DNA of 52,007 nucleotides from Candidatus Choladousia intestinavium (GTDB lineage: Bacteria > Bacillota > Clostridia > Lachnospirales > Lachnospiraceae). Shown in pieces: positions 1 through 52,007 of the stretch. The DNA lies in contig DVGK01000052.1 of NCBI GenBank assembly GCA_018712785.1, positions 1-52,007 of the forward strand, in the 5' to 3' direction. The position numbers and the translations under genes were made by a program. The notes beneath the pieces are model-generated. The model searched no databases. It had not been told where the DNA came from and saw only the letters and a program-made list of their open reading frames with translations. How positions within the stretch are numbered: the first letter of the stretch is position 1; every line of letters begins with the position of its first letter.

Positions 1-586
1 ACACAATGCTCATTCCCTTACTTTTCAACTCCCGCACCAAATTCAGCAGGTTCTCTGAATCATCTTCCGGCAAAGGAGCCGTCGGCTCATCTAAAATTAA
101 AATCTTACAGTTTTTACTGAGAGCCTTTGCAATCTCAATCAGCTGCTGTTGTCCAATTCCCAGGTTACCCACCCTGGTTTTTGGATTGACTTTTAAATTC
201 AATTCATCCAGAAGTTCTTTTGTCTTCTGATACTCCAGATCCCAGTTAATGTGTCCATTCTGACAAATTTCGTCTCCGAGGAAAATATTTTCACAGACAT
301 TTAAAGTCTGGATCAGGCCAAGCTCCTGATGGATAATGGCGATTCCTGCTGCTTCGCTCTCTTTGATCCCCTTAAAAGATACCTTTTCACCGTTCAGTAC
401 AAGCTCACCGGTATAGTCTGTATGTTCTCCGCTGAGGACTTTCATCAGAGTTGACTTTCCGGCTCCGTTTTCTCCGCAAAGAGCGTGAACCTCTCCTCGC
501 CTGACGCCAAAGGTAACATCGTCAAGAGCTTTTACTCCCGGGAATTCTTTTGTGATATGATTCATCTGCAGAATGTAATCTTCCAT
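1..586 (-). CDS. Sugar ABC transporter ATP-binding protein, 3' end missing
   Basis: N-terminal 195 codons of a two-domain sugar ABC ATPase of the XylG/RbsA/MglA type; the gene runs off the left edge. Visible are Walker A (GENGAGKST, near residues 34-42), the Q-loop region (IIHQELGL), a degenerate signature (NLGIGQQQLIEIAKAL, where most ABC proteins have LSGGQ, as is usual in this subfamily) and Walker B (ILILDEPTAPL). It would energise uptake of the sugar bound by the XylF-like protein encoded upstream. The ATG at 586 is chosen because an AAAGGGGG ribosome-binding site precedes it. It is the third gene of the operon, after the binding protein and the isomerase; a permease gene is expected just outside the window. 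Confidence 0.93.
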   Translation of the reverse strand, partial: MEDYILQMNHITKEFPGVKALDDVTFGVRRGEVHALCGENGAGKSTLMKVLSGEHTDYTGELVLNGEKVSFKGIKESEAAGIAIIHQELGLIQTLNVCENIFLGDEICQNGHINWDLEYQKTKELLDELNLKVNPKTRVGNLGIGQQQLIEIAKALSKNCKILILDEPTAPLPEDDSENLLNLVRELKSKGMSIV

Positions 587-611
587 TTCCGGTCGCCCCC
601 TTTCTTAATAA

Positions 612-644
612 TGGCGGAACCCATGTAATCTCAAGGCTCCGCCA
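612..644 (-). other. Intercistronic hairpin
   Basis: Stem TGGCGGA/TCCGCCA (7 bp) with a 19-nt loop, in the 85-nt gap between the isomerase and the ABC ATPase. On the minus strand no T-run follows, so it is more likely an mRNA-stability or partial attenuation element than a strong terminator. On the plus strand AGTCTTTTT follows it, which has no obvious use there. Confidence 0.5.
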
Positions 645-671
645 GTCTTTTTACTGCAGTCATAAACAAGC

Positions 672-1532
672 TCACTCAAAGTGCAGATCCCACCATCTCT
701 GCAGTTTTACACAGATCTGCTCCGGTGTGGTCAGGGACGGATCTATACTCCACTTCACTTCATTTCCGAAGTAGCCCTGATAACTGTTGTCATCAAACAT
801 TTTCAGCATCCCGTTCAGATCCAATTCCCCCTCACCGGGAATCCGATGTTCCCACGCTCCCGATGGCAGAAGTCCTCCGTCTGTATAATGCACATTTACC
901 ACTTTACCCGCACCGCAGATATCATATACATCCTGTACAGTTTCACCCGTCTGAGAAAGGCACATCAAATCAATCGTAACCGCCATATTTTCACAGCCGG
1001 ATTCCCGGATCAGCCGCATGACTTCTCTATGATCCGTAATAACTGTGATATTCCTGGTAGTAGCTTCAAAAGTAATGGTGACACCCTCAGCCCGGGCAAT
1101 CTCACCCAGTCTCCTCATAGAATCAACCGAAAGCTTCCATGCCTCTTCCTGACTTTCGTCCAGGTTCGCGTACCCTGGAAAAACCAATACATACGGACTC
1201 CCGATCACTCCGGCCGTGCGAATAGCATTTTCATAATACCGAAAAGTCCGAAGCCGTGTGGCAGGATTTCTGGAAGCCAGGTTTGTAGGATAGGCACAAT
1301 TTTCCGGATTGATCTCCACCACACTCAATCCATGGTTATCCAGCTTTTGTTTCAGCACCTTCATATCCGTATAAGTAACATCCTCCATACAGAAATGAGG
1401 TTCTGCTCCGTAAAACTCTATTTTCTCCGCTCCTATACGCTGAAGCGAATCCAGCGTATAGTCCAGCGAATAATTGTAATACGGAAAGTTCGAATGAATA
1501 TACTGTTCTTTCCTTAAATTTTTAAATGCCAT
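672..1532 (-). CDS. Sugar isomerase/epimerase, xylose-isomerase-like TIM barrel (FrlC-like)
   Basis: 286 residues of the AP-endonuclease-2/xylose-isomerase-like TIM-barrel family. The four expected metal ligands are visible: E156 (ITFEAT), D188 (VTIDL), H215 (VNVHYTDG) and E258 (GNEVKW). The pattern IEFYGAEPH..., E-N-C-A-YPTN and IPGEGELD resembles fructoselysine 3-epimerase FrlC and related ketose 3-epimerases, so epimerisation or isomerisation of the imported sugar is inferred; the substrate is unknown. It begins 5 nt after the stop of the binding-protein gene, which fits translational coupling in one transporter operon. No signal peptide, so cytoplasmic. Alternatives within the fold are inosose dehydratase and hydroxypyruvate isomerase. 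Confidence 0.85.
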   Translation of the reverse strand: MAFKNLRKEQYIHSNFPYYNYSLDYTLDSLQRIGAEKIEFYGAEPHFCMEDVTYTDMKVLKQKLDNHGLSVVEINPENCAYPTNLASRNPATRLRTFRYYENAIRTAGVIGSPYVLVFPGYANLDESQEEAWKLSVDSMRRLGEIARAEGVTITFEATTRNITVITDHREVMRLIRESGCENMAVTIDLMCLSQTGETVQDVYDICGAGKVVNVHYTDGGLLPSGAWEHRIPGEGELDLNGMLKMFDDNSYQGYFGNEVKWSIDPSLTTPEQICVKLQRWWDLHFE

Positions 1533-1537
1533 AATGC

Positions 1538-2641
1538 TTACTCAGCCGCCTCTTCTGTCACTGCTTCTGTAGCCGCCTCAGTCTCTCCCTCTGCCGGAGC
1601 CTCTTCACCATACACTTCTTCGTATGTATAAGCACCTGCTTCGATCACATCGTCTACATTGTCTTTTGTGATGATCGTTCCGGGATATGCATAGAACGGA
1701 ACTTCCTCATCCTCTGAATTCGGAGTTGTCTGCTCAAAATCTTCATCTGTGATCTCGCCAAGTCTGTACTGAATACAAGCCTCTGTGAACAGTCTGGGAT
1801 ATTCCTTGCCGCTCTTAAGAATCGTAGAAACCTGAGTCCCCTCCAGCACTCTCTGAACCGCAACCAAATCACAATCCTGTCCGGTAACTACAACTTTTCC
1901 GGCAAGTCCCGCATTTTCGAGTGCCTGGATTACACCGCCGGCCATTCCGTCGTTCATTGCGAAAATAGCGCTCAGTTCTTCTCCGTACTGGGAGATCCAG
2001 TTTTCTGCATAGCTCATAGCCTGAGAAGGATCCCAGTTGGTTACCCACTGCTCTCCTACGATCTCGATATCACAGTCTGCCAGGCTGTCATGCATACCAT
2101 CATGGAAATTATAAACGCCTGTTCCGCCTGCGGGATCACCGTACAGGAAGGCCACCTTGCCGCTGATTCCCATCTCTGCCGGTACCTGTGTGATCAGTTT
2201 TCCAATTTCATACTCATCATTGCCGCCGCAGAGGTCGCAGTAAACTTCACCGTTTGCTTTCTCATAATAGCAAACCAGCACACCCGCTTCGCTGGCAGCC
2301 TTCAAAGCATTGCTTACAGCCTCTTTCTCATTAGACTGAACGATCAGGATATCAACGCCTTGCTCTACCATGTTCTCAATCTGTCCCACCTGCTTCTGGG
2401 CATCATTTTCACTGATCTGATAGATGCACTCAATTCCATTCTCTTCGCAGACATCCTCGATTACACCAAGCTCTGTTACCCAGCGTTCCTCCTGCAGTGT
2501 CTTAAATGATACGCCGACCTTCAAATCTTCCCGAGCCTTATCCGGCGTCACTACACTGACTTCTTCCGCATTAACGGCAACTGTACCCATCGAGAGAATC
2601 ATCGTTGCTACCATACCTGCTGTTAAGACTTTTTTTAACAT
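1538..2641 (-). CDS. XylF/RbsB-type sugar-binding protein with acidic C-terminal tail
   Basis: 367 residues, periplasmic-binding-protein type 1 fold (Peripla_BP_4). The stretch QIENMVEQGVDILIVQSNE and an ERW motif near the N-terminus are typical of xylose-binding proteins. The start at 2641 is chosen because AAAGGAGG sits 7 nt upstream; the longer reading would translate that site as KGGKK. The signal peptide has a basic N-region, hydrophobic core and VNA-EE cleavage site but no lipobox cysteine, unusual for a Gram-positive binding protein. The last ~20 residues are a low-complexity Glu/Ala/Thr tail (EGETEAATEAVTEEAAE). It heads the sugar transporter operon and is driven by the promoter at 2705-2733. 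The bound sugar is unknown. Confidence 0.9.
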   Translation of the reverse strand: MLKKVLTAGMVATMILSMGTVAVNAEEVSVVTPDKAREDLKVGVSFKTLQEERWVTELGVIEDVCEENGIECIYQISENDAQKQVGQIENMVEQGVDILIVQSNEKEAVSNALKAASEAGVLVCYYEKANGEVYCDLCGGNDEYEIGKLITQVPAEMGISGKVAFLYGDPAGGTGVYNFHDGMHDSLADCDIEIVGEQWVTNWDPSQAMSYAENWISQYGEELSAIFAMNDGMAGGVIQALENAGLAGKVVVTGQDCDLVAVQRVLEGTQVSTILKSGKEYPRLFTEACIQYRLGEITDEDFEQTTPNSEDEEVPFYAYPGTIITKDNVDDVIEAGAYTYEEVYGEEAPAEGETEAATEAVTEEAAE

Positions 2642-2704
2642 TTTCTTTCCTCCTTTTGTGTTGGTACTCACTGTTTCGCACCTATTTATTTAATTGATAT
2701 TAAT

Positions 2705-2733
2705 AATATACTATCGGCATGTCATTTTGTCAA
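2705..2733 (-). promoter_or_regulatory. Sigma-A promoter of the sugar ABC operon
   Basis: Minus strand TTGACA (2728-2733), 17-nt spacer, TATATT (2705-2710). Transcription would start near 2698, giving a leader of about 57 nt. I looked for a CcpA-type cre site around it and found none convincing. Confidence 0.85.
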
Positions 2734-3089
2734 CATTAATCTTCCATTCTTCATTAAATATGGTGTATTTATCCTATTTCCATCTCTTTTTCATTTCCAT
2801 TTTTTATGCAAATTGTACATTTTCCTTCTTTCTCTATTTATTTTAAGGCGTAAATAAATTACTATTGGGCTCATAATAAACCCTTCCTTTTTCTTGGAGT
2901 ATATTGGAAAAATACGGAACCATACTGAAAATATATTCCTATATTTTTTAATTCCAAAAAAATTAAGCAGAATATAAAACTCCGCAGTTTTCTATCGTTA
3001 CCAGAAGTTCTTTATTCCTGTTTGTCCCGCATCTGTATCCTCTGCCTCTTCCTTTTTTCAGTGACAGAGTCAGTCATAGAAGCCCCCCC

Positions 3090-3452
3090 TCAATACTGTT
3101 CCTTTAATTCTTTGATCTGCGCTTACAGATTTTCATCAACAGCAGAAACTATTGTCAAAGAAAGGACTCCCTGCTCTGCCAATCAGCTTTCAAAGAGAGT
3201 CCCTATACCACATCAATCCATGTTTTTTCACCAGCGTATGATGTATACGCCCCTTCCCATTCTTCTACTCTGCAGCGGTGTTTCTTTTCCGCCCCGGTTC
3301 TTTACAACCACAAACAGCATTGCGGGACAATCACCGGGTTCGCGGGATTGCAGGTGATAGTCAGTCAGCTTGCGAATCAGCGACTCGAACAGCGTATCGC
3401 TTTCCGGCAAAAAACAGTAAAAAACAGCGGGAACGCATGGTAGGATATCCAT
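3090..3452 (-). pseudogene. Possible decayed coding sequence with in-frame stops
   Basis: On the minus strand one frame runs from an ATG at 3452 and meets stops at 3228-3230 (TGA), 3213-3215 (TGA), 3183-3185 (TGA), 3123-3125 (TAA) and 3090-3092 (TGA). The text between the stops still looks protein-like (DTLFESLIRKLTDYHL, MLFVVVKNRGGKE, then LAEQGVLSLTIVSAVDENL and AQIKELKEQY). I do not recognise the family. A 6-bp stem GGACTC/GAGTCC (3164-3169/3197-3202) lies inside. It could equally be a structured non-coding stretch that happens to stay open. The rest of the 2742-3488 gap is AT-rich and I see no gene in it. Confidence 0.3.
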
Positions 3453-3466
3453 TCATTCCCGCTGTT
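3419..3466 (-). terminator. Intrinsic terminator of the sulfite-reductase operon
   Basis: Perfect 11-bp stem AACAGCGGGAA/TTCCCGCTGTT (3423-3433/3456-3466), followed on the minus strand by six T residues. It lies 23 nt after the stop of the siroheme reductase gene. Confidence 0.88.
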
Positions 3467-3488
3467 CTTTTATACGTATTTCATTTTC

Positions 3489-4442
3489 CTAGCAGGTAGC
3501 TCCTCCGGTCATATGAAGATCCGCTTCCAGAATCTGCTGTTTTCTATCCAGAAATTCCGGCGCCAAAAGCTGTTCCTGTACATTTTCAAATCCCAGTCTC
3601 TCAATAGTAGCCGCAAAGCGTTCGCCTGTCTTTCCCTGTTCTCTGTAGAGGAGAATCGCTTTCTCGATCACATCCAGAGCCTCCTCTTTGCTGGTAAAAA
3701 TCTTGTCCAGAGCGCGGCCCCTGGCAATCTTCTTGCCCCAGCGTCCTCCGATATAAATCTTGTAGCCTGTGGCACCCTTCTCCAGCGCGTCAAAATGGCA
3801 CTTGCCGATGCAGCGGCCGCAGTTGTTACAGACTTCGGGATCAATCTCCAGAAGGCCGTCCCGCACTTTGGCTGCTCCCATGGGACACGCCTTTTCTACA
3901 GAACATTTCTTACAGCCGTTGCATTCATCCTCATCAAAATCCGGAATCCGCTGTCCGATGATTCCAAGATCGTTCAGGTCCGGCTTCACACAGTTATTGG
4001 GGCAACCTCCTACAGCGATTTTAAATTTGTGTGGAAGCTTTACTCCGTGATAACCCTCATAGAATCTGTGATGAATCTCCTCAGATACAGCAAAAGTATC
4101 AATCAGACCGTATTGGCAGGTGGTTCCCTTGCAGGATACTACCGGGCGGACCAGAGAGCCGGTCCCGCCTGTCTCAAGGCCTTCTTTCCTTATAAACTCC
4201 CGGAACTCCTCAATTTTATCAAAAGGAATCCCCTGCACCTCCACCGTAAGGCGGGTTGTAAAGGTAATATTGCCATTTCCGAACTTTTCCGCCGCCTCAG
4301 CGATGCATCTTTGCTGGGCAGCCGTAATCTTTCCGTTCACTGTGATAATACGGGCTGAAAAATTATCCGTTCCCTTATTGCTAAGAAACCCCAGCGCTTT
4401 TACTCTTTTCTCCTCCAGGGGACTGATTGTCAAAGTTGCCAT
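3489..4442 (-). CDS. Small siroheme/[4Fe-4S] sulfite or nitrite reductase-like protein with ferredoxin domain
   Basis: 317 residues. Order: an N-terminal ferredoxin-like half-domain (to about 95), siroheme/cluster ligands C104 and C109 (SCKGTTC) with C147 and C151 (GGCPNNC), then an inserted 2[4Fe-4S] ferredoxin domain (C174, C177, C180, C186; C205, C208, C211, C215) and the remainder of the reductase fold. This is the compact form found in anaerobes (compare AsrC and stand-alone Clostridial sulfite/nitrite reductases). The first pair is spaced CX4C, where CX5C is classical. It ends an operon with a CoA-disulfide reductase 37 nt upstream and is followed by a strong terminator. Sulfite reduction is the likelier role given the thiol/persulfide partner; nitrite cannot be excluded. 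Confidence 0.85.
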   Translation of the reverse strand: MATLTISPLEEKRVKALGFLSNKGTDNFSARIITVNGKITAAQQRCIAEAAEKFGNGNITFTTRLTVEVQGIPFDKIEEFREFIRKEGLETGGTGSLVRPVVSCKGTTCQYGLIDTFAVSEEIHHRFYEGYHGVKLPHKFKIAVGGCPNNCVKPDLNDLGIIGQRIPDFDEDECNGCKKCSVEKACPMGAAKVRDGLLEIDPEVCNNCGRCIGKCHFDALEKGATGYKIYIGGRWGKKIARGRALDKIFTSKEEALDVIEKAILLYREQGKTGERFAATIERLGFENVQEQLLAPEFLDRKQQILEADLHMTGGATC

Positions 4443-4479
4443 TTCTCTTCCTCCTATTCTCTCTGCAGTCTGTCTGATT

Positions 4480-6117
4480 TTATTCCTCTTCCTGTTCTAT
4501 CTCTGTAAAAAAGGTGCCGCCCTCCAGAGTCTTTGTATTTGTATATCCATAAGCCTTCAGACGGTTCTGGGTCAGATAAGCCCTCTTACCCTTAGCGCAC
4601 ACCAGAAGCAGCTTCTCATCCTTCCCTAAACCGTCCACTTCACCGTGAATTCCGGTCAAATCCAGATAAGGGCAGCCTTCCAGAGCCGGCGCCGGAGAGC
4701 AGTCCACCACTCTGTAGCCTTCCGCCTCACCGGCCTGATACTCAGCCGGCGTAAAGCTCTCCAAGTCTCCATCCATCTTATTCATCAAAACATTAGCGCC
4801 GTTGGCAAAGGGATGAATGGCAGTGGAGAAGGGAGGCGCATAGGCAAAATCCATGACAGAGAGCTGATCCACAGTGGCTCCCAGAGAAATGGCCGTTACG
4901 CCAATATCCGTCACCTTGTCCACCGCGCCGCTTCCGATCACCTGTACGCCCAAAAGTTTTCTGGAGGTTTTATCCGCTACCAGCTTCAGTATAAAAGAGC
5001 CGGCGCCGGGATAATAGTGTGCCTTATCGTCCACAACGGAAAGAGCCGTAATCACATCATACCCTTCTGCTTTCGCCGCTGTCTCTGTGAGACCTGTCCG
5101 TCCGGCGCTGATTCCTCCCGGAAGCTTTACCACGCCCGTTCCCAGAACACCGGGATATTCTTTCTCTTTTCCGGCGAGATTCTGCGCCAGAACCCTGCCG
5201 GAAATATTGGCCGTGGAGCCCATGGGGGACCATGCCGCCTTTCCGGTCTGACGGTTTTTCACCATGGCGCAGTCCCCGGCCGCGTAGATATCTTCCACAT
5301 TCGTTCTCATACGGGAATCCGTAAGAATAGTGCCCTTAAACATCTCAATTCCCGTCCCCTCCAGAAAAGCCGTATTGGGCCGGATTCCAATAGCCAGCAC
5401 CAGGGCGTCCGCTTTAAGCGCCCGCCTGCTGGTCTGGACCTTTTCCACCGTCTCCGTCCCGATAACCCCCTCAAGGGCAACGCCCGTCATAGGCATAACT
5501 CCCGCGTCTGCCATCTTATTTTCAACGTACTCGCTCATCTCAGGATCCAAGAAATTAGGCAGCACATGGGGCGCGAAATCAATCACCGTCACTTTTATTC
5601 CCAGGGCAGCCAGATTTTCTGCCACCTCCAGACCGATAAATCCTCCCCCCGCTACTGCCACGCGTTTGATTTTTCCTGACTCTGCCGCTTTTCTGAGAGC
5701 TTCCGCATCCTCCGGTGTCCTCATCTGGAAAATATTTTTCAATTCAAGTCCCGGAATATCCGGCACAAAGGGGGATGCTCCCGTGGCAATCACCAGCTTA
5801 TCATAGGAATACTCAGACACTTCTCCTGTAGTCAGGTCCTTGGCCTTCACTTTATGTCCCTGGGGATCGACCGCCACCGCTTCCGTCAGCGTCTTTACCT
5901 GTGCCCCTGTCAGTTTTGAGAATTTCTCCGGCGTGTTCACCACCAGCTGGCTTTTCTCATGAATCACATCACCAACATAGTAGGGCAGCCCACATCCGGC
6001 ATAAGAAATATCCTTTCCCTTTGTTAAAATTGTCACTTCACAGCTTCCGTCTTCCCTTTTCAGCTTCGCAGCCACTTTCGTTCCGGCTGCCACACCGCCT
6101 AATATCAGTACCTTCAT
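4480..6117 (-). CDS. CoA-disulfide/persulfide reductase with C-terminal rhodanese domain
   Basis: 545 residues. An N-terminal FAD site (GGVAAGTKVAAKL), the single redox cysteine C42 in the SYAGCGLPYY motif that marks CoA-disulfide reductases, an NAD(P)H site (VAGGGFIGLEVAENL), a second FAD motif (IYAAGDCA), a dimerisation domain, and a rhodanese-like domain from about 455 with a cysteine at C507 (VCAKGKRAY). The architecture matches the CoADR-RHD/NADH-dependent persulfide reductase family, which reduces CoA or protein persulfides, releasing sulfide. With the siroheme reductase downstream it suggests a sulfur-reduction operon. The divergent LysR gene and the dyad at 6262-6276 suggest inducible control. 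Confidence 0.9.
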   Translation of the reverse strand: MKVLILGGVAAGTKVAAKLKREDGSCEVTILTKGKDISYAGCGLPYYVGDVIHEKSQLVVNTPEKFSKLTGAQVKTLTEAVAVDPQGHKVKAKDLTTGEVSEYSYDKLVIATGASPFVPDIPGLELKNIFQMRTPEDAEALRKAAESGKIKRVAVAGGGFIGLEVAENLAALGIKVTVIDFAPHVLPNFLDPEMSEYVENKMADAGVMPMTGVALEGVIGTETVEKVQTSRRALKADALVLAIGIRPNTAFLEGTGIEMFKGTILTDSRMRTNVEDIYAAGDCAMVKNRQTGKAAWSPMGSTANISGRVLAQNLAGKEKEYPGVLGTGVVKLPGGISAGRTGLTETAAKAEGYDVITALSVVDDKAHYYPGAGSFILKLVADKTSRKLLGVQVIGSGAVDKVTDIGVTAISLGATVDQLSVMDFAYAPPFSTAIHPFANGANVLMNKMDGDLESFTPAEYQAGEAEGYRVVDCSPAPALEGCPYLDLTGIHGEVDGLGKDEKLLLVCAKGKRAYLTQNRLKAYGYTNTKTLEGGTFFTEIEQEEE

Positions 6118-6210
6118 TCCGGTTCTCCTTTGCTCTGCTGTCTTTTCAGCTTATACGCCGCAATCCGCAACCTTCGCGGAAAGCATTTTCCAATTTTGTC
6201 CTTCTTTTTG

Positions 6211-6276
6211 ATTATACCACTTGTTCTGCTATAAGAAAAATGATATTTTATAATCAAAAACATAGGAAAATCCTAT
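6211..6276 (-). promoter_or_regulatory. LysR-controlled promoter of the sulfur operon with operator dyad
   Basis: Minus-strand -10 box TATAAT (6211-6216) with no good -35, as expected for an activated promoter. A perfect dyad ATAGGA-AAA-TCCTAT (6262-6276) contains the T-N11-A core of LysR-type sites. Its centre lies about 65 nt upstream of the predicted start of the reductase operon, the usual place for an LTTR recognition site, and 17 nt before the regulator's own ATG. Confidence 0.65.
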
Positions 6277-6293
6277 AAGAAAGGAAATCACAT

Positions 6294-7214
6294 ATGACCA
6301 TCCGGCATCTCCGCATATTTGTCCACGTAGCCGAAACCGGCAGCATGTCTGCCGCCGCCAAGCAATGCTTCCTGTCACAGCCTACCGTCAGCCAGGCAAT
6401 CCGCGAACTGGAAGACCATTACAATATAAAGCTTTTTGACCGGCTTTCAAAAAAATTATATATTACAGAAGCTGGAAGGCAGCTGCTGCTGTACGCCAAA
6501 AAAGCCCTGAGCCAGTTTGATATACTGGAAACCAACATGGAAGAATTCCACGCTCAGGATCACATCAGAATCGGCGCCACGATCACCGTCGGCGCCTGCC
6601 TGCTCTCCTCTATTCTGAATGACTTGGTGGCTTTGCAGCCTTCTCTGCGCACATACGCCTGCGTAGCCAACACAAGCCTGATTGAGCGCAAGCTGCTGGA
6701 TTCAGAGCTGGACGTGGCTCTGGTGGAGGGAATTATCACAAGTCCGGATCTTCGGGCGATCCCAGTGGCCGAGGACTTTCTTGTTCTGGCCATGGCCATG
6801 GATCACCCCCTGGCCTCCAAAAGAGAAGTACACATTCAGGAGCTGGAACAATACGATCTGGTGATTCGTGAAAAGGGGAGCGGTACCCGGAAGCTCTTCG
6901 AGGATTATCTGAACCGCCATCAGATCTCCTGCCGGATCGCCTGGGAGGCCACCTGCCTGGATGCCATCAAAAGCGCCATCCTTTTTAACAGCTGCGTCTC
7001 TCCCATCTCCGTGCGCCTGGTGGAGCAGGAAGCAAAAAGCGGAAAAATACATGTCATCCGGAACCTCCGTTCCGACTGGGACCGGCGTTTCTATCTGGTC
7101 TACCACAAGGACAAGTATTTTTCCGAGCCTATGCACCTTCTTACGGATATTATGCACAAATACCAGCGGCCGGAATTTCTGGATTTCCTGAATACCGGAA
7201 CCATTCTGGATTAA
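6294..7214 (+). CDS. LysR-family transcriptional regulator
   Basis: 306 residues. An N-terminal winged helix (MTIRHLRIFVHVAETGSMSA, then SQPTVSQAIRELE, residues 1-60) and a substrate-binding effector domain (about 90-295). The ribosome-binding site AAGGAAA lies 7 nt before the ATG. It is transcribed divergently from the CoADR-rhodanese/siroheme reductase operon across a 176-nt gap holding a T-N11-A dyad, so it very probably regulates that operon and itself. CysB/CysL-type control of sulfur genes by LysR proteins is a precedent; the inducer is not visible from sequence. Confidence 0.92.
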   Translation: MTIRHLRIFVHVAETGSMSAAAKQCFLSQPTVSQAIRELEDHYNIKLFDRLSKKLYITEAGRQLLLYAKKALSQFDILETNMEEFHAQDHIRIGATITVGACLLSSILNDLVALQPSLRTYACVANTSLIERKLLDSELDVALVEGIITSPDLRAIPVAEDFLVLAMAMDHPLASKREVHIQELEQYDLVIREKGSGTRKLFEDYLNRHQISCRIAWEATCLDAIKSAILFNSCVSPISVRLVEQEAKSGKIHVIRNLRSDWDRRFYLVYHKDKYFSEPMHLLTDIMHKYQRPEFLDFLNTGTILD

Positions 7215-7253
7215 ATGCAGCAGTCGAAGATCAACAGGCAAATCAATGTGAAA

Positions 7254-7283
7254 CAAAAAACACTGGCTCATCAAGAACCAGTG
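7254..7283 (-). terminator. Terminator of the tRNA operon
   Basis: Stem CACTGGTTC/GAGCCAGTG (9 bp with one G-U), loop TTGAT, followed by TTTTTT on the minus strand. It lies 9 nt past the tRNA-Lys gene and may also stop the convergent LysR transcript. Confidence 0.88.
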
Positions 7284-7291
7284 CCTGTTTA

Positions 7292-7364
7292 TGAAGCATC
7301 GGGGATTCGAACCCCGGACAACTTGATTAAAAGTCAAGTGCTCTACCGACTGAGCTAATGCTCC
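7292..7364 (-). tRNA. tRNA-Lys (TTT)
   Basis: 73 nt with complete cloverleaf: acceptor GGAGCAT/ATGCTTC with one G-U pair, D-loop AGCTCAGTCGGTAGAGC, anticodon loop CTTTTAA, T-arm GGGGTTCGAATCCCC, discriminator A. CCA is not encoded. Last gene of the six-tRNA operon. Confidence 0.97.
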
Positions 7365-7385
7365 TCAAAGCGGAAGTCCGCCAAG

Positions 7386-7457
7386 CTGGGCTAGCTGGAT
7401 TCGAACCAGCGAATGCAGGAGTCAAAGTCCTGTGCCTTACCGCTTGGCGATAGCCCA
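7386..7457 (-). tRNA. tRNA-Gln (TTG)
   Basis: 72 nt; acceptor TGGGCTA/TAGCCCA, anticodon loop with TTG, T-arm CTGGTTCGAATCCAG, discriminator G as expected for tRNA-Gln. No encoded CCA. Confidence 0.97.
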
Positions 7458-7529
7458 ATAAATAAAATTGCGGGGTATACGTCCCGAACAGCCACAATAC
7501 CATCCGGCACATCCCTCCGCATAAGAAAG

Positions 7530-7604
7530 GGTGGATAAAGGGATTCGAACCCTTGGCCTCCAGAGCCACAATCTGGCGCGCTAACCAGCTGCGCTATACC
7601 CACC
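7530..7604 (-). tRNA. tRNA-His (GTG)
   Basis: 75 nt including the extra G(-1) opposite C73 that is the identity element of tRNA-His; acceptor GTGGGTA/TATCCAC, anticodon GTG in TTGTGGC, T-arm AAGGGTTCGAATCCCTT. A 72-nt spacer separates it from tRNA-Gln, the longest in the cluster. Confidence 0.96.
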
Positions 7605-7641
7605 ATAATCATGAAATTTGACTTTTCTTTGAAAAGAAAAG

Positions 7642-7715
<74 letters not shown>

Positions 7716-7719
7716 AAAA

Positions 7720-7790
7720 AGCGGGTGATGGGAATCGAACCCACGTATCTAGCTTGGAAGGCTAGTGTTCTACCATTGAACTACACCCGC
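7720..7790 (-). tRNA. tRNA-Gly (TCC)
   Basis: 71 nt; acceptor GCGGGTG/CACCCGC, anticodon TCC in CTTCCAA, T-arm TGGGTTCGATTCCCA, discriminator T, as usual for bacterial tRNA-Gly. Four nt separate it from tRNA-Arg. Confidence 0.97.
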
Positions 7791-7816
7791 ATCTTACATA
7801 TAAACCTGTTCAAAAC

Positions 7817-7891
7817 TCGGGGTGACAGGATTCGAACCTGCGACCTCCTGGTCCCAAACCAGGCGCTCTAGCCAAGCTGAGCCACACCCCG
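7817..7891 (-). tRNA. tRNA-Pro (TGG)
   Basis: 75 nt; acceptor CGGGGTG/CACCCCG, anticodon TGG in TTTGGGA, T-arm GCAGGTTCGAATCCTGT, discriminator A. First gene of the operon, about 33 nt after the predicted transcription start. Confidence 0.97.
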
Positions 7892-7930
7892 TATCAGGTA
7901 TCTTTACGCCCTTCGCTTGACGCAAGATAG

Positions 7931-7959
7931 ATTATAGTATAGTCTCCAATAAATGTCAA
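7931..7959 (-). promoter_or_regulatory. Perfect consensus promoter of the tRNA operon
   Basis: Minus strand TTGACA (7954-7959), exactly 17 nt, TATAAT (7931-7936), with A/T-rich sequence upstream (7960-7995) that could act as an UP element. A strong stable-RNA promoter. Confidence 0.93.
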
Positions 7960-8053
7960 CACCTTTTTTCAAATTTTCTTCAAATTTTTTTCAAGACTGA
8001 TTTTCCTCTTTTGGAGACGGGATTCCGGTACAAATACACGGTATTACACAAGG

Positions 8054-8099
8054 GGCCCCTCCTCTTCCGGATGCCCTGGACGCTTCGGAAGGAGGGGCC
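8054..8099 (-). terminator. GC-rich hairpin after the arginine-hydrolase operon
   Basis: Very stable stem, GGCCCCTCC then TTCCG pairing with CGGAA and GGAGGGGCC across a 2-nt bulge, beginning 5 nt after the stop of the DDAH-like gene. No T-run follows on the minus strand, so it is either a non-canonical terminator or a 3'-end protector; on the plus strand GTGTTTT follows. Confidence 0.6.
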
Positions 8100-8104
8100 G
8101 TGTT

Positions 8105-8875
8105 TTAGAACCGGAGGCTTAAGCAGCTTAACCCGCCGTCAATCTTCCGGTACTCGGAGGTATCTACCAGGAGCACCTCATAGCCTGCATTTCTGACGAT
8201 CTCAGCCACCTTGGGGAAATTAGCCGGAACGATCACCCTGCCATTTACCCAGATGCAGTTGGCAGCGTACGCTTCCTCTTCGGGAATAATATATTTATTG
8301 TATTTCTGGAATTCGGGCTTGTCGATAAATTCCCCGGATACCAGCATATTATTGTTTTCAATATAGTTTACCCCGGTTTTCAGGTGAAGTACCTTCTCCA
8401 GCTTAACTTCAGAGCCGGTAAGGCCGTACTTCTCAAGAATCGCAATAAACTGGCGGATTCCCTCTTCGTTGGTTCTGGCAGAACGCCCCACGTAGAAATG
8501 GTCTCCCACCATCATAACGTCTCCCCCCTCCAGGGTACCGGGCGCTTTGATGTACTCGATGCAGTCCTCACTGTAGAACTTCTTGATCACCGGAATCATA
8601 GCCTCCACCTCTTTATTTCTCGATGCAGCTCCGGGATTCGTAATAATGGCACATTTTCTGGTCAGCACCGCCGTATCTTCCACAAAACAGGAATCCGGGA
8701 AGTTTTCATCCGCCTCCAGAACCGTCACGTTCACGCCGCAGCTCTTCAATGCTTCAATATAAGCGTCATGCTGCTTCAGCGCCAGCTCATAATCCGGTTT
8801 GCCGAGCTCCGGCGCTGAGGTGATTCCTTCTGTGATCTTTCTGCAGGGTCTTTTTACAATTACATTCTTAAACAT
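8105..8875 (-). CDS. DDAH/arginine-deiminase-fold hydrolase
   Basis: 256 residues of the guanidino-group-modifying enzyme superfamily. Expected active-site pieces are present: PDSCFVEDTAV (60-70), GTLEGGDV with E116, GRSARTNEEG (130-139), H164 in the VLHLKTG motif and the nucleophile C251 near the C-terminus (GGLSCLSLRF). This matches N-omega,N-omega-dimethylarginine dimethylaminohydrolase-type enzymes (methylarginine to citrulline plus methylamine) and related arginine or citrulline hydrolases; the exact substrate is open. It is the last gene of an operon with an amino-acid ABC transporter (14-nt gap), and an ARG-box-like operator at the operon promoter supports a link to arginine compounds. 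Cytoplasmic. Confidence 0.85.
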   Translation of the reverse strand: MFKNVIVKRPCRKITEGITSAPELGKPDYELALKQHDAYIEALKSCGVNVTVLEADENFPDSCFVEDTAVLTRKCAIITNPGAASRNKEVEAMIPVIKKFYSEDCIEYIKAPGTLEGGDVMMVGDHFYVGRSARTNEEGIRQFIAILEKYGLTGSEVKLEKVLHLKTGVNYIENNNMLVSGEFIDKPEFQKYNKYIIPEEEAYAANCIWVNGRVIVPANFPKVAEIVRNAGYEVLLVDTSEYRKIDGGLSCLSLRF

Positions 8876-8889
8876 GTTTTTCTCCTCAT

Positions 8890-9612
8890 CTATAATACTT
8901 TTGATAAAAATTCTCTCAGTCTGGGATTCTGAGGATGTTCAAAAAATTCCTTCGGTGTATTCTCTTCTTTAATAATGCCTTCGTCAATAAAGACTACTTT
9001 CGTACCCACTTCTTTGGCAAAGCCCATCTCATGGGTCACGATCACCATGGTCATTCCTTCATTCGCCAGCTCGCGGATCAAATCCAGCACCTCTCCTACC
9101 ATTTCAGGATCAAGAGCAGAGGTAGGCTCGTCAAAAAGCATAACCTCCGGATTCATGGCCAGAGAGCGGACGATGGCAATACGCTGCTTCTGACCGCCGG
9201 AGAGCCGGTTGGGGTACTCATCGGCTTTATCCTCCAGGCCGATCCTCTTCAAAAGGCGCATGGCGTTTTCCGTGGCCTCTTCCTTCGTCTGAAGCTTCAG
9301 ATGAGTAGGCGCGAAAATAATATTATTCAGGACCGTCATATGGGGAAACAGATTAAAGTGCTGGAAAACCATACCCATCTTCTGGCGCATCTTATTAATA
9401 TCGTTTTGGGGATCTGTGATATTTACGCCGTCAAACCAGATCTCGCCGTCTGTGGGCTCCTCCAGCAGATTCAGGCAGCGCAGAAACGTACTTTTTCCGG
9501 AGCCGCTGGGACCGATAATAACGATCTTTTCTCCTTTTTCCACCTTATAGTCGATTCCGTTCAGAACCTGAAGGCCTTCAAATTCTTTTTTCAGATTTTT
9601 AACCTCGATCAC
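8890..9612 (-). CDS. Amino-acid ABC transporter ATP-binding protein (GlnQ/ArtM type)
   Basis: 240 residues, a complete single-domain ABC ATPase: Walker [11 protein letters not shown]-loop [12 protein letters not shown], signature LSGGQKQR, Walker [13 protein letters not shown] and switch histidine in VIVTHEMGF. The PAAT family (polar amino-acid transport) is clear from the sequence pattern. It overlaps the permease gene by 14 nt. With the upstream family-3 binding protein it makes a complete importer, probably for arginine or a modified arginine given the downstream hydrolase. Confidence 0.95.
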
Positions 9613-10339
9613 CCTGTTTCAACCTCCTTTCCAGTATGCTTACTCCCCAGGACAGAATCATGACGCATATAAAATAAACAGCCGCGATAAACAAAAGGGG
9701 CATCATGGCGGACATGGTCCGGCTTCGCACCAGATCCGATGCTCTCGTCAAATCCACAACTGCTATGTAGCCCACCACAGAGGTTTCCTTCAGCACCGCG
9801 ATACCCTCATTGCAGAGCGCCGGCAGGGCTGATTTAAAAGCCTGAGGAAGGATGATGTAGATAATCGTGGTTATGGTTCCTACGCCCAGGGAACGTCCGG
9901 CCTCCATCTGGCCCGCGTCCACGGAGTTTATACCGCCCCGGACAACCTCGGAAACGTACGCAGCCGAATTCAGTCCCATGGCAATGCAGCAGACGATCAC
10001 CTTATTGGGGAATCCTGCCATAATCACAAAAGCCATAATCAGAAGCTGCACCACAAGAGGCACACCTCTCATGACCGCAATGTACAGGGCTAAAATCTTA
10101 TCTATGATCCAGTACACCCAATAAAAAAGCTTTCCATACCAGGTAATAGCCTTTTTTTTCCGCATCTGTGTAAAGCCATACCGGATCATTGCAATGAGGA
10201 TTCCAAAAACCAAGCCCACCACCAAGGAAACCAGGGTGATCAGTATGGTGTTCTGAAAACCTGTGGCAAAAACCTTATACCGGTCATCCCGGATAAAGGT
10301 TCTTATAAAGTCCTCTCTCAGGCCTTCTATCCAGTTCAT
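9599..10339 (-). CDS. Amino-acid ABC transporter permease (HisM/GlnP type)
   Basis: 246 residues. Start at 10339 (MNWIEGL) is chosen because AAGGAAAGGAAG lies just upstream; an in-frame upstream start would lack a site. Membrane segments are visible around [40 protein letters not shown] and [17 protein letters not shown], with the cytoplasmic EAA-type loop ([22 protein letters not shown]) that docks the ATPase. It overlaps the ATPase gene at its 3' end and follows the binding-protein gene across a hairpin. Confidence 0.93.
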
Positions 10340-10362
10340 TTTGTTCTTCCTTTCCTTACACA

Positions 10363-10397
10363 AAACAGCGGCACACATACTTGCGCCGCCGCTGTTT
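10363..10397 (-). terminator. Intercistronic attenuator after the binding-protein gene
   Basis: Perfect 10-bp stem AAACAGCGGC/GCCGCTGTTT with a 15-nt loop, followed by TTTTGTG on the minus strand. It lies between the binding-protein stop (10442) and the permease start (10339). Partial termination here would give more binding protein than permease, a common design in ABC operons. Confidence 0.75.
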
Positions 10398-10441
10398 CTT
10401 TATTCTTCTGTCATCCAAAACCTGTGAATCCAAGATCGCTC

Positions 10442-11401
10442 TTACTCAGCTGCTTCTGTCTCTGCAGCAGCCTCTGTGGTGTCCTCGGCAACTGCTTCCG
10501 TTTCGTCTGCGGCAGCCTCAGTCTCCTCAGCAGCTTCTGTTTCATCTGCAGCAGCCTCGGTAGTCGCTTCCGCATCCTCGTCTTCAGCAAGGGACGCCCG
10601 CTCTGTATAATCTAAGATATACTGGTCGATGGTTCCGTCTTCCTTCATGGGGCCAATGATCTCATTGATGGCATCAATCAGCTCTGTCTCCCCTTTGTTG
10701 GCCGCGATGGCGTACTGCTCATTGGTAGAGCTTCCGTCCTCATATACAGCCTCAAAGCATTTCAGACCGTCATTCACTTCACACAGATTCTCAGCAAGAA
10801 GCCGGTCGCAGACAATGGCCTGCACATCTCCCGCGTTCAGTCCCAGGGCAGCTACCGTCAGGTCTTTATACTGCTGTACAGAAGCCCCGGTTCCGGCCAG
10901 AACACCCATATTTACTTCGTCAGAGGCGAGGAAATCTCCCGTAGTGCCAAGGTGAACTCCGATAATATACCCTGCCAGATCCTCAATGGTCTGTACGTTG
11001 TCGTCATCCTCTTTTACTACGATGTACTGGTATGTATCCGTGTACGGCTCAGAGAACTCCATCACTTCCTGACGGTCTTCCGTTACCGTAATCGCCGCGA
11101 TGGCAATATCGGCTTCCTGATTCTCCAGATACATAGAAAGGGAATCGAAGGCAACATTAATGACCTCCAGCTCCACGCCAAGGGCATCCGCGATATCCTG
11201 GGCAATGGCCACATCCACGCCTACCACATCTTCACCCTCCATAAATTCAAAGGGGGGCCAGGCAGCATCGGTAGCCATTACCAGCTTGCCGCTCTCCTGA
11301 ATTCTTTCAAGGGCATTCTGCTCTTCTGCCATGGATGTAATCCCGCATGCCAGGCAGCAGACCATAGAAAGGGTGATACAACCGGAAATTATCTTTTTCA
11401 T
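10442..11401 (-). CDS. Family-3 amino-acid-binding protein with long acidic C-terminal tail
   Basis: 319 residues. A signal peptide (MKKIISGCITLSMVCCLACG) is followed by an SBP_bac_3 domain (about 30-265) with the usual AWPPFEFMEG, GVDVAIAQDIADALG and GTTGDFLA motifs. The signal sequence has several cysteines but no clean lipobox; cleavage at SMA-EE is as likely as lipidation. The last ~48 residues are low-complexity repeats of the TEAAADETEAAEE kind. Ribosome-binding site AAAGGAGAGG precedes the ATG. It heads the transporter-DDAH operon behind an ARG-box-like promoter, so an arginine-related ligand is inferred. Confidence 0.92.
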   Translation of the reverse strand: MKKIISGCITLSMVCCLACGITSMAEEQNALERIQESGKLVMATDAAWPPFEFMEGEDVVGVDVAIAQDIADALGVELEVINVAFDSLSMYLENQEADIAIAAITVTEDRQEVMEFSEPYTDTYQYIVVKEDDDNVQTIEDLAGYIIGVHLGTTGDFLASDEVNMGVLAGTGASVQQYKDLTVAALGLNAGDVQAIVCDRLLAENLCEVNDGLKCFEAVYEDGSSTNEQYAIAANKGETELIDAINEIIGPMKEDGTIDQYILDYTERASLAEDEDAEATTEAAADETEAAEETEAAADETEAVAEDTTEAAAETEAAE

Positions 11402-11425
11402 AATATACCTCTCCTTTGCAGTCTA

Positions 11426-11472
11426 TGAATATTTATGCACCTAATTCTAGTCCAATCTCAGGAGAAAATCAA
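11426..11472 (-). promoter_or_regulatory. Promoter of the amino-acid ABC operon with ARG-box-like operator
   Basis: Minus strand TTGATT (11467-11472), 17 nt, TAGAAT (11444-11449). Just downstream, covering the predicted start point, lies TGAATATTTATGCA (plus strand 11426-11439), which fits the ArgR consensus TGAATWWWWATTCA at 13 of 14 positions. A second, weaker match, TTAAAAAATATTCA (12 of 14), lies at 11479-11492. Repression by ArgR/AhrC is inferred. Confidence 0.65.
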
Positions 11473-11523
11473 CCTTTTTTAAAAAATATTCAAAAAAATA
11501 TATTTTCTATTCAGCCGTCGCTC

Positions 11524-12042
11524 TTATACCCGGTAAATATAATCTGCTTTTCTGGGCTTCGGTTCCGGAAGCTCGCAGTCCCTGTAGCCAAGAATACAGT
11601 TTCCAATCCCAGCGTAGTCTCCCTGGATTCCCCACTTCTTCAGCAAGGCCTTCCCTTCTTCTGTGTCAAAAACCTCTCTGGCCCGGTTGATCCAGCAGGA
11701 ATCTACTCCCAGGGAAAAGGCGGCGTTCATAAGATTTCCCATAACCAGGCTTCCATCTTCAACATAGGTAGGACGGCTTCTGTCTGCCAGGACAATCACA
11801 ACCGTAGGCGCGCCGTAGAAAGGATCTGAATCCGCTCCCATCACCGCCGCGTTCATCTTAGAAAGCGTCTGTATCGTCTCAGGATCCTGTACCACTACCA
11901 TAATGGGCGACTGCATTCCCAGAGCCGTAGGCGCGTACATTCCCGCCTCCAGGATCTGCTCCAGCTCCTGATCCGTAATCTGCTGCTTCTTATACTTACG
12001 GATGCTTCTTCTTTCCTTCAGGCACTTTAATACGTCATTCAT
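11524..12042 (-). CDS. Nitroreductase-family FMN protein
   Basis: 172 residues, short nitroreductase fold. The RRSIRKYKKQQITDQELEQIL start with Arg and Lys residues for FMN phosphate, an APTALGMQSP segment and a C-terminal GIGNCILGY are typical. It would use NAD(P)H and FMN to reduce nitro compounds or quinones; the real substrate is unknown. AAAGGAGGAATTTGCG precedes the ATG. It lies upstream on the same strand as nothing obviously linked: the ABC operon promoter separates it from the next gene. Confidence 0.88.
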   Translation of the reverse strand: MNDVLKCLKERRSIRKYKKQQITDQELEQILEAGMYAPTALGMQSPIMVVVQDPETIQTLSKMNAAVMGADSDPFYGAPTVVIVLADRSRPTYVEDGSLVMGNLMNAAFSLGVDSCWINRAREVFDTEEGKALLKKWGIQGDYAGIGNCILGYRDCELPEPKPRKADYIYRV

Positions 12043-12135
12043 CGCAAATTCCTCCTTTTTATTCTTATAGCTTCAGCTGTTATTAAACAGCATGCCGCCA
12101 TTTTTCAAAAAACCGTTCCGCTATAAAACTTCTTC

Positions 12136-13311
12136 TCAGTAGATGTGAAAGGTATGCACAGCCCACCGGATCAGCCGGTAGGAAACAGGCTCCAGCTCGC
12201 CGGAAGCCTCTGTCAGCATCTGGCGGATCGGGATGGACTGGGGGCAGAGCCTCTCACAGCGGCCGCATCGGATACAGAGAGAAGCGCTGGTGGGTTCCCG
12301 GCGCATGGCTGTAGCCCGGAGGTATTCCTTTTTCCCTGAGCTTCTCTTCTCCGCATACAGCATATTGTAGCAGTGGAAAGCGGTGGGGATGTCTACCCCC
12401 TTGGGACAGGGCATACAGTAGCCGCAGCCGGTGCAGCCCACCTTCATTTTTTCCCGGATTTTCTCTCTGACTCTCTCGATCAACTGAAAATCTTCTTCCA
12501 TAAAGCCGGTTCTGGCCTGCTCTGCCGTCTCTATGTTTTCCTTCACCATCTCCAGAGAATTCATTCCCGAAAGGACGCAGGTTACCTGAGGCTGATTCCA
12601 TAGCCACTTCAGGGCAAGCTGGGCGGGAGTGGCGAATTTTTTATTTTCCTGTATCTCCTGCAGCGCTTCCGCCGGCAGTCCGTTTACCAGCCTTCCTCCT
12701 CGGAGGGGTTCCATAATGATAACCGGAATCCCCTTTTTTCCCGCATACTCCAGCCCTCTCCGTCCTGCTTGTGAGGTCTCGTCCAGATAGTTGTACTGAA
12801 TCTGGCAGAAATCCCAGTCATAGGCATCCAGCAGCTCTATAAACTGCTCTGTATTTCCGTGAAAAGAAAAACCGATCTGCCGGATCTGGCCTTTTTCCTT
12901 CTTTTCCTGAATCCATTCCAGAATCCCGATCCCCTTCAGCCTCTCCCAGGTTTTCACATCATTCAGCATATGCATAAGATAATAATCGATGAAATCGGTT
13001 CTGAGTCTGGAAAGCTGCTCCTGAAACTTTTTCTCAATCCCGCCGTGGGATTTGATCAGGTAGTGCGGAAGCTTCGTGGCCAGATAAACCTTCTCCCTGC
13101 ATCGGTTTTTCCAGAGGATCTCTCCCACTGCCGCCTCATTTCCCGGATATACATACGCAGTATCCAGATAGTTCACTCCATGCTCTATGGCATACATTAA
13201 TTCCTTTTCCGCCTTGGAAAGATCTGTGGAAGAACCATTTTTCGTAAACCTCATACATCCGTATCCCAGAATGGAAATCTCTCTTCCCTGCCTGTCTTTT
13301 CTGTAAATCAT
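12136..13311 (-). CDS. Aldo/keto reductase with C-terminal ferredoxin-like cluster domain
   Basis: 391 residues. An aldo/keto reductase barrel (about 1-275) with the catalytic set visible as NYLDTAYVY (Asp, Tyr), LATKLP (Lys) and YYLMHML (His), then a cysteine-rich extension with two cluster motifs, CTGCGYCMPCPKGV (about 295-308) and CIRCGRCERLCP (about 343-354), suitable for two [4Fe-4S] clusters. This fused form is common in Clostridia and probably couples NAD(P)H chemistry to ferredoxin-like electron transfer. Substrate unknown. A GGGGAG site precedes the ATG. Confidence 0.9.
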   Translation of the reverse strand: MIYRKDRQGREISILGYGCMRFTKNGSSTDLSKAEKELMYAIEHGVNYLDTAYVYPGNEAAVGEILWKNRCREKVYLATKLPHYLIKSHGGIEKKFQEQLSRLRTDFIDYYLMHMLNDVKTWERLKGIGILEWIQEKKEKGQIRQIGFSFHGNTEQFIELLDAYDWDFCQIQYNYLDETSQAGRRGLEYAGKKGIPVIIMEPLRGGRLVNGLPAEALQEIQENKKFATPAQLALKWLWNQPQVTCVLSGMNSLEMVKENIETAEQARTGFMEEDFQLIERVREKIREKMKVGCTGCGYCMPCPKGVDIPTAFHCYNMLYAEKRSSGKKEYLRATAMRREPTSASLCIRCGRCERLCPQSIPIRQMLTEASGELEPVSYRLIRWAVHTFHIY

Positions 13312-13368
13312 GTTCTGCTCCCCGTTTCTCGTGCATCATCTGCCCGGCCCCTTTCAATTCAAAGCCCC

Positions 13369-14409
13369 TCAGCTCTGCCGGCTTCTTTCACTCATCCGGA
13401 TCATCGTTCTGTCAATCTGGGACAGATTCTTCGCGCCGCACATCTCCATGACATCCTGAAGTTCGCCGCCGATCTTGTCAATATAAGCCTTCACCCCTTC
13501 TTCACCGGCTCCATAAACCGCAGGCACAAAGGGCCTGCAGATGAGAACTCCGTCGGCTCCCAGGGCCAGAGCTTTAAACACATCAGCTCCGCTGCGGATG
13601 CCGCCGTCAACCAGGATCCGGACGCCACTTCCAGCAAGTTCTCTGACGATTTCCGGCAGGACCTCTGCCGTAGCCGGGCACTGATCCAGGACACGGCCCC
13701 CATGATTACTCACTACTATAGCAGCCGCTCCCGCTTCCGCAGCCTTCCGTGCTCCTTTAGCTGTCATAATCCCTTTCACAATGAAGGGAACCCCGGCAGA
13801 CTCTGCTATTTTTTTAAGCTCCTCTGTCGTCTTGCTCCCGGCAGGCGGCGTCATATTTTTCAAGAACGGAAGCCCTGCCGCATCAATATCCATTGCGATA
13901 GCAAAACAGCCGCTCTCCCTGCACAAACCTAACTTTTCCTTTATAGTATCTTCATTCCATGGCTTTACAGTGGGCACACCGCAGCCCTCCGCCTCCCGGA
14001 TAGCCGCTGCTGCTCCCTGCACCACCTGCGGGTCTGTTCCATCCCCGGTAAAAGCAGCAATTCCCTTTTCTCTGCAGGCTTTTACCAGTACACGATTGTA
14101 GCTCAGATCGTTATACTTTTCTCCATAGTGAAGATTAACCGCTCCTACGGGTCCTGCGAAAAAAGGATATTTAAAATGTCTTCCGAACAATTCTAGTCCC
14201 GTATCCGCCGCTCCGTTCTCACAGATTGTATCCATATTCAGACGGATTTCCTGCCATTTTTCATAATTGCGGATGGCCGTATCTCCGGTTCCCTTTGCTC
14301 CCGGCCCCGGCATCTGATTTTTACAGGCTCTTCCGTTACAGACCGGGCATGCCCTGCAGTATTTTCCTATACAAGCTCTGGCCTGTGCCAATACCTCCTG
14401 GTAATTCAT
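13369..14409 (-). CDS. FMN-dependent alpha-hydroxy-acid oxidase/dehydrogenase-like protein
   Basis: 346 residues, a TIM barrel of the glycolate/lactate oxidase family. The active-site SNHGGR (about 234-239) carries the catalytic His and the Arg that binds the substrate carboxylate; ILVDGGIRSGADVFKALALGA holds the FMN phosphate. Unlike classical members it starts with five cysteines in 17 residues (C13, C18, C21, C24, C29; CRACPVCNGRAC), which may bind a metal or cluster. In an anaerobe a dehydrogenase passing electrons elsewhere is more likely than an oxygen-using oxidase. GGAGGAGAAGGGT precedes the ATG. Confidence 0.88.
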   Translation of the reverse strand: MNYQEVLAQARACIGKYCRACPVCNGRACKNQMPGPGAKGTGDTAIRNYEKWQEIRLNMDTICENGAADTGLELFGRHFKYPFFAGPVGAVNLHYGEKYNDLSYNRVLVKACREKGIAAFTGDGTDPQVVQGAAAAIREAEGCGVPTVKPWNEDTIKEKLGLCRESGCFAIAMDIDAAGLPFLKNMTPPAGSKTTEELKKIAESAGVPFIVKGIMTAKGARKAAEAGAAAIVVSNHGGRVLDQCPATAEVLPEIVRELAGSGVRILVDGGIRSGADVFKALALGADGVLICRPFVPAVYGAGEEGVKAYIDKIGGELQDVMEMCGAKNLSQIDRTMIRMSERSRQS

Positions 14410-14578
14410 ACCCTTCTCCTCCGTTTTTTAGTATTGTGGGATCATGCAGCCGGCATCAATCTGCCGTGCCTCTTTTGACCCTATATTTCTCTTAAGTATA
14501 GCATAACGGAAGCCGAAAGGGAATCTAAATATGTCAGAATAATTTGTAAATATTGCCGTAAAAACATTACAATTTTTA

Positions 14579-14607
14579 TTGCTGCCACTTCTCTTTTTTG
14601 ATATACT
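14579..14607 (+). promoter_or_regulatory. Promoter of the diguanylate cyclase gene
   Basis: TTGCTG (14579-14584), 17 nt, TATACT (14602-14607) on the plus strand, giving a leader of about 70 nt to the ATG at 14686. Confidence 0.65.
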
Positions 14608-14685
14608 AAAGTAGGTTTGCAAAATCCTTATGTATTTCTACACATTTTCCTCAATAAATACTTTTTATTTACACGGGGTGAACGC

Positions 14686-15792
14686 ATGAAACACCTTTGG
14701 CTTCATTTTACAGGACATTTCAAAAAAAGAAGGCTGTTCTTTACAGAAAATTTCAAAGCGATTGCAGAAGATAATCTGCGTACACTTTTTTGGGCCGTCT
14801 GGGCTTTGGTGATTCTCTTGGTTTTCTTTTTAGGCATAACACCGGTTATCATTGATTCCTGGACCATCACCGTATATCATATCGCTTTTCTGCCGGTCAC
14901 TTTTTTGCTTCTGGGCATAATCGCATTTGTATATACAAGAAAGACCCATAAGACAGGCATCATCTATGCTCTCTGCTTCATCTTTCAAGCCATAATTTAC
15001 TGTTTCGTAATTCTGCTTGACACTGCAGGCGCAAAAGACGTTCCCGCCTCCTTTACCCCGGTTATCTACATAGCCATGCCGGCTATTTTTACGCTGCCAT
15101 TTTATGTGAGCTACGGATTGCTTGGCTTTTTTGAAATTCTGTATTTCCTAGCTATACTTACCTTCAAATCGCCCGAAGTCGGACAATATGACATTTTTAA
15201 TTCACTGGTAGGAATCGGCTGTTCCTTTGCCATTCACTACTTAATTATGTCTCTCCGGCTCCGTGATTATGAAACTCAGATGAAATACAAAACTATGAGT
15301 ATGAAGGACTCTCTGTCTTCCATTTACAACAAGCAGGCAAGTGAAGCCGCCGCCAGGCAGTATCTGACAGCCTGCAATCCAAGTGTAGTCTGTTCTTTTC
15401 TCGTGCTGGATTTAGATGATTTTAAAAAAGTAAATGACACGAAAGGACATATTGCCGGAGACCGGATTCTGGGATGTGTGGGAAAGATACTTCTGAATCT
15501 CTTCCGCCATACGGATATTGTAGGGAGATTCGGCGGAGATGAATTTTTGATCCTGGTCAAAGGAACCGCTTCACCGGTTCTGATTGAAAAAAAATGCCAG
15601 GCAATCCAGGAAGCGCTGCAGCAGATCTCCCGAATGGAAATCGATATGCAGGTGAGCTGCAGCCTTGGCGTTGTCCTGGTGCAGAAACAGCCTGTGGACT
15701 ACGATACACTCTTCCGGACCGCGGATCGGGCTCTTTATGAGGCAAAGAGAGCAGGCAAAGCTCAATACTGCATCCAGAATTACAAGAATTAG
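14686..15792 (+). CDS. Membrane-bound diguanylate cyclase (GGDEF)
   Basis: 368 residues. Five or six membrane spans (about 35-205, for example VWALVILLVFFLGITPVII and ALCFIFQAIIYCFVILL) precede a complete GGDEF domain (about 210-365) with intact catalytic RFGGDEF, preceded by the metal-binding DLDDFKKVND and GHIAGD. It should make cyclic di-GMP in response to a membrane signal. An RxxD inhibitory site is not obvious upstream of GGDEF. Start at 14686 is chosen because GGGGTG lies just before it. No other c-di-GMP gene is in the window. It stands alone, convergent with the Rrf2 gene. Confidence 0.92.
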   Translation: MKHLWLHFTGHFKKRRLFFTENFKAIAEDNLRTLFWAVWALVILLVFFLGITPVIIDSWTITVYHIAFLPVTFLLLGIIAFVYTRKTHKTGIIYALCFIFQAIIYCFVILLDTAGAKDVPASFTPVIYIAMPAIFTLPFYVSYGLLGFFEILYFLAILTFKSPEVGQYDIFNSLVGIGCSFAIHYLIMSLRLRDYETQMKYKTMSMKDSLSSIYNKQASEAAARQYLTACNPSVVCSFLVLDLDDFKKVNDTKGHIAGDRILGCVGKILLNLFRHTDIVGRFGGDEFLILVKGTASPVLIEKKCQAIQEALQQISRMEIDMQVSCSLGVVLVQKQPVDYDTLFRTADRALYEAKRAGKAQYCIQNYKN

Positions 15793-15847
15793 AAACTATA
15801 TCGAAATTTCTTAAGCTTTCCAAATATAATAGCGGCCTGGCCTTTTG

Positions 15848-16288
15848 TCATGCATTATCCAAAAGGCAGGCTTTTAAGTCATCCATAACATTCTTTAGAG
15901 TGATCGCTTTCAGCTCTCTCTCCATTGCTTCCTGAACTCGGAGAAGCTTGTCATCCAGAATGTTATGGATGTTTTTTCCTACCGGGCAATTTAGATTGGG
16001 ATTTTCGTGAAAATGAAAAAGTGTGTTCTCTTCAATACATTCCACTGCCCGGTAGATATCCAGAAAGGTTGTTTCCTCAAGCGGTCTTGCCGGGAACGCG
16101 CCGCCCGTCCCTCTTTTTACTTGAATGATCCCCGCATCCCTCAACTGCGAGAGGATTCTCCGTATAATCACAGGATTCACCTGGATACTGGCTGCCAGGA
16201 AGTCGCTGGTTACTTTATATTCATCCCGGAACGCTTCCATACAGACAAGCATATGTACGGCAATAGTAAATCTGCTGGAAATCTGCAT
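15848..16288 (-). CDS. Rrf2-family transcriptional regulator (YwnA-like)
   Basis: 146 residues. An N-terminal winged helix (MQISSRFTIAVHMLVCMEAF; SQLRDAGIIQVKRGTGGAF) and a short dimerisation helix with FLDIYRAVE and NCPVGKNI, typical of the YwnA branch. The three-cysteine cluster site of IscR/NsrR is absent, so an iron-sulfur sensor is unlikely. Start at 16288 (MQISS) is firm: GGAGGAGG lies 8 nt upstream, and the alternative ATG at 16312 falls inside the -10 box. The operator at 16329-16347 overlaps its own -35 box and recurs twice before the macrodomain gene, so autoregulation and control of that gene are inferred. Confidence 0.9.
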   Translation of the reverse strand: MQISSRFTIAVHMLVCMEAFRDEYKVTSDFLAASIQVNPVIIRRILSQLRDAGIIQVKRGTGGAFPARPLEETTFLDIYRAVECIEENTLFHFHENPNLNCPVGKNIHNILDDKLLRVQEAMERELKAITLKNVMDDLKACLLDNA

Positions 16289-16310
16289 AAGTTTTTCCTC
16301 CTCCCCATCC

Positions 16311-16347
16311 ATTCTATCCTTCCATTAATGTAATGTCAAGCATTACA
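16311..16347 (-). promoter_or_regulatory. Autoregulated promoter of the Rrf2 gene with 19-bp operator
   Basis: Minus strand TTGACA (16334-16339), 17 nt, TAGAAT (16311-16316). The dyad TGTAATG-N5-CATTACA (16329-16347) covers the -35 box and reaches into the stop codon of the macrodomain gene. The leader is only about 16 nt. Confidence 0.8.
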
Positions 16348-17185
16348 GCTTTTTGATTTCCCTCTCATACAGCGTTCTGTCAACGTCCTTAAATACATTG
16401 AAAATAATCCTCTCAAAGCTCTTCTCATTGATTTCCAGGAATTGTGTCACAGTCTTCACCGCGATTTCTGCCGCTTCACGGTTGGGGAAATGAAATTCGC
16501 CTGTACTGATACAGCAGAATGCCACAGAAGAAATGCCGTTTTTCACACAGCATTCCAGCACATTTCTGTAACAGCTGCTCAGCTCAGCCTTCAGGGTTTC
16601 ATTCAGCCTGCCGGTTACCACCGGTCCTATGGTGTGTATTACATACTCTGCCGGAAGATTATAGCCTTTTGTGAGAACCGCTCTTCCTACAGGTTCCTCA
16701 TAACGGGAACCATACTGAATTTTTCTGTGCTTCATGTAGGAACTGCATTCCTCCCGAAGCTGGATTCCCGCCGCGCTGTGAATGGCATTGTCAATACACC
16801 GGTGACATGGTACAAAGCAGCCCAGCATCTGGGAATTTGCCGCATTTACAATAGCCCCGATTTTCAGCCTGGTAATATCACCCTGCCAAACTGAAATCTT
16901 TTCCGCGAACGGATGTGCGCTTCCGTACTGCCGCGCTGCTGTGGGAATCTCCCGAAAGCTGACAATTCCCTTTTCGCTGGCCTCCTGTGTGAGAAACTCA
17001 TCCTGTATCCTCACAGTTTCCTCATCCAGCGCGCCGGGCATGCGGATATTCATAAGCGAACGAAGGGCCATGCGCTTTTCCTGATAGTCATCTTCTACTT
17101 CAAGATCTCTGTATCGTCCGGAATCCTCTTTGAATTTCTGCAGCAGGTAATCCAGCCGTTTTTCCTGTTCCTTATTATATATCAT
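16343..17185 (-). CDS. Zinc-containing macrodomain protein (ADP-ribose hydrolase)
   Basis: 280 residues. A helical N-terminal extension (1-90) and a macrodomain (about 95-275). WQGDITRLKIGAIVNAAN forms the ADP-ribose pocket; the insert LGCFVPCHRCIDNAIHSAAG matches the Zn-Macro class, with C123, H128 and C130 as likely zinc ligands. Members such as those of Staphylococcus and Streptococcus remove ADP-ribose from modified proteins, there encoded with a sirtuin (SirTM) and lipoyl-carrier genes. None of those partners is nearby here. Its promoter carries two copies of the operator found before the adjacent Rrf2 gene, so both genes are probably one regulon. Confidence 0.9.
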   Translation of the reverse strand: MIYNKEQEKRLDYLLQKFKEDSGRYRDLEVEDDYQEKRMALRSLMNIRMPGALDEETVRIQDEFLTQEASEKGIVSFREIPTAARQYGSAHPFAEKISVWQGDITRLKIGAIVNAANSQMLGCFVPCHRCIDNAIHSAAGIQLREECSSYMKHRKIQYGSRYEEPVGRAVLTKGYNLPAEYVIHTIGPVVTGRLNETLKAELSSCYRNVLECCVKNGISSVAFCCISTGEFHFPNREAAEIAVKTVTQFLEINEKSFERIIFNVFKDVDRTLYEREIKKL

Positions 17186-17270
17186 CTGCTCTCACCTCAT
17201 TTTCCCTTGTCAGGCCCGCCATAAAACATTCCGTTTCCCTTTCTGCGCGCCTGTATACGGGGATTTTAAA

Positions 17271-17337
17271 TGTAACTTCTTTCATTACATCCGCAAGGAC
17301 AGAATATCACTCTTTTATTGTAATGTCAATAGTTACA
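17271..17337 (-). promoter_or_regulatory. Macrodomain gene promoter with two Rrf2-type operators
   Basis: Minus strand TTGACA (17324-17329), 17 nt, TATTCT (17301-17306). Operator A, TGTAATGTCAATAGTTACA (plus 17319-17337), covers the -35. Operator B, TGTAACTTCTTTCATTACA (17271-17289), covers roughly +5 to +23. Both share TGTAA-N9-TTACA with the site before the Rrf2 gene; centre spacing is 48 bp. Confidence 0.78.
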
Positions 17338-17338
17338 T

Positions 17339-17503
17339 TCAAACAGACAGATGCTGTTTTTCCTTGGGCCTTATCCCCCAAAATATAAGGTTCATTAATA
17401 TAACAATTAGCACTACCGCCCCCAGGGATATCCAAAACCCTATATCCAGCCCAAAAAGAGTGGCGGTTCCAAATATATTTATCCAAATCTTTGTCCAATT
17501 CAT
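17339..17503 (-). CDS. Small single-span membrane protein downstream of mgtA
   Basis: 54 residues, starting MNWTKIWINIFG and ending IRPKEKQHLSV. One strong transmembrane helix (about residues 24-45: SLGAVVLIVILMNLIF and neighbours) is followed by a basic tail. The ATG at 17503 is 15 nt after the stop of the Mg2+ ATPase gene, with AAAGGAGA 8 nt before it, so it is the second gene of the mgtA transcript. I do not recognise a family. By position it recalls small proteins that modulate Mg2+ transporters in enterobacteria (MgtS, MgtR), but no sequence kinship is visible. A weak hairpin AAACAG/CTGTTT overlaps its 3' end. Confidence 0.72.
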   Translation of the reverse strand: MNWTKIWINIFGTATLFGLDIGFWISLGAVVLIVILMNLIFWGIRPKEKQHLSV

Positions 17504-17518
17504 CTCCAGGTCTCCTTT

Positions 17519-20290
17519 CTAAAGCAGTTCACCGTAATGCCGCGCGTATGCCTTCTTCAGGCTTGTCGCCAGCATCATATACAGCAGGATGCATGGAAGC
17601 AGATAAACAAAATAGCAGAACGGCAGCGCCGCGAATCCCAGCATAGCGCCGAGAGGTGTAAATGGAATAATAGTAAGCACAGTCATTCCCGTGCAGGTAA
17701 GCAATGTCAGAGGCGCTGAAGCATGACTCTGAATAAAAGGAATCTTAGGAGTCCGGATCATATGAATGACCAGAGTCTGGCTCCACATTGACTCAACGAA
17801 CCATCCAGCCTGGAACATGGCAATATACGCAGTCTGCATCTGCATTAATCGAGCGCCGCTGAAGTGGTTTGGCAGGTCATTGTACAGAACGCCCCCGGAA
17901 ACAAATATAGGACAGAAAACAAAATACATAAAAATATATGTTATGAAATCAAAGACAGAACTGGCAGGCCCAATCCATATCATAAAGCTTCCCACTGATG
18001 AAGCATCCCATCTGCGCGGAATTTTTAAAAATTCTTCATCCACATTATCCCAGGGAATGGCAGTACAGGACAGATCATAAATCAGGTTGAGGAGTATCAG
18101 CTGCAGGCTCATCATCGGAAGGAAGGGCAGCAGGGCGGAAGCCGCCAGTACTGAGAACATATTGCCGAAATTCGAAGATGCAGTCATCTTAATATACTTG
18201 ATCATATTCGCGTAAGTCTTACGCCCCTCTACAATCCCCTGTTCCAAAACCATCAGATCCTTTTCCAAAAGGATCACGTCGGCTGATTCCTTAGCCACGT
18301 CTACGGCAGTATCTACCGAAATCCCTATGTCTGCTGACCTCATAGCCGCCGCGTCATTTACGCCGTCTCCCATATATCCGACTGTATGACCGTTTTCACG
18401 CAGGACAGAGACAACGCGGGCTTTCTGATCCGGAGTCAGCTTCGCGAATACATCTGTTTCTTCTGCAGCTTCTGCCAGATCTGCGTCTGTCATATTCTCC
18501 AAGTCTGTTCCAAGAAGCATGTTGCGTACTTTCAATCCCACTTGCTTACAGATAGTGCGTGTCACTTTCTCATTGTCACCTGTCAGGATTTTCGCAGTGA
18601 CGCCATGTTCTCTCAGCGTCCTGAGCGCACCTGCCGTAGATACCTTCGGCGGATCCAGAAAGGCCAGATACCCTATAAGGACCATATTACATTCGTCTTT
18701 CACACTGAAAAAACCAACCGGAGCCGGATTATTCTTCTGGGCAATCGCCAGAACACGAAATCCTTTGTCATTTAAATCGTCTACTGTCTCAAGAATCTGC
18801 CTGCGAATCTCATCTGTCAGGGAACGAATTTCTCCCTCATACTCCGCGAACGTACAGATAGAAAGCATCTCTTCCACCGCGCCCTTCGTTACCATCTGGG
18901 TCTTTCCGCTCCTGTCCTGTACCACTGTGGACAGACGGCGGCGGGCAAAATCAAAAGGAATTTCATCCATCTTTATGTAGTTTTCTGACAGATCCGTTAA
19001 CTGAGGATTTGTGGCTTCCTCTTCCTCTGTCTTATTTATAATCGCCACATCCATAAGATTCTTATAACCAGTCTGGAAGTAACTGTTCAGATAAGCGTGC
19101 CGAAGAACCCGCACATCCTCCTCACCATTAATATTCAAATGATATTCAAGTACAACTTTATCCTGGGTCAGTGTCCCGGTCTTATCTGTACATAGAATAT
19201 CCATCGCGCCAAAATTTTGAATTGAATTCAAATTCTTCACAATCGTCTTCTTTTTACTCATAGAAACGGCGCCTTTCGCAAGGCAAGTGGTCACTATCAT
19301 AGGCAGCATTTCAGGCGTCAGTCCAACGGCAATCGAAATGCCAAAAAGAAATGCTTCCACCCAGTCTCCTTTCGTAATTCCATTAATAAAAAACACAAGC
19401 GGAACCATAATCAATATAAATCGGATCAAAACCCATGAAACCGCGTTTACACCTTTTGTGAAGCTGGTTTCCGCCGCCTCCTCTGCCACGGCTGAGGCCA
19501 TAGTTCCAAATGCAGTATGATCGCCTACCCGAACGACCACCGCCGTGGCGCTGCCGGAAATGACACTGCTTCCCATAAAAGCAATGTTTCTGTAATCCGT
19601 AACAGATGCCTTCTGTTCCTCAACCATTTTGGCCGTCTTTTCCACAGGCGCACTTTCCCCTGTAAGGCTGGACTGACTGACAAATAAATCCTTGGCGTCC
19701 AGAATACGGACATCCGCCGGAATCATATCACCTGCAGACAAGTGAACAATGTCTCCAACTGCCAGATCATCCATAGGGATCTCAATCTTCTCCTGCCCTC
19801 TGCGGGTAACGGTACAGGTCGTAGTAATCATAGCCAGCAGTCTCTCCGCTGCGTTGCCGCTCCGGGATTCCTGAATAAACCTGAGCGTTCCTGAAAACAA
19901 TACCATCGTTATTATAATGATCACTGTCAGACAGTCAAAATCTTCCGGCGTTTTCCCAAACAGAGAAAAGCAGGGGAAAATTATATCTGTGACAGAAGAT
20001 ACCGCTGCCAGAAAAAACAAAATGGCAGTAAAGGGATTGACAAAGGCGCCAGCCAGCCGAGCCGCCAGCGGCTTCTTTTTCTCATGTGTCACTTTATTTG
20101 TGCCATATTTTAAGCGACTGGTTGAAACCTCTTCTCCATCCAACCCGCACAATGTAGTGTGCAGGCTTTTGAGAACTTCCCTTGCGTGACTCATGGCCGC
20201 AAAATGAATGCGGCGGTTTTCTTCAGCCCGGATCTCTGCTTTTTCCGCAGATGTTCGGGCGGTCTGACGATTCATTATTTTCTTATTCAT
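17519..20290 (-). CDS. mgtA: Magnesium-translocating P-type ATPase (MgtA type)
   Basis: 923 residues, full length for the P3B family. Actuator TGES motif in [12 protein letters not shown], phosphorylation site [10 protein letters not shown], nucleotide domain TKGAVEEM, hinge [10 protein letters not shown] and about ten membrane spans, with the family's [10 protein letters not shown] and [13 protein letters not shown] segments near the C-terminus. It imports Mg2+ at low external Mg2+. AAGGAGGTAAG precedes the ATG. The leader (20305-20445) holds a 23-codon ORF inside paired stems instead of a recognisable M-box. A closely related ATPase gene lies 0.8 kb upstream and a 54-residue membrane protein gene just downstream. 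Confidence 0.95.
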
Positions 20291-20327
20291 TCTTTCTTAC
20301 CTCCTTACTTTTTCTGCAGAGGCAAGA

Positions 20328-20445
20328 GCGGTTTATATGAGAGACATGAAACTCTGTCCCCTATATGCCCTTCTCTGCCTTTCCGAACCACTGTCATAGT
20401 CCATGTCTCTCACCTCCTTTTAGACGGAATATCTATATAAACCGC
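20328..20445 (-). promoter_or_regulatory. Structured leader RNA of mgtA with two nested stems
   Basis: Minus-strand RNA. Outer stem GCGGTTTATAT with ATATAAACCGC (20435-20445 and 20328-20338), 11 perfect pairs. Inner stem GAGAGACATG with CATGTCTCTC (20402-20411 and 20339-20348), 10 perfect pairs. On the 3' side the two helices are directly adjacent; on the 5' side a 23-nt bulge carries an AAAAGGAGGT Shine-Dalgarno. The inner stem contains the start codon and last codons of the upstream ORF. I find no M-box (ykoK) signature. Confidence 0.72.
20333..20404 (-). CDS. 23-residue leader peptide ORF upstream of mgtA
   Basis: ATG at 20404 preceded by AAAAGGAGGTGAGAGAC, a near-perfect ribosome-binding site with 5-8 nt spacing. 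The peptide starts MDYDSGSERQRRAYRG and ends QSFMSLI, with a basic middle (RQRR). The stop TAA (20333-20335) lies inside the 3' half of the outer leader stem, 42 nt before the mgtA ATG. Translation to the end would open both stems. Function as a sensing peptide is inferred from position; it has no proline run like enterobacterial MgtL. Confidence 0.6.
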   Translation of the reverse strand: MDYDSGSERQRRAYRGQSFMSLI

Positions 20446-20482
20446 AGTGCGGATCATTATTCCCCGGTTCCAAAAACAGTAT

Positions 20483-20538
20483 AAAAAAATCGCAGGGAAG
20501 ATTACATGGGCAAAACCTTGCAATTTCCTTGCGATTTT
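20483..20538 (-). terminator. Terminator after the winged-helix gene
   Basis: Stem AAAATCGCA/TGCGATTTT (9 bp, 20530-20538 and 20486-20494) with GG/CC extension, followed by a seven-T run on the minus strand. It separates the upstream ATPase-regulator operon from the mgtA leader. Confidence 0.88.
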
Positions 20539-20553
20539 ATCTGAGCAGAGGAA

Positions 20554-21051
20554 TCATACCGTATCGCTGAATTTATATCCGATTCCCCATATTGTCAAAA
20601 TATACTCCGGCGCATCCGGATTCGGCTCTATCTTCTTTCGGAGCTTTCTGATAAACGCCATAATGTTGCTGTCATCCAGCAGGTAGTCATTCTCCCATAC
20701 AGCCTGATAAATCTGTTCCTTTGTAAATACCTCTCCCCGGTTCCGAGCCAAAAAACACAGAATATCAAACTCCTTGGGCGTCAGTGAGATCTCCTCCCTC
20801 TCCCGGGTTACTTTTCGTGCTTTCACATAAATAGCCAGAGCTCCGCATTGGATCACCTCGCTGACCGGAACCGCCATTTCTTCCCCTCCCAGCTCCAGCA
20901 TAAGAGAAGCGGCTGTCCCGTTCATCAAATCCTCAAGTCCTTCCAGCAGCTCCTCTTTTTCACGGGTCTTTGGCCCTGAAAGCCGAAGCTTTTCATGAAG
21001 CCATTGTACTAGAGAGGAATCCAGAGTGACCAGACCAATATTCTTTTTCAC
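20554..21051 (-). CDS. Winged-helix DNA-binding protein lacking a receiver domain
   Basis: 165 residues with a GTG start after AAAGGAGGAATCTGCC. Residues about 85-165 are an OmpR/PhoB-type winged helix (ISLTPKEFDILCFLARNRGE, IMAFIRKLRKKIEP, ILTIWGIGYKF). The N-terminal ~80 residues are far too short for a receiver and show no DD, D or K phosphorylation residues, only NIGLVTLDSSLVQWL, which recalls a trimmed first strand. The gene starts 17 nt after the first Mg2+ ATPase gene ends and is followed by a terminator and the mgtA leader, so regulation of one or both ATPases is inferred. The signal it senses is unknown. Confidence 0.82.
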   Translation of the reverse strand: MKKNIGLVTLDSSLVQWLHEKLRLSGPKTREKEELLEGLEDLMNGTAASLMLELGGEEMAVPVSEVIQCGALAIYVKARKVTREREEISLTPKEFDILCFLARNRGEVFTKEQIYQAVWENDYLLDDSNIMAFIRKLRKKIEPNPDAPEYILTIWGIGYKFSDTV

Positions 21052-21068
21052 GGCAGATTCCTCCTTTC

Positions 21069-23723
21069 TTACAATAGTTCACGATATTTTTTTATATACC
21101 ATCTTTTCACCAGAGTCATCAGCAGCAAATACAGCACGACTACGGCGATCAAAAAGCCAAAATAGGAAATCGGAAGGGCCGTCAGGCCGATCAGCTGTCC
21201 TACCGGTGTAAATATTAAAACTGTAAAAAGTAAAATCCCCAGCATCGTTACCGCCATTACAGGAGCCGAGGGCCTGCTTTGAAAAAGAGGTACCTTCTTT
21301 GTGCGGAGCAGATGCAGGATCAGAATCTGCGTCCACATGGATTCCAGAAACCACCCTGTCTGAAACAGAGAGATGAACCTCATCTGTGTCTCTGCGCCAG
21401 ACAGTTCCCGAAAGCTGCCGCCGCAGACGAAGGGGCAGAAAACAAGAAACAAAAACGCAAAAGCCAGAAGATCGAAAACAGAGCTTACCGGTCCAAAACA
21501 CCTCATAAAACGCCCTAATGTCCGGCCGGACCACTCCAGCGGCCTTGAACAATCCTCCTGATCCACATTGTCCCAGGGAAGAACCAGACACAGGGTATCG
21601 TAGAGCAGGTTCAGCAGAAGAAGCTGTACAGAAGCCATGGGGAAAAAAGGCAGGAATACGCTGGCAATCACAATTGACAAAATATTTCCAAAGTTGGAGG
21701 AGGCAGTGATCCTGATATATTTTGACATATTGCAGAATGCCTTCCTTCCCTCCAGAATTCCCTCTTCCAGCACATTTAAATCTTTTTTCAGAAGAATCAC
21801 ATCAGCGCTCTCTTTGACAGCTTCCGCGGCAGTATCTACAGATATGCCTACATGGGATTCTACAATAGCAGGCAGATCATTCATCCCGTCTCCCAGAAAC
21901 CCCACCGTATGGCCGTTGGCCTGAAGCGTCTGTACAATCTGAACCTTCTGTTTAGGTGAAAGTTCCGCAAAAACCATGGTATTTTCAATGCGGATCCACT
22001 GTTCCTCTTCGTCCAGAGTCTCCAGCTCTTCCCCGGTCAGCATTCGTTCCGCGTCAATGCCAAGACGTCTGCAGACGGAAACTGCAATATCCCGCTGGTC
22101 TCCGGTCAGCACTTTGATCCCTACGTGAAGGCTCCGAAGTTTCTGTATAGCGTCTGTAGCTGTCTTCTTGGGCGCATCAAAAAACGCCAGATATCCCAAA
22201 AGCGTCAGTTCCTGTTCATCCTCTGCTTTCAGCTGTGTTCGGTCAGTTTTTCTGAAGGCCACTGCCAACACTTTCATGCCGTCTTCCATCATTTCATCTA
22301 CAACAGCGTGGACACTTGAAAAGCTATCAGACTTCATCGGGAAATATCTGCCTTTATATTCAACATACCGGCATCGGCGGCATACCTCTTCTACACTCCC
22401 CTTGACAAGCACCAGATTCTCTTTGCCGTTTTTTACAAGAATACTGGCAAATTTCCTCTCATAATCGAAAGGGATCTCATCCAGCTTGGAATGCTGAACA
22501 ATAAGCTTTTTAAAATACTCCTCTTTTTCCGGCATCTCCCTGCATCGGAGGACAGCCGTATCCAGGTGATTAGCGACACCTGTGTGATACAGGCTGTTCA
22601 GATAGGCGAAATCCAGCACTTTTTCGCTTTCATTTCCCAGAATATCCATATAATATTCCAGCAGAATGACATCTCCGGTCAGAGTGCCGGTCTTGTCTAC
22701 GCAGAGTATATCCATGCTGCCGAAACTCTGCATAGCATTAATATTTTTCACCACCGTCTGCTTCTGTCCCATGGCCGCACTGCCCTTAGCCAGACAGGCA
22801 TTGATCACCATAGGCAACAGCTCCGGCGTCAGGCCGACTGCCACAGACAGGGCAAATAAAAAAGCAGAAAACCAGTCTCCCTTCGTCACGCCGCAGGCGA
22901 TAAAAACCACCGGAACCAAAACTGCCATAAAGCGGATCAGCACCCAGGCAATGGAGTTGGCCCCTTGATCAAATCTGTTCTTCCCGGATGATTCTGTACC
23001 TGAGAAGCCTCCATAAACAGTATCCCGGCCCACTGCCAGCACAATTCCATCTCCGCTTCCGCCGGTTACAACCGAACCCATAAACGCAATATTATTATAT
23101 CCGCCGTAAGACCTTGGCTTTTCCTCAGACAGAATCTCTGCGTTCTTTTCCAGGACGGCGCTTTCCCCTGTAATCACAGACTGAGAAACAAACAGATCCT
23201 TTGACGCTGTCAGCCGTATATCAGCGGGCACTCTGTCTCCGGCAAAGAGACGAACCCGATCTCCCACCACAAGCTCCAGGGAAGAAATCTCCTCCCATCG
23301 GCCGCACCGACGCACTGTCACACTGGAATGAAGAAGGCTTGTTAGATGATCTGCCACACGCTTCGAACGCATCTCCTGAACGAAACGAAGAAGACCGCTG
23401 ACAAGCAGCATACACAGGATAATCATCACAGTAGTCATATCACGGCCAAAATCAGACGCCAGCAGCACGTCCGTGACAAACGAAATGATCGCGAGAACAA
23501 ATAAAATAATGGTAAAAGGATTGATAAAAGCTCTGCGCAGACGATATAAAACTGTATCTTTTGCCCTTCCGGTCAGCCGATTGCTTCCGTATTTCTGACG
23601 GCTGCTTTCCGCTTCTTCACGCCCGTACCCATCTTCTGAAATTCGGAAATCAGCATATAAACGGTCTTTTTCTGCATGCGCATAGTAAAGAACACGCTCA
23701 TGGATTGCGCTGCTGCCCCTCAT
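21069..23723 (-). CDS. Second MgtA-like P-type ATPase
   Basis: 884 residues from the ATG at 23723, chosen because GGAGGTGA lies 5 nt upstream (upstream in-frame codons carry that site inside the reading frame). The same architecture as the MgtA protein 0.8 kb away: SVITGESAVLEK, CVDKTGTLTG, VKGSVEEV, GDGMNDLPAI, WDNVDQED and FQTGWFLESMWTQ. Sequence drift between the two is substantial (for example GDGMNDLP against GDGVNDAA), so this is an old duplication or separate acquisition, not a recent copy. Mg2+ import is the default role; a different divalent ion cannot be excluded. It forms an operon with the winged-helix gene. Confidence 0.92.
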   Translation of the reverse strand: MRGSSAIHERVLYYAHAEKDRLYADFRISEDGYGREEAESSRQKYGSNRLTGRAKDTVLYRLRRAFINPFTIILFVLAIISFVTDVLLASDFGRDMTTVMIILCMLLVSGLLRFVQEMRSKRVADHLTSLLHSSVTVRRCGRWEEISSLELVVGDRVRLFAGDRVPADIRLTASKDLFVSQSVITGESAVLEKNAEILSEEKPRSYGGYNNIAFMGSVVTGGSGDGIVLAVGRDTVYGGFSGTESSGKNRFDQGANSIAWVLIRFMAVLVPVVFIACGVTKGDWFSAFLFALSVAVGLTPELLPMVINACLAKGSAAMGQKQTVVKNINAMQSFGSMDILCVDKTGTLTGDVILLEYYMDILGNESEKVLDFAYLNSLYHTGVANHLDTAVLRCREMPEKEEYFKKLIVQHSKLDEIPFDYERKFASILVKNGKENLVLVKGSVEEVCRRCRYVEYKGRYFPMKSDSFSSVHAVVDEMMEDGMKVLAVAFRKTDRTQLKAEDEQELTLLGYLAFFDAPKKTATDAIQKLRSLHVGIKVLTGDQRDIAVSVCRRLGIDAERMLTGEELETLDEEEQWIRIENTMVFAELSPKQKVQIVQTLQANGHTVGFLGDGMNDLPAIVESHVGISVDTAAEAVKESADVILLKKDLNVLEEGILEGRKAFCNMSKYIRITASSNFGNILSIVIASVFLPFFPMASVQLLLLNLLYDTLCLVLPWDNVDQEDCSRPLEWSGRTLGRFMRCFGPVSSVFDLLAFAFLFLVFCPFVCGGSFRELSGAETQMRFISLFQTGWFLESMWTQILILHLLRTKKVPLFQSRPSAPVMAVTMLGILLFTVLIFTPVGQLIGLTALPISYFGFLIAVVVLYLLLMTLVKRWYIKKYRELL

Positions 23724-23783
23724 TTTCTTCACCTCCAAAAGACCTACGCCGCGCCGCAGCATGTATTTCCAATATATATTCCC

Positions 23784-23792
23784 ATTATATCA
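23784..23792 (-). promoter_or_regulatory. Extended -10 promoter of the second Mg2+ ATPase gene
   Basis: Minus strand TGATATAAT, a TGN-TATAAT extended -10 with no good -35; the leader is about 55 nt. Control by an activator is possible. Confidence 0.6.
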
Positions 23793-23815
23793 CATATATT
23801 TTTTTCGTGCCGGCT

Positions 23816-25069
23816 TTAAACCTTGCGATTTTCTTGCTTGTTTTCAAACTCCGCAAAAAATCCGGCGGAAGCCAGCCCGATGACGCATACAATCACCCCG
23901 CTTGGAATCAGCACCCAGTAAACACGGCCGGAGAACCGGTCAAACAAAGCTCCGTAAAGCATCTGCCCCGCCGGCTGGGCGCACATAGAGAGGGTAAACA
24001 CATAAGACATAACCTTGCCCATCAGGTGCTCTGGTGTCCGGCTCTGTATAATGGAAATGGCGTACGTCGAAAAAAAGCTGCATCCAAGCTGGCAGGCACA
24101 GAACATTACCAGCAAAATCAGGTAGCGGGCAAAAGGCGACGCCGGCAGCAAAAAAGCAATACCGCATGGAATCAGACAGAGCCCAAAGGCCACAAACACT
24201 CCGGACAAATGGCGCATGCGCAGTTTTTCTGCCCATATAGCCACGCACAGGCTTCCCAGAATGGACGCAACCCCCATGGCGCTTTCAGCCACGCCATAGT
24301 GGGCGGCAGAAAGTCCCAGTACAGTACGCACCAGATAGGGAAAGCCCACCACAGCCGTTCCAGCCACAAACAGGCTTACCGCTGCCGCCAGAAGGAGCAG
24401 CTTCAAAATATCGGACTGTTCACGGCACAGGAACCGCATGCTTGCTGAGAAATCTTCTTTCATGATCCCAGCAATCCCTGTTTTCTGATCCGGTTTTTTG
24501 TACTCCAGCCGGATAAAGCATTCAAGAAAAGCCGTTATAAAGAAACATACTACCGCAGCATAGAATACCGGCCGGATTCCAAATGCTGTATAAAAAACAC
24601 TTCCTAAAAAAGGCGTAATCAGAGACGCAATGGAGGATACCTGATTTACGGCGGCGTTTCCTTTCACTATGTTGTCCCCGGAAAGCATTTGGGGAACGCA
24701 GGCCTGCACTGTCGGTGACTCAAAAGCACCCAACACCGACAGGACAACCAGCAGTATGCCTATCACCAGAATGTCCCTTTCCAGCGGCAGAGCCAAACCC
24801 GCAAAAAGGACAGCCAGACCGGACAGGGCATCCAACGCCACCATAATGTTGCGGCGGTTCGCCCGGTCTGCCAGAATACCTCCAAAGGGAGACAGCAAAA
24901 TCGTGGGGAGCATTGCCAGCGCCAGCAGACCCGCGAAAACAGAAGCAGAACCGGTCTGCTCCAGCACGTACATGGACAGGGCAAATTTCAGCGTATAGTT
25001 TCCCATCAGCGAACTGACCTGCCCCAAAATCAAAAAAGTAAAATTGCGGGTAAAGAGTTTTTCTTTCAT
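23816..25069 (-). CDS. MFS exporter
   Basis: 417 residues with about twelve membrane spans. The N-terminal FTRNFTFLILGQVSSLMGNY, the loop GGILADRANRRNIM and the mid-protein cytoplasmic loop are typical of MFS efflux proteins of the EntS/MFS_3 kind (macrolide or siderophore export in characterised members). Substrate unknown. It lies just downstream of a TetR gene, and its promoter region carries two dyads, one sharing sequence with the TetR gene's operator, so drug- or metabolite-induced efflux is inferred. The ribosome-binding site is weak (GGAAAGAAG). Confidence 0.88.
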   Translation of the reverse strand: MKEKLFTRNFTFLILGQVSSLMGNYTLKFALSMYVLEQTGSASVFAGLLALAMLPTILLSPFGGILADRANRRNIMVALDALSGLAVLFAGLALPLERDILVIGILLVVLSVLGAFESPTVQACVPQMLSGDNIVKGNAAVNQVSSIASLITPFLGSVFYTAFGIRPVFYAAVVCFFITAFLECFIRLEYKKPDQKTGIAGIMKEDFSASMRFLCREQSDILKLLLLAAAVSLFVAGTAVVGFPYLVRTVLGLSAAHYGVAESAMGVASILGSLCVAIWAEKLRMRHLSGVFVAFGLCLIPCGIAFLLPASPFARYLILLVMFCACQLGCSFFSTYAISIIQSRTPEHLMGKVMSYVFTLSMCAQPAGQMLYGALFDRFSGRVYWVLIPSGVIVCVIGLASAGFFAEFENKQENRKV

Positions 25070-25082
25070 TTTTTCTTCTTTC

Positions 25083-25139
25083 CATACCTTATGCCGGTAT
25101 GTATCATGTCCTAATAATACGGTATTATTTTAATACCGT
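25083..25139 (-). promoter_or_regulatory. Two dyads upstream of the MFS gene
   Basis: Dyad 1: CATACC-N7-GGTATG (25083-25101). Dyad 2: ACGGTATTA-TTT-TAATACCGT (25119-25139), perfect 9-bp arms. A further CGAATGTATGT element at 25144-25154 recurs in the operator at the TetR gene. Placed to control the MFS gene. Confidence 0.6.
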
Positions 25140-25156
25140 CCGAACGAATGTATGTA

Positions 25157-25193
25157 TTCAAAAACAATAGAAAGCACGCTTGGCGGACTTTCT
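25157..25193 (-). terminator. Terminator of the TetR gene
   Basis: Stem AGAAAG/CTTTCT (25188-25193 and 25169-25174) with inner CGC/GCG pairing, followed by ATTGTTTTTG on the minus strand, 12 nt past the TetR stop codon. Confidence 0.7.
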
Positions 25194-25205
25194 ATCGTCT
25201 TTGCT

Positions 25206-25853
25206 TTAGCTTTCCTCCGGCATTTTTTCAAAGAAATCTTCTACCAGCGCATAGATCGAATCATCCATAAGAGGAACGCCCATCTTCTCCAGCATGTCGC
25301 CAAGAAAGCGAAATTTCTTCTTCATTCCCTCTTTGTCAGATGGAAACACCGAGGGCAGCAGCCACAGGCTGGTGAGCAGCGGCATAAGTTCAGCGATTTC
25401 TTTTGCGTACTCTGTGTGCAGAGAGCCATCCCGGTTTCCCTCCTCCAGCAATTCCTGGTAGTACGGTGTTAAAACGCGCCGGTTGGACTCGATCATCTCC
25501 ACCAGGAGCCTGGGATTTCTCGTGAGGGGGATAGACTGTACCGTCATACTGGTGCGTGCCTCATCCGCCTGGTTCAGCCGGATGGCCTCCTGCAGCTTCT
25601 GCAGGCCATTCAGATCCGAACGCTTTCTCACCTTCTCAAAGGGATTATTGGCCGCAAACATCCGGTCGCCTACCGCATCCATGATCTCCTCCTTCGACTT
25701 AAAATGGTGGTAGACTGCTCCTTTTGACAATCCGTCCAAATGCTCCACAATATCCTGGATGGTCGTGTTGTCATATCCCTTTTCTAAAAACAGCCGCTGC
25801 GCCACATCAAGGATCTTTTCCACCGTTACCTCCGGATACTTGTTCCGTGCCAC
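25206..25853 (-). CDS. TetR-family regulator
   Basis: 215 residues from a GTG at 25853, chosen because GGGAGGAGG lies 7 nt upstream; longer readings would translate that site as a glycine run. An N-terminal HTH (TTIQDIVEHLDGLSKGAVYHHFKSKEE, residues about 26-52) and a helical ligand-binding domain. Its promoter is fully consensus, with an ACATAC-N5-GTATGT dyad at the start point, so it represses itself and probably the downstream MFS exporter. Ligand unknown. Confidence 0.9.
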   Translation of the reverse strand: MARNKYPEVTVEKILDVAQRLFLEKGYDNTTIQDIVEHLDGLSKGAVYHHFKSKEEIMDAVGDRMFAANNPFEKVRKRSDLNGLQKLQEAIRLNQADEARTSMTVQSIPLTRNPRLLVEMIESNRRVLTPYYQELLEEGNRDGSLHTEYAKEIAELMPLLTSLWLLPSVFPSDKEGMKKKFRFLGDMLEKMGVPLMDDSIYALVEDFFEKMPEES

Positions 25854-25872
25854 ACAACCGCCTCCTCCCTTA

Positions 25873-25922
25873 ACATACATTCGGTATGTATTTATTATAG
25901 AGAAGGCGGAAAGCCTTGTCAA
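25873..25922 (-). promoter_or_regulatory. Perfect consensus promoter of the TetR gene with operator
   Basis: Minus strand TTGACA (25917-25922), 17 nt, TATAAT (25894-25899). The dyad ACATAC-ATTCG-GTATGT (25873-25889) covers the predicted start point at about 25887, an autorepression layout. Confidence 0.85.
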
Positions 25923-25943
25923 GATACATTCATCCGGTATTTT

Positions 25944-28301
25944 TTACTGTGTACTGATGTTTTCAGCAATGGACATCTCCTGCAGCCGCTTTGCAGGGCC
26001 TCTCACCGACAGCGCCGTGGTCGCCAGTATGATTCCCACGATCAGGCAAAGCTCCGGCCATGGAATTTCCCAGGGAATTCCAAAAGTACGTGTCACCAGG
26101 CTTGAGTAGAAGAACCAGTGAAGCCCCAGGCCGCCTATACTTCCCAGGGCTGTGCCTCCGACGGCATAAACCGCCGCCTCTGCCGCCACCATGCGGGTCA
26201 GCTGCCGGCCGCTCATGCCGATTGCCCGCATAAATCCGTACTGCCGCGCGCGAGCGGCCGCTCCCATATTGATCGTGTTCATAATATGGAAAACGGTAAT
26301 CGCCACAATAACAGACAGGAATCCATAGATCAGAACGGAAAAGGCATAGTAAAGTCTCCGCTGCTGCTGTACCTGAGTGAATTGATTCTGAAAGCTTACG
26401 CCTCCCTCAAACAGCGCTTCCACAGCGGCAGCGTCCTCCGAATCAGCGCCAAGCCGAAACTGCACATCCAGAATTGTATAGCCGGTTTCACCGGTAAGAC
26501 GGGTAAAGGTTTCCTCAGAGCAGATCAGCGTTTCTCTGTCATCCTCACGAGCCAGAGGGCTGTCTTCCAGAATGCCGCCCACGGTAACACTCTGCTGCCG
26601 GCCCTGAATGGTCAGCGTGATGGTATCTCCCGGTTTTACCCGGGTGTCCCCTTTTGATACCATCAAGACCAGTCCGGGTGTGCGGGCCACGTCATCCACA
26701 GATCCGGCGGCCAGCTCCTCCTTCGTCCACGCAAACTGATACGCTTCATAGGAAATCAGGTTGCTGCTGTATGTGTCCCCGCCAAAGCTGGCCGGCACAC
26801 CGTATGCAAACATCCGGCCAAACACCCGTCTGACCGAAGGATTCGCAGCCACATCGTCCCGCCGCTCTGCCGGGATGGAGCAGGTATTTGTATCACTGAC
26901 AATGGAAAGCTCCGGCGTCCATTCCTTCGGCATAAATGCCTGCTTCATGAAAGGAACTCCTGTACAGAAGCCCAAAAACAGCGTAATGCAGGCGGCAAAT
27001 GCCCCTGTCATCAGAAGGCAGCCCCGCCGTTTCGCCCAAGCATGGTGGATCCCCAGAGCTGTCTCCACATGCCAAAATCGTGTATCAGCCCCGTGTCGGA
27101 AAACTGCCTCCTGTCTTCTGCTTCCCGTAACCGCCTCCAGGGGAGAGACTCTGGCGGCCTGCTTTGCCGGAGCCCGGGCAGCCAGCAGAACCGTAACCAC
27201 TCCAAGTACAGCAGCAGCGCCGATGCCGGGCCAGCTGATCCCCCACACAGGCATATAGCCGAACCAGACAGGACTCAGGTTTCTCATGACCGAACACAGT
27301 CCCCACACCGTTATCAATCCAAGTCCAATCCCCATAGGGATCGCCGCAATACACCACTGCAGCGCCTCCCGTCGGACAAAACGCAGGATCTGCCGGCGGG
27401 AGGCTCCCAGGCAGCGCAGAACCCCGAAAAATTCCGTGCGCTGACTGATATTGCTGCCAAGACTGCTGGAGATCATCATGACACAGGTTCCCATCACCAC
27501 CAGAGACAGAAGAAACGCCATGGAATACATCTGGGACATATTCGAGCCCGGCAGCTTCCCAAGCACACTCAGAAGCTCCTGATTGATAAGAACCTGTTCT
27601 TTGGCAATGCTATTGTTTTCTTCGATCTCTTCAATAGCGGAGGGTATATCTGCCAGCAGCGAAAACCTTACCACATACTGCCATTGGGGGCGGCCATTTG
27701 ACGCAAGCCGGGGGAGACTCTCCGGCGTCACCCACAGAGTCTTTGTATTTCCGGCGACCCAAGCAGCTGTCTCATCAGAAAAAACGCCTGTAACCGTCAG
27801 CTGTGCCGTCCTGCCGTCAGAACTCTTCAGAGTAATTTGATCTCCGGCAGACAGGCCGCCCTCTTCTGCCAAAGATTCGGGAACCGCCGCTTCCCCTTCT
27901 GATACCGGAAAGTGCCCGGACAGAAAAGATCCCAGACAGATCTGTGAAAACATCTCTTCTTCCATTCCTGCCACTGATACCGGCTGTTCCTTCCATGTAA
28001 ATCCGGCATCCTGGGAAATCACACCCTGCCAGCCGCATAATTCTGTGTCAGGTCTGGCTGCGATCTTGGCCGCTGTCTCTTCCTCTATCCCAAAGAACCT
28101 GCAGTGCCAGTCTCCGTTCTGATGCATAGTCTGTTCTGTCATCCCCCGAAGGTACATATCAGCCAGGCCAAACAGTACAGATACCAGAAACACGGCCAGT
28201 ACAATACAGATTCGGGTCATCCGGCTCTGCCTGCGGTGCACTTTTCCCGAAATAGTCACCAGATCCAGATAGTGTCTCATTGTTCCATGATAACCTTTCA
28301 T
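25944..28301 (-). CDS. FtsX-family ABC transporter permease
   Basis: 785 residues, ATG at 28301 with GGAGG 8 nt upstream. Two FtsX repeats: TM1 (ICIVLAVFLVSVLFGLADMY), a large external domain, three spans with the RTEFFGVLRCLGASRRQILR loop, then TM5 (CLLMTGAFAACITLFLGFC), a second external domain, and three spans with RQYGFMRAIGMSGRQL. This is a MacB/LolC-type permease that works with a separate ATPase and moves peptides, lipids or antibiotics by mechanotransmission. It follows a response regulator and kinase in one operon, the layout of antimicrobial-peptide sensing systems, but no ATPase gene is present beside it. Confidence 0.9.
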   Translation of the reverse strand: MKGYHGTMRHYLDLVTISGKVHRRQSRMTRICIVLAVFLVSVLFGLADMYLRGMTEQTMHQNGDWHCRFFGIEEETAAKIAARPDTELCGWQGVISQDAGFTWKEQPVSVAGMEEEMFSQICLGSFLSGHFPVSEGEAAVPESLAEEGGLSAGDQITLKSSDGRTAQLTVTGVFSDETAAWVAGNTKTLWVTPESLPRLASNGRPQWQYVVRFSLLADIPSAIEEIEENNSIAKEQVLINQELLSVLGKLPGSNMSQMYSMAFLLSLVVMGTCVMMISSSLGSNISQRTEFFGVLRCLGASRRQILRFVRREALQWCIAAIPMGIGLGLITVWGLCSVMRNLSPVWFGYMPVWGISWPGIGAAAVLGVVTVLLAARAPAKQAARVSPLEAVTGSRRQEAVFRHGADTRFWHVETALGIHHAWAKRRGCLLMTGAFAACITLFLGFCTGVPFMKQAFMPKEWTPELSIVSDTNTCSIPAERRDDVAANPSVRRVFGRMFAYGVPASFGGDTYSSNLISYEAYQFAWTKEELAAGSVDDVARTPGLVLMVSKGDTRVKPGDTITLTIQGRQQSVTVGGILEDSPLAREDDRETLICSEETFTRLTGETGYTILDVQFRLGADSEDAAAVEALFEGGVSFQNQFTQVQQQRRLYYAFSVLIYGFLSVIVAITVFHIMNTINMGAAARARQYGFMRAIGMSGRQLTRMVAAEAAVYAVGGTALGSIGGLGLHWFFYSSLVTRTFGIPWEIPWPELCLIVGIILATTALSVRGPAKRLQEMSIAENISTQ

Positions 28302-28363
28302 CACTCATACCTCCTTACAGATCTATCCTACTCTTTACAGCTTACTTCCAGGTGACTCCTGGC

Positions 28364-29599
28364 TTACTCATCTGTAAGGCTGAAAAAATTCAAGGTAAAA
28401 GTGGTTCCAACGCCCGGAACGCTGTCCACGGATATGGTCCCGCCGTGGGCTTCCACAATGGCTTTCGCCAGGGGCAGGCCCAGGCCGATCCCATGATACT
28501 CCGTGGAAAAACGGCTGCGGTAAAACCGCTTAAAAATATTATATAAATCTTCCTGATGTATGCCTTTTCCGTCATCGGAAATCTCAATCTGCGTCATTAA
28601 GGGGGATTGGCTCCATTTTACTGTGATACGGCCTCCCTCCTTTGTATGCTCCAGCGCGTTTTTTACAATGTTCCCAACGGCTTCGGATATCCACAGCGCG
28701 TCGCAGAACAGAACCGTCTCTTCTTTACCGGAAAGCGCAATGGTTTTATGCTCCCGCCCGGCCCAGGTTTCAAAGCGTTCCAGCACATCCTGCATGAGCA
28801 GGGCGACAGTTTCCGAATCCTTTTCCATCCGGATCATCTCGGCATCCAGCCTGGCCAGCTTCAGCAGCGTGTAAATTACATCCTCCATCCGCCTGATCTC
28901 TCTCTGGGATTTTTGAATAAAGCTGCTTACGGCTCCTGCGTCTTCCCTATGGCTCTCTATGATCTCATGGTACATTTTCAGAGCAGACAGGGGGGTTTTG
29001 ATCTGGTGTGATACATCGGAAATCATGTCCTGAAGAAATTCCTTAGTCTGCCTCTGGTTCTCCGCCTGGGCAGAAAGGACAGACGCCATTTCATTGACGG
29101 CATGAAAGAGGCTGTACCAGTCCCCATTCTGAGAGCATTCAATGCGGGCCATGGTATCGCCGTCAAGGAAGCCGCGGATGGTGTGCTCCGCATCCTCAAA
29201 AATCTGATGCTGACGCCGCAGATAAAGAAACAGCAATAAGCAGACCGCTCCCAACAGAAAAACCGGCAGCAGGAACAGATAAAGCGCGGCCTGATTTCGG
29301 TATGCCCGGACAGCAGGCAGAAGCTGCATCGGAGTCCTTTCACTGTAGCCAATCGAAGCCAGAGCCTCCCTTCCCCTTTCTAGATCCTTCTCCTCCGGCA
29401 CTGCCGTAAACGCCGAGACAGCAGGTTCTTCCTCATGATTCAGCAGATATCCCGCGGCGCCGCAGTCCCGGTACAGCAGTCCCTTCTGAAAATTCTTTGC
29501 CAGAAGCATGGCAATTCCCCCGGCCGCCAGAAAGGAGACAAGACAGATCACAGTTATGCCAGCCAGCAGTATTTTTGTTTCTTTTCCTGATTTACCCAT
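28364..29599 (-). CDS. Sensor histidine kinase
   Basis: 411 residues. TM1 (about 10-33), an external loop of about 75 residues, TM2 (about 110-130), a HAMP-like linker, HisKA with DVSHQIKTPLSALKM (His in VSHQIKTP), and HATPase_c with N-box GNIVKNALEH, G1 DDGKGIH and G2 GIGLGLPLAKAI. It starts 9 nt after the response regulator gene ends. With the FtsX permease downstream it resembles the kinases that sense cell-envelope stress through a transporter. Confidence 0.93.
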   Translation of the reverse strand: MGKSGKETKILLAGITVICLVSFLAAGGIAMLLAKNFQKGLLYRDCGAAGYLLNHEEEPAVSAFTAVPEEKDLERGREALASIGYSERTPMQLLPAVRAYRNQAALYLFLLPVFLLGAVCLLLFLYLRRQHQIFEDAEHTIRGFLDGDTMARIECSQNGDWYSLFHAVNEMASVLSAQAENQRQTKEFLQDMISDVSHQIKTPLSALKMYHEIIESHREDAGAVSSFIQKSQREIRRMEDVIYTLLKLARLDAEMIRMEKDSETVALLMQDVLERFETWAGREHKTIALSGKEETVLFCDALWISEAVGNIVKNALEHTKEGGRITVKWSQSPLMTQIEISDDGKGIHQEDLYNIFKRFYRSRFSTEYHGIGLGLPLAKAIVEAHGGTISVDSVPGVGTTFTLNFFSLTDE

Positions 29600-29608
29600 A
29601 ATCCTTCC

Positions 29609-30292
29609 TCACCCGACCACCCATTTATAGCCAATTCCCCGTTCTGTCAGCAGATAACGGGGCGTATTCGGCGTATCTTCAATTTTGTTTCTCAGCCGCC
29701 GGATATAGACGGACAGCGTATTGTCATCCACATAGTTTCCGTTGCCGTCCCACATCCGGTCTAAAATCAGCTCCCGAGACATAAGATGGTTGGGGTTCTG
29801 CATAAACAGGCACAGCAATTTATACTCTGCCAGGGGAAGGTCAATCTTCTGGTTCTTCTTCCAGACAAGCCTTTCCTGCAGGTCTACACGGATACCGTTG
29901 GCCTCCAGAACAGACTCCGCTTTGGAAAACTGCTGGGAACGCCGAAGGAGGGCCTTAATCCTGGAAAGCAGTTCGTTAAGCTTAAATGGTTTGGTGATGT
30001 AGTCATCGCCGCCCATATCCAGGCCCTTGACAATACTGATCTCCTGGTCAGAGGCCGTTAAAAATATGATGGGGATTGTGGAACCGCTGCGCACCTGTCG
30101 GCAGACATCGAACCCTGTACCGTCCGGCAAAGTAACGTCCAGCAGCAGCAAATCATAGTGCCTGTTCCCAAATAATGCCAACGCCTCTTTTACCGTCCGC
30201 GCGTTATCTACAGCATACCCGCTGGTTTCCAGCGTATACTGCAGACCGTCAATCAAACTGATATCATCTTCCACATAGAGAATTTTTTCCAT
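29609..30292 (-). CDS. OmpR-family response regulator
   Basis: 227 residues from ATG 30292 (AAGGAG upstream). A receiver domain (YVEDDISLIDGL acidic pair, phosphoacceptor in LLLLDVTLPDG, IFLTAS switch, KPF lysine) and a winged helix (DLPLAEYKLLCLFMQNP; SVYIRRLRNKIE). Partner of the kinase encoded just downstream. Its likely target is its own operon, including the permease gene. Confidence 0.94.
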   Translation of the reverse strand: MEKILYVEDDISLIDGLQYTLETSGYAVDNARTVKEALALFGNRHYDLLLLDVTLPDGTGFDVCRQVRSGSTIPIIFLTASDQEISIVKGLDMGGDDYITKPFKLNELLSRIKALLRRSQQFSKAESVLEANGIRVDLQERLVWKKNQKIDLPLAEYKLLCLFMQNPNHLMSRELILDRMWDGNGNYVDDNTLSVYIRRLRNKIEDTPNTPRYLLTERGIGYKWVVG

Positions 30293-30363
30293 CTCGCCAT
30301 CTCCTTGCCTTTTGATTCTCCTGACAGGAATTGCATTCCACGTGCGGCCTGTCTGCAACGGAT

Positions 30364-30372
30364 ATTATACCA
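30364..30372 (-). promoter_or_regulatory. Extended -10 promoter of the two-component/permease operon
   Basis: Minus strand TGGTATAAT with a poor -35, which fits activation by the encoded response regulator. The leader is about 65 nt. Confidence 0.55.
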
Positions 30373-30427
30373 TAAGCAAATGAGAGCGGATGGAATCTTA
30401 CTGAAATGTAAGACAAGATTTATAAAA

Positions 30428-30466
30428 TAGCCGGGTGACCTCCTTTTCTTAAAAATCATCCGGCTA
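30428..30466 (-). terminator. Hairpin between the gene remnant and the two-component operon
   Basis: Stem TAGCCGG/CCGGCTA plus an inner TGA/TCA after one mismatch, followed by TTTTATAAATC on the minus strand. It would stop transcription coming from the remnant at 30.5-31 kb. Confidence 0.55.
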
Positions 30467-30492
30467 TGTACAATCTTTATTAAGAAAATATG

Positions 30493-31035
30493 TCATTTAT
30501 CGAATACAAGAGATAAATTATACTCTGGTACTAGAAAAACACAGGTACACAAAATCCATATAATCCCCCTCTCACTGCTTCTACTCGCTGTATTCTGCAT
30601 ATTAAGGATCTCTGTGAGGTCAATTCTTTCAAAATATTCTCTATATTTTCCTGGTTCTATTGAATAGCTATTATACGGTACCTTGCCAGCCTTACAAATT
30701 TCTCGCAGCATTCTTCCCGGCTTCTAGTATCCGATATTTCAAAATGTTCTTTCAGAAGATCCTTGATTTTATATGGGAACTCAACAAATTTATTGACTGC
30801 AGATTCTTTTCGTACAAGAGATTTATATTTTTCCCTGGCTGTAATGAAACTGAAATTCGTCTGCATGCTCACGGAAATATATCTGGTAGCATTCTATCGT
30901 CTCTTTCTTAACCTTCAACTGAACCCGGAGGGTACCAATCCAATACGCGCCGCAGCAGTTCAAGCCGTTATAAAATTTAATAGCCATTTTCCCGCACGGG
31001 AAAATGGCTACGTATAAAAGCAGGCATGAAAACAC
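30493..31035 (-). pseudogene. Frameshifted remnant of an unrecognised gene
   Basis: Three minus-strand pieces continue each other across two frames: MAIKFYNG...FREHADEFQFHYSQGK, then YKSLVRKESAVNKFVEFPYK...SREECCEKFVRLAR, then VPYNSYSIEPGKYREYFERI. The first break is at a five-A run near 30830 (one base too many); the second is near 30690 (one base too few). The outer pieces are in the same frame. The likely product was about 130-170 residues, rich in charged residues, with no membrane segment. I do not recognise the family. No good ribosome-binding site precedes the ATG at 30987. The remaining sequence of 30293-30492 holds a promoter and a hairpin. Confidence 0.45.
30981..31010. repeat. Perfect 30-bp inverted repeat
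   Basis: TAGCCATTTTCCCG, CA, CGGGAAAATGGCTA: 14-bp perfect arms around 2 nt. The right arm as read on minus contains the ATG and first codons of the remnant. No T-run follows on either strand, so it is not a normal terminator. Confidence 0.85.
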
Positions 31036-31056
31036 ACCTTCTCTATATAAAAGCAG

Positions 31057-31887
31057 TTAAATATGAAACAGACCGTTGATCCAGTTTACGCACATAGGCA
31101 CCCACAGACGTACATTCGGGTTCTCATCGTTCAGCTTTTTCGCTTCCGGATTATAGGAACTCAGGCTATTGCAGACAGACATGCCGTGTTCCCCGCCCTG
31201 GAAAATGTGCAGCTCAAAGGGAAGTCCGTACTCAATCATCTTCCCGGCAATCATCACCGGGTTGATCGCCGGCACATACTTATCGTACCGGTTATGCCAG
31301 ATGAACAGAGGCGGCATATGGGGCCCCGCATAATTGATAAAGTCCAGCTCCGGTGTACAATCCTTGGCGATCTTCGCTGCTTCAGGATTATAAAACTCTG
31401 GATCTTTCTGGATCGTATTGCTGTTGTCCCAGGGTGCGTAAGCAATCACGCCGGCATTAGGCCTGATATCCTCCCGGGGCAGACCCAGGCGCTCCGCCAG
31501 GCCGGGTGTATTCCACTGGGTCGCTGACATGGCCGCCAGGCAGGCTCCGGCGGAAAATCCCATCAGTATGATAGCGTCCGGGTTTATGTGCCATTCTTCT
31601 GCATGAGAGCGCACCTGCCAGATCGCCAGGGAGACCTCTTCCAGAATTTCCGGATAAGTGCAGGCATCACCCACGGAGTACCGCAGCACAAAGGTGTTGT
31701 ACCCTTCTTTCAGAAAGGTCAGCGCCGCCGGCTCCCCCTCGGCATCCGAGAGAAAGGAATAAGCCCCGCCCGGCATGATGATGACTGCCGGACGTTTTTT
31801 TATCTGAAACTCTCCCTGTCCGGACTGGTCATGGATATACGTGGTTAAAGTTACTTTTTCACGCAATACTATGGTTTCGTGTATCAT
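31057..31887 (-). CDS. Alpha/beta-hydrolase (acetyl-esterase/BD-FAE-like)
   Basis: 276 residues. The oxyanion-hole motif is PGGAYSFLS (family HGGG/PGGGY type, about 44-52); the nucleophile Ser is in GFSAGA (about 109-114); Asp in NRYDKYVP and His in GGEHGMS complete the triad. Related proteins are carbohydrate acetyl-esterases and small-ester hydrolases. There is no signal peptide, so it acts in the cytoplasm. AAAGGAGGAGGCTA precedes the ATG. It is the third gene on the strand after the lipoprotein and FMN reductase genes (58-nt gap), so it may share their operon. Confidence 0.85.
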   Translation of the reverse strand: MIHETIVLREKVTLTTYIHDQSGQGEFQIKKRPAVIIMPGGAYSFLSDAEGEPAALTFLKEGYNTFVLRYSVGDACTYPEILEEVSLAIWQVRSHAEEWHINPDAIILMGFSAGACLAAMSATQWNTPGLAERLGLPREDIRPNAGVIAYAPWDNSNTIQKDPEFYNPEAAKIAKDCTPELDFINYAGPHMPPLFIWHNRYDKYVPAINPVMIAGKMIEYGLPFELHIFQGGEHGMSVCNSLSSYNPEAKKLNDENPNVRLWVPMCVNWINGLFHI

Positions 31888-31945
31888 TAGCCTCCTCCTT
31901 TCATCTCCTCGCCGCCCCGCGCGGCGAAAAAGCAGCGCTTCGTCA

Positions 31946-32482
31946 TTATTTCAGCCCAAGCCCCAGCTCATAGGCCTGTCTGGGATATTTGGAATGCTCT
32001 GTCATAGCAGGCGTACCGCACCCCTTTCCAAGCACCATCCCCATATCCCTAAGATTCAGATACCGCACCAGTGTTTTATAGTGGGCCTTCAAGGCGTCAA
32101 AAGTCCATCCATCGCTGTTCCAGGCCACCGTCAGCAGCGCTGATTTCATATGTTTCCGCTGAATGCTGCTGTTAAAGGCACAGAAGCGGTCGATCAGGAT
32201 TTTTAACTGGGCGGACATTCCGTAGTAATACAGAGGCGTCACAAACACCATCATATCCGCCTCCAGTATTTCGCTTCGAAGCTGCTCCATATCATCCTTT
32301 TGTATACAGGGTCCTTCATATCCGCAGTAGATGCAGCCTGTGCATGGATGAATATTGGCATGAGCCGCATCGATTACCGTTACCGTATGTCCAGCCTCCT
32401 TGGCTCCCTGTATAAAGCAGCTGGCTAATTGATTGGAAGAGCCTTTTTTATTGGGACTTCCTTCCAGAACAACAATCTTCAT
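31946..32482 (-). CDS. NAD(P)H-dependent FMN reductase / iron-sulfur flavoprotein-like
   Basis: 178 residues, flavodoxin-like fold. GSPNKKGSSNQLA (8-20) is the FMN-phosphate loop, and CTGCIYCGYEGPC (about 47-59) is the cysteine cluster of iron-sulfur flavoproteins, though shorter than in Methanosarcina Isf. VTPLYYYGMSAQLKILIDRF is the conserved second FMN segment. It would reduce flavin or quinone-like compounds. It lies 35 nt downstream of a flavodoxin-like lipoprotein gene, and a redox relay between the two is possible but not shown by sequence. Confidence 0.88.
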   Translation of the reverse strand: MKIVVLEGSPNKKGSSNQLASCFIQGAKEAGHTVTVIDAAHANIHPCTGCIYCGYEGPCIQKDDMEQLRSEILEADMMVFVTPLYYYGMSAQLKILIDRFCAFNSSIQRKHMKSALLTVAWNSDGWTFDALKAHYKTLVRYLNLRDMGMVLGKGCGTPAMTEHSKYPRQAYELGLGLK

Positions 32483-32517
32483 TCTCCTCTCCTCCTGGTC
32501 TCAAAAATACTTCCCGA

Positions 32518-33609
32518 TTATTCTGCTGCTTCCAGGGTAACGGTTCCTGACATGGAGCCAATCAGTTCCCCGCCTGAAACCGCCTGTCCCAGTTCAAACA
32601 GCGAAGGATTCTCATTATAGTCATCGTAAAAGAACACAACGTCCCCCCAGGGCTCATAGTAAGCCAGTGTGCCTGCTCCGGCCTGCGCTTGGGGCGAATC
32701 GCTGATATCCAGCGCCTGAGGCGGATAAAAGATCTTCTCATTGGTGCTGTAATCCTCCACCTCTATGGTAAGAGGAAGCTGCTCATAGAGAGAATCCGCC
32801 GCCGTCCCGTCGTTCAATTCATAAATCACCGTACTTTCATCAAACTGTACGGCCATTCGCCGAACCGACGTATCGGCGGTTCCGGTTTCCTGACTCACAC
32901 TAAAGCCAAGCTCTTCTACCCAGCTCTGAATGTCCTCCTGAGAGGAAGAGGCATCCTCTTCATAGCAGTCAAAAATCTGATCCGAGATCACAGCCTCCGG
33001 AGCCGCCTCAGTAATCAGCTCCACACTATCTGCCAGGCCGCCGGTTCCATGGGAGCAGAACAGATACACCTGTTTTCCTGAGAGATCATTCTGTTCCAGA
33101 AAAGAGAGCAGCGCCATGGGCACGCCATACCACCAGTTGGGATATCCGAGAAATACCGTATCATACTGATCTAAATTTTCCACACTTTCTGCCAGCTCCG
33201 GGCGGGCGTTTTCTCCTCGCTCCTCATTAGCCCGCTCCAGACACGCATCCCAGTCGCTGGGGTATGGATCCGTCACACGGATTGAAAACAGGTCGCCTCC
33301 GGTGGCTTCCTGAACCCAGTCCGCCAGCTGCTGTACATTTCCCGGAGGAATCACGCTGGGGGAAGAAACCGCGTCCACATCCTCTGCCAATATGGCATTA
33401 TCCGCCCAGGAAAAATAGGCCACCAAAACCCCGGTGTCCTGGGAATCCTCCGTTCCTTCGGCGGCTGATTCTAAACCTGCTGTCCCCGTCTCTGCCGCGC
33501 TTCCGTCAGAGAGCTCCGTGGTTCCGTCTGCTGTTTCACTTGCGCCTGCGCAGGCGGCAAGGGAAAAAATCAACACTCCGGTAAGAAAAATGGAAAGAAT
33601 TTTCTTCAT
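32518..33609 (-). CDS. Lipoprotein with flavodoxin-like and cyclophilin-like domains
   Basis: 363 residues. The signal peptide ends in a good lipobox, SLAAC (Cys near 20), followed by a 40-residue Ser/Glu/Thr/Gly linker. Next come a flavodoxin_4-like domain (about 60-240: LVAYFSWADNA, then TVFLGYPNWWYGVPMALLSFLE) and a C-terminal cyclophilin-like domain (about 248-363, MAVQFDESTVIYELNDGTAADSLYEQLPL...IGSMSGTVTLE). This two-domain lipoprotein is widespread in Clostridia; its role is not established. It sits outside the membrane, heads an operon with an FMN reductase, and is driven by the promoter at 33676-33704. Confidence 0.88.
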   Translation of the reverse strand: MKKILSIFLTGVLIFSLAACAGASETADGTTELSDGSAAETGTAGLESAAEGTEDSQDTGVLVAYFSWADNAILAEDVDAVSSPSVIPPGNVQQLADWVQEATGGDLFSIRVTDPYPSDWDACLERANEERGENARPELAESVENLDQYDTVFLGYPNWWYGVPMALLSFLEQNDLSGKQVYLFCSHGTGGLADSVELITEAAPEAVISDQIFDCYEEDASSSQEDIQSWVEELGFSVSQETGTADTSVRRMAVQFDESTVIYELNDGTAADSLYEQLPLTIEVEDYSTNEKIFYPPQALDISDSPQAQAGAGTLAYYEPWGDVVFFYDDYNENPSLFELGQAVSGGELIGSMSGTVTLEAAE

Positions 33610-33675
33610 AAATACCTCCTATCTCTTGTCTTACTTGCTCATGCGCCAAACTCATTTGTCGTTTCCTATAGTATG

Positions 33676-33704
33676 ATTATATTTGTAAACAATCAGGATG
33701 TCTA
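33676..33704 (-). promoter_or_regulatory. Promoter of the flavodoxin-lipoprotein operon
   Basis: Minus strand TAGACA (33699-33704), 17 nt, TATAAT (33676-33681); leader about 60 nt. Confidence 0.8.
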
Positions 33705-33718
33705 ATGCCTGCTTTTTA

Positions 33719-34033
33719 TCATGAACCATGTGTTTTTTGTATGGACAGCAAAAAAGACCGCCCGGCATTCTTTTGCCCGACCGTCTTTTCCATAAAACCG
33801 CCTTTTTCTTTCTGCACACATCCCAGCTTCACAAGGGCTTCTACCAGATCTTCTGCCAGTCCATTCATATATTTATCTGTAAAGTTGAAAGAAAAGCATT
33901 CCACAACGTTTTCAAACTTTATCGGCCGCTTTTTCTCAACAGCATCGTAAACCTGACGCAGATAAAATTTCTCCTCCGGCAGTGGTGCCTGAATTGACAG
34001 CTTTTTCCCGTCAAAGATCCGAATATTATCCAT
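33719..34033 (-). CDS. Short hypothetical protein
   Basis: 104 residues, starting MDNIRIFDGKKLSIQAPLPE after GGAGCTTTAG. No family recognised; the middle (ENVVECFSFNFTDKYMNGLAEDLVEALVKLG) looks like a compact alpha/beta domain. Its last ~20 codons read straight through a hairpin (AAAAGAC/GTCTTTT arms at 33752-33789, followed by TTTTTT on minus) that looks like its own terminator, so the natural stop may have been lost by a frameshift near 33800. The 240 nt upstream hold a TATAAT-like box near 34096 and a leader hairpin, and no other gene. Confidence 0.5.
   Translation of the reverse strand: MDNIRIFDGKKLSIQAPLPEEKFYLRQVYDAVEKKRPIKFENVVECFSFNFTDKYMNGLAEDLVEALVKLGCVQKEKGGFMEKTVGQKNAGRSFLLSIQKTHGS
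33752..33789 (-). terminator. Terminator-like hairpin inside the 3' end of the short ORF
   Basis: AAAAGAC/GTCTTTT (7 bp) with further imperfect GC pairing and a six-T run on minus. Its position inside an open frame is odd and casts doubt on the frame's last codons. Confidence 0.55.
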
Positions 34034-34218
34034 CTAAAGCTCCACCACTGCGGAGGCTGCCAGGCAGGTGGCTTTGATGGATTCTTATTCAATATTATAT
34101 GGAATGGAGGCCGCAAGAAGTGCTCACGCTCCATTCGATGAAATACATCTTAATAGATTTTACTATGACAAAAAACCCAATTTGTGTATTACCTTATATG
34201 TATGATATGGCAAAATTT

Positions 34219-34255
34219 AGGGCCTCCGCCGACTTTTTATATCAACGGAAGCCCT
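34219..34255 (-). terminator. Terminator of the GGGtGRT gene
   Basis: Stem AGGGCTTCCG/CGGAGGCCCT (10 bp with one T-G pair) and a 17-nt loop, then AAATTTTG on minus, 17 nt past the stop codon. Confidence 0.65.
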
Positions 34256-34272
34256 TGATTTTAAGCTATTTC

Positions 34273-35283
34273 TTAAAACTTGCCTGCCTTAGCAGCCTCT
34301 TCGATGCTTACTGCAACAGCTACGGTCATACCAACCATGGGGTTGTTTCCCGCGCCGATCAGGCCCATCATCTCAACGTGAGCCGGTACGGAAGAGGATC
34401 CTGCGAACTGTGCGTCTGAATGCATACGTCCAAGCGTATCGGTCATACCATAGGAAGCCGGTCCTGCCGCCATGTTGTCCGGATGCAGGGTACGTCCTGT
34501 ACCGCCGCCGGATGCTACTGAGAAGTATTTCTTGCCCGCCTCAAGGCGCTCTTTCTTATAGGTACCTGCTACCGGATGCTGGAAACGTGTGGGGTTTGTG
34601 GAGTTTCCGGTGATGGAAACGTCTACGTTCTCCTTCCACATGATGGCAACGCCCTCCGGAACACTGTTTGCCCCGTAGCAGTTTACTTTCGCGCGAAGGC
34701 CCTCTGAGTATGATTTGCGGAATACTTCCTTTACTTCGTTCTTGTAGGGATCATATTCGGTCTCCACATATGTAAACCCGTTGATTCTGGCAATAATCTG
34801 AGCTGCGTCCTTGCCAAGTCCGTTCAGGATAACCCGGAGAGGTTTCTGACGAACCTTGTTTGCCTTCTCAGCGATGCCAATGGCGCCTTCTGCTGCCGCA
34901 AAGGACTCGTGGCCTGCCAGGAACGCGAAACACTCAGTCTCCTCCTCAAGAAGCATCTTGCCGAGATTTCCATGGCCCAGACCTACCTTACGGGTGTCTG
35001 CCACAGATCCGGGAATACAGAAAGCCTGAAGGCCTTCGCCGATGGCTGCCGCCGCGTCTGCCGCTTTTCTGCAGCCCTTCTTAATGGCAATAGCCGCGCC
35101 TGTGATGTATGCCCAGCATGCGTTCTCGAAGCAGATGGGCTGAATGCCCTTGATCTGATTGTAAACATCCAGACCGGCATCCTTTGTGATTTTCTCTGCT
35201 TCCTCAAGAGAAGCAATTCCATAACTGTTCAAAACAGAATTGATCTTGTCAATTCGTCTTTCATACGATTCAAATAAAGCCAT
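34273..35283 (-). CDS. GGGtGRT protein, function unknown
   Basis: 336 residues, recognised by its signature GGGTGRT (259-265) followed by LHPDNMAAGPASYG. Other glycine-rich conserved stretches are GLGHGNLGKML (101-111), FLAGHESFAAAEGA (121-134) and GSSSVPAHVEMMGLIGAGNN. There is no signal peptide or membrane span. The protein is conserved in anaerobic Firmicutes and some Bacteroidota, but to my knowledge no activity has been assigned. The strict pairing with the NifU-like scaffold gene 36 nt upstream points to an iron-sulfur or other metallocofactor role. Confidence 0.85.
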   Translation of the reverse strand: MALFESYERRIDKINSVLNSYGIASLEEAEKITKDAGLDVYNQIKGIQPICFENACWAYITGAAIAIKKGCRKAADAAAAIGEGLQAFCIPGSVADTRKVGLGHGNLGKMLLEEETECFAFLAGHESFAAAEGAIGIAEKANKVRQKPLRVILNGLGKDAAQIIARINGFTYVETEYDPYKNEVKEVFRKSYSEGLRAKVNCYGANSVPEGVAIMWKENVDVSITGNSTNPTRFQHPVAGTYKKERLEAGKKYFSVASGGGTGRTLHPDNMAAGPASYGMTDTLGRMHSDAQFAGSSSVPAHVEMMGLIGAGNNPMVGMTVAVAVSIEEAAKAGKF

Positions 35284-35319
35284 TAAAGTTTTCCTCCTTC
35301 ACCTATGTATATGGTCACA

Positions 35320-36012
35320 TTACTCTTTTCTGGGATCGATAATCTTCACTGCGTCCGCAACCCGGCCGTACTGACCTTTTGCCTTCTCCCATGCAGTATT
35401 GGGATCATCGCCTTTTTTGATAAAGTCAGTCATCTTGCCGAGGCTTACAAACTGATATCCGATAATCTGATCATCCGCATCCAGAGCAATACCGGTTACA
35501 TAGCCTTCTGCCATTTCCAGATAACGAGGACCTTTCTTTAATGTACCGTACATTGTACCAACCTGAGATCTTAAACCTTTTCCAAGGTCTTCCAGACCAG
35601 CGCCAACCGGAAGTCCGTCTTCTGAGAAAGCAGACTGGCTTCTGCCGTAAACGATCTGCAGGAACAGCTCTCTCATAGCCGTATTAATCGCATCACATAC
35701 AAGGTCTGTGTTCAAAGCTTCCATTACTGTCAGCCCCGGAAGAATCTCAGACGCCATAGCCGCAGAGTGAGTCATACCGGAACATCCGATGGTCTCAACC
35801 AAAGCTTCCTGAATGATGCCCTCTTTTACATTCAGAGTAAGCTTACAAGCTCCCTGCTGGGGTGCGCACCAGCCAACGCCGTGTGTCAGGCCGGAAATAT
35901 CCTTCACTTCTTTTGCCTGCACCCATTTTGCCTCTTCCGGTATCGGCGCTGCGCCGTGATGAACGCCCTGAGCTACCGGACACATTTCTTCTACTTCACG
36001 TGAATAAATCAT
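35320..36012 (-). CDS. NifU/IscU-like iron-sulfur scaffold protein
   Basis: 230 residues. The N-terminal half resembles NifU_N/IscU: a Cys-bearing strand pair (C49 and C56, GWCAPQQGACKLTLNV), IGCSGMTHSAAMASEILPG with C77 matching the GCG-A-A-S helix of IscU, and C106. The C-terminal ~80 residues are an extension absent from classical IscU. It would hold a nascent cluster. No cysteine desulfurase lies nearby; the partner is the GGGtGRT gene. AAAGGAGTCTTAA precedes the ATG. Confidence 0.8.
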   Translation of the reverse strand: MIYSREVEEMCPVAQGVHHGAAPIPEEAKWVQAKEVKDISGLTHGVGWCAPQQGACKLTLNVKEGIIQEALVETIGCSGMTHSAAMASEILPGLTVMEALNTDLVCDAINTAMRELFLQIVYGRSQSAFSEDGLPVGAGLEDLGKGLRSQVGTMYGTLKKGPRYLEMAEGYVTGIALDADDQIIGYQFVSLGKMTDFIKKGDDPNTAWEKAKGQYGRVADAVKIIDPRKE

Positions 36013-36139
36013 TTTAAGACTCCTTTCAGTTGTTCATTCTTCACCGATATTTTCTCATAAACCGGCAAATTCGTCCAGTGTTTTTTACGGTCCGATTTAA
36101 ATCTTTAACTGCCCTTCCAGGAACGGAAGACCGCAGTGC

Positions 36140-37156
36140 TCAGTCATTGTATCCGTTGGGATTCATAGACTGCCAGCGCCAGGAATCCTGGCACATTTCC
36201 TCGATTCCGTACTCTGCCTCCCAGCCAAGCTCTCTCTTTGCCTTGGAAGGGTCCGCGTAGCAGGTAGCGATATCCCCAGCACGTCTGGGCTTGATCTCAT
36301 AGGGGAGAGTCTTGCCGCAGGCCTTTTCAAAAGCATGGAGCACCTCCAGAACACTGTAGCCCTTTCCTGTCCCCAGGTTGTAAATCCGCACCTGAGGCTC
36401 TTCCTGGAATTTCTTCATAGCCTTCACATGACCTCTGGCCAGATCCACTACATGAATGTAGTCTCTGACGCCTGTACCATCAGGCGTATCGTAGTCATTT
36501 CCGAACACGCCCAGCTTTTCCAGCTTGCCTACTGCCACCTGGGCAATGTAGGGTACCAGATTGTTGGGGATTCCCTTTGGATCCTCGCCGATAATGCCCG
36601 CCTTATGGGCGCCGATGGGATTAAAATAGCGCAGAAGCACTACATTCCACTCTGGATCCGCTACATGCAGATCGGTAAGAATCTGCTCCAGCATCGCTTT
36701 TGTCTGTCCGTAAGGATTCGTAATCTTCCCCTTGGGGCATTCTTCCGTAATGGGTACGAAAGCGGGATCCCCGTACACCGTCGCCGAAGAGCTGAAGATG
36801 ATATTCTTTACACCGTATTTTCTCATGACATCACAGAGAATCAGAGTACCTGTAATATTATTGTGGTAATATTCCAGTGGCTTCTGCACCGACTCTCCCA
36901 CTGCTTTATATCCGGCAAAATGGATCACTGAATCAATGTTTTCCTTCTGGAAAATCCCGTCCACTCCGTCCCGGTCCAGCATATCCACACAGTAGAAGCT
37001 TACTTTTTTCCCGGTGATCTGTTCCACCCGGTCTACCGCTTTTTTATTGGAGTTATATAGATTGTCCATAATCACCACGTCATACCCGTTTTCCAGAAGC
37101 TCCACACAGGTATGGCTTCCAATATAGCCGGCTCCCCCTGTTACTAAAACTGCCAT
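36140..37156 (-). CDS. galE: UDP-glucose 4-epimerase
   Basis: 338 residues from ATG 37156 (AGAGGAGG upstream). The NAD-binding GGAGYIGSHT is at the N-terminus, the catalytic Ser/Tyr-x-x-x-Lys appears as SSSATVYGD and NPYGQTKAM, and the substrate segment is LRYFNPIGAH. An extended SDR epimerase interconverting UDP-glucose and UDP-galactose, for the Leloir pathway or surface polysaccharides. It stands alone on its transcript, with its own promoter at 37261-37289, divergent from the exonuclease gene. Confidence 0.96.
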   Translation of the reverse strand: MAVLVTGGAGYIGSHTCVELLENGYDVVIMDNLYNSNKKAVDRVEQITGKKVSFYCVDMLDRDGVDGIFQKENIDSVIHFAGYKAVGESVQKPLEYYHNNITGTLILCDVMRKYGVKNIIFSSSATVYGDPAFVPITEECPKGKITNPYGQTKAMLEQILTDLHVADPEWNVVLLRYFNPIGAHKAGIIGEDPKGIPNNLVPYIAQVAVGKLEKLGVFGNDYDTPDGTGVRDYIHVVDLARGHVKAMKKFQEEPQVRIYNLGTGKGYSVLEVLHAFEKACGKTLPYEIKPRRAGDIATCYADPSKAKRELGWEAEYGIEEMCQDSWRWQSMNPNGYND

Positions 37157-37260
37157 GCAAATCCTCCTCTCGCTTTTCAAGTTTTCGGACAGAACTGAAT
37201 TCTCCGGCCGCGTCCTCCCGGCTGCTTTGGCAGGCCGCGGCATTTTCTGCCCTCTCACTC

Positions 37261-37289
37261 ATTATACGCAGGCAGAATGGGTTTGTAAA
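37261..37289 (-). promoter_or_regulatory. galE promoter
   Basis: Minus strand TTTACA (37284-37289), 17 nt, TATAAT (37261-37266); leader about 100 nt. Confidence 0.8.
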
Positions 37290-37296
37290 GAATCCG

Positions 37297-37325
37297 TTGA
37301 ACTTTCTTCCTGTTTCTTATATACT
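37297..37325 (+). promoter_or_regulatory. Promoter of the YprB-like exonuclease gene
   Basis: TTGAAC (37297-37302), 17 nt, TATACT (37320-37325). Its -35 box lies 8 bp from the -35 of the divergent galE promoter, so the two polymerase sites compete for space. Confidence 0.75.
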
Positions 37326-37391
37326 ATGGTTACGTTTTACTGCGGCTTGCCGCAGCAGCCTTTTCAGCTGAATTTGTAAAGAGGAGCGCTT

Positions 37392-38480
37392 ATGATTCAA
37401 AAATCTTCTTTTTTTTCTTCCTTTGAAACGTACGAAGACTGCCTGAACTGCCATAGCTCGGACTGGCTTTTTTTCGATATTGAAACCACCGGTTTCTCCC
37501 CCGGATCTTCCTTTTTATATCTGATCGGTGTCCTCCGAAAGACTTCAGAGGGATGGAAACTCACCCAGTGGCTGGGAGAATCCCCCCAGGAGGAAACCGC
37601 CATACTGAAAGAATTTTTAGACACCGCCTGCCATTACTCCTGTCTGGTTCATTTTAATGGCACCACCTTTGATCTGCCCTATCTGAAGGAAAAGGCAGAG
37701 AAGGCCGGCCTTTCGCATACCCTGGATGACATGAAATCTCTGGATTTGTACCGGATCTTCCGCCCGCTGAAAAAGCTTCTCTGTCTGGAACAGATGAATC
37801 AGACCTCTTTGGAAAGCTTTCTTGGTATTAAACGCCGTGACAAGATGAATGGAAAGACTCTGATCCCAGTATGCCGGGACTTCATGGCTTCCGGGGATCC
37901 CAGGCTGGAATCCCTGCTTCTGCTTCATAATCGGGAAGATGTAGAAGGTATGACTGCTCTGCTTTCTCTTTCCGCTTATCTGAAATTTACAGACCCGGAG
38001 AGGGATCGATCTTTTCTGAAGCTCTCCTCCGCAGTAAGGAAAGGAGAAACGGCAGAGCTCTCTTTTTCCTATTCTCCGGCTCTTCCCCAGAGCCTGTCTG
38101 TGAATCTTCAGCAGTACGGCAGCCTTGAGCTGGGTTTCAGGAAGGGCGTCTTGCGGGCCCCTGTTTTTTCCGGGGAACTGCGCTATTTCTTTCCGGACTA
38201 TAAAAACTACTCTTATCTGACCCTGGAAGACCAGGCTGTCCACAAAAGCATTGCCGCCTATGTAGACAAAGAATACCGCCGCCCCGCCACGGCAGCTACC
38301 TGCTACACACGGAAAAAAGGGGAATTTCTCCTGCAGCCGGATGTTCTCTTCGCTCCGGATTACAGAAAAGAATATGGTTCCAAGGAACATTATTTTGAGC
38401 TGACAGAGAAACGTTTTCAGACGGCGGGCAGCCTGCAGCTCTATCTGGTCCGCGTACTGAAGGCCGCGCTGCCACAGTAG
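37392..38480 (+). CDS. Ribonuclease-H-like 3'-5' exonuclease domain protein (YprB-like)
   Basis: 362 residues. An RNase_H_2/DEDD domain (about 20-200) with exonuclease motifs FDIETTGF (Asp, Glu), VHFNGTTFDLPYL (Asp) and HNREDVEGM (final Asp). The C-terminal ~150 residues are less conserved and unassigned. Bacillus YprB is the named relative; the nucleic-acid target is unknown. In many Firmicutes a helicase gene yprA lies beside it, but not here. GAGGAGC lies upstream of the ATG. Confidence 0.85.
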   Translation: MIQKSSFFSSFETYEDCLNCHSSDWLFFDIETTGFSPGSSFLYLIGVLRKTSEGWKLTQWLGESPQEETAILKEFLDTACHYSCLVHFNGTTFDLPYLKEKAEKAGLSHTLDDMKSLDLYRIFRPLKKLLCLEQMNQTSLESFLGIKRRDKMNGKTLIPVCRDFMASGDPRLESLLLLHNREDVEGMTALLSLSAYLKFTDPERDRSFLKLSSAVRKGETAELSFSYSPALPQSLSVNLQQYGSLELGFRKGVLRAPVFSGELRYFFPDYKNYSYLTLEDQAVHKSIAAYVDKEYRRPATAATCYTRKKGEFLLQPDVLFAPDYRKEYGSKEHYFELTEKRFQTAGSLQLYLVRVLKAALPQ

Positions 38481-38558
38481 GCCTACGCTTCGCTGCCTTT
38501 CCATGGCATGAAAGGAATGAATAGAGACCGCGTTTCACAAGCCTTTTTGAGCACAATT

Positions 38559-38587
38559 ACAAAAAAGACGGCTGTTCATCACAGCCG
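38559..38587 (-). terminator. Bidirectional terminator between rpsA and the exonuclease gene
   Basis: Stem CGGCTGT/ACAGCCG with loop GATGA, followed on minus by TCTTTTTTG. On plus it is followed by CTTCTCTTT. It ends the rpsA operon. Confidence 0.85.
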
Positions 38588-38616
38588 CCTTCTCTTTATC
38601 TTCTGTAGCTCTATCT

Positions 38617-39741
38617 TTATTCTTCTGTACTTTCCTCATCAGCAGACTCTTCCGCCGGAGCTTCTTCCTGAACAGTCTCCTTGGGAGCCGCAGTTTCAAG
38701 AGCCTTCATGCTCAGGCTGATCTTGTGATCCGCTTCGTTGAAGTCAACCACCTTCGCCTGAATGATCTGGCCTACACTGAGTACATCAGAGGGCTTATCC
38801 ACATGCTCATGAGAGATCTGTGAAACATGAAGAAGGGCATCCACGCCGGGCTCCAGTTCCACGAAAGCGCCGAAATCAGTCATCCGGGCAACCTTGCCTT
38901 CCACAATATTCCCTGCCGCATACTTCTCAGCGGCTGTCAGCCAGGGATTCTGATCCTCAAACTTCAGGCTAAGAGCAATCTTGTCCCCGCTGATATCTTT
39001 AATCAGAACCGTCAGATGCTCTCCTACCTTGAAGACCTTCTTGGGATTGTCCACATGGCCCCATGACATCTCGGAAATATGAAGCAGCCCGTCTGCTCCT
39101 CCCAGATCTACGAAAGCACCGAAGTCCGTTACATTCTTCACTACGCCTTCCACTACATCACCGGGATGAATTCTCTCAAAGAGAGCCTTCTGCATCTCTG
39201 CTTTTCTGGCAACCAGAATCTGCTTGCGGTCACCGATGATTCTTCTGCGTCTGGGATTAAACTCTGTAATTACAAATTCAATCTCCTGTCCCGCATATTT
39301 CTCAAGGTTTTTCTCATATGTGTCAGAAACAAGGCTGGCCGGAATAAAAACTCTCGCCTCATCCACTACCACACTGAGTCCGCCTGCAAGCACCTGTACA
39401 ACCGGGGCTTTCAGGATCTCCTGGGAATTAAAGGCCTCTTCCAGTCTCTTATTTCCCTTCTCCGCCGCTAAACGCTTGTACGTTAAGAGCACCTGTCCGT
39501 CTCCGTCATTCACCTTAAGAACCTTCGCCTCCAGCTTATCATCCACATGAACCAGCTCACGAAGGTCTGCGTTGGGTTCGTTCGTATATTCGCTTCTGGT
39601 AATAATACCGTCAGCCTTATATCCGATATTCAAGATGATTTCATCTTCTTTGACATCTATTACAGTGCCTTCGACTACCTCTCCATTATGAATTGTTTTG
39701 AATGATTCTTCCAGCATTTGTTCAAAACTTAAATCTGGCAT
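38617..39741 (-). CDS. rpsA: Ribosomal protein S1-like protein
   Basis: 374 residues with four S1/OB repeats (starting near 20, 105, 195 and 275; for example GDVVEGVVKNVTDFGAFVDLGG and GNIVEGKVARMTDFGAFVELEPG), then an acidic tail. It is shorter than six-repeat proteobacterial S1, as usual in Firmicutes. It binds mRNA at the ribosome. Its ATG overlaps the end of ispH by 13 nt; TGAGGAGGTTTC lies before it. In several Clostridia the two are fused in one gene; here they are separate but overlapping. Confidence 0.93.
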   Translation of the reverse strand: MPDLSFEQMLEESFKTIHNGEVVEGTVIDVKEDEIILNIGYKADGIITRSEYTNEPNADLRELVHVDDKLEAKVLKVNDGDGQVLLTYKRLAAEKGNKRLEEAFNSQEILKAPVVQVLAGGLSVVVDEARVFIPASLVSDTYEKNLEKYAGQEIEFVITEFNPRRRRIIGDRKQILVARKAEMQKALFERIHPGDVVEGVVKNVTDFGAFVDLGGADGLLHISEMSWGHVDNPKKVFKVGEHLTVLIKDISGDKIALSLKFEDQNPWLTAAEKYAAGNIVEGKVARMTDFGAFVELEPGVDALLHVSQISHEHVDKPSDVLSVGQIIQAKVVDFNEADHKISLSMKALETAAPKETVQEEAPAEESADEESTEE

Positions 39742-40577
39742 TGTTTTGAAACCTCCTCAATCAAATTATTTGGGGTCGATGCCCCTGCTGTAATACCTAC
39801 GCAACCCCTGGATGGCAATCGCCGCATATCCAAATCTTTTAATGTCTGTATATAGTAAGTATCTTCACATTCATTTCTGCATATCTCGAATAACTTCCTG
39901 GTGTTAGAACTATGACTGCCTCCAATCACAATCATACTATCCACCCGGCCTGCAATTTCACGGGCCTCCGACTGGCGTTCTTCCGTTGCGCTACAGATCG
40001 TATTCAAAATATCCACTCTATCATACCGCATTTTTGAAAAAAATTCAACCAATTTATCAAATTTCTTGTAATTAAATGTCGTCTGGGAAACAATGCAGAG
40101 GGAATGCTCCGGATTCCGTCTGTAAGCGCGAGCCTCTTCTTCGGTGCCGATTACATCCACTCTTCCCCGGCACCATCCCTTAATCCCTTCCACCTCCGGG
40201 TGACCTTCATTTCCCACCACCAGGATATCCGCTCCCCTGCTGCTGTACTCATCCACGATTTTGTGAATCTTTTTTACAAAGGGACAGGTGGCATCCACAA
40301 GCTCCAGGTTCCGGCTGCGTATTTTCTCATAAATTCTCCTGGGCACCCCGTGGGAGCGGATGATGACCGTTCCCTCACAGAGCCCCTCCAGTTCGTCTTC
40401 ATCTTTCAGAATCCGAACCCCTTTCTGTTCAAGCTCCCTGACTACCTCTTCGTTGTGAATAATAGGTCCATACGTATAGATGGGCTTTTTCCCCGTCTCC
40501 GCCTGCTGATAAACCGTGTCCACTGCCCGCTTTACGCCGAAGCAGAATCCTGCTGTCTTTGCCACAATCACTTTCAT
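39729..40577 (-). CDS. ispH: 4-hydroxy-3-methylbut-2-enyl diphosphate reductase
   Basis: 282 residues. The three [4Fe-4S] cysteines are visible in AGFCFGVKRAV (C12), VDATCPFVKK and LNTICSATEERQ, and the substrate residues in GPIIHNEEVV, IRSHGVP, GNEGHPEVEG and TTFNYKKF. It makes IPP and DMAPP in the last step of the MEP pathway. ATGA overlap with cmk (40574-40577) and 13-nt overlap with rpsA show tight coupling. Confidence 0.97.
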   Translation of the reverse strand: MKVIVAKTAGFCFGVKRAVDTVYQQAETGKKPIYTYGPIIHNEEVVRELEQKGVRILKDEDELEGLCEGTVIIRSHGVPRRIYEKIRSRNLELVDATCPFVKKIHKIVDEYSSRGADILVVGNEGHPEVEGIKGWCRGRVDVIGTEEEARAYRRNPEHSLCIVSQTTFNYKKFDKLVEFFSKMRYDRVDILNTICSATEERQSEAREIAGRVDSMIVIGGSHSSNTRKLFEICRNECEDTYYIQTLKDLDMRRLPSRGCVGITAGASTPNNLIEEVSKQCQI

Positions 40578-41257
40578 GCTCGCTCTTCTCCCATCCGCTT
40601 CCGGGCCAGCTCTACAATCCGGTCGGTCACTTCTTCTATGGTCATGTCAGAAGTATCGATCCGCACCGCATCCTCCGCCTGCTTAAGAGGCGCCACCGGA
40701 CGGTTCCGGTCCCGCTCGTCCCGTTCCCGGATATCCTTTTCGATCTCTTCCAGGCTGCAGGGAATGTTTTTCGCTGTCAGCTCTTGATGCCTTCTCCTGG
40801 CCCGCACTTCCACGCCGGCAGTCAGATAGATTTTAAGCTGAGCCCCCGGAAGAATCACGGTTCCGATATCTCTTCCGTCCATCAGCACATTTTCCTTTTT
40901 CGCCAGGCCCCTCTGTAACGCCGTCAGTTTTTCTCTGACCTGGGCAAGGGCCGAAGAAGCACTGGCCATCTTTCCAACCTCTTCATCCCGGATGCGTGAG
41001 GAAACGTCCTCTCCATTTAAAAAGACCTGCTGCCGTCCCTGGCTGTCGTATCCGATGGTAACCGAAATCTCTTCCAGGGCCTCCTTCAGCATTTCACTGT
41101 CCCTCAGATCGGTTTTTCTTTCCAGAAGCCCCAGAGCAATAGCCCGGTACATGGCTCCCGTATCCACGTACAAAAAAGAAAGCCGACTGGCCGCCTTCCT
41201 GGCAATGGTGCTTTTCCCCGCCCCTGCGGGACCATCTATGGCAATATTAAAGCTCAT
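40574..41257 (-). CDS. cmk: Cytidylate kinase
   Basis: 227 residues from ATG 41257 (AAAGGAGGAGATT before it). P-loop IAIDGPAGAGKST, YVDTGAMYRAIA, MDGRDIGTVI and RARRRHQEL are the hallmarks of bacterial CMP kinase, which phosphorylates CMP and dCMP. A cmk-ispH-rpsA order is well conserved in Clostridia. It overlaps the flavoprotein gene by 11 nt. Confidence 0.97.
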   Translation of the reverse strand: MSFNIAIDGPAGAGKSTIARKAASRLSFLYVDTGAMYRAIALGLLERKTDLRDSEMLKEALEEISVTIGYDSQGRQQVFLNGEDVSSRIRDEEVGKMASASSALAQVREKLTALQRGLAKKENVLMDGRDIGTVILPGAQLKIYLTAGVEVRARRRHQELTAKNIPCSLEEIEKDIRERDERDRNRPVAPLKQAEDAVRIDTSDMTIEEVTDRIVELARKRMGEERA

Positions 41258-42518
41258 AATCTCCTCCTTTTTCCCGATACCCTCTTCCTGCCGCGTATCC
41301 GGTAGACCAGGCGATCTGCAGGTTGAACCCTCCTGTGAGGGCATCCAGATCCAGTACCTCTCCCGCGAAATAGAGATTCTGAACCTTTTTGGACTCCATA
41401 GTAGAAGGATCCATTTCCCGTACATCCACACCGCCCCGGGTAACAACAGCTTCATTATACCCGCGCAGAGCCGTTACCGTCAACGGGAAACCTTTTGTCA
41501 GTTCCACCAGTCTCTGCCTTTCTTCCCTGGTGATTTCATGAACAGGCTTCTCAGGGAGAATCCCGCTTTGCCGGATCATGACAGGGATCAGCTTAGAAGG
41601 AAAAAGTCCGCCCAGCACATTCTTAAACTGTCTGTTTTTCCCCTGGTCAAACTCCCTGAGAATCCGCTGATCCAGCTGTTCCCTTGCAAGCGCCGGTTTC
41701 AGATCAACGCGCAGCCCCAGGGGGTGATCTGACAGCCGTTTCTGAATCAGAGTGCTGGCAGTCAGAACCAGGGGCCCTGTAACGCCGAAGTGGGTAAACA
41801 TCATCTCCCCAAATCCCCGGTACAGTTCCTTTCTGCCGTCCGTGATCGTAAGCTCCACATTCTTAAGGGAGAGCCCCTGCAGTTCCTTCACCCACTCTTC
41901 CCGGACTTCCAGGGGAACAAGAGAGGGAAAGCACGGGGTCACTTTATGCCCCACCTCCCTCGCAAAGCGAAAGCCGTCTCCCGTGGAACCGGTAGAGGGA
42001 TAAGAAAGTCCTCCTGTTGCAAGAATCAGGGCATCCGCCTTCTCGATTGTCCCGTCTGCAAGGCACACACCGGCAGCCCGGGGCTTATCCTCCCCCGGCC
42101 GCTTTTCTGTAAGAATTTTCGATACCTCCGCTTTCAGCCGCATCTCCACCTTCTTTTCTCTCAGACTTTTTTCCAGCGTCCGTATTACATCGGAAGCATG
42201 ATCTGACACAGGAAAGACCCGGTTTCCTCTCTCCGTCTTCAGAGGCAGGCCGCGCTTTTCAAAAAAGTCGATGGTATCCTCCGCTGTAAATCCGTAAAAG
42301 GCGCTGTACAAAAACTTCCGGTTGCTGCAGACTGCCTGCAGCAGCTCCTCCACCTGGCACCGGTTTGTCAGATTGCATCTCCCTTTTCCGGTAATATAGA
42401 GCTTCTTTCCAAGCTTTTCATTTTTCTCCAAAAGGAGAACCTGGCATTCTTCTCCCGCGGCTGCGGCGGCAGCCATCATTCCGGCCGCCCCGCCGCCTAC
42501 TACAATCAGTTTTTTCAT
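41247..42518 (-). CDS. YhiN/HI0933-family FAD-dependent oxidoreductase (BaiN-like)
   Basis: 423 residues. The N-terminal FAD motif VVGGGAAGMMAAAAAA, LLLEKNEKLGKKLYITGKGRCNLTN typical of the HI_0933 family, GGLSYPSTGSTGDGFRFA, and a C-terminal YFAGEVLDLDALTGGFNLQIAWSTG. BaiN of Clostridium scindens, a proposed bile-acid flavoprotein, belongs to this family, but most members have no proven role, so no substrate is claimed. It starts within an ATGA overlap of the kinase gene and overlaps cmk at its end. Confidence 0.9.
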   Translation of the reverse strand: MKKLIVVGGGAAGMMAAAAAAGEECQVLLLEKNEKLGKKLYITGKGRCNLTNRCQVEELLQAVCSNRKFLYSAFYGFTAEDTIDFFEKRGLPLKTERGNRVFPVSDHASDVIRTLEKSLREKKVEMRLKAEVSKILTEKRPGEDKPRAAGVCLADGTIEKADALILATGGLSYPSTGSTGDGFRFAREVGHKVTPCFPSLVPLEVREEWVKELQGLSLKNVELTITDGRKELYRGFGEMMFTHFGVTGPLVLTASTLIQKRLSDHPLGLRVDLKPALAREQLDQRILREFDQGKNRQFKNVLGGLFPSKLIPVMIRQSGILPEKPVHEITREERQRLVELTKGFPLTVTALRGYNEAVVTRGGVDVREMDPSTMESKKVQNLYFAGEVLDLDALTGGFNLQIAWSTGYAAGRGYREKGGDYEL

Positions 42519-44020
42519 CCCTCATTTTCCTCATGGCAGGGCTGACTTCCGGATTCCAGTTCAAACCAGAAGGCCACGCCGTTTTCATAATTTTTCACAC
42601 CATACTGCTGGTGGAAGGAGTCCATGATCGCTTTCACAATGGAAAGCCCCACGCCGCTTCCTCCGTATTCCCTGGTTCTGGCCTTATCTACTTTATAGAA
42701 TTTGCCCCAGATCAGTCCCAGCTCTTTTTCCGGAATTTTCTTTCCTGTATTAAACACAGAGATCCTTACCTTCGTATCGTTTTCTTTGACACGGATCTCA
42801 ATTTTTCTCTCGCCCTCCACATGGTTCAGCGCATTGCTGAGGTAATTGGTAATGACTTCCTCCGTCTTAAACTCATCGCCCCAAACCGGAGCCGTCTCAG
42901 GTCCCCAGTAGAGCACCTCCGCCTGCTGCTGCTGAGCCAGAAGGGTAACGGACTGGATCTTATTGCGTATCAGGGGAACGATATCAAACCGCTCCATGAC
43001 AACCTGTTCGTCCCCCGCTTCCAGTTCATTCAGTGTCAGAAGCTTGCGGACCAGATTATTCATTCTGGAAGCCTCGTCCATAATTACGTCGCAGTAGAAT
43101 TCACGGCTCTCCGCGTCGTCGTTGATGCATTCCTTCAGCCCTTCCGCATACCCCTGAATCAGCGCGATGGGCGTTTTCAGTTCATGTGAGACATTGGAGA
43201 GGAATTCCTGCCGCCGCTCTTCCATCTGAGTCTTCTTTTCTATATCCCTCTGCAGCTCATTGTTGGCCGTCATCAGCTGTGAGTATGCCTTTTCCAGATT
43301 CTCCGACATCCGGTTAAAATGCTCTCCCAGCTGTCCCACTTCGTTGCTTCCCCCGCCAGTGTAGCGGACTCCGAAATCCAGGTCCGCCATTCTCTTGGAA
43401 AGCTCTGTCAGTTCGTTCAGCGGCCTCGTAATCCGCTTGGAGACAAACCAAACGATGACCGCCGTAAGAAGAATTCCCACAATGCAGATATATTTAATGA
43501 AATCATTGGAAATCCGGACACTGTCCCGAATGCTCTCGGCCGGGATTCTCATAAGGAAGTAATAACCTCCGTCCATGGTGCCCCAGCTTTCCAGATAATC
43601 TGTTCCCATTTCCTGATCGTATTTTTTCTGAATCGTGTACTGATCGGTCTTTTCCAGTACCGTGGCATCCATATCAAGGCTGATCACGTAGCCGTTTACC
43701 CGGCCCTGCAGAAGCTTTCTGTATTCCGCCGCCCCAGTGACACGGTAAATCAGCGCCTCAAAGCCGCCGTCCGTTACCACAAAGGAAATATTATTCTGGT
43801 CGCAGATATCGTCCAGAGCTGATTTTGTCTCATCCGTTATCGTAGCATCCTCAGAAATATTTCCATTCAGCAGATCGTACGCCTGGACAAGAGCCTTTCT
43901 CTTATTCAGATAATAATAATCCTCCAAAAAAAACGTATTGATCAGATAATTCAAAAGAAACATTCCCGCTACCAGGCCTATGAAGATAATGGTAAGCTGT
44001 TTCCTTATGGACAGATTCAT
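42515..44020 (-). CDS. Sensor histidine kinase with HAMP domain
   Basis: 501 residues. TM1 (about 10-32), an external sensor domain (about 35-175), TM2 (about 177-198), HAMP (about 200-252), HisKA (EFLSNVSHELKTPIALIQGY) and HATPase_c (N-box VITNYLSNALNH; G2 GSGVGLSIVKAIM). The usual DxGxG of the G1 box is replaced by FNTGKKIP, a variation seen in some active kinases. It overlaps the response regulator gene by 4 nt and the flavoprotein gene by 4 nt, so one signalling pair is cotranscribed with cmk, ispH and rpsA. Confidence 0.93.
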   Translation of the reverse strand: MNLSIRKQLTIIFIGLVAGMFLLNYLINTFFLEDYYYLNKRKALVQAYDLLNGNISEDATITDETKSALDDICDQNNISFVVTDGGFEALIYRVTGAAEYRKLLQGRVNGYVISLDMDATVLEKTDQYTIQKKYDQEMGTDYLESWGTMDGGYYFLMRIPAESIRDSVRISNDFIKYICIVGILLTAVIVWFVSKRITRPLNELTELSKRMADLDFGVRYTGGGSNEVGQLGEHFNRMSENLEKAYSQLMTANNELQRDIEKKTQMEERRQEFLSNVSHELKTPIALIQGYAEGLKECINDDAESREFYCDVIMDEASRMNNLVRKLLTLNELEAGDEQVVMERFDIVPLIRNKIQSVTLLAQQQQAEVLYWGPETAPVWGDEFKTEEVITNYLSNALNHVEGERKIEIRVKENDTKVRISVFNTGKKIPEKELGLIWGKFYKVDKARTREYGGSGVGLSIVKAIMDSFHQQYGVKNYENGVAFWFELESGSQPCHEENEG

Positions 44021-44700
44021 TCTTTATCCACCTCGAATTTATAGCCCATTCCCCAGATGGTTTTTATGTACTCGCCCTTGCTCCCCAACTTGCTTCTCAG
44101 CTTCTTTACATGGGTATCGATGGTTCTGGCATCTCCGAAATAATCATAATTCCAGACACTGTTCAGGATCTTCTCCCGTGAGAGAGCGATTCCCTGATTT
44201 TCCACAAAATACGTAAGAAGCTCAAATTCTTTGTAGCTGAGATCCACATTCTCCCCGTCAATGGATACCTGATGAGCCGCTTTATTGATCTCAATGCCGC
44301 CGGCTCTCAAAATATCATCCGCGGAAAGTCCTGTGGTTCTGCGCAGAATCGCCTCCACTCTGGCTACCAGAATCTTCGGACTGAAGGGCTTCGAGATATA
44401 TTCATCCACCCCCAGCTCAAAGCCCAGAAGCTCATCGCGCTCCTCCCCCTTGGCAGTCAGCATAATGATCGGAACTTTGGAATAGGCCCGGATTTCCCGG
44501 CATACCTGCCAGCCGTCCATCTTTGGCATCATTACATCCAAAATCACAAGGGAAATATCTTTATCCTCAAAAAAGAGATCCAGAGCTTCCGCTCCGTCTC
44601 CTGCCTCTATCACTTCAAAATCCTTTTTTACAAGAAAATCCCGGACCAGCTTGCGCATCCTGCTCTCATCATCTACCACTAAAATCTTGTATTTCTCCAT
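44017..44700 (-). CDS. OmpR-family response regulator
   Basis: 227 residues from ATG 44700 (GGAGGAGG upstream). Receiver: VVDDESRMRKLV, VILDVMMPKMDG with the phosphoacceptor Asp, IMLTAKGEE, SKPFSPK. Winged helix: DLSYKEFELLTYFVENQG and TIDTHVKKLRSKLG. First gene of a six-gene operon with overlaps throughout. I could not settle its promoter. Confidence 0.94.
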   Translation of the reverse strand: MEKYKILVVDDESRMRKLVRDFLVKKDFEVIEAGDGAEALDLFFEDKDISLVILDVMMPKMDGWQVCREIRAYSKVPIIMLTAKGEERDELLGFELGVDEYISKPFSPKILVARVEAILRRTTGLSADDILRAGGIEINKAAHQVSIDGENVDLSYKEFELLTYFVENQGIALSREKILNSVWNYDYFGDARTIDTHVKKLRSKLGSKGEYIKTIWGMGYKFEVDKE

Positions 44701-44843
44701 ACAAAGCCTCCTCCTCCGCGCGATACACGGCATATTTTTCTTCTTTTACCATATCCCATTTCTATGTACAAAATGTGAAAACCACCAGGATGTTTGCATA
44801 ACTGTCAGCTAGTTGCTGGTCACTTTCTGACACGTAACGTCTG

Positions 44844-45425
44844 CTACTTTTTCTTCCTGCGGCTGACTGCATGGGAGACATCCAGAATACCGAAGGCTGC
44901 GGCCGGAAATCCCAGAGATACAAGGAAGGCTCCCGACGCGAAGACGAGAAGATCCCCCTCTGCCCGTCCCAGCCAGAGAAACAGCGCTCCCATCAGAATC
45001 AGTATCCCGGCGGTCAAAAAAAGGATGCCGGACAAAACCGCGAATTTTCCTGAACTTGTCTCGGAAAAGGAGCTGGTAATCCTCCATGTGGAAGGAGAAA
45101 AGCTGCTTTTCCGCCCCTTGGACGGAGCGCCGGCCGTATTCTTCACCTCCGCCGCCCCTTTTTTATAGGGGGAAGCCAGAAACAGCAGAATGGCCCCTGT
45201 AATCAGAAAGGGGATCAGCACAGCGGCCATATCAATCCACTCCCCCCTGCCGGACAGTGTAAAATAAATCCCGGATAAAAAAAGAAGCGCGGATACCGCC
45301 ATAACCAAAATCCAGCCCCCTCTCAGAATCTTCTGTCCTCTTTGAAAAAGCCTCAGATACTCCTCGTCTCTCTCTATCCGGTTCTCTCTGTCGGCATTCT
45401 TTTCCTGCTTTCCCCTGCTCTGCAT
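44844..45425 (-). CDS. Hypothetical four-span membrane protein
   Basis: 193 residues from ATG 45425 (GGAGGAAGAGGAAAGCG before it; a longer reading starts inside the ssrA terminator region and lacks a site). A highly charged N-terminus (QEKNADRENRIERDEEY) is followed by two pairs of membrane helices (WILVMAVSALLFLSGIYF; MAAVLIPFLITGAILLFL; AVLSGILFLTAGILILMGALFLWL; LLVFASGAFLVSLGFPAAAFG) with a basic Ser-rich loop between. No family recognised; it sits between ssrA and the two-component operon. Confidence 0.7.
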   Translation of the reverse strand: MQSRGKQEKNADRENRIERDEEYLRLFQRGQKILRGGWILVMAVSALLFLSGIYFTLSGRGEWIDMAAVLIPFLITGAILLFLASPYKKGAAEVKNTAGAPSKGRKSSFSPSTWRITSSFSETSSGKFAVLSGILFLTAGILILMGALFLWLGRAEGDLLVFASGAFLVSLGFPAAAFGILDVSHAVSRRKKK

Positions 45426-45525
45426 CGCTTTCCTCTTCCTCCTGCCGTAATTTATACCTGCCTGGCTGCCGTAATCCACCGGGCTTTTCTTTAGCTCCGC
45501 AAGTTTTCTATTGTCATGAATAAGC

Positions 45526-45552
45526 AAAAACCCTTGCTTCGCAAGGGTTTTT
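45526..45552 (-). terminator. ssrA terminator
   Basis: Perfect 12-bp stem AAAAACCCTTGC/GCAAGGGTTTTT with a GAA loop, ending 3 nt from the tmRNA 3' end. Confidence 0.93.
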
Positions 45553-45554
45553 CA

Positions 45555-45898
45555 TGGAGTAGACGAGAATCGAACTCGTGTCCGAAAGCCAATTCACTGT
45601 CCTTCTACTATCATAGTCAGCTCTTTGTCATTCCCTCCTGGAACCGGCAGCGGACGGCCTGCTCCATTTGGTAGCTTCATCCTACGCCCATATGCGCAAA
45701 GCTTAACATATGTCGTTTCCTGCTAAGGTCGATGCCTGGGTTCCGGCGTGCAGGTCCGCCGGGCCAGACAACTGCCAGATTAGGCAGCGTATGCTAAACG
45801 ATTGTCGTCAGCGTTTATATTTAGGTTTGCGATTTGACGCATCAGCCTGCGGATAGCTTCTCCAGCTTCATAACCCCCGTCGAAACCTTTACTACCCC
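45555..45898 (-). ncRNA. ssrA: tmRNA
   Basis: 344 nt. The 5' GGGGTAG pairs with 3' CTACTCC; the conserved GGTTTCGACGGGGG follows the 5' end, and the T-arm is GAGTTCGATTCTC. The tag frame after CGTCAAATC reads ANLNINADDNRLAYAA then TAA, ending in the usual proteolysis signal. CCA is not encoded. With smpB upstream on the same strand it forms the ribosome-rescue pair. Confidence 0.97.
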
Positions 45899-45912
45899 GG
45901 AGTTGTTGTTTT

Positions 45913-45941
45913 AGTATAATACGCCGGACTTTTCTTGTCAA
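45913..45941 (-). promoter_or_regulatory. ssrA promoter
   Basis: Minus strand TTGACA (45936-45941), 17 nt, TATACT (45913-45918), start about 8 nt before the mature 5' end. Confidence 0.88.
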
Positions 45942-45979
45942 CGGAAAAGTCCGTCCCCGTCAGAGATTTTTTAACGGCC

Positions 45980-46444
45980 CTAATAGAGGTTTTTCACCTT
46001 AAAATCCCTCTCAGCCTCTCTGCGCTGATCCTTCTTGGCAATATCCTGACGCTTATCATACAGCTTCTTTCCTTTTGCCAGGCCGATCTCCACCTTGGCG
46101 AGACTTCCCTTAAAGTAAACTTTCAAAGGTACCAGTGTATATCCCTTTACGGCAATCCTTCCGGCAATCTTATGGATCTCACTCCTGTGAAGAAGAAGCT
46201 TCTTTACCCGCAGCGGATCCTTGTTGAAGATATTTCCTTTTTCATAAGGGCTGATGTGCATGCCGTAGATAAAGACCTCCCCCTGTTCAATCCGGATAAA
46301 GGATTCCTTAATGCTGCACTTGCCCATGCGCAGGGACTTTACCTCTGTGCCGTGCAGGGCGATTCCTGCCTCGTACGTCTCTTCTATAAAATAATCGTGA
46401 TACGCCTTTTTATTATTGGCAATCAATTTTACCGACTCTTTCAT
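45980..46444 (-). CDS. smpB: SsrA-binding protein
   Basis: 154 residues from ATG 46444 (GGAGGAGG upstream). [32 protein letters not shown] and the basic C-terminal [17 protein letters not shown] are the SmpB hallmarks. It delivers tmRNA to stalled ribosomes; the C-terminal tail mimics mRNA in the decoding channel. Upstream lies rnr, whose product degrades the non-stop mRNA. Confidence 0.97.
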
Positions 46445-46516
46445 CCATTCCTCCTCCTGACACCCTGGCTGCCCCATGCGGAACGATCGGGGAATTCTTT
46501 TTCAGGCTTTCCCTTC

Positions 46517-48649
46517 TCAGTCCTCTGTCAGCTCAAAATCAATGTTTTTTGTCATCTTATCCGCGCTCACCACACGGATTTTTACAGAATCTCCCAGGCG
46601 GAAGACACGTCCCGTATCCATTCCTACCAGCTCCCAGGTTTCTTCCTGGAAATAATACCGGTCATCGTACATGCGGCTGACATGCACCAGCCCTTCCACA
46701 GTATTGGGCAGCTCCACATACATGCCATAGGAAGTGATTCCAGTGACAATGCCTGAGTACATTTTCCCGATGCGCTCCATCATGTACTCTGCCTTCTTGA
46801 TCTTTACGGTTTCCCGCTCTGTCTCTTCCGCTCTACGCTCCAACAGGCTTGACTGCTCTGCCACAGAGGGAAGAAGCTCTGTATAGTGGCGGATTCTCTC
46901 TGGCGTCATCTCTCCCCTGAGAACTTCTTTTATAATCCGGTGAATCTGAAGATCCGGATATCTCCGGATGGGAGACGTAAAGTGGCAGTAATATCTGGCC
47001 GCCAGTCCGAAATGACCGCTGCACTGCACTGTATAGGATGCCTGCTTCATGGACCGAAGAGTCATGCGGCTGATCACTGGCTCCTCCGGCGTGTCAGCGA
47101 CTCTTCCCAGAAGCTTCTGAAGCTCCTTTGGGTGTATCTCGTCTGTAATCCCCTTGATCCCGTAGCCAAAATTCCGGATAAAGGCGGCAAGTTTTTTAAT
47201 CTTCTCCGGATCCGGCGTCTCGTGTGTCCGGTAGAGAAAGGGGATTTCCTGCCAGTAAAAATCCTCTGCCACCGTCTCATTGGCCGCCAGCATAAAATCT
47301 TCAATCAGCATGGTGGTCCGATTCCTTTCGTAAGGCTTTATTTCCACCGGAACGCCTTTATCATCCAGCACCAGCTTCGCTTCCGGAAAATCAAAATCCA
47401 GAGAGCCTCTCTTTTTCCTTTTCGCTCTTAAAAGAGCCGAAAGGCTTCCCATCCTCTGCAGCGTGGGCACAAGGGGCGCGAATTCTCTCATAAGCCCCTG
47501 GTCCGACTCTTCCAGGATTGCTTTTACCTGGTTGTAGCTCATCCTCCGGTTGACCCGGATCACAGTCTCCGCAATTTCATGAGAGAGGATCTCCCCTTTT
47601 CTGTCGATTACCATCAGACAGCTGAGTGCAAGCCTGTCCTCCCCTTCGTTCAGGGAGCAGATGCCGTTGGAAAGCTTCGGCGGAAGCATGGGAATCACCC
47701 GGTCCGGCAGATACACGCTGGTTCCCCGGTTCAGCGCTTCCCGGTCCAGGGCCGTCCCCTCCCGCACATACTCTGACACATCCGCAATATGCACTCCTAG
47801 ATGATAACAGGTTCCATCAAAGTCCAGGGAAACCGCGTCATCCAGATCTCTGGCATCTTCCCCGTCAATGGTAACCATCGGCACTTGTCTAAGATCCTTC
47901 CTGCCTTTCCTCTCTGTCTCAGTGACACGCTCCGGTGCCCGGGCCGCTTCTCTCTCCGCCTTAAGCGGAAATTCCACAGGCAGTCCGTTGGCGCACAGCA
48001 CAGAAAGAATATCTGTCCCCGGATCCTTGCTGTGCCCGATAATCAGGTCTACCTTCCCTTCCGGGTTCTTTCCCTTCTCTTCGTACCGGGTCAGCGTCAC
48101 CAAAACCTTGTGCCCCTGCATAGCTCCCAGGCTGTTTTCCTGTGAAATAAAAATATCGCTGGTAATTCTCGGATTATCCGGGACCACAAAGCCATAGTTT
48201 TTCCGCTTCTCATACGTTCCCACCAGCTGATGCAGGCCGTGATCCAGAATCCTGATGACGGTTCCCTCCTGGCGCTTTCCGTCTGCTCTCTCACCGAGAC
48301 GCACCTCCACCGTGTCCAGATGCATAGCCAGGCCAGTTCCCTCCTGGGGAATAAAAATATCTTCCTCCCGGCCTTCCGCCTGCACGAAACCAAATCCCCT
48401 GGGATGCGCAATAAATGTCCCCGTGACGGTTCTGCTGGCTGCCTTTCTGTACTTTCCTCTGGGTGAAACCTCAATCTTTCCCTCTTCCAGCAGGCTTTCC
48501 AGAATCTTCTGCAGCTCCTCCCGTTCTTCCTTTGGGATTTGAAGAAGAGAAGCGATCTCCTTCTTCTTCATGGGCACATACTGTTTATCACAAATCAAAT
48601 CATAAATCACCGCCCTGCGGCGTTCAAACTGTTCTTCCGTCAGTTCCAT
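46517..48649 (-). CDS. rnr: Ribonuclease R
   Basis: 710 residues from ATG 48649 (GGGAGGAG before it). An N-terminal helix-turn-helix, cold-shock domains (TGTFIAHPRGFGFVQAEGREEDIFIP), an RNB domain with the catalytic aspartates in TIDGEDARDLDDAVSL, and a C-terminal S1 domain (YSGIVTGITSYGMYVELPN). A 3'-5' exoribonuclease for structured RNA and for non-stop mRNA in trans-translation. Confidence 0.97.
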   Translation of the reverse strand: MELTEEQFERRRAVIYDLICDKQYVPMKKKEIASLLQIPKEEREELQKILESLLEEGKIEVSPRGKYRKAASRTVTGTFIAHPRGFGFVQAEGREEDIFIPQEGTGLAMHLDTVEVRLGERADGKRQEGTVIRILDHGLHQLVGTYEKRKNYGFVVPDNPRITSDIFISQENSLGAMQGHKVLVTLTRYEEKGKNPEGKVDLIIGHSKDPGTDILSVLCANGLPVEFPLKAEREAARAPERVTETERKGRKDLRQVPMVTIDGEDARDLDDAVSLDFDGTCYHLGVHIADVSEYVREGTALDREALNRGTSVYLPDRVIPMLPPKLSNGICSLNEGEDRLALSCLMVIDRKGEILSHEIAETVIRVNRRMSYNQVKAILEESDQGLMREFAPLVPTLQRMGSLSALLRAKRKKRGSLDFDFPEAKLVLDDKGVPVEIKPYERNRTTMLIEDFMLAANETVAEDFYWQEIPFLYRTHETPDPEKIKKLAAFIRNFGYGIKGITDEIHPKELQKLLGRVADTPEEPVISRMTLRSMKQASYTVQCSGHFGLAARYYCHFTSPIRRYPDLQIHRIIKEVLRGEMTPERIRHYTELLPSVAEQSSLLERRAEETERETVKIKKAEYMMERIGKMYSGIVTGITSYGMYVELPNTVEGLVHVSRMYDDRYYFQEETWELVGMDTGRVFRLGDSVKIRVVSADKMTKNIDFELTED

Positions 48650-48705
48650 ATCTCCTCCCGTAATCAAATTCAAAATATAGGAATCATTTTAAAATCCTCT
48701 ATTGT

Positions 48706-48744
48706 CAAAAAGGGTTTTCCGCATGCATCACACGCGGAAAACCC
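48706..48744 (-). terminator. Terminator between secG and rnr
   Basis: Perfect 11-bp stem GGGTTTTCCGC/GCGGAAAACCC followed by TTTTTGAC on minus. It should insulate rnr from secG, and yet I see no good separate rnr promoter in the 57 nt that remain, so readthrough is likely. Confidence 0.85.
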
Positions 48745-48777
48745 TCCTGCATTCCTCTCTGTATGTCAGATCCTTCT

Positions 48778-49005
48778 CTAAAAGTTCAGATTTAAAATAA
48801 TAGCCAGCGCTACAAAAGCAACTGCCAGAATCGTGGTAAACTTTACCAGATTTCCTTCAATAGAACGGCCCTTATTTTTGCTCCAATAGGTATCTCCCAT
48901 ACCTCCGATTGCTCCCAGCCCGTTTTCTTTTCCCTGCTGGGCCAAAACGATAACACTCAGTGCAATGCAAACTAATATAAAAATAATCGTCAGGAAAATT
49001 CTCAC
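48778..49005 (-). CDS. secG: Preprotein translocase subunit SecG
   Basis: 75 residues from a GTG at 49005, with GGAGG 11 nt upstream; the alternative start at 49017 would overlap that site. Two membrane spans (FLTIIFILVCIALSVIVLAQQ; FTTILAVAFVALAIILNL) joined by a Gly-rich loop with GLGAIGGMGDTYW. Part of the SecYEG channel. The secG-rnr-smpB-ssrA order is standard in Firmicutes. Confidence 0.93.
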   Translation of the reverse strand: MRIFLTIIFILVCIALSVIVLAQQGKENGLGAIGGMGDTYWSKNKGRSIEGNLVKFTTILAVAFVALAIILNLNF

Positions 49006-49074
49006 AGTGATCCACACCTCCTATGTCAAACATAGATATTCTAGCACAGGTTCCGTGGGATTTCAACTGTTTTT

Positions 49075-50400
<1,326 letters not shown>

Positions 50401-50506
50401 TCACTGCAATAGTATTTCCCATAACAGAATCTTTCACACCTTTATCCCGGCTTTTCCAGACAATTCCTGAAAGCTCTGCCTGTTTCTCTGTGGACTATGA
50501 AATTTT

Positions 50507-51913
50507 TTACCGGAACCGGATGATATATCCCACGGTGGTTCCCGACATATTAATAGTGGCGCCTGGGCCAAAAGAGGTAAATGCCCCTTCGCTGCTGGAA
50601 TAATTAGCGCCCCTCCCCGCGTCGTACCAGAGACCGTTTCCCGCGTAGACGTTTGTATGCTGATATTCTACCCAGGTGCAGATGTCTCCCGGGAGAAGAT
50701 TCCCTTCCGCCAGAAGCTGGTTCGGCGTCTTATATACCGGGATAATGTCACAGTATTTCCGAAGCTGTGCTTCCACATCTCCTCTGAACTGAATTCCGCC
50801 GCCCACAAGGCCCCAGAAGTTCTTGGAGTCGATGACGCCCATCTCTCTCAAGGCCCATCTGGGAAGCAGCGCGCAGTTGCAGTAAGTCACTCCCTTAGAT
50901 CTGGAGGCGCTGTACGCCGCGCTCCAGGTACTTTTCGCCAGAGAGGATGAGTTGGAATATCCCCATTTAATTCCATTCTCCCGGTCGGCCTTCACCTGGT
51001 CAGAATATTTCTGGAGAATACTCAAAAATTTCTTAGCATTGGCTGTCCCAGAACCGACTGCTGCCGAAGAGGAACTTCCCTTTTTTTTCACTGTGACAGT
51101 ACAGAACAGCGTTTTCTTTCCATCTACCCTTCGAGCCGCGATCACAGCACTCCCCGCAGCCTTCGCCGTCAGCTTCCCGCCGGATGACACGGAAACGACA
51201 GCCGGCTTTGAACTTCCCCAGGTAACACGGACACCGTCCGGCGTGGAAGCTTTCAGTGTGGAGCTCCTGCCCGCCTCCAGAGTGAGCTTCGTCTTGCTGA
51301 GGGTCAGCAGCTCTTTCCCAGAAGACGCTGCAGAGGAACTGCTCTTCTTTGCCTTCACCGTAATCTTGCACCTGGCGTATTTCTTGCTTCCATCCTTGGC
51401 CCTGGCGGTAATCACAGCGGTTCCTGTGCCCACGGCCTTTACCTTTCCCTTGGATGTAACGGTAGCTACTTTTTTATTGCTGGTGGTCCAGGTCACAGCC
51501 CGGTTATTGGCATTCGTCGGACGAACCGTCGCCTTCAGCGTAACGCTGGAACCCTTCGTAAGAGTCTTGCTCTTGGCGTTCAGCTTTACGGAGGTCACCG
51601 GCTGTTTGACCGTAACCTTGCAGCGGTACCGCTTTGAGCCTACTTTCGCGGTAATTACGGCGGTTCCCTTTTTCTTTGCCGTCACTTTTCCGCTGCTGTT
51701 TACTGCAGCCACAGACTTTTTGGAGCTGCTCCACGTAACCTTCCGTTTTGTTCCGGAAACCTTAAGCCGATAGCTCTTCCCTTTGCTCATTGTGATTTTT
51801 GTTTTATTCAGCTTAATTTTAGAGGCTGCGGAGGCCGAAAGCGGCACGGCCAGCAGCGCAATCAATAAAAACAGCGCAGTTCGGAGTATCCACTTCTTTT
51901 TTCCTGCATTCAT
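50507..51913 (-). CDS. Secreted Big_2-repeat protein with Cys/His C-terminal domain
   Basis: 468 residues from ATG 51913. A signal peptide (ILRTALFLLIALLAVPLSASAA) is followed by three Big_2 (bacterial Ig-like) domains (about 30-105, 108-190, 205-280; each with the VTWSSSKKSVAAVNSSGKVT pattern), Ser/Lys-rich linkers, and a C-terminal domain (about 295-468). That domain has a candidate nucleophile Cys in VTYCNCALL and a His in YQHTNVYAGNG followed by GPG, the order of NlpC/P60- or CHAP-like peptidases. A peptidoglycan hydrolase bound to the wall is the best guess. It is very Lys/Ser-rich. No sorting motif or anchor is seen. Confidence 0.82.
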   Translation of the reverse strand: MNAGKKKWILRTALFLLIALLAVPLSASAASKIKLNKTKITMSKGKSYRLKVSGTKRKVTWSSSKKSVAAVNSSGKVTAKKKGTAVITAKVGSKRYRCKVTVKQPVTSVKLNAKSKTLTKGSSVTLKATVRPTNANNRAVTWTTSNKKVATVTSKGKVKAVGTGTAVITARAKDGSKKYARCKITVKAKKSSSSAASSGKELLTLSKTKLTLEAGRSSTLKASTPDGVRVTWGSSKPAVVSVSSGGKLTAKAAGSAVIAARRVDGKKTLFCTVTVKKKGSSSSAAVGSGTANAKKFLSILQKYSDQVKADRENGIKWGYSNSSSLAKSTWSAAYSASRSKGVTYCNCALLPRWALREMGVIDSKNFWGLVGGGIQFRGDVEAQLRKYCDIIPVYKTPNQLLAEGNLLPGDICTWVEYQHTNVYAGNGLWYDAGRGANYSSSEGAFTSFGPGATINMSGTTVGYIIRFR

Positions 51914-51962
51914 AAACTCTTCCTTCCCTTTCAAAACGATTTAGACAGAATCTTTTTACCAT

Positions 51963-51990
51963 ATTATATCGTACTTCCCAAAAATTTCAA
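51963..51990 (-). promoter_or_regulatory. Promoter of the Big_2 protein gene
   Basis: Minus strand TTGAAA (51985-51990), 16 nt, TATAAT (51963-51968); leader about 45 nt. Confidence 0.75.
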
Positions 51991-52007
51991 ATATTATTTT
52001 ACAATTT

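Follow-up and report, generated by a model that had tools for sequence, protein, structure and literature searches.

The mgtA leader of the window (the whole 52,007-nucleotide stretch analysed here, from contig DVGK01000052.1 of Candidatus Choladousia intestinavium) is, judging from sequence comparison and predicted folding, probably a ribosome-read attenuator of mgtA translation, and presumably one that responds to Mg2+. Tiny upstream ORFs (uORFs) like the one found here also precede the unrelated mgtE channel gene in other bacteria, and the uORFs are probably part of a ribosome-based Mg2+ sensor. The gene and the elements of its leader are as follows.

17519..20290, minus strand: mgtA, the regulated gene, encoding a Mg2+-transporting P-type ATPase (NF011702 and TIGR01524 scores above cut-off)
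20296..20303, minus strand: helix Q 3' arm, the mgtA Shine-Dalgarno (SD) sequence GAGGUAAG (folding; shuffle test)
20319..20326, minus strand: helix Q 5' arm, the anti-SD CUUGCCUC (folding; shuffle and swap tests)
20315..20345, minus strand: helix P 3' arm, which includes the anti-SD (shuffle test; folding of the truncated, nascent transcript)
20328..20338, minus strand: outer stem 3' arm (shuffles and folding; without support in 15 other leaders)
20333..20404, minus strand: uORF of 23 codons plus stop (ATG, TAA), MDYDSGSERQRRAYRGQSFMSLI (ORF list, SD, acidic start, codon-change test)
20337..20348, minus strand: helix A 3' arm, the final uORF codons (shuffle and swap tests; Stouffer z -18.3 in 64 leaders)
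20356..20379, minus strand: helix P 5' arm (anti-anti-SD), uORF codons 9-17 (significant at set level only)
20402..20413, minus strand: helix A 5' arm, comprising the SD end of the uORF, spacer and ATG (window duplex z -3.9, p 0.003)
20410..20420, minus strand: uORF Shine-Dalgarno AAAGGAGGTGA (sequence)
20435..20445, minus strand: outer stem 5' arm, overlapping the 3' half of the local hairpin CCGCAnnGCGG (shuffles; folding)

The minus strand carries two perfect 11-bp stems around the 23-codon uORF, MDYDSGSERQRR..., which has a strong SD and the acid residues D2 and D4. In the inner stem, TGAGAGACATG (20412-20402) pairs with CATGTCTCTCA (20348-20338) over 11 bp; in the outer stem, GCGGTTTATAT (20445-20435) pairs with ATATAAACCGC (20338-20328), likewise over 11 bp, or 10 bp once the shared base is assigned to the inner stem. 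The 3' arms of the two stems are contiguous, the uORF ATG lies inside the inner stem, and the stop codon lies inside the outer stem. Among 1000 dinucleotide shuffles of the 176 nt, a stem of at least 11 bp arose in 2 and one of at least 10 bp in 7, and two stems of at least 10 bp arose in none; the stretch 20480-20290 is also more stable than 200 shuffles (z -3.5). A preliminary description of this DNA is borne out as regards the place and perfection of the two stacked stems, the SD, the 23-codon ORF with its ATG in the inner stem and its last codons and stop in the opposing strands, and the MgtA-type gene downstream, which scores above cut-off with both models listed. Absent from that description were helix Q, which hides the mgtA SD, the competing helix P and the conserved acidic N-terminus of the peptide.

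The predicted fold depends on the assumed 5' end. From 20472 or 20450 the inner and outer stems form with probabilities of 0.95 and 0.89, from 20480 with 0.98 and 0.08, and from 20520 or 20560 both are at or below 0.05. Prediction of helix A thus requires a transcript start around 20480 or further downstream, and 40-80 nt of extra upstream RNA removes it in the model. The mgtA-SD hairpin (20326-20319 with 20303-20296) forms in all five folded stretches (0.97-1.00). By eye, several relatives keep paired changes in the small hairpin CCGCAnnGCGG situated 5' of the uORF (20452-20442), its variants including CTGC..GCAG in L066 and CCAC..GTGG in L065.

Along the RNA the arms run in the order A5, P5, A3, P3 = Q5, Q3. 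Since P crosses A and has one arm in common with Q, it would exclude both, so that the leader would adopt either A plus Q or P.

A DNA query with the leader in 60 relatives returned, besides the window itself, only short matches of about 15-40 bases, and leaders were therefore reached via the mgtA protein. Genomes with a match to the mgtA homologue numbered 28/250 in the family, 6/47 in the genus, 45/392 in the order and 34/391 in the class, and 80 mgtA loci were additionally drawn from named genomes. The 173 mgtA loci among the matches listed (L032-L204), paralogues and remote homologues included, gave 154 leaders after removal of five with less than 150 nt upstream and of 14 duplicates. The mgtA leaders of G178, a genome of the same family, and of Enterocloster alcoholdehydrogenati (L037, L070) are identical over their last 150 nt.

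A short ORF preceded by an SD (a match of at least 6 nt, the ORF lying at most 450 nt upstream) is present in 90 of the 154 mgtA leaders among the matches listed. Its second residue is Asp or Glu in 62 of these 90, compared with 46 of 654 (7%) background ORFs elsewhere in the same loci. The commonest residues at positions 2-7 of these 62 D/E-start uORFs are D, S/A, G/D, S/G, S and S/P, with proline at residue 7 in nine. The remaining 64 leaders, including those of the close relatives L033, L035, L036, L063 and L064, have no SD-preceded short ORF, and the three mgtA1 leaders from the same genus whose upstream DNA was usable (L142, L143 and L144) all lack an acidic uORF. Because leaders without the ORF include close ones, and same-genus copies are without the acidic uORF, the element appears to come and go. 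Two mgtA leaders (L081 and L084) have two acidic-start uORFs each. The Streptococcus/Lactococcus mgtA leaders (L112-L114, L122, L089) have SD-preceded uORFs with other acidic/proline starts, namely MIQIDDHPEPHRT, MPEDGHPEKT and MESQSINSPEPERPQ.

Codon changes among nine close leaders differ along the uORF: 54 of 114 single-change codon pairs are synonymous at codons 2-8 and 15 of 69 at codons 9-15, each against 20% expected, the pairs being drawn among nine sequences and so not independent. The preservation of the reading frame, which the preliminary description proposed to check, is accordingly supported by a synonymous excess at codons 2-8 and is not seen at codons 9-15. The pattern of changes suggests that the peptide matters at its start, and the RNA after that.

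DNA patterns of the uORF start gave 39 matches in 783 genome scans, 35 of them preceding or beginning mgtA or mgtE. The stricter pattern, an SD followed by M-D-x-[G/D/E]-[S/G], has five matches in 392 order genomes, all directly upstream of mgtA; the looser one, with D or E at residue 2, has 34 in 391 class genomes, and the reversed-pattern control has none in either the 392 order genomes or the 391 class genomes. With the genes downstream of the class matches assigned by reading and a Pfam scan, 25 of the 34 lie before mgtE, four before mgtA (L215, L221 and L230 by Pfam, and L231 by a position matching the class mgtA homologue search), one is the start of MgtE itself, and four are misfits: a ROK protein, an aldo/keto reductase fragment, the end of an anaerobic ribonucleotide reductase, and an ORF of 41 codons upstream of an Mbeg1-like gene. 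This last ORF (MDSDGYYYINRSGRMFK, L240) has the same start motif ahead of a gene that does not encode a Mg2+ transporter. The uORF of the window falls outside the DNA pattern because of its Tyr3; its peptide start does match M-[DE]. MgtA and MgtE are unrelated families that both transport Mg2+, so that matches before both give, in our view, the strongest argument for connecting the uORF with Mg2+.

Six long mgtE leaders (L210, L213, L214 and L216-L218) have two acidic uORFs in series, the second with an MD or VD (GTG) start followed by PLP: MDSGPLP, MDTVPLP, MDFDPLP, VDPVPLP, VDPIPLP and VDPVPLP. The PLP motif of these second uORFs is reminiscent of the enterobacterial MgtL sequence. In L222 the N-terminus of MgtE is itself MDSDGSKGNNTN, behind an M-box (144 bits), as if a leader peptide had been fused to the transporter.

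The same observations bear on whether the RNA might sense Mg2+ directly, its stems folding at high Mg2+ without a ribosome and the uORF being a mere carrier of sequence. Such sensing, which would suit the strong stems of the window and which the excerpted account still treats as an unsettled question in the enterobacterial mgtA leader (PMC11552253), fits poorly with a peptide start that is conserved across leaders of dissimilar RNA and also before mgtE, and the leader sequences inspected have no visible conserved aptamer-like core; we regard it as very unlikely.

Mg2+ control in Bacillota is attributed mainly to the M-box aptamer. At gathering threshold, no M-box (RF00380) is found on either strand of the whole window, in keeping with the preliminary description, and the mgtA leader of the window matches no Rfam family; the M-box is also absent from the 18 close loci L062-L079. 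It matches 24 mgtA loci (9/20, 14/20 and 1/19 of those scanned), and in 20 of these a D/E-start uORF lies downstream of it, the exceptions being L041, L086, L087 and L097. Further mgtA loci with an M-box are L205, L207, L208, L221 and L230 (L215 being a repeat of L088), and among the mgtE loci it occurs in 2 of 26 (L214 and L222). Since it occurs both by itself and downstream of an M-box, the uORF is an element in its own right.

These distributions also tell against the reading that the acidic uORF answers translation stress, such as ribosome splitting, loss of bL31 or antibiotics, so that its link to Mg2+ transporters would serve ribosome stability and not Mg2+ homeostasis. Loss of bL31 or EttA does alter MgtL/MgtA output in E. 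coli, according to the portions of the reports available (PMC11552253; PMC11282234). As 35 of the 39 pattern matches belong to Mg2+ transporters, and the uORF is present in most M-box mgtA loci (the 20 of 24 given above), this reading is highly improbable.

The helices were compared over 16 short-type leaders (the window and 15 others), chosen after inspection and with the failing L038, which has neither A nor P, kept in. Against shuffles, which treat the leaders as independent and ignore shared descent, helix A (uORF SD/AUG with the 3' part of the uORF) is significant at p<0.05 in 11 of the 16 (Stouffer -10.7), helix P (uORF middle with the anti-SD region) also in 11 (Stouffer -9.8), and helix Q in three (Stouffer -3.9). 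For the window alone, A has z -3.9 (p 0.003), Q z -1.4 (p 0.12) and P z -0.3, which is not significant. When 3' arms were swapped among the 16 leaders, A and P each gave p 5e-5, the floor of 20000 permutations, and Q p 0.005, helix P of the window ranking 8 of 16. The arms fit their own partners better than swapped ones, and helix A is thus kept in relatives by matching changes in both arms.

A wider set of 64 leaders comprises the 62 D/E-start leaders together with L037, L069 (whose uORF was assigned by hand) and L077, but without L107, the stretch of which is too short. Here helix A reaches Stouffer -18.3, with 40 leaders below -1.64, and helix Q -10.5, again under the assumption of independent leaders. 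The P3 arm overlaps the Q5 arm in 48 of the 64, a moderate excess over the 38.8 +/- 3.2 of shuffles. Long-range pairing of the uORF body with sequence far downstream is significant over 41 long leaders (Stouffer -14.0; p<0.05 in 23), and in 18 mgtE leaders A and P reach Stouffer -9.7 (11/18) and -7.3 (9/18), respectively.

The outer stem was rejected as a conserved part: it has z -4.5 in the window but Stouffer -0.1 over the 15 other short leaders, with p<0.05 in only one of them, that of the closest relative (L062). The preliminary description had proposed that the uORF and both stems form a control element of a Mg2+ transporter, with covariation of the stems as a check. For the uORF, and for the inner stem that locks its start, the proposal is upheld by the shuffle, swap and 64-leader tests; the outer stem is not supported as a general feature. 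Intrinsic terminators were likewise rejected as a general platform, a simple scan having found T-tail hairpins, several of them weak, in 15 of the 62 D/E leaders. The predicted SD-sequestering helix Q is more general than an intrinsic terminator.

We examined how a ribosome on the uORF might set the choice between the two states by folding RNAs that end before the mgtA SD while a ribosome footprint was moved along the uORF. Fourteen leaders were used, L075 (which has no Q partner) and L038 being left out here and in the shuffle test of the uORF middle. Mean pairing of the anti-SD with the uORF middle is 0.71-0.77 with the ribosome at codons 1-4, at most 0.03 at codons 9-16, and 0.46 in the ribosome-free RNA; the corresponding values for the truncated transcript of the window are 0.76-0.77 (codons 1-4), 0.00 (codons 6-17) and 0.04 (no ribosome). 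The loss of P under a ribosome that sits on the P arm is trivial; the presence of a P to be lost is not. On shuffling the uORF middle, the set mean at codon 3 drops from 0.755 to 0.39, the top of 100 shuffled set means being 0.58; for the window by itself the same shuffle is not significant (p 0.17-0.21). In full-length equilibrium folds the mean effect on mgtA SD accessibility is small, 0.43 at codon 3 versus 0.23-0.24 at codons 9-15, and in the window the accessibility is 0.20 with the ribosome at any of codons 1-19, equal to that with no ribosome. With the equilibrium effect missing at early codons in the window, the model therefore needs cotranscriptional folding.

Under the proposed mechanism, at ample Mg2+ the ribosomes would get beyond the acidic codons and occupy the P arm, or else A would be the resting state of the RNA; in either case the anti-SD would be free, Q would form and mgtA would be off. 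At low Mg2+ the ribosomes would falter or drop at the first acidic codons through intrinsic ribosome destabilization, as with MgtL/MgtQ. A ribosome failing this early would hold A open and leave the uORF middle bare, so that P could form before the mgtA SD is transcribed; with P formed, Q would be blocked and mgtA translated. From the modelled ribosome positions we infer that a ribosome which has started but fails to clear the acidic codons would turn mgtA on, and that full translation of the uORF, or none, would leave it off. Low Mg2+ is taken as the natural cause of the early failure because the two early acid residues of MgtQ (positions 2 and 5) and the EPDP start of MgtL act in this way in Salmonella and E. 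coli, as far as the excerpted accounts go. UORFs of the same kind might act likewise before mgtE and, behind the M-box in remoter mgtA leaders, might provide a second Mg2+ checkpoint.

A different use of the same uORF would be translational coupling, with ribosomes that finish the uORF melting Q and feeding or freeing the mgtA SD, and with helix A merely setting initiation at the uORF as the point of control. In short leaders 5-42 nt separate the uORF stop from the mgtA start (-42 to -5), stop positions that leave some room for reinitiation or coupling at mgtA, and Q does open in silico as the ribosome nears the uORF end (0.63 at the stop in the window). The distance is, however, 42 nt in L032, 39 nt in L062 and more than 60 nt in many long leaders, and coupling leaves unexplained both helix P, seen at set level, and a selection confined to the acidic first codons. 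We therefore consider coupling unlikely and retain failure at the acidic codons as the preferred reading.

Elements upstream of the leader suggest an additional level of control.

20517..20534, minus strand: 11-bp direct repeat, TCGCAAGGAAA TTGCAAG, candidate operator of the winged-helix (wHTH) protein (genome pattern search)
20554..21051, minus strand: orphan winged-helix regulator, PhoB-type (Trans_reg_C as its sole Pfam match)

The protein encoded at 20554-21051 has no receiver-domain match in Pfam. The direct-repeat pattern (TCGCAAGGAAA-TTGCAAG) has 10 sites in 8 of 12 genomes, the window's genome contributing one; all 10 lie within mgtA loci, in a search whose genomes were picked for carrying mgtA and whose pattern was derived from those same loci. 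In G266 and G602 the repeat precedes both mgtA copies. The repeat at 20534-20517 overlaps an inverted repeat, and a TATACT noted by eye lies downstream at 20483-20478, which is absent from the output of a promoter scan. The direct repeat is likely an operator, and with this candidate upstream and the proposed switch in the leader, mgtA is probably under both promoter and leader control. A second MgtA ATPase, 47% identical, lies in tandem at 21069-23762, upstream of the regulator, and its leader (L147) has no listed acidic uORF. Six clustered tRNA genes and one tmRNA gene lie elsewhere in the window (7292-7891 and 45552-45898).

The operator invites the further reading that the uORF of the window is real but has decayed, or arose by chance, and no longer switches, control having passed to the wHTH protein. 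Confinement of the repeat to mgtA loci in the 12 genomes searched, same-genus relatives without an acidic uORF, the weak helix P of the window and the dependence of its helix A on the assumed 5' end would all agree with decay. Against this, the shuffle test supports helix A in the window (p 0.003), and SD, acidic codons and anti-SD are all intact there, so that we judge loss of the switch to be quite unlikely and continue to favour a working attenuator.

More broadly, and with slightly less assurance than for the window leader, we think it fairly probable that Bacillota have a widespread ribosome-based Mg2+ sensor in which acidic-start leader peptides, by way of a single A+Q / P switch, time the translation of both MgtA and MgtE, often in series with an M-box for mgtA, and which either is independent of MgtL/MgtQ or stems from a very old common device. 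If so, the ribosome would serve as a second Mg2+ gauge in another phylum, through a peptide family characteristic of mgtA and mgtE leaders, and sensing by an acidic nascent chain would be no enterobacterial oddity. In many mgtA leaders, one mRNA would then read Mg2+ twice, by the aptamer first and the ribosome second. The family, found mostly in Bacillota, offers dozens of natural variants for probing how a nascent chain reports Mg2+, and a rule for annotating leaders that look unremarkable to a simple ORF caller.

Several known systems share parts of this arrangement. In the parts of the reports available, the M. tuberculosis pe20 leader also has uORFs between an M-box and its genes and a translational platform, but there the M-box controls the uORF, whose role is described as uncertain, the gene is pe20, and the excerpt mentions no acidic start (PMC12810186). 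The Thioalkalivibrio mgtE motif is likewise a candidate RNA element before mgtE; it differs in belonging to one genus and in being a riboswitch candidate, with no uORF mentioned in the excerpt (PMC11109978). The M-box (ykoK, RF00380), a known Mg2+ riboswitch of Mg2+ transporter genes, stands apart from the uORF, which lies behind it where both occur. Among the open-licence PMC papers listed by literature searches, no title or opening abstract lines describe leader peptides of this acidic type ahead of mgtA or mgtE in Bacillota.

Like enterobacterial MgtL, the uORF of the window precedes the gene for an MgtA ATPase and has acid residues at positions 2 and 4. According to the excerpts, MgtL has the acidic/proline start EPDP (PMC11282234), and stem A of the E. 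coli mgtA and corA leaders is predicted to mask the SD of the uORF when Mg2+ is high (PMC11552253); helix A would do the same here, if the 5' end permits. Unlike MgtL, which involves prolines and Rho-dependent termination, the window peptide MDYDSGSERQRRAYRGQSFMSLI contains no proline and so no EPDP-type start, and the platform here is predicted to be an SD-sequestering hairpin.

In Salmonella, mgtQ precedes mgtB and encodes Asp2 and Glu5, with the alternative stems 1:2 plus 3:4 versus 2:3 (PMC8092293, in excerpt). The window leader shares with it a short uORF that encodes Asp2 and, soon after, another acid residue, two predicted RNA states that exclude each other, and a transporter RBS held in one hairpin, which in mgtQ is freed by faltering ribosomes (PMC8092293). 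The closure of the mgtA RBS with an anti-RBS is predicted in the window as helix Q, and the competing helix that takes the anti-RBS, helix P, is significant over leader sets and not in the window alone. The two differ in that mgtQ has 8 codons and lies between operon genes, while the window uORF has 23 codons in a 5' leader, in another phylum and with another sequence, and in that helix A closes the start of the window uORF. The preliminary view that neither mgtL nor an M-box is recognisable here is correct as to sequence similarity; it overlooks that the logic is that of mgtL/mgtQ and that many remoter relatives carry a true M-box before a uORF of the same kind. Not a member of either family by sequence, and without detectable homology to them, the leader as predicted nonetheless resembles mgtL and mgtQ in its logic.
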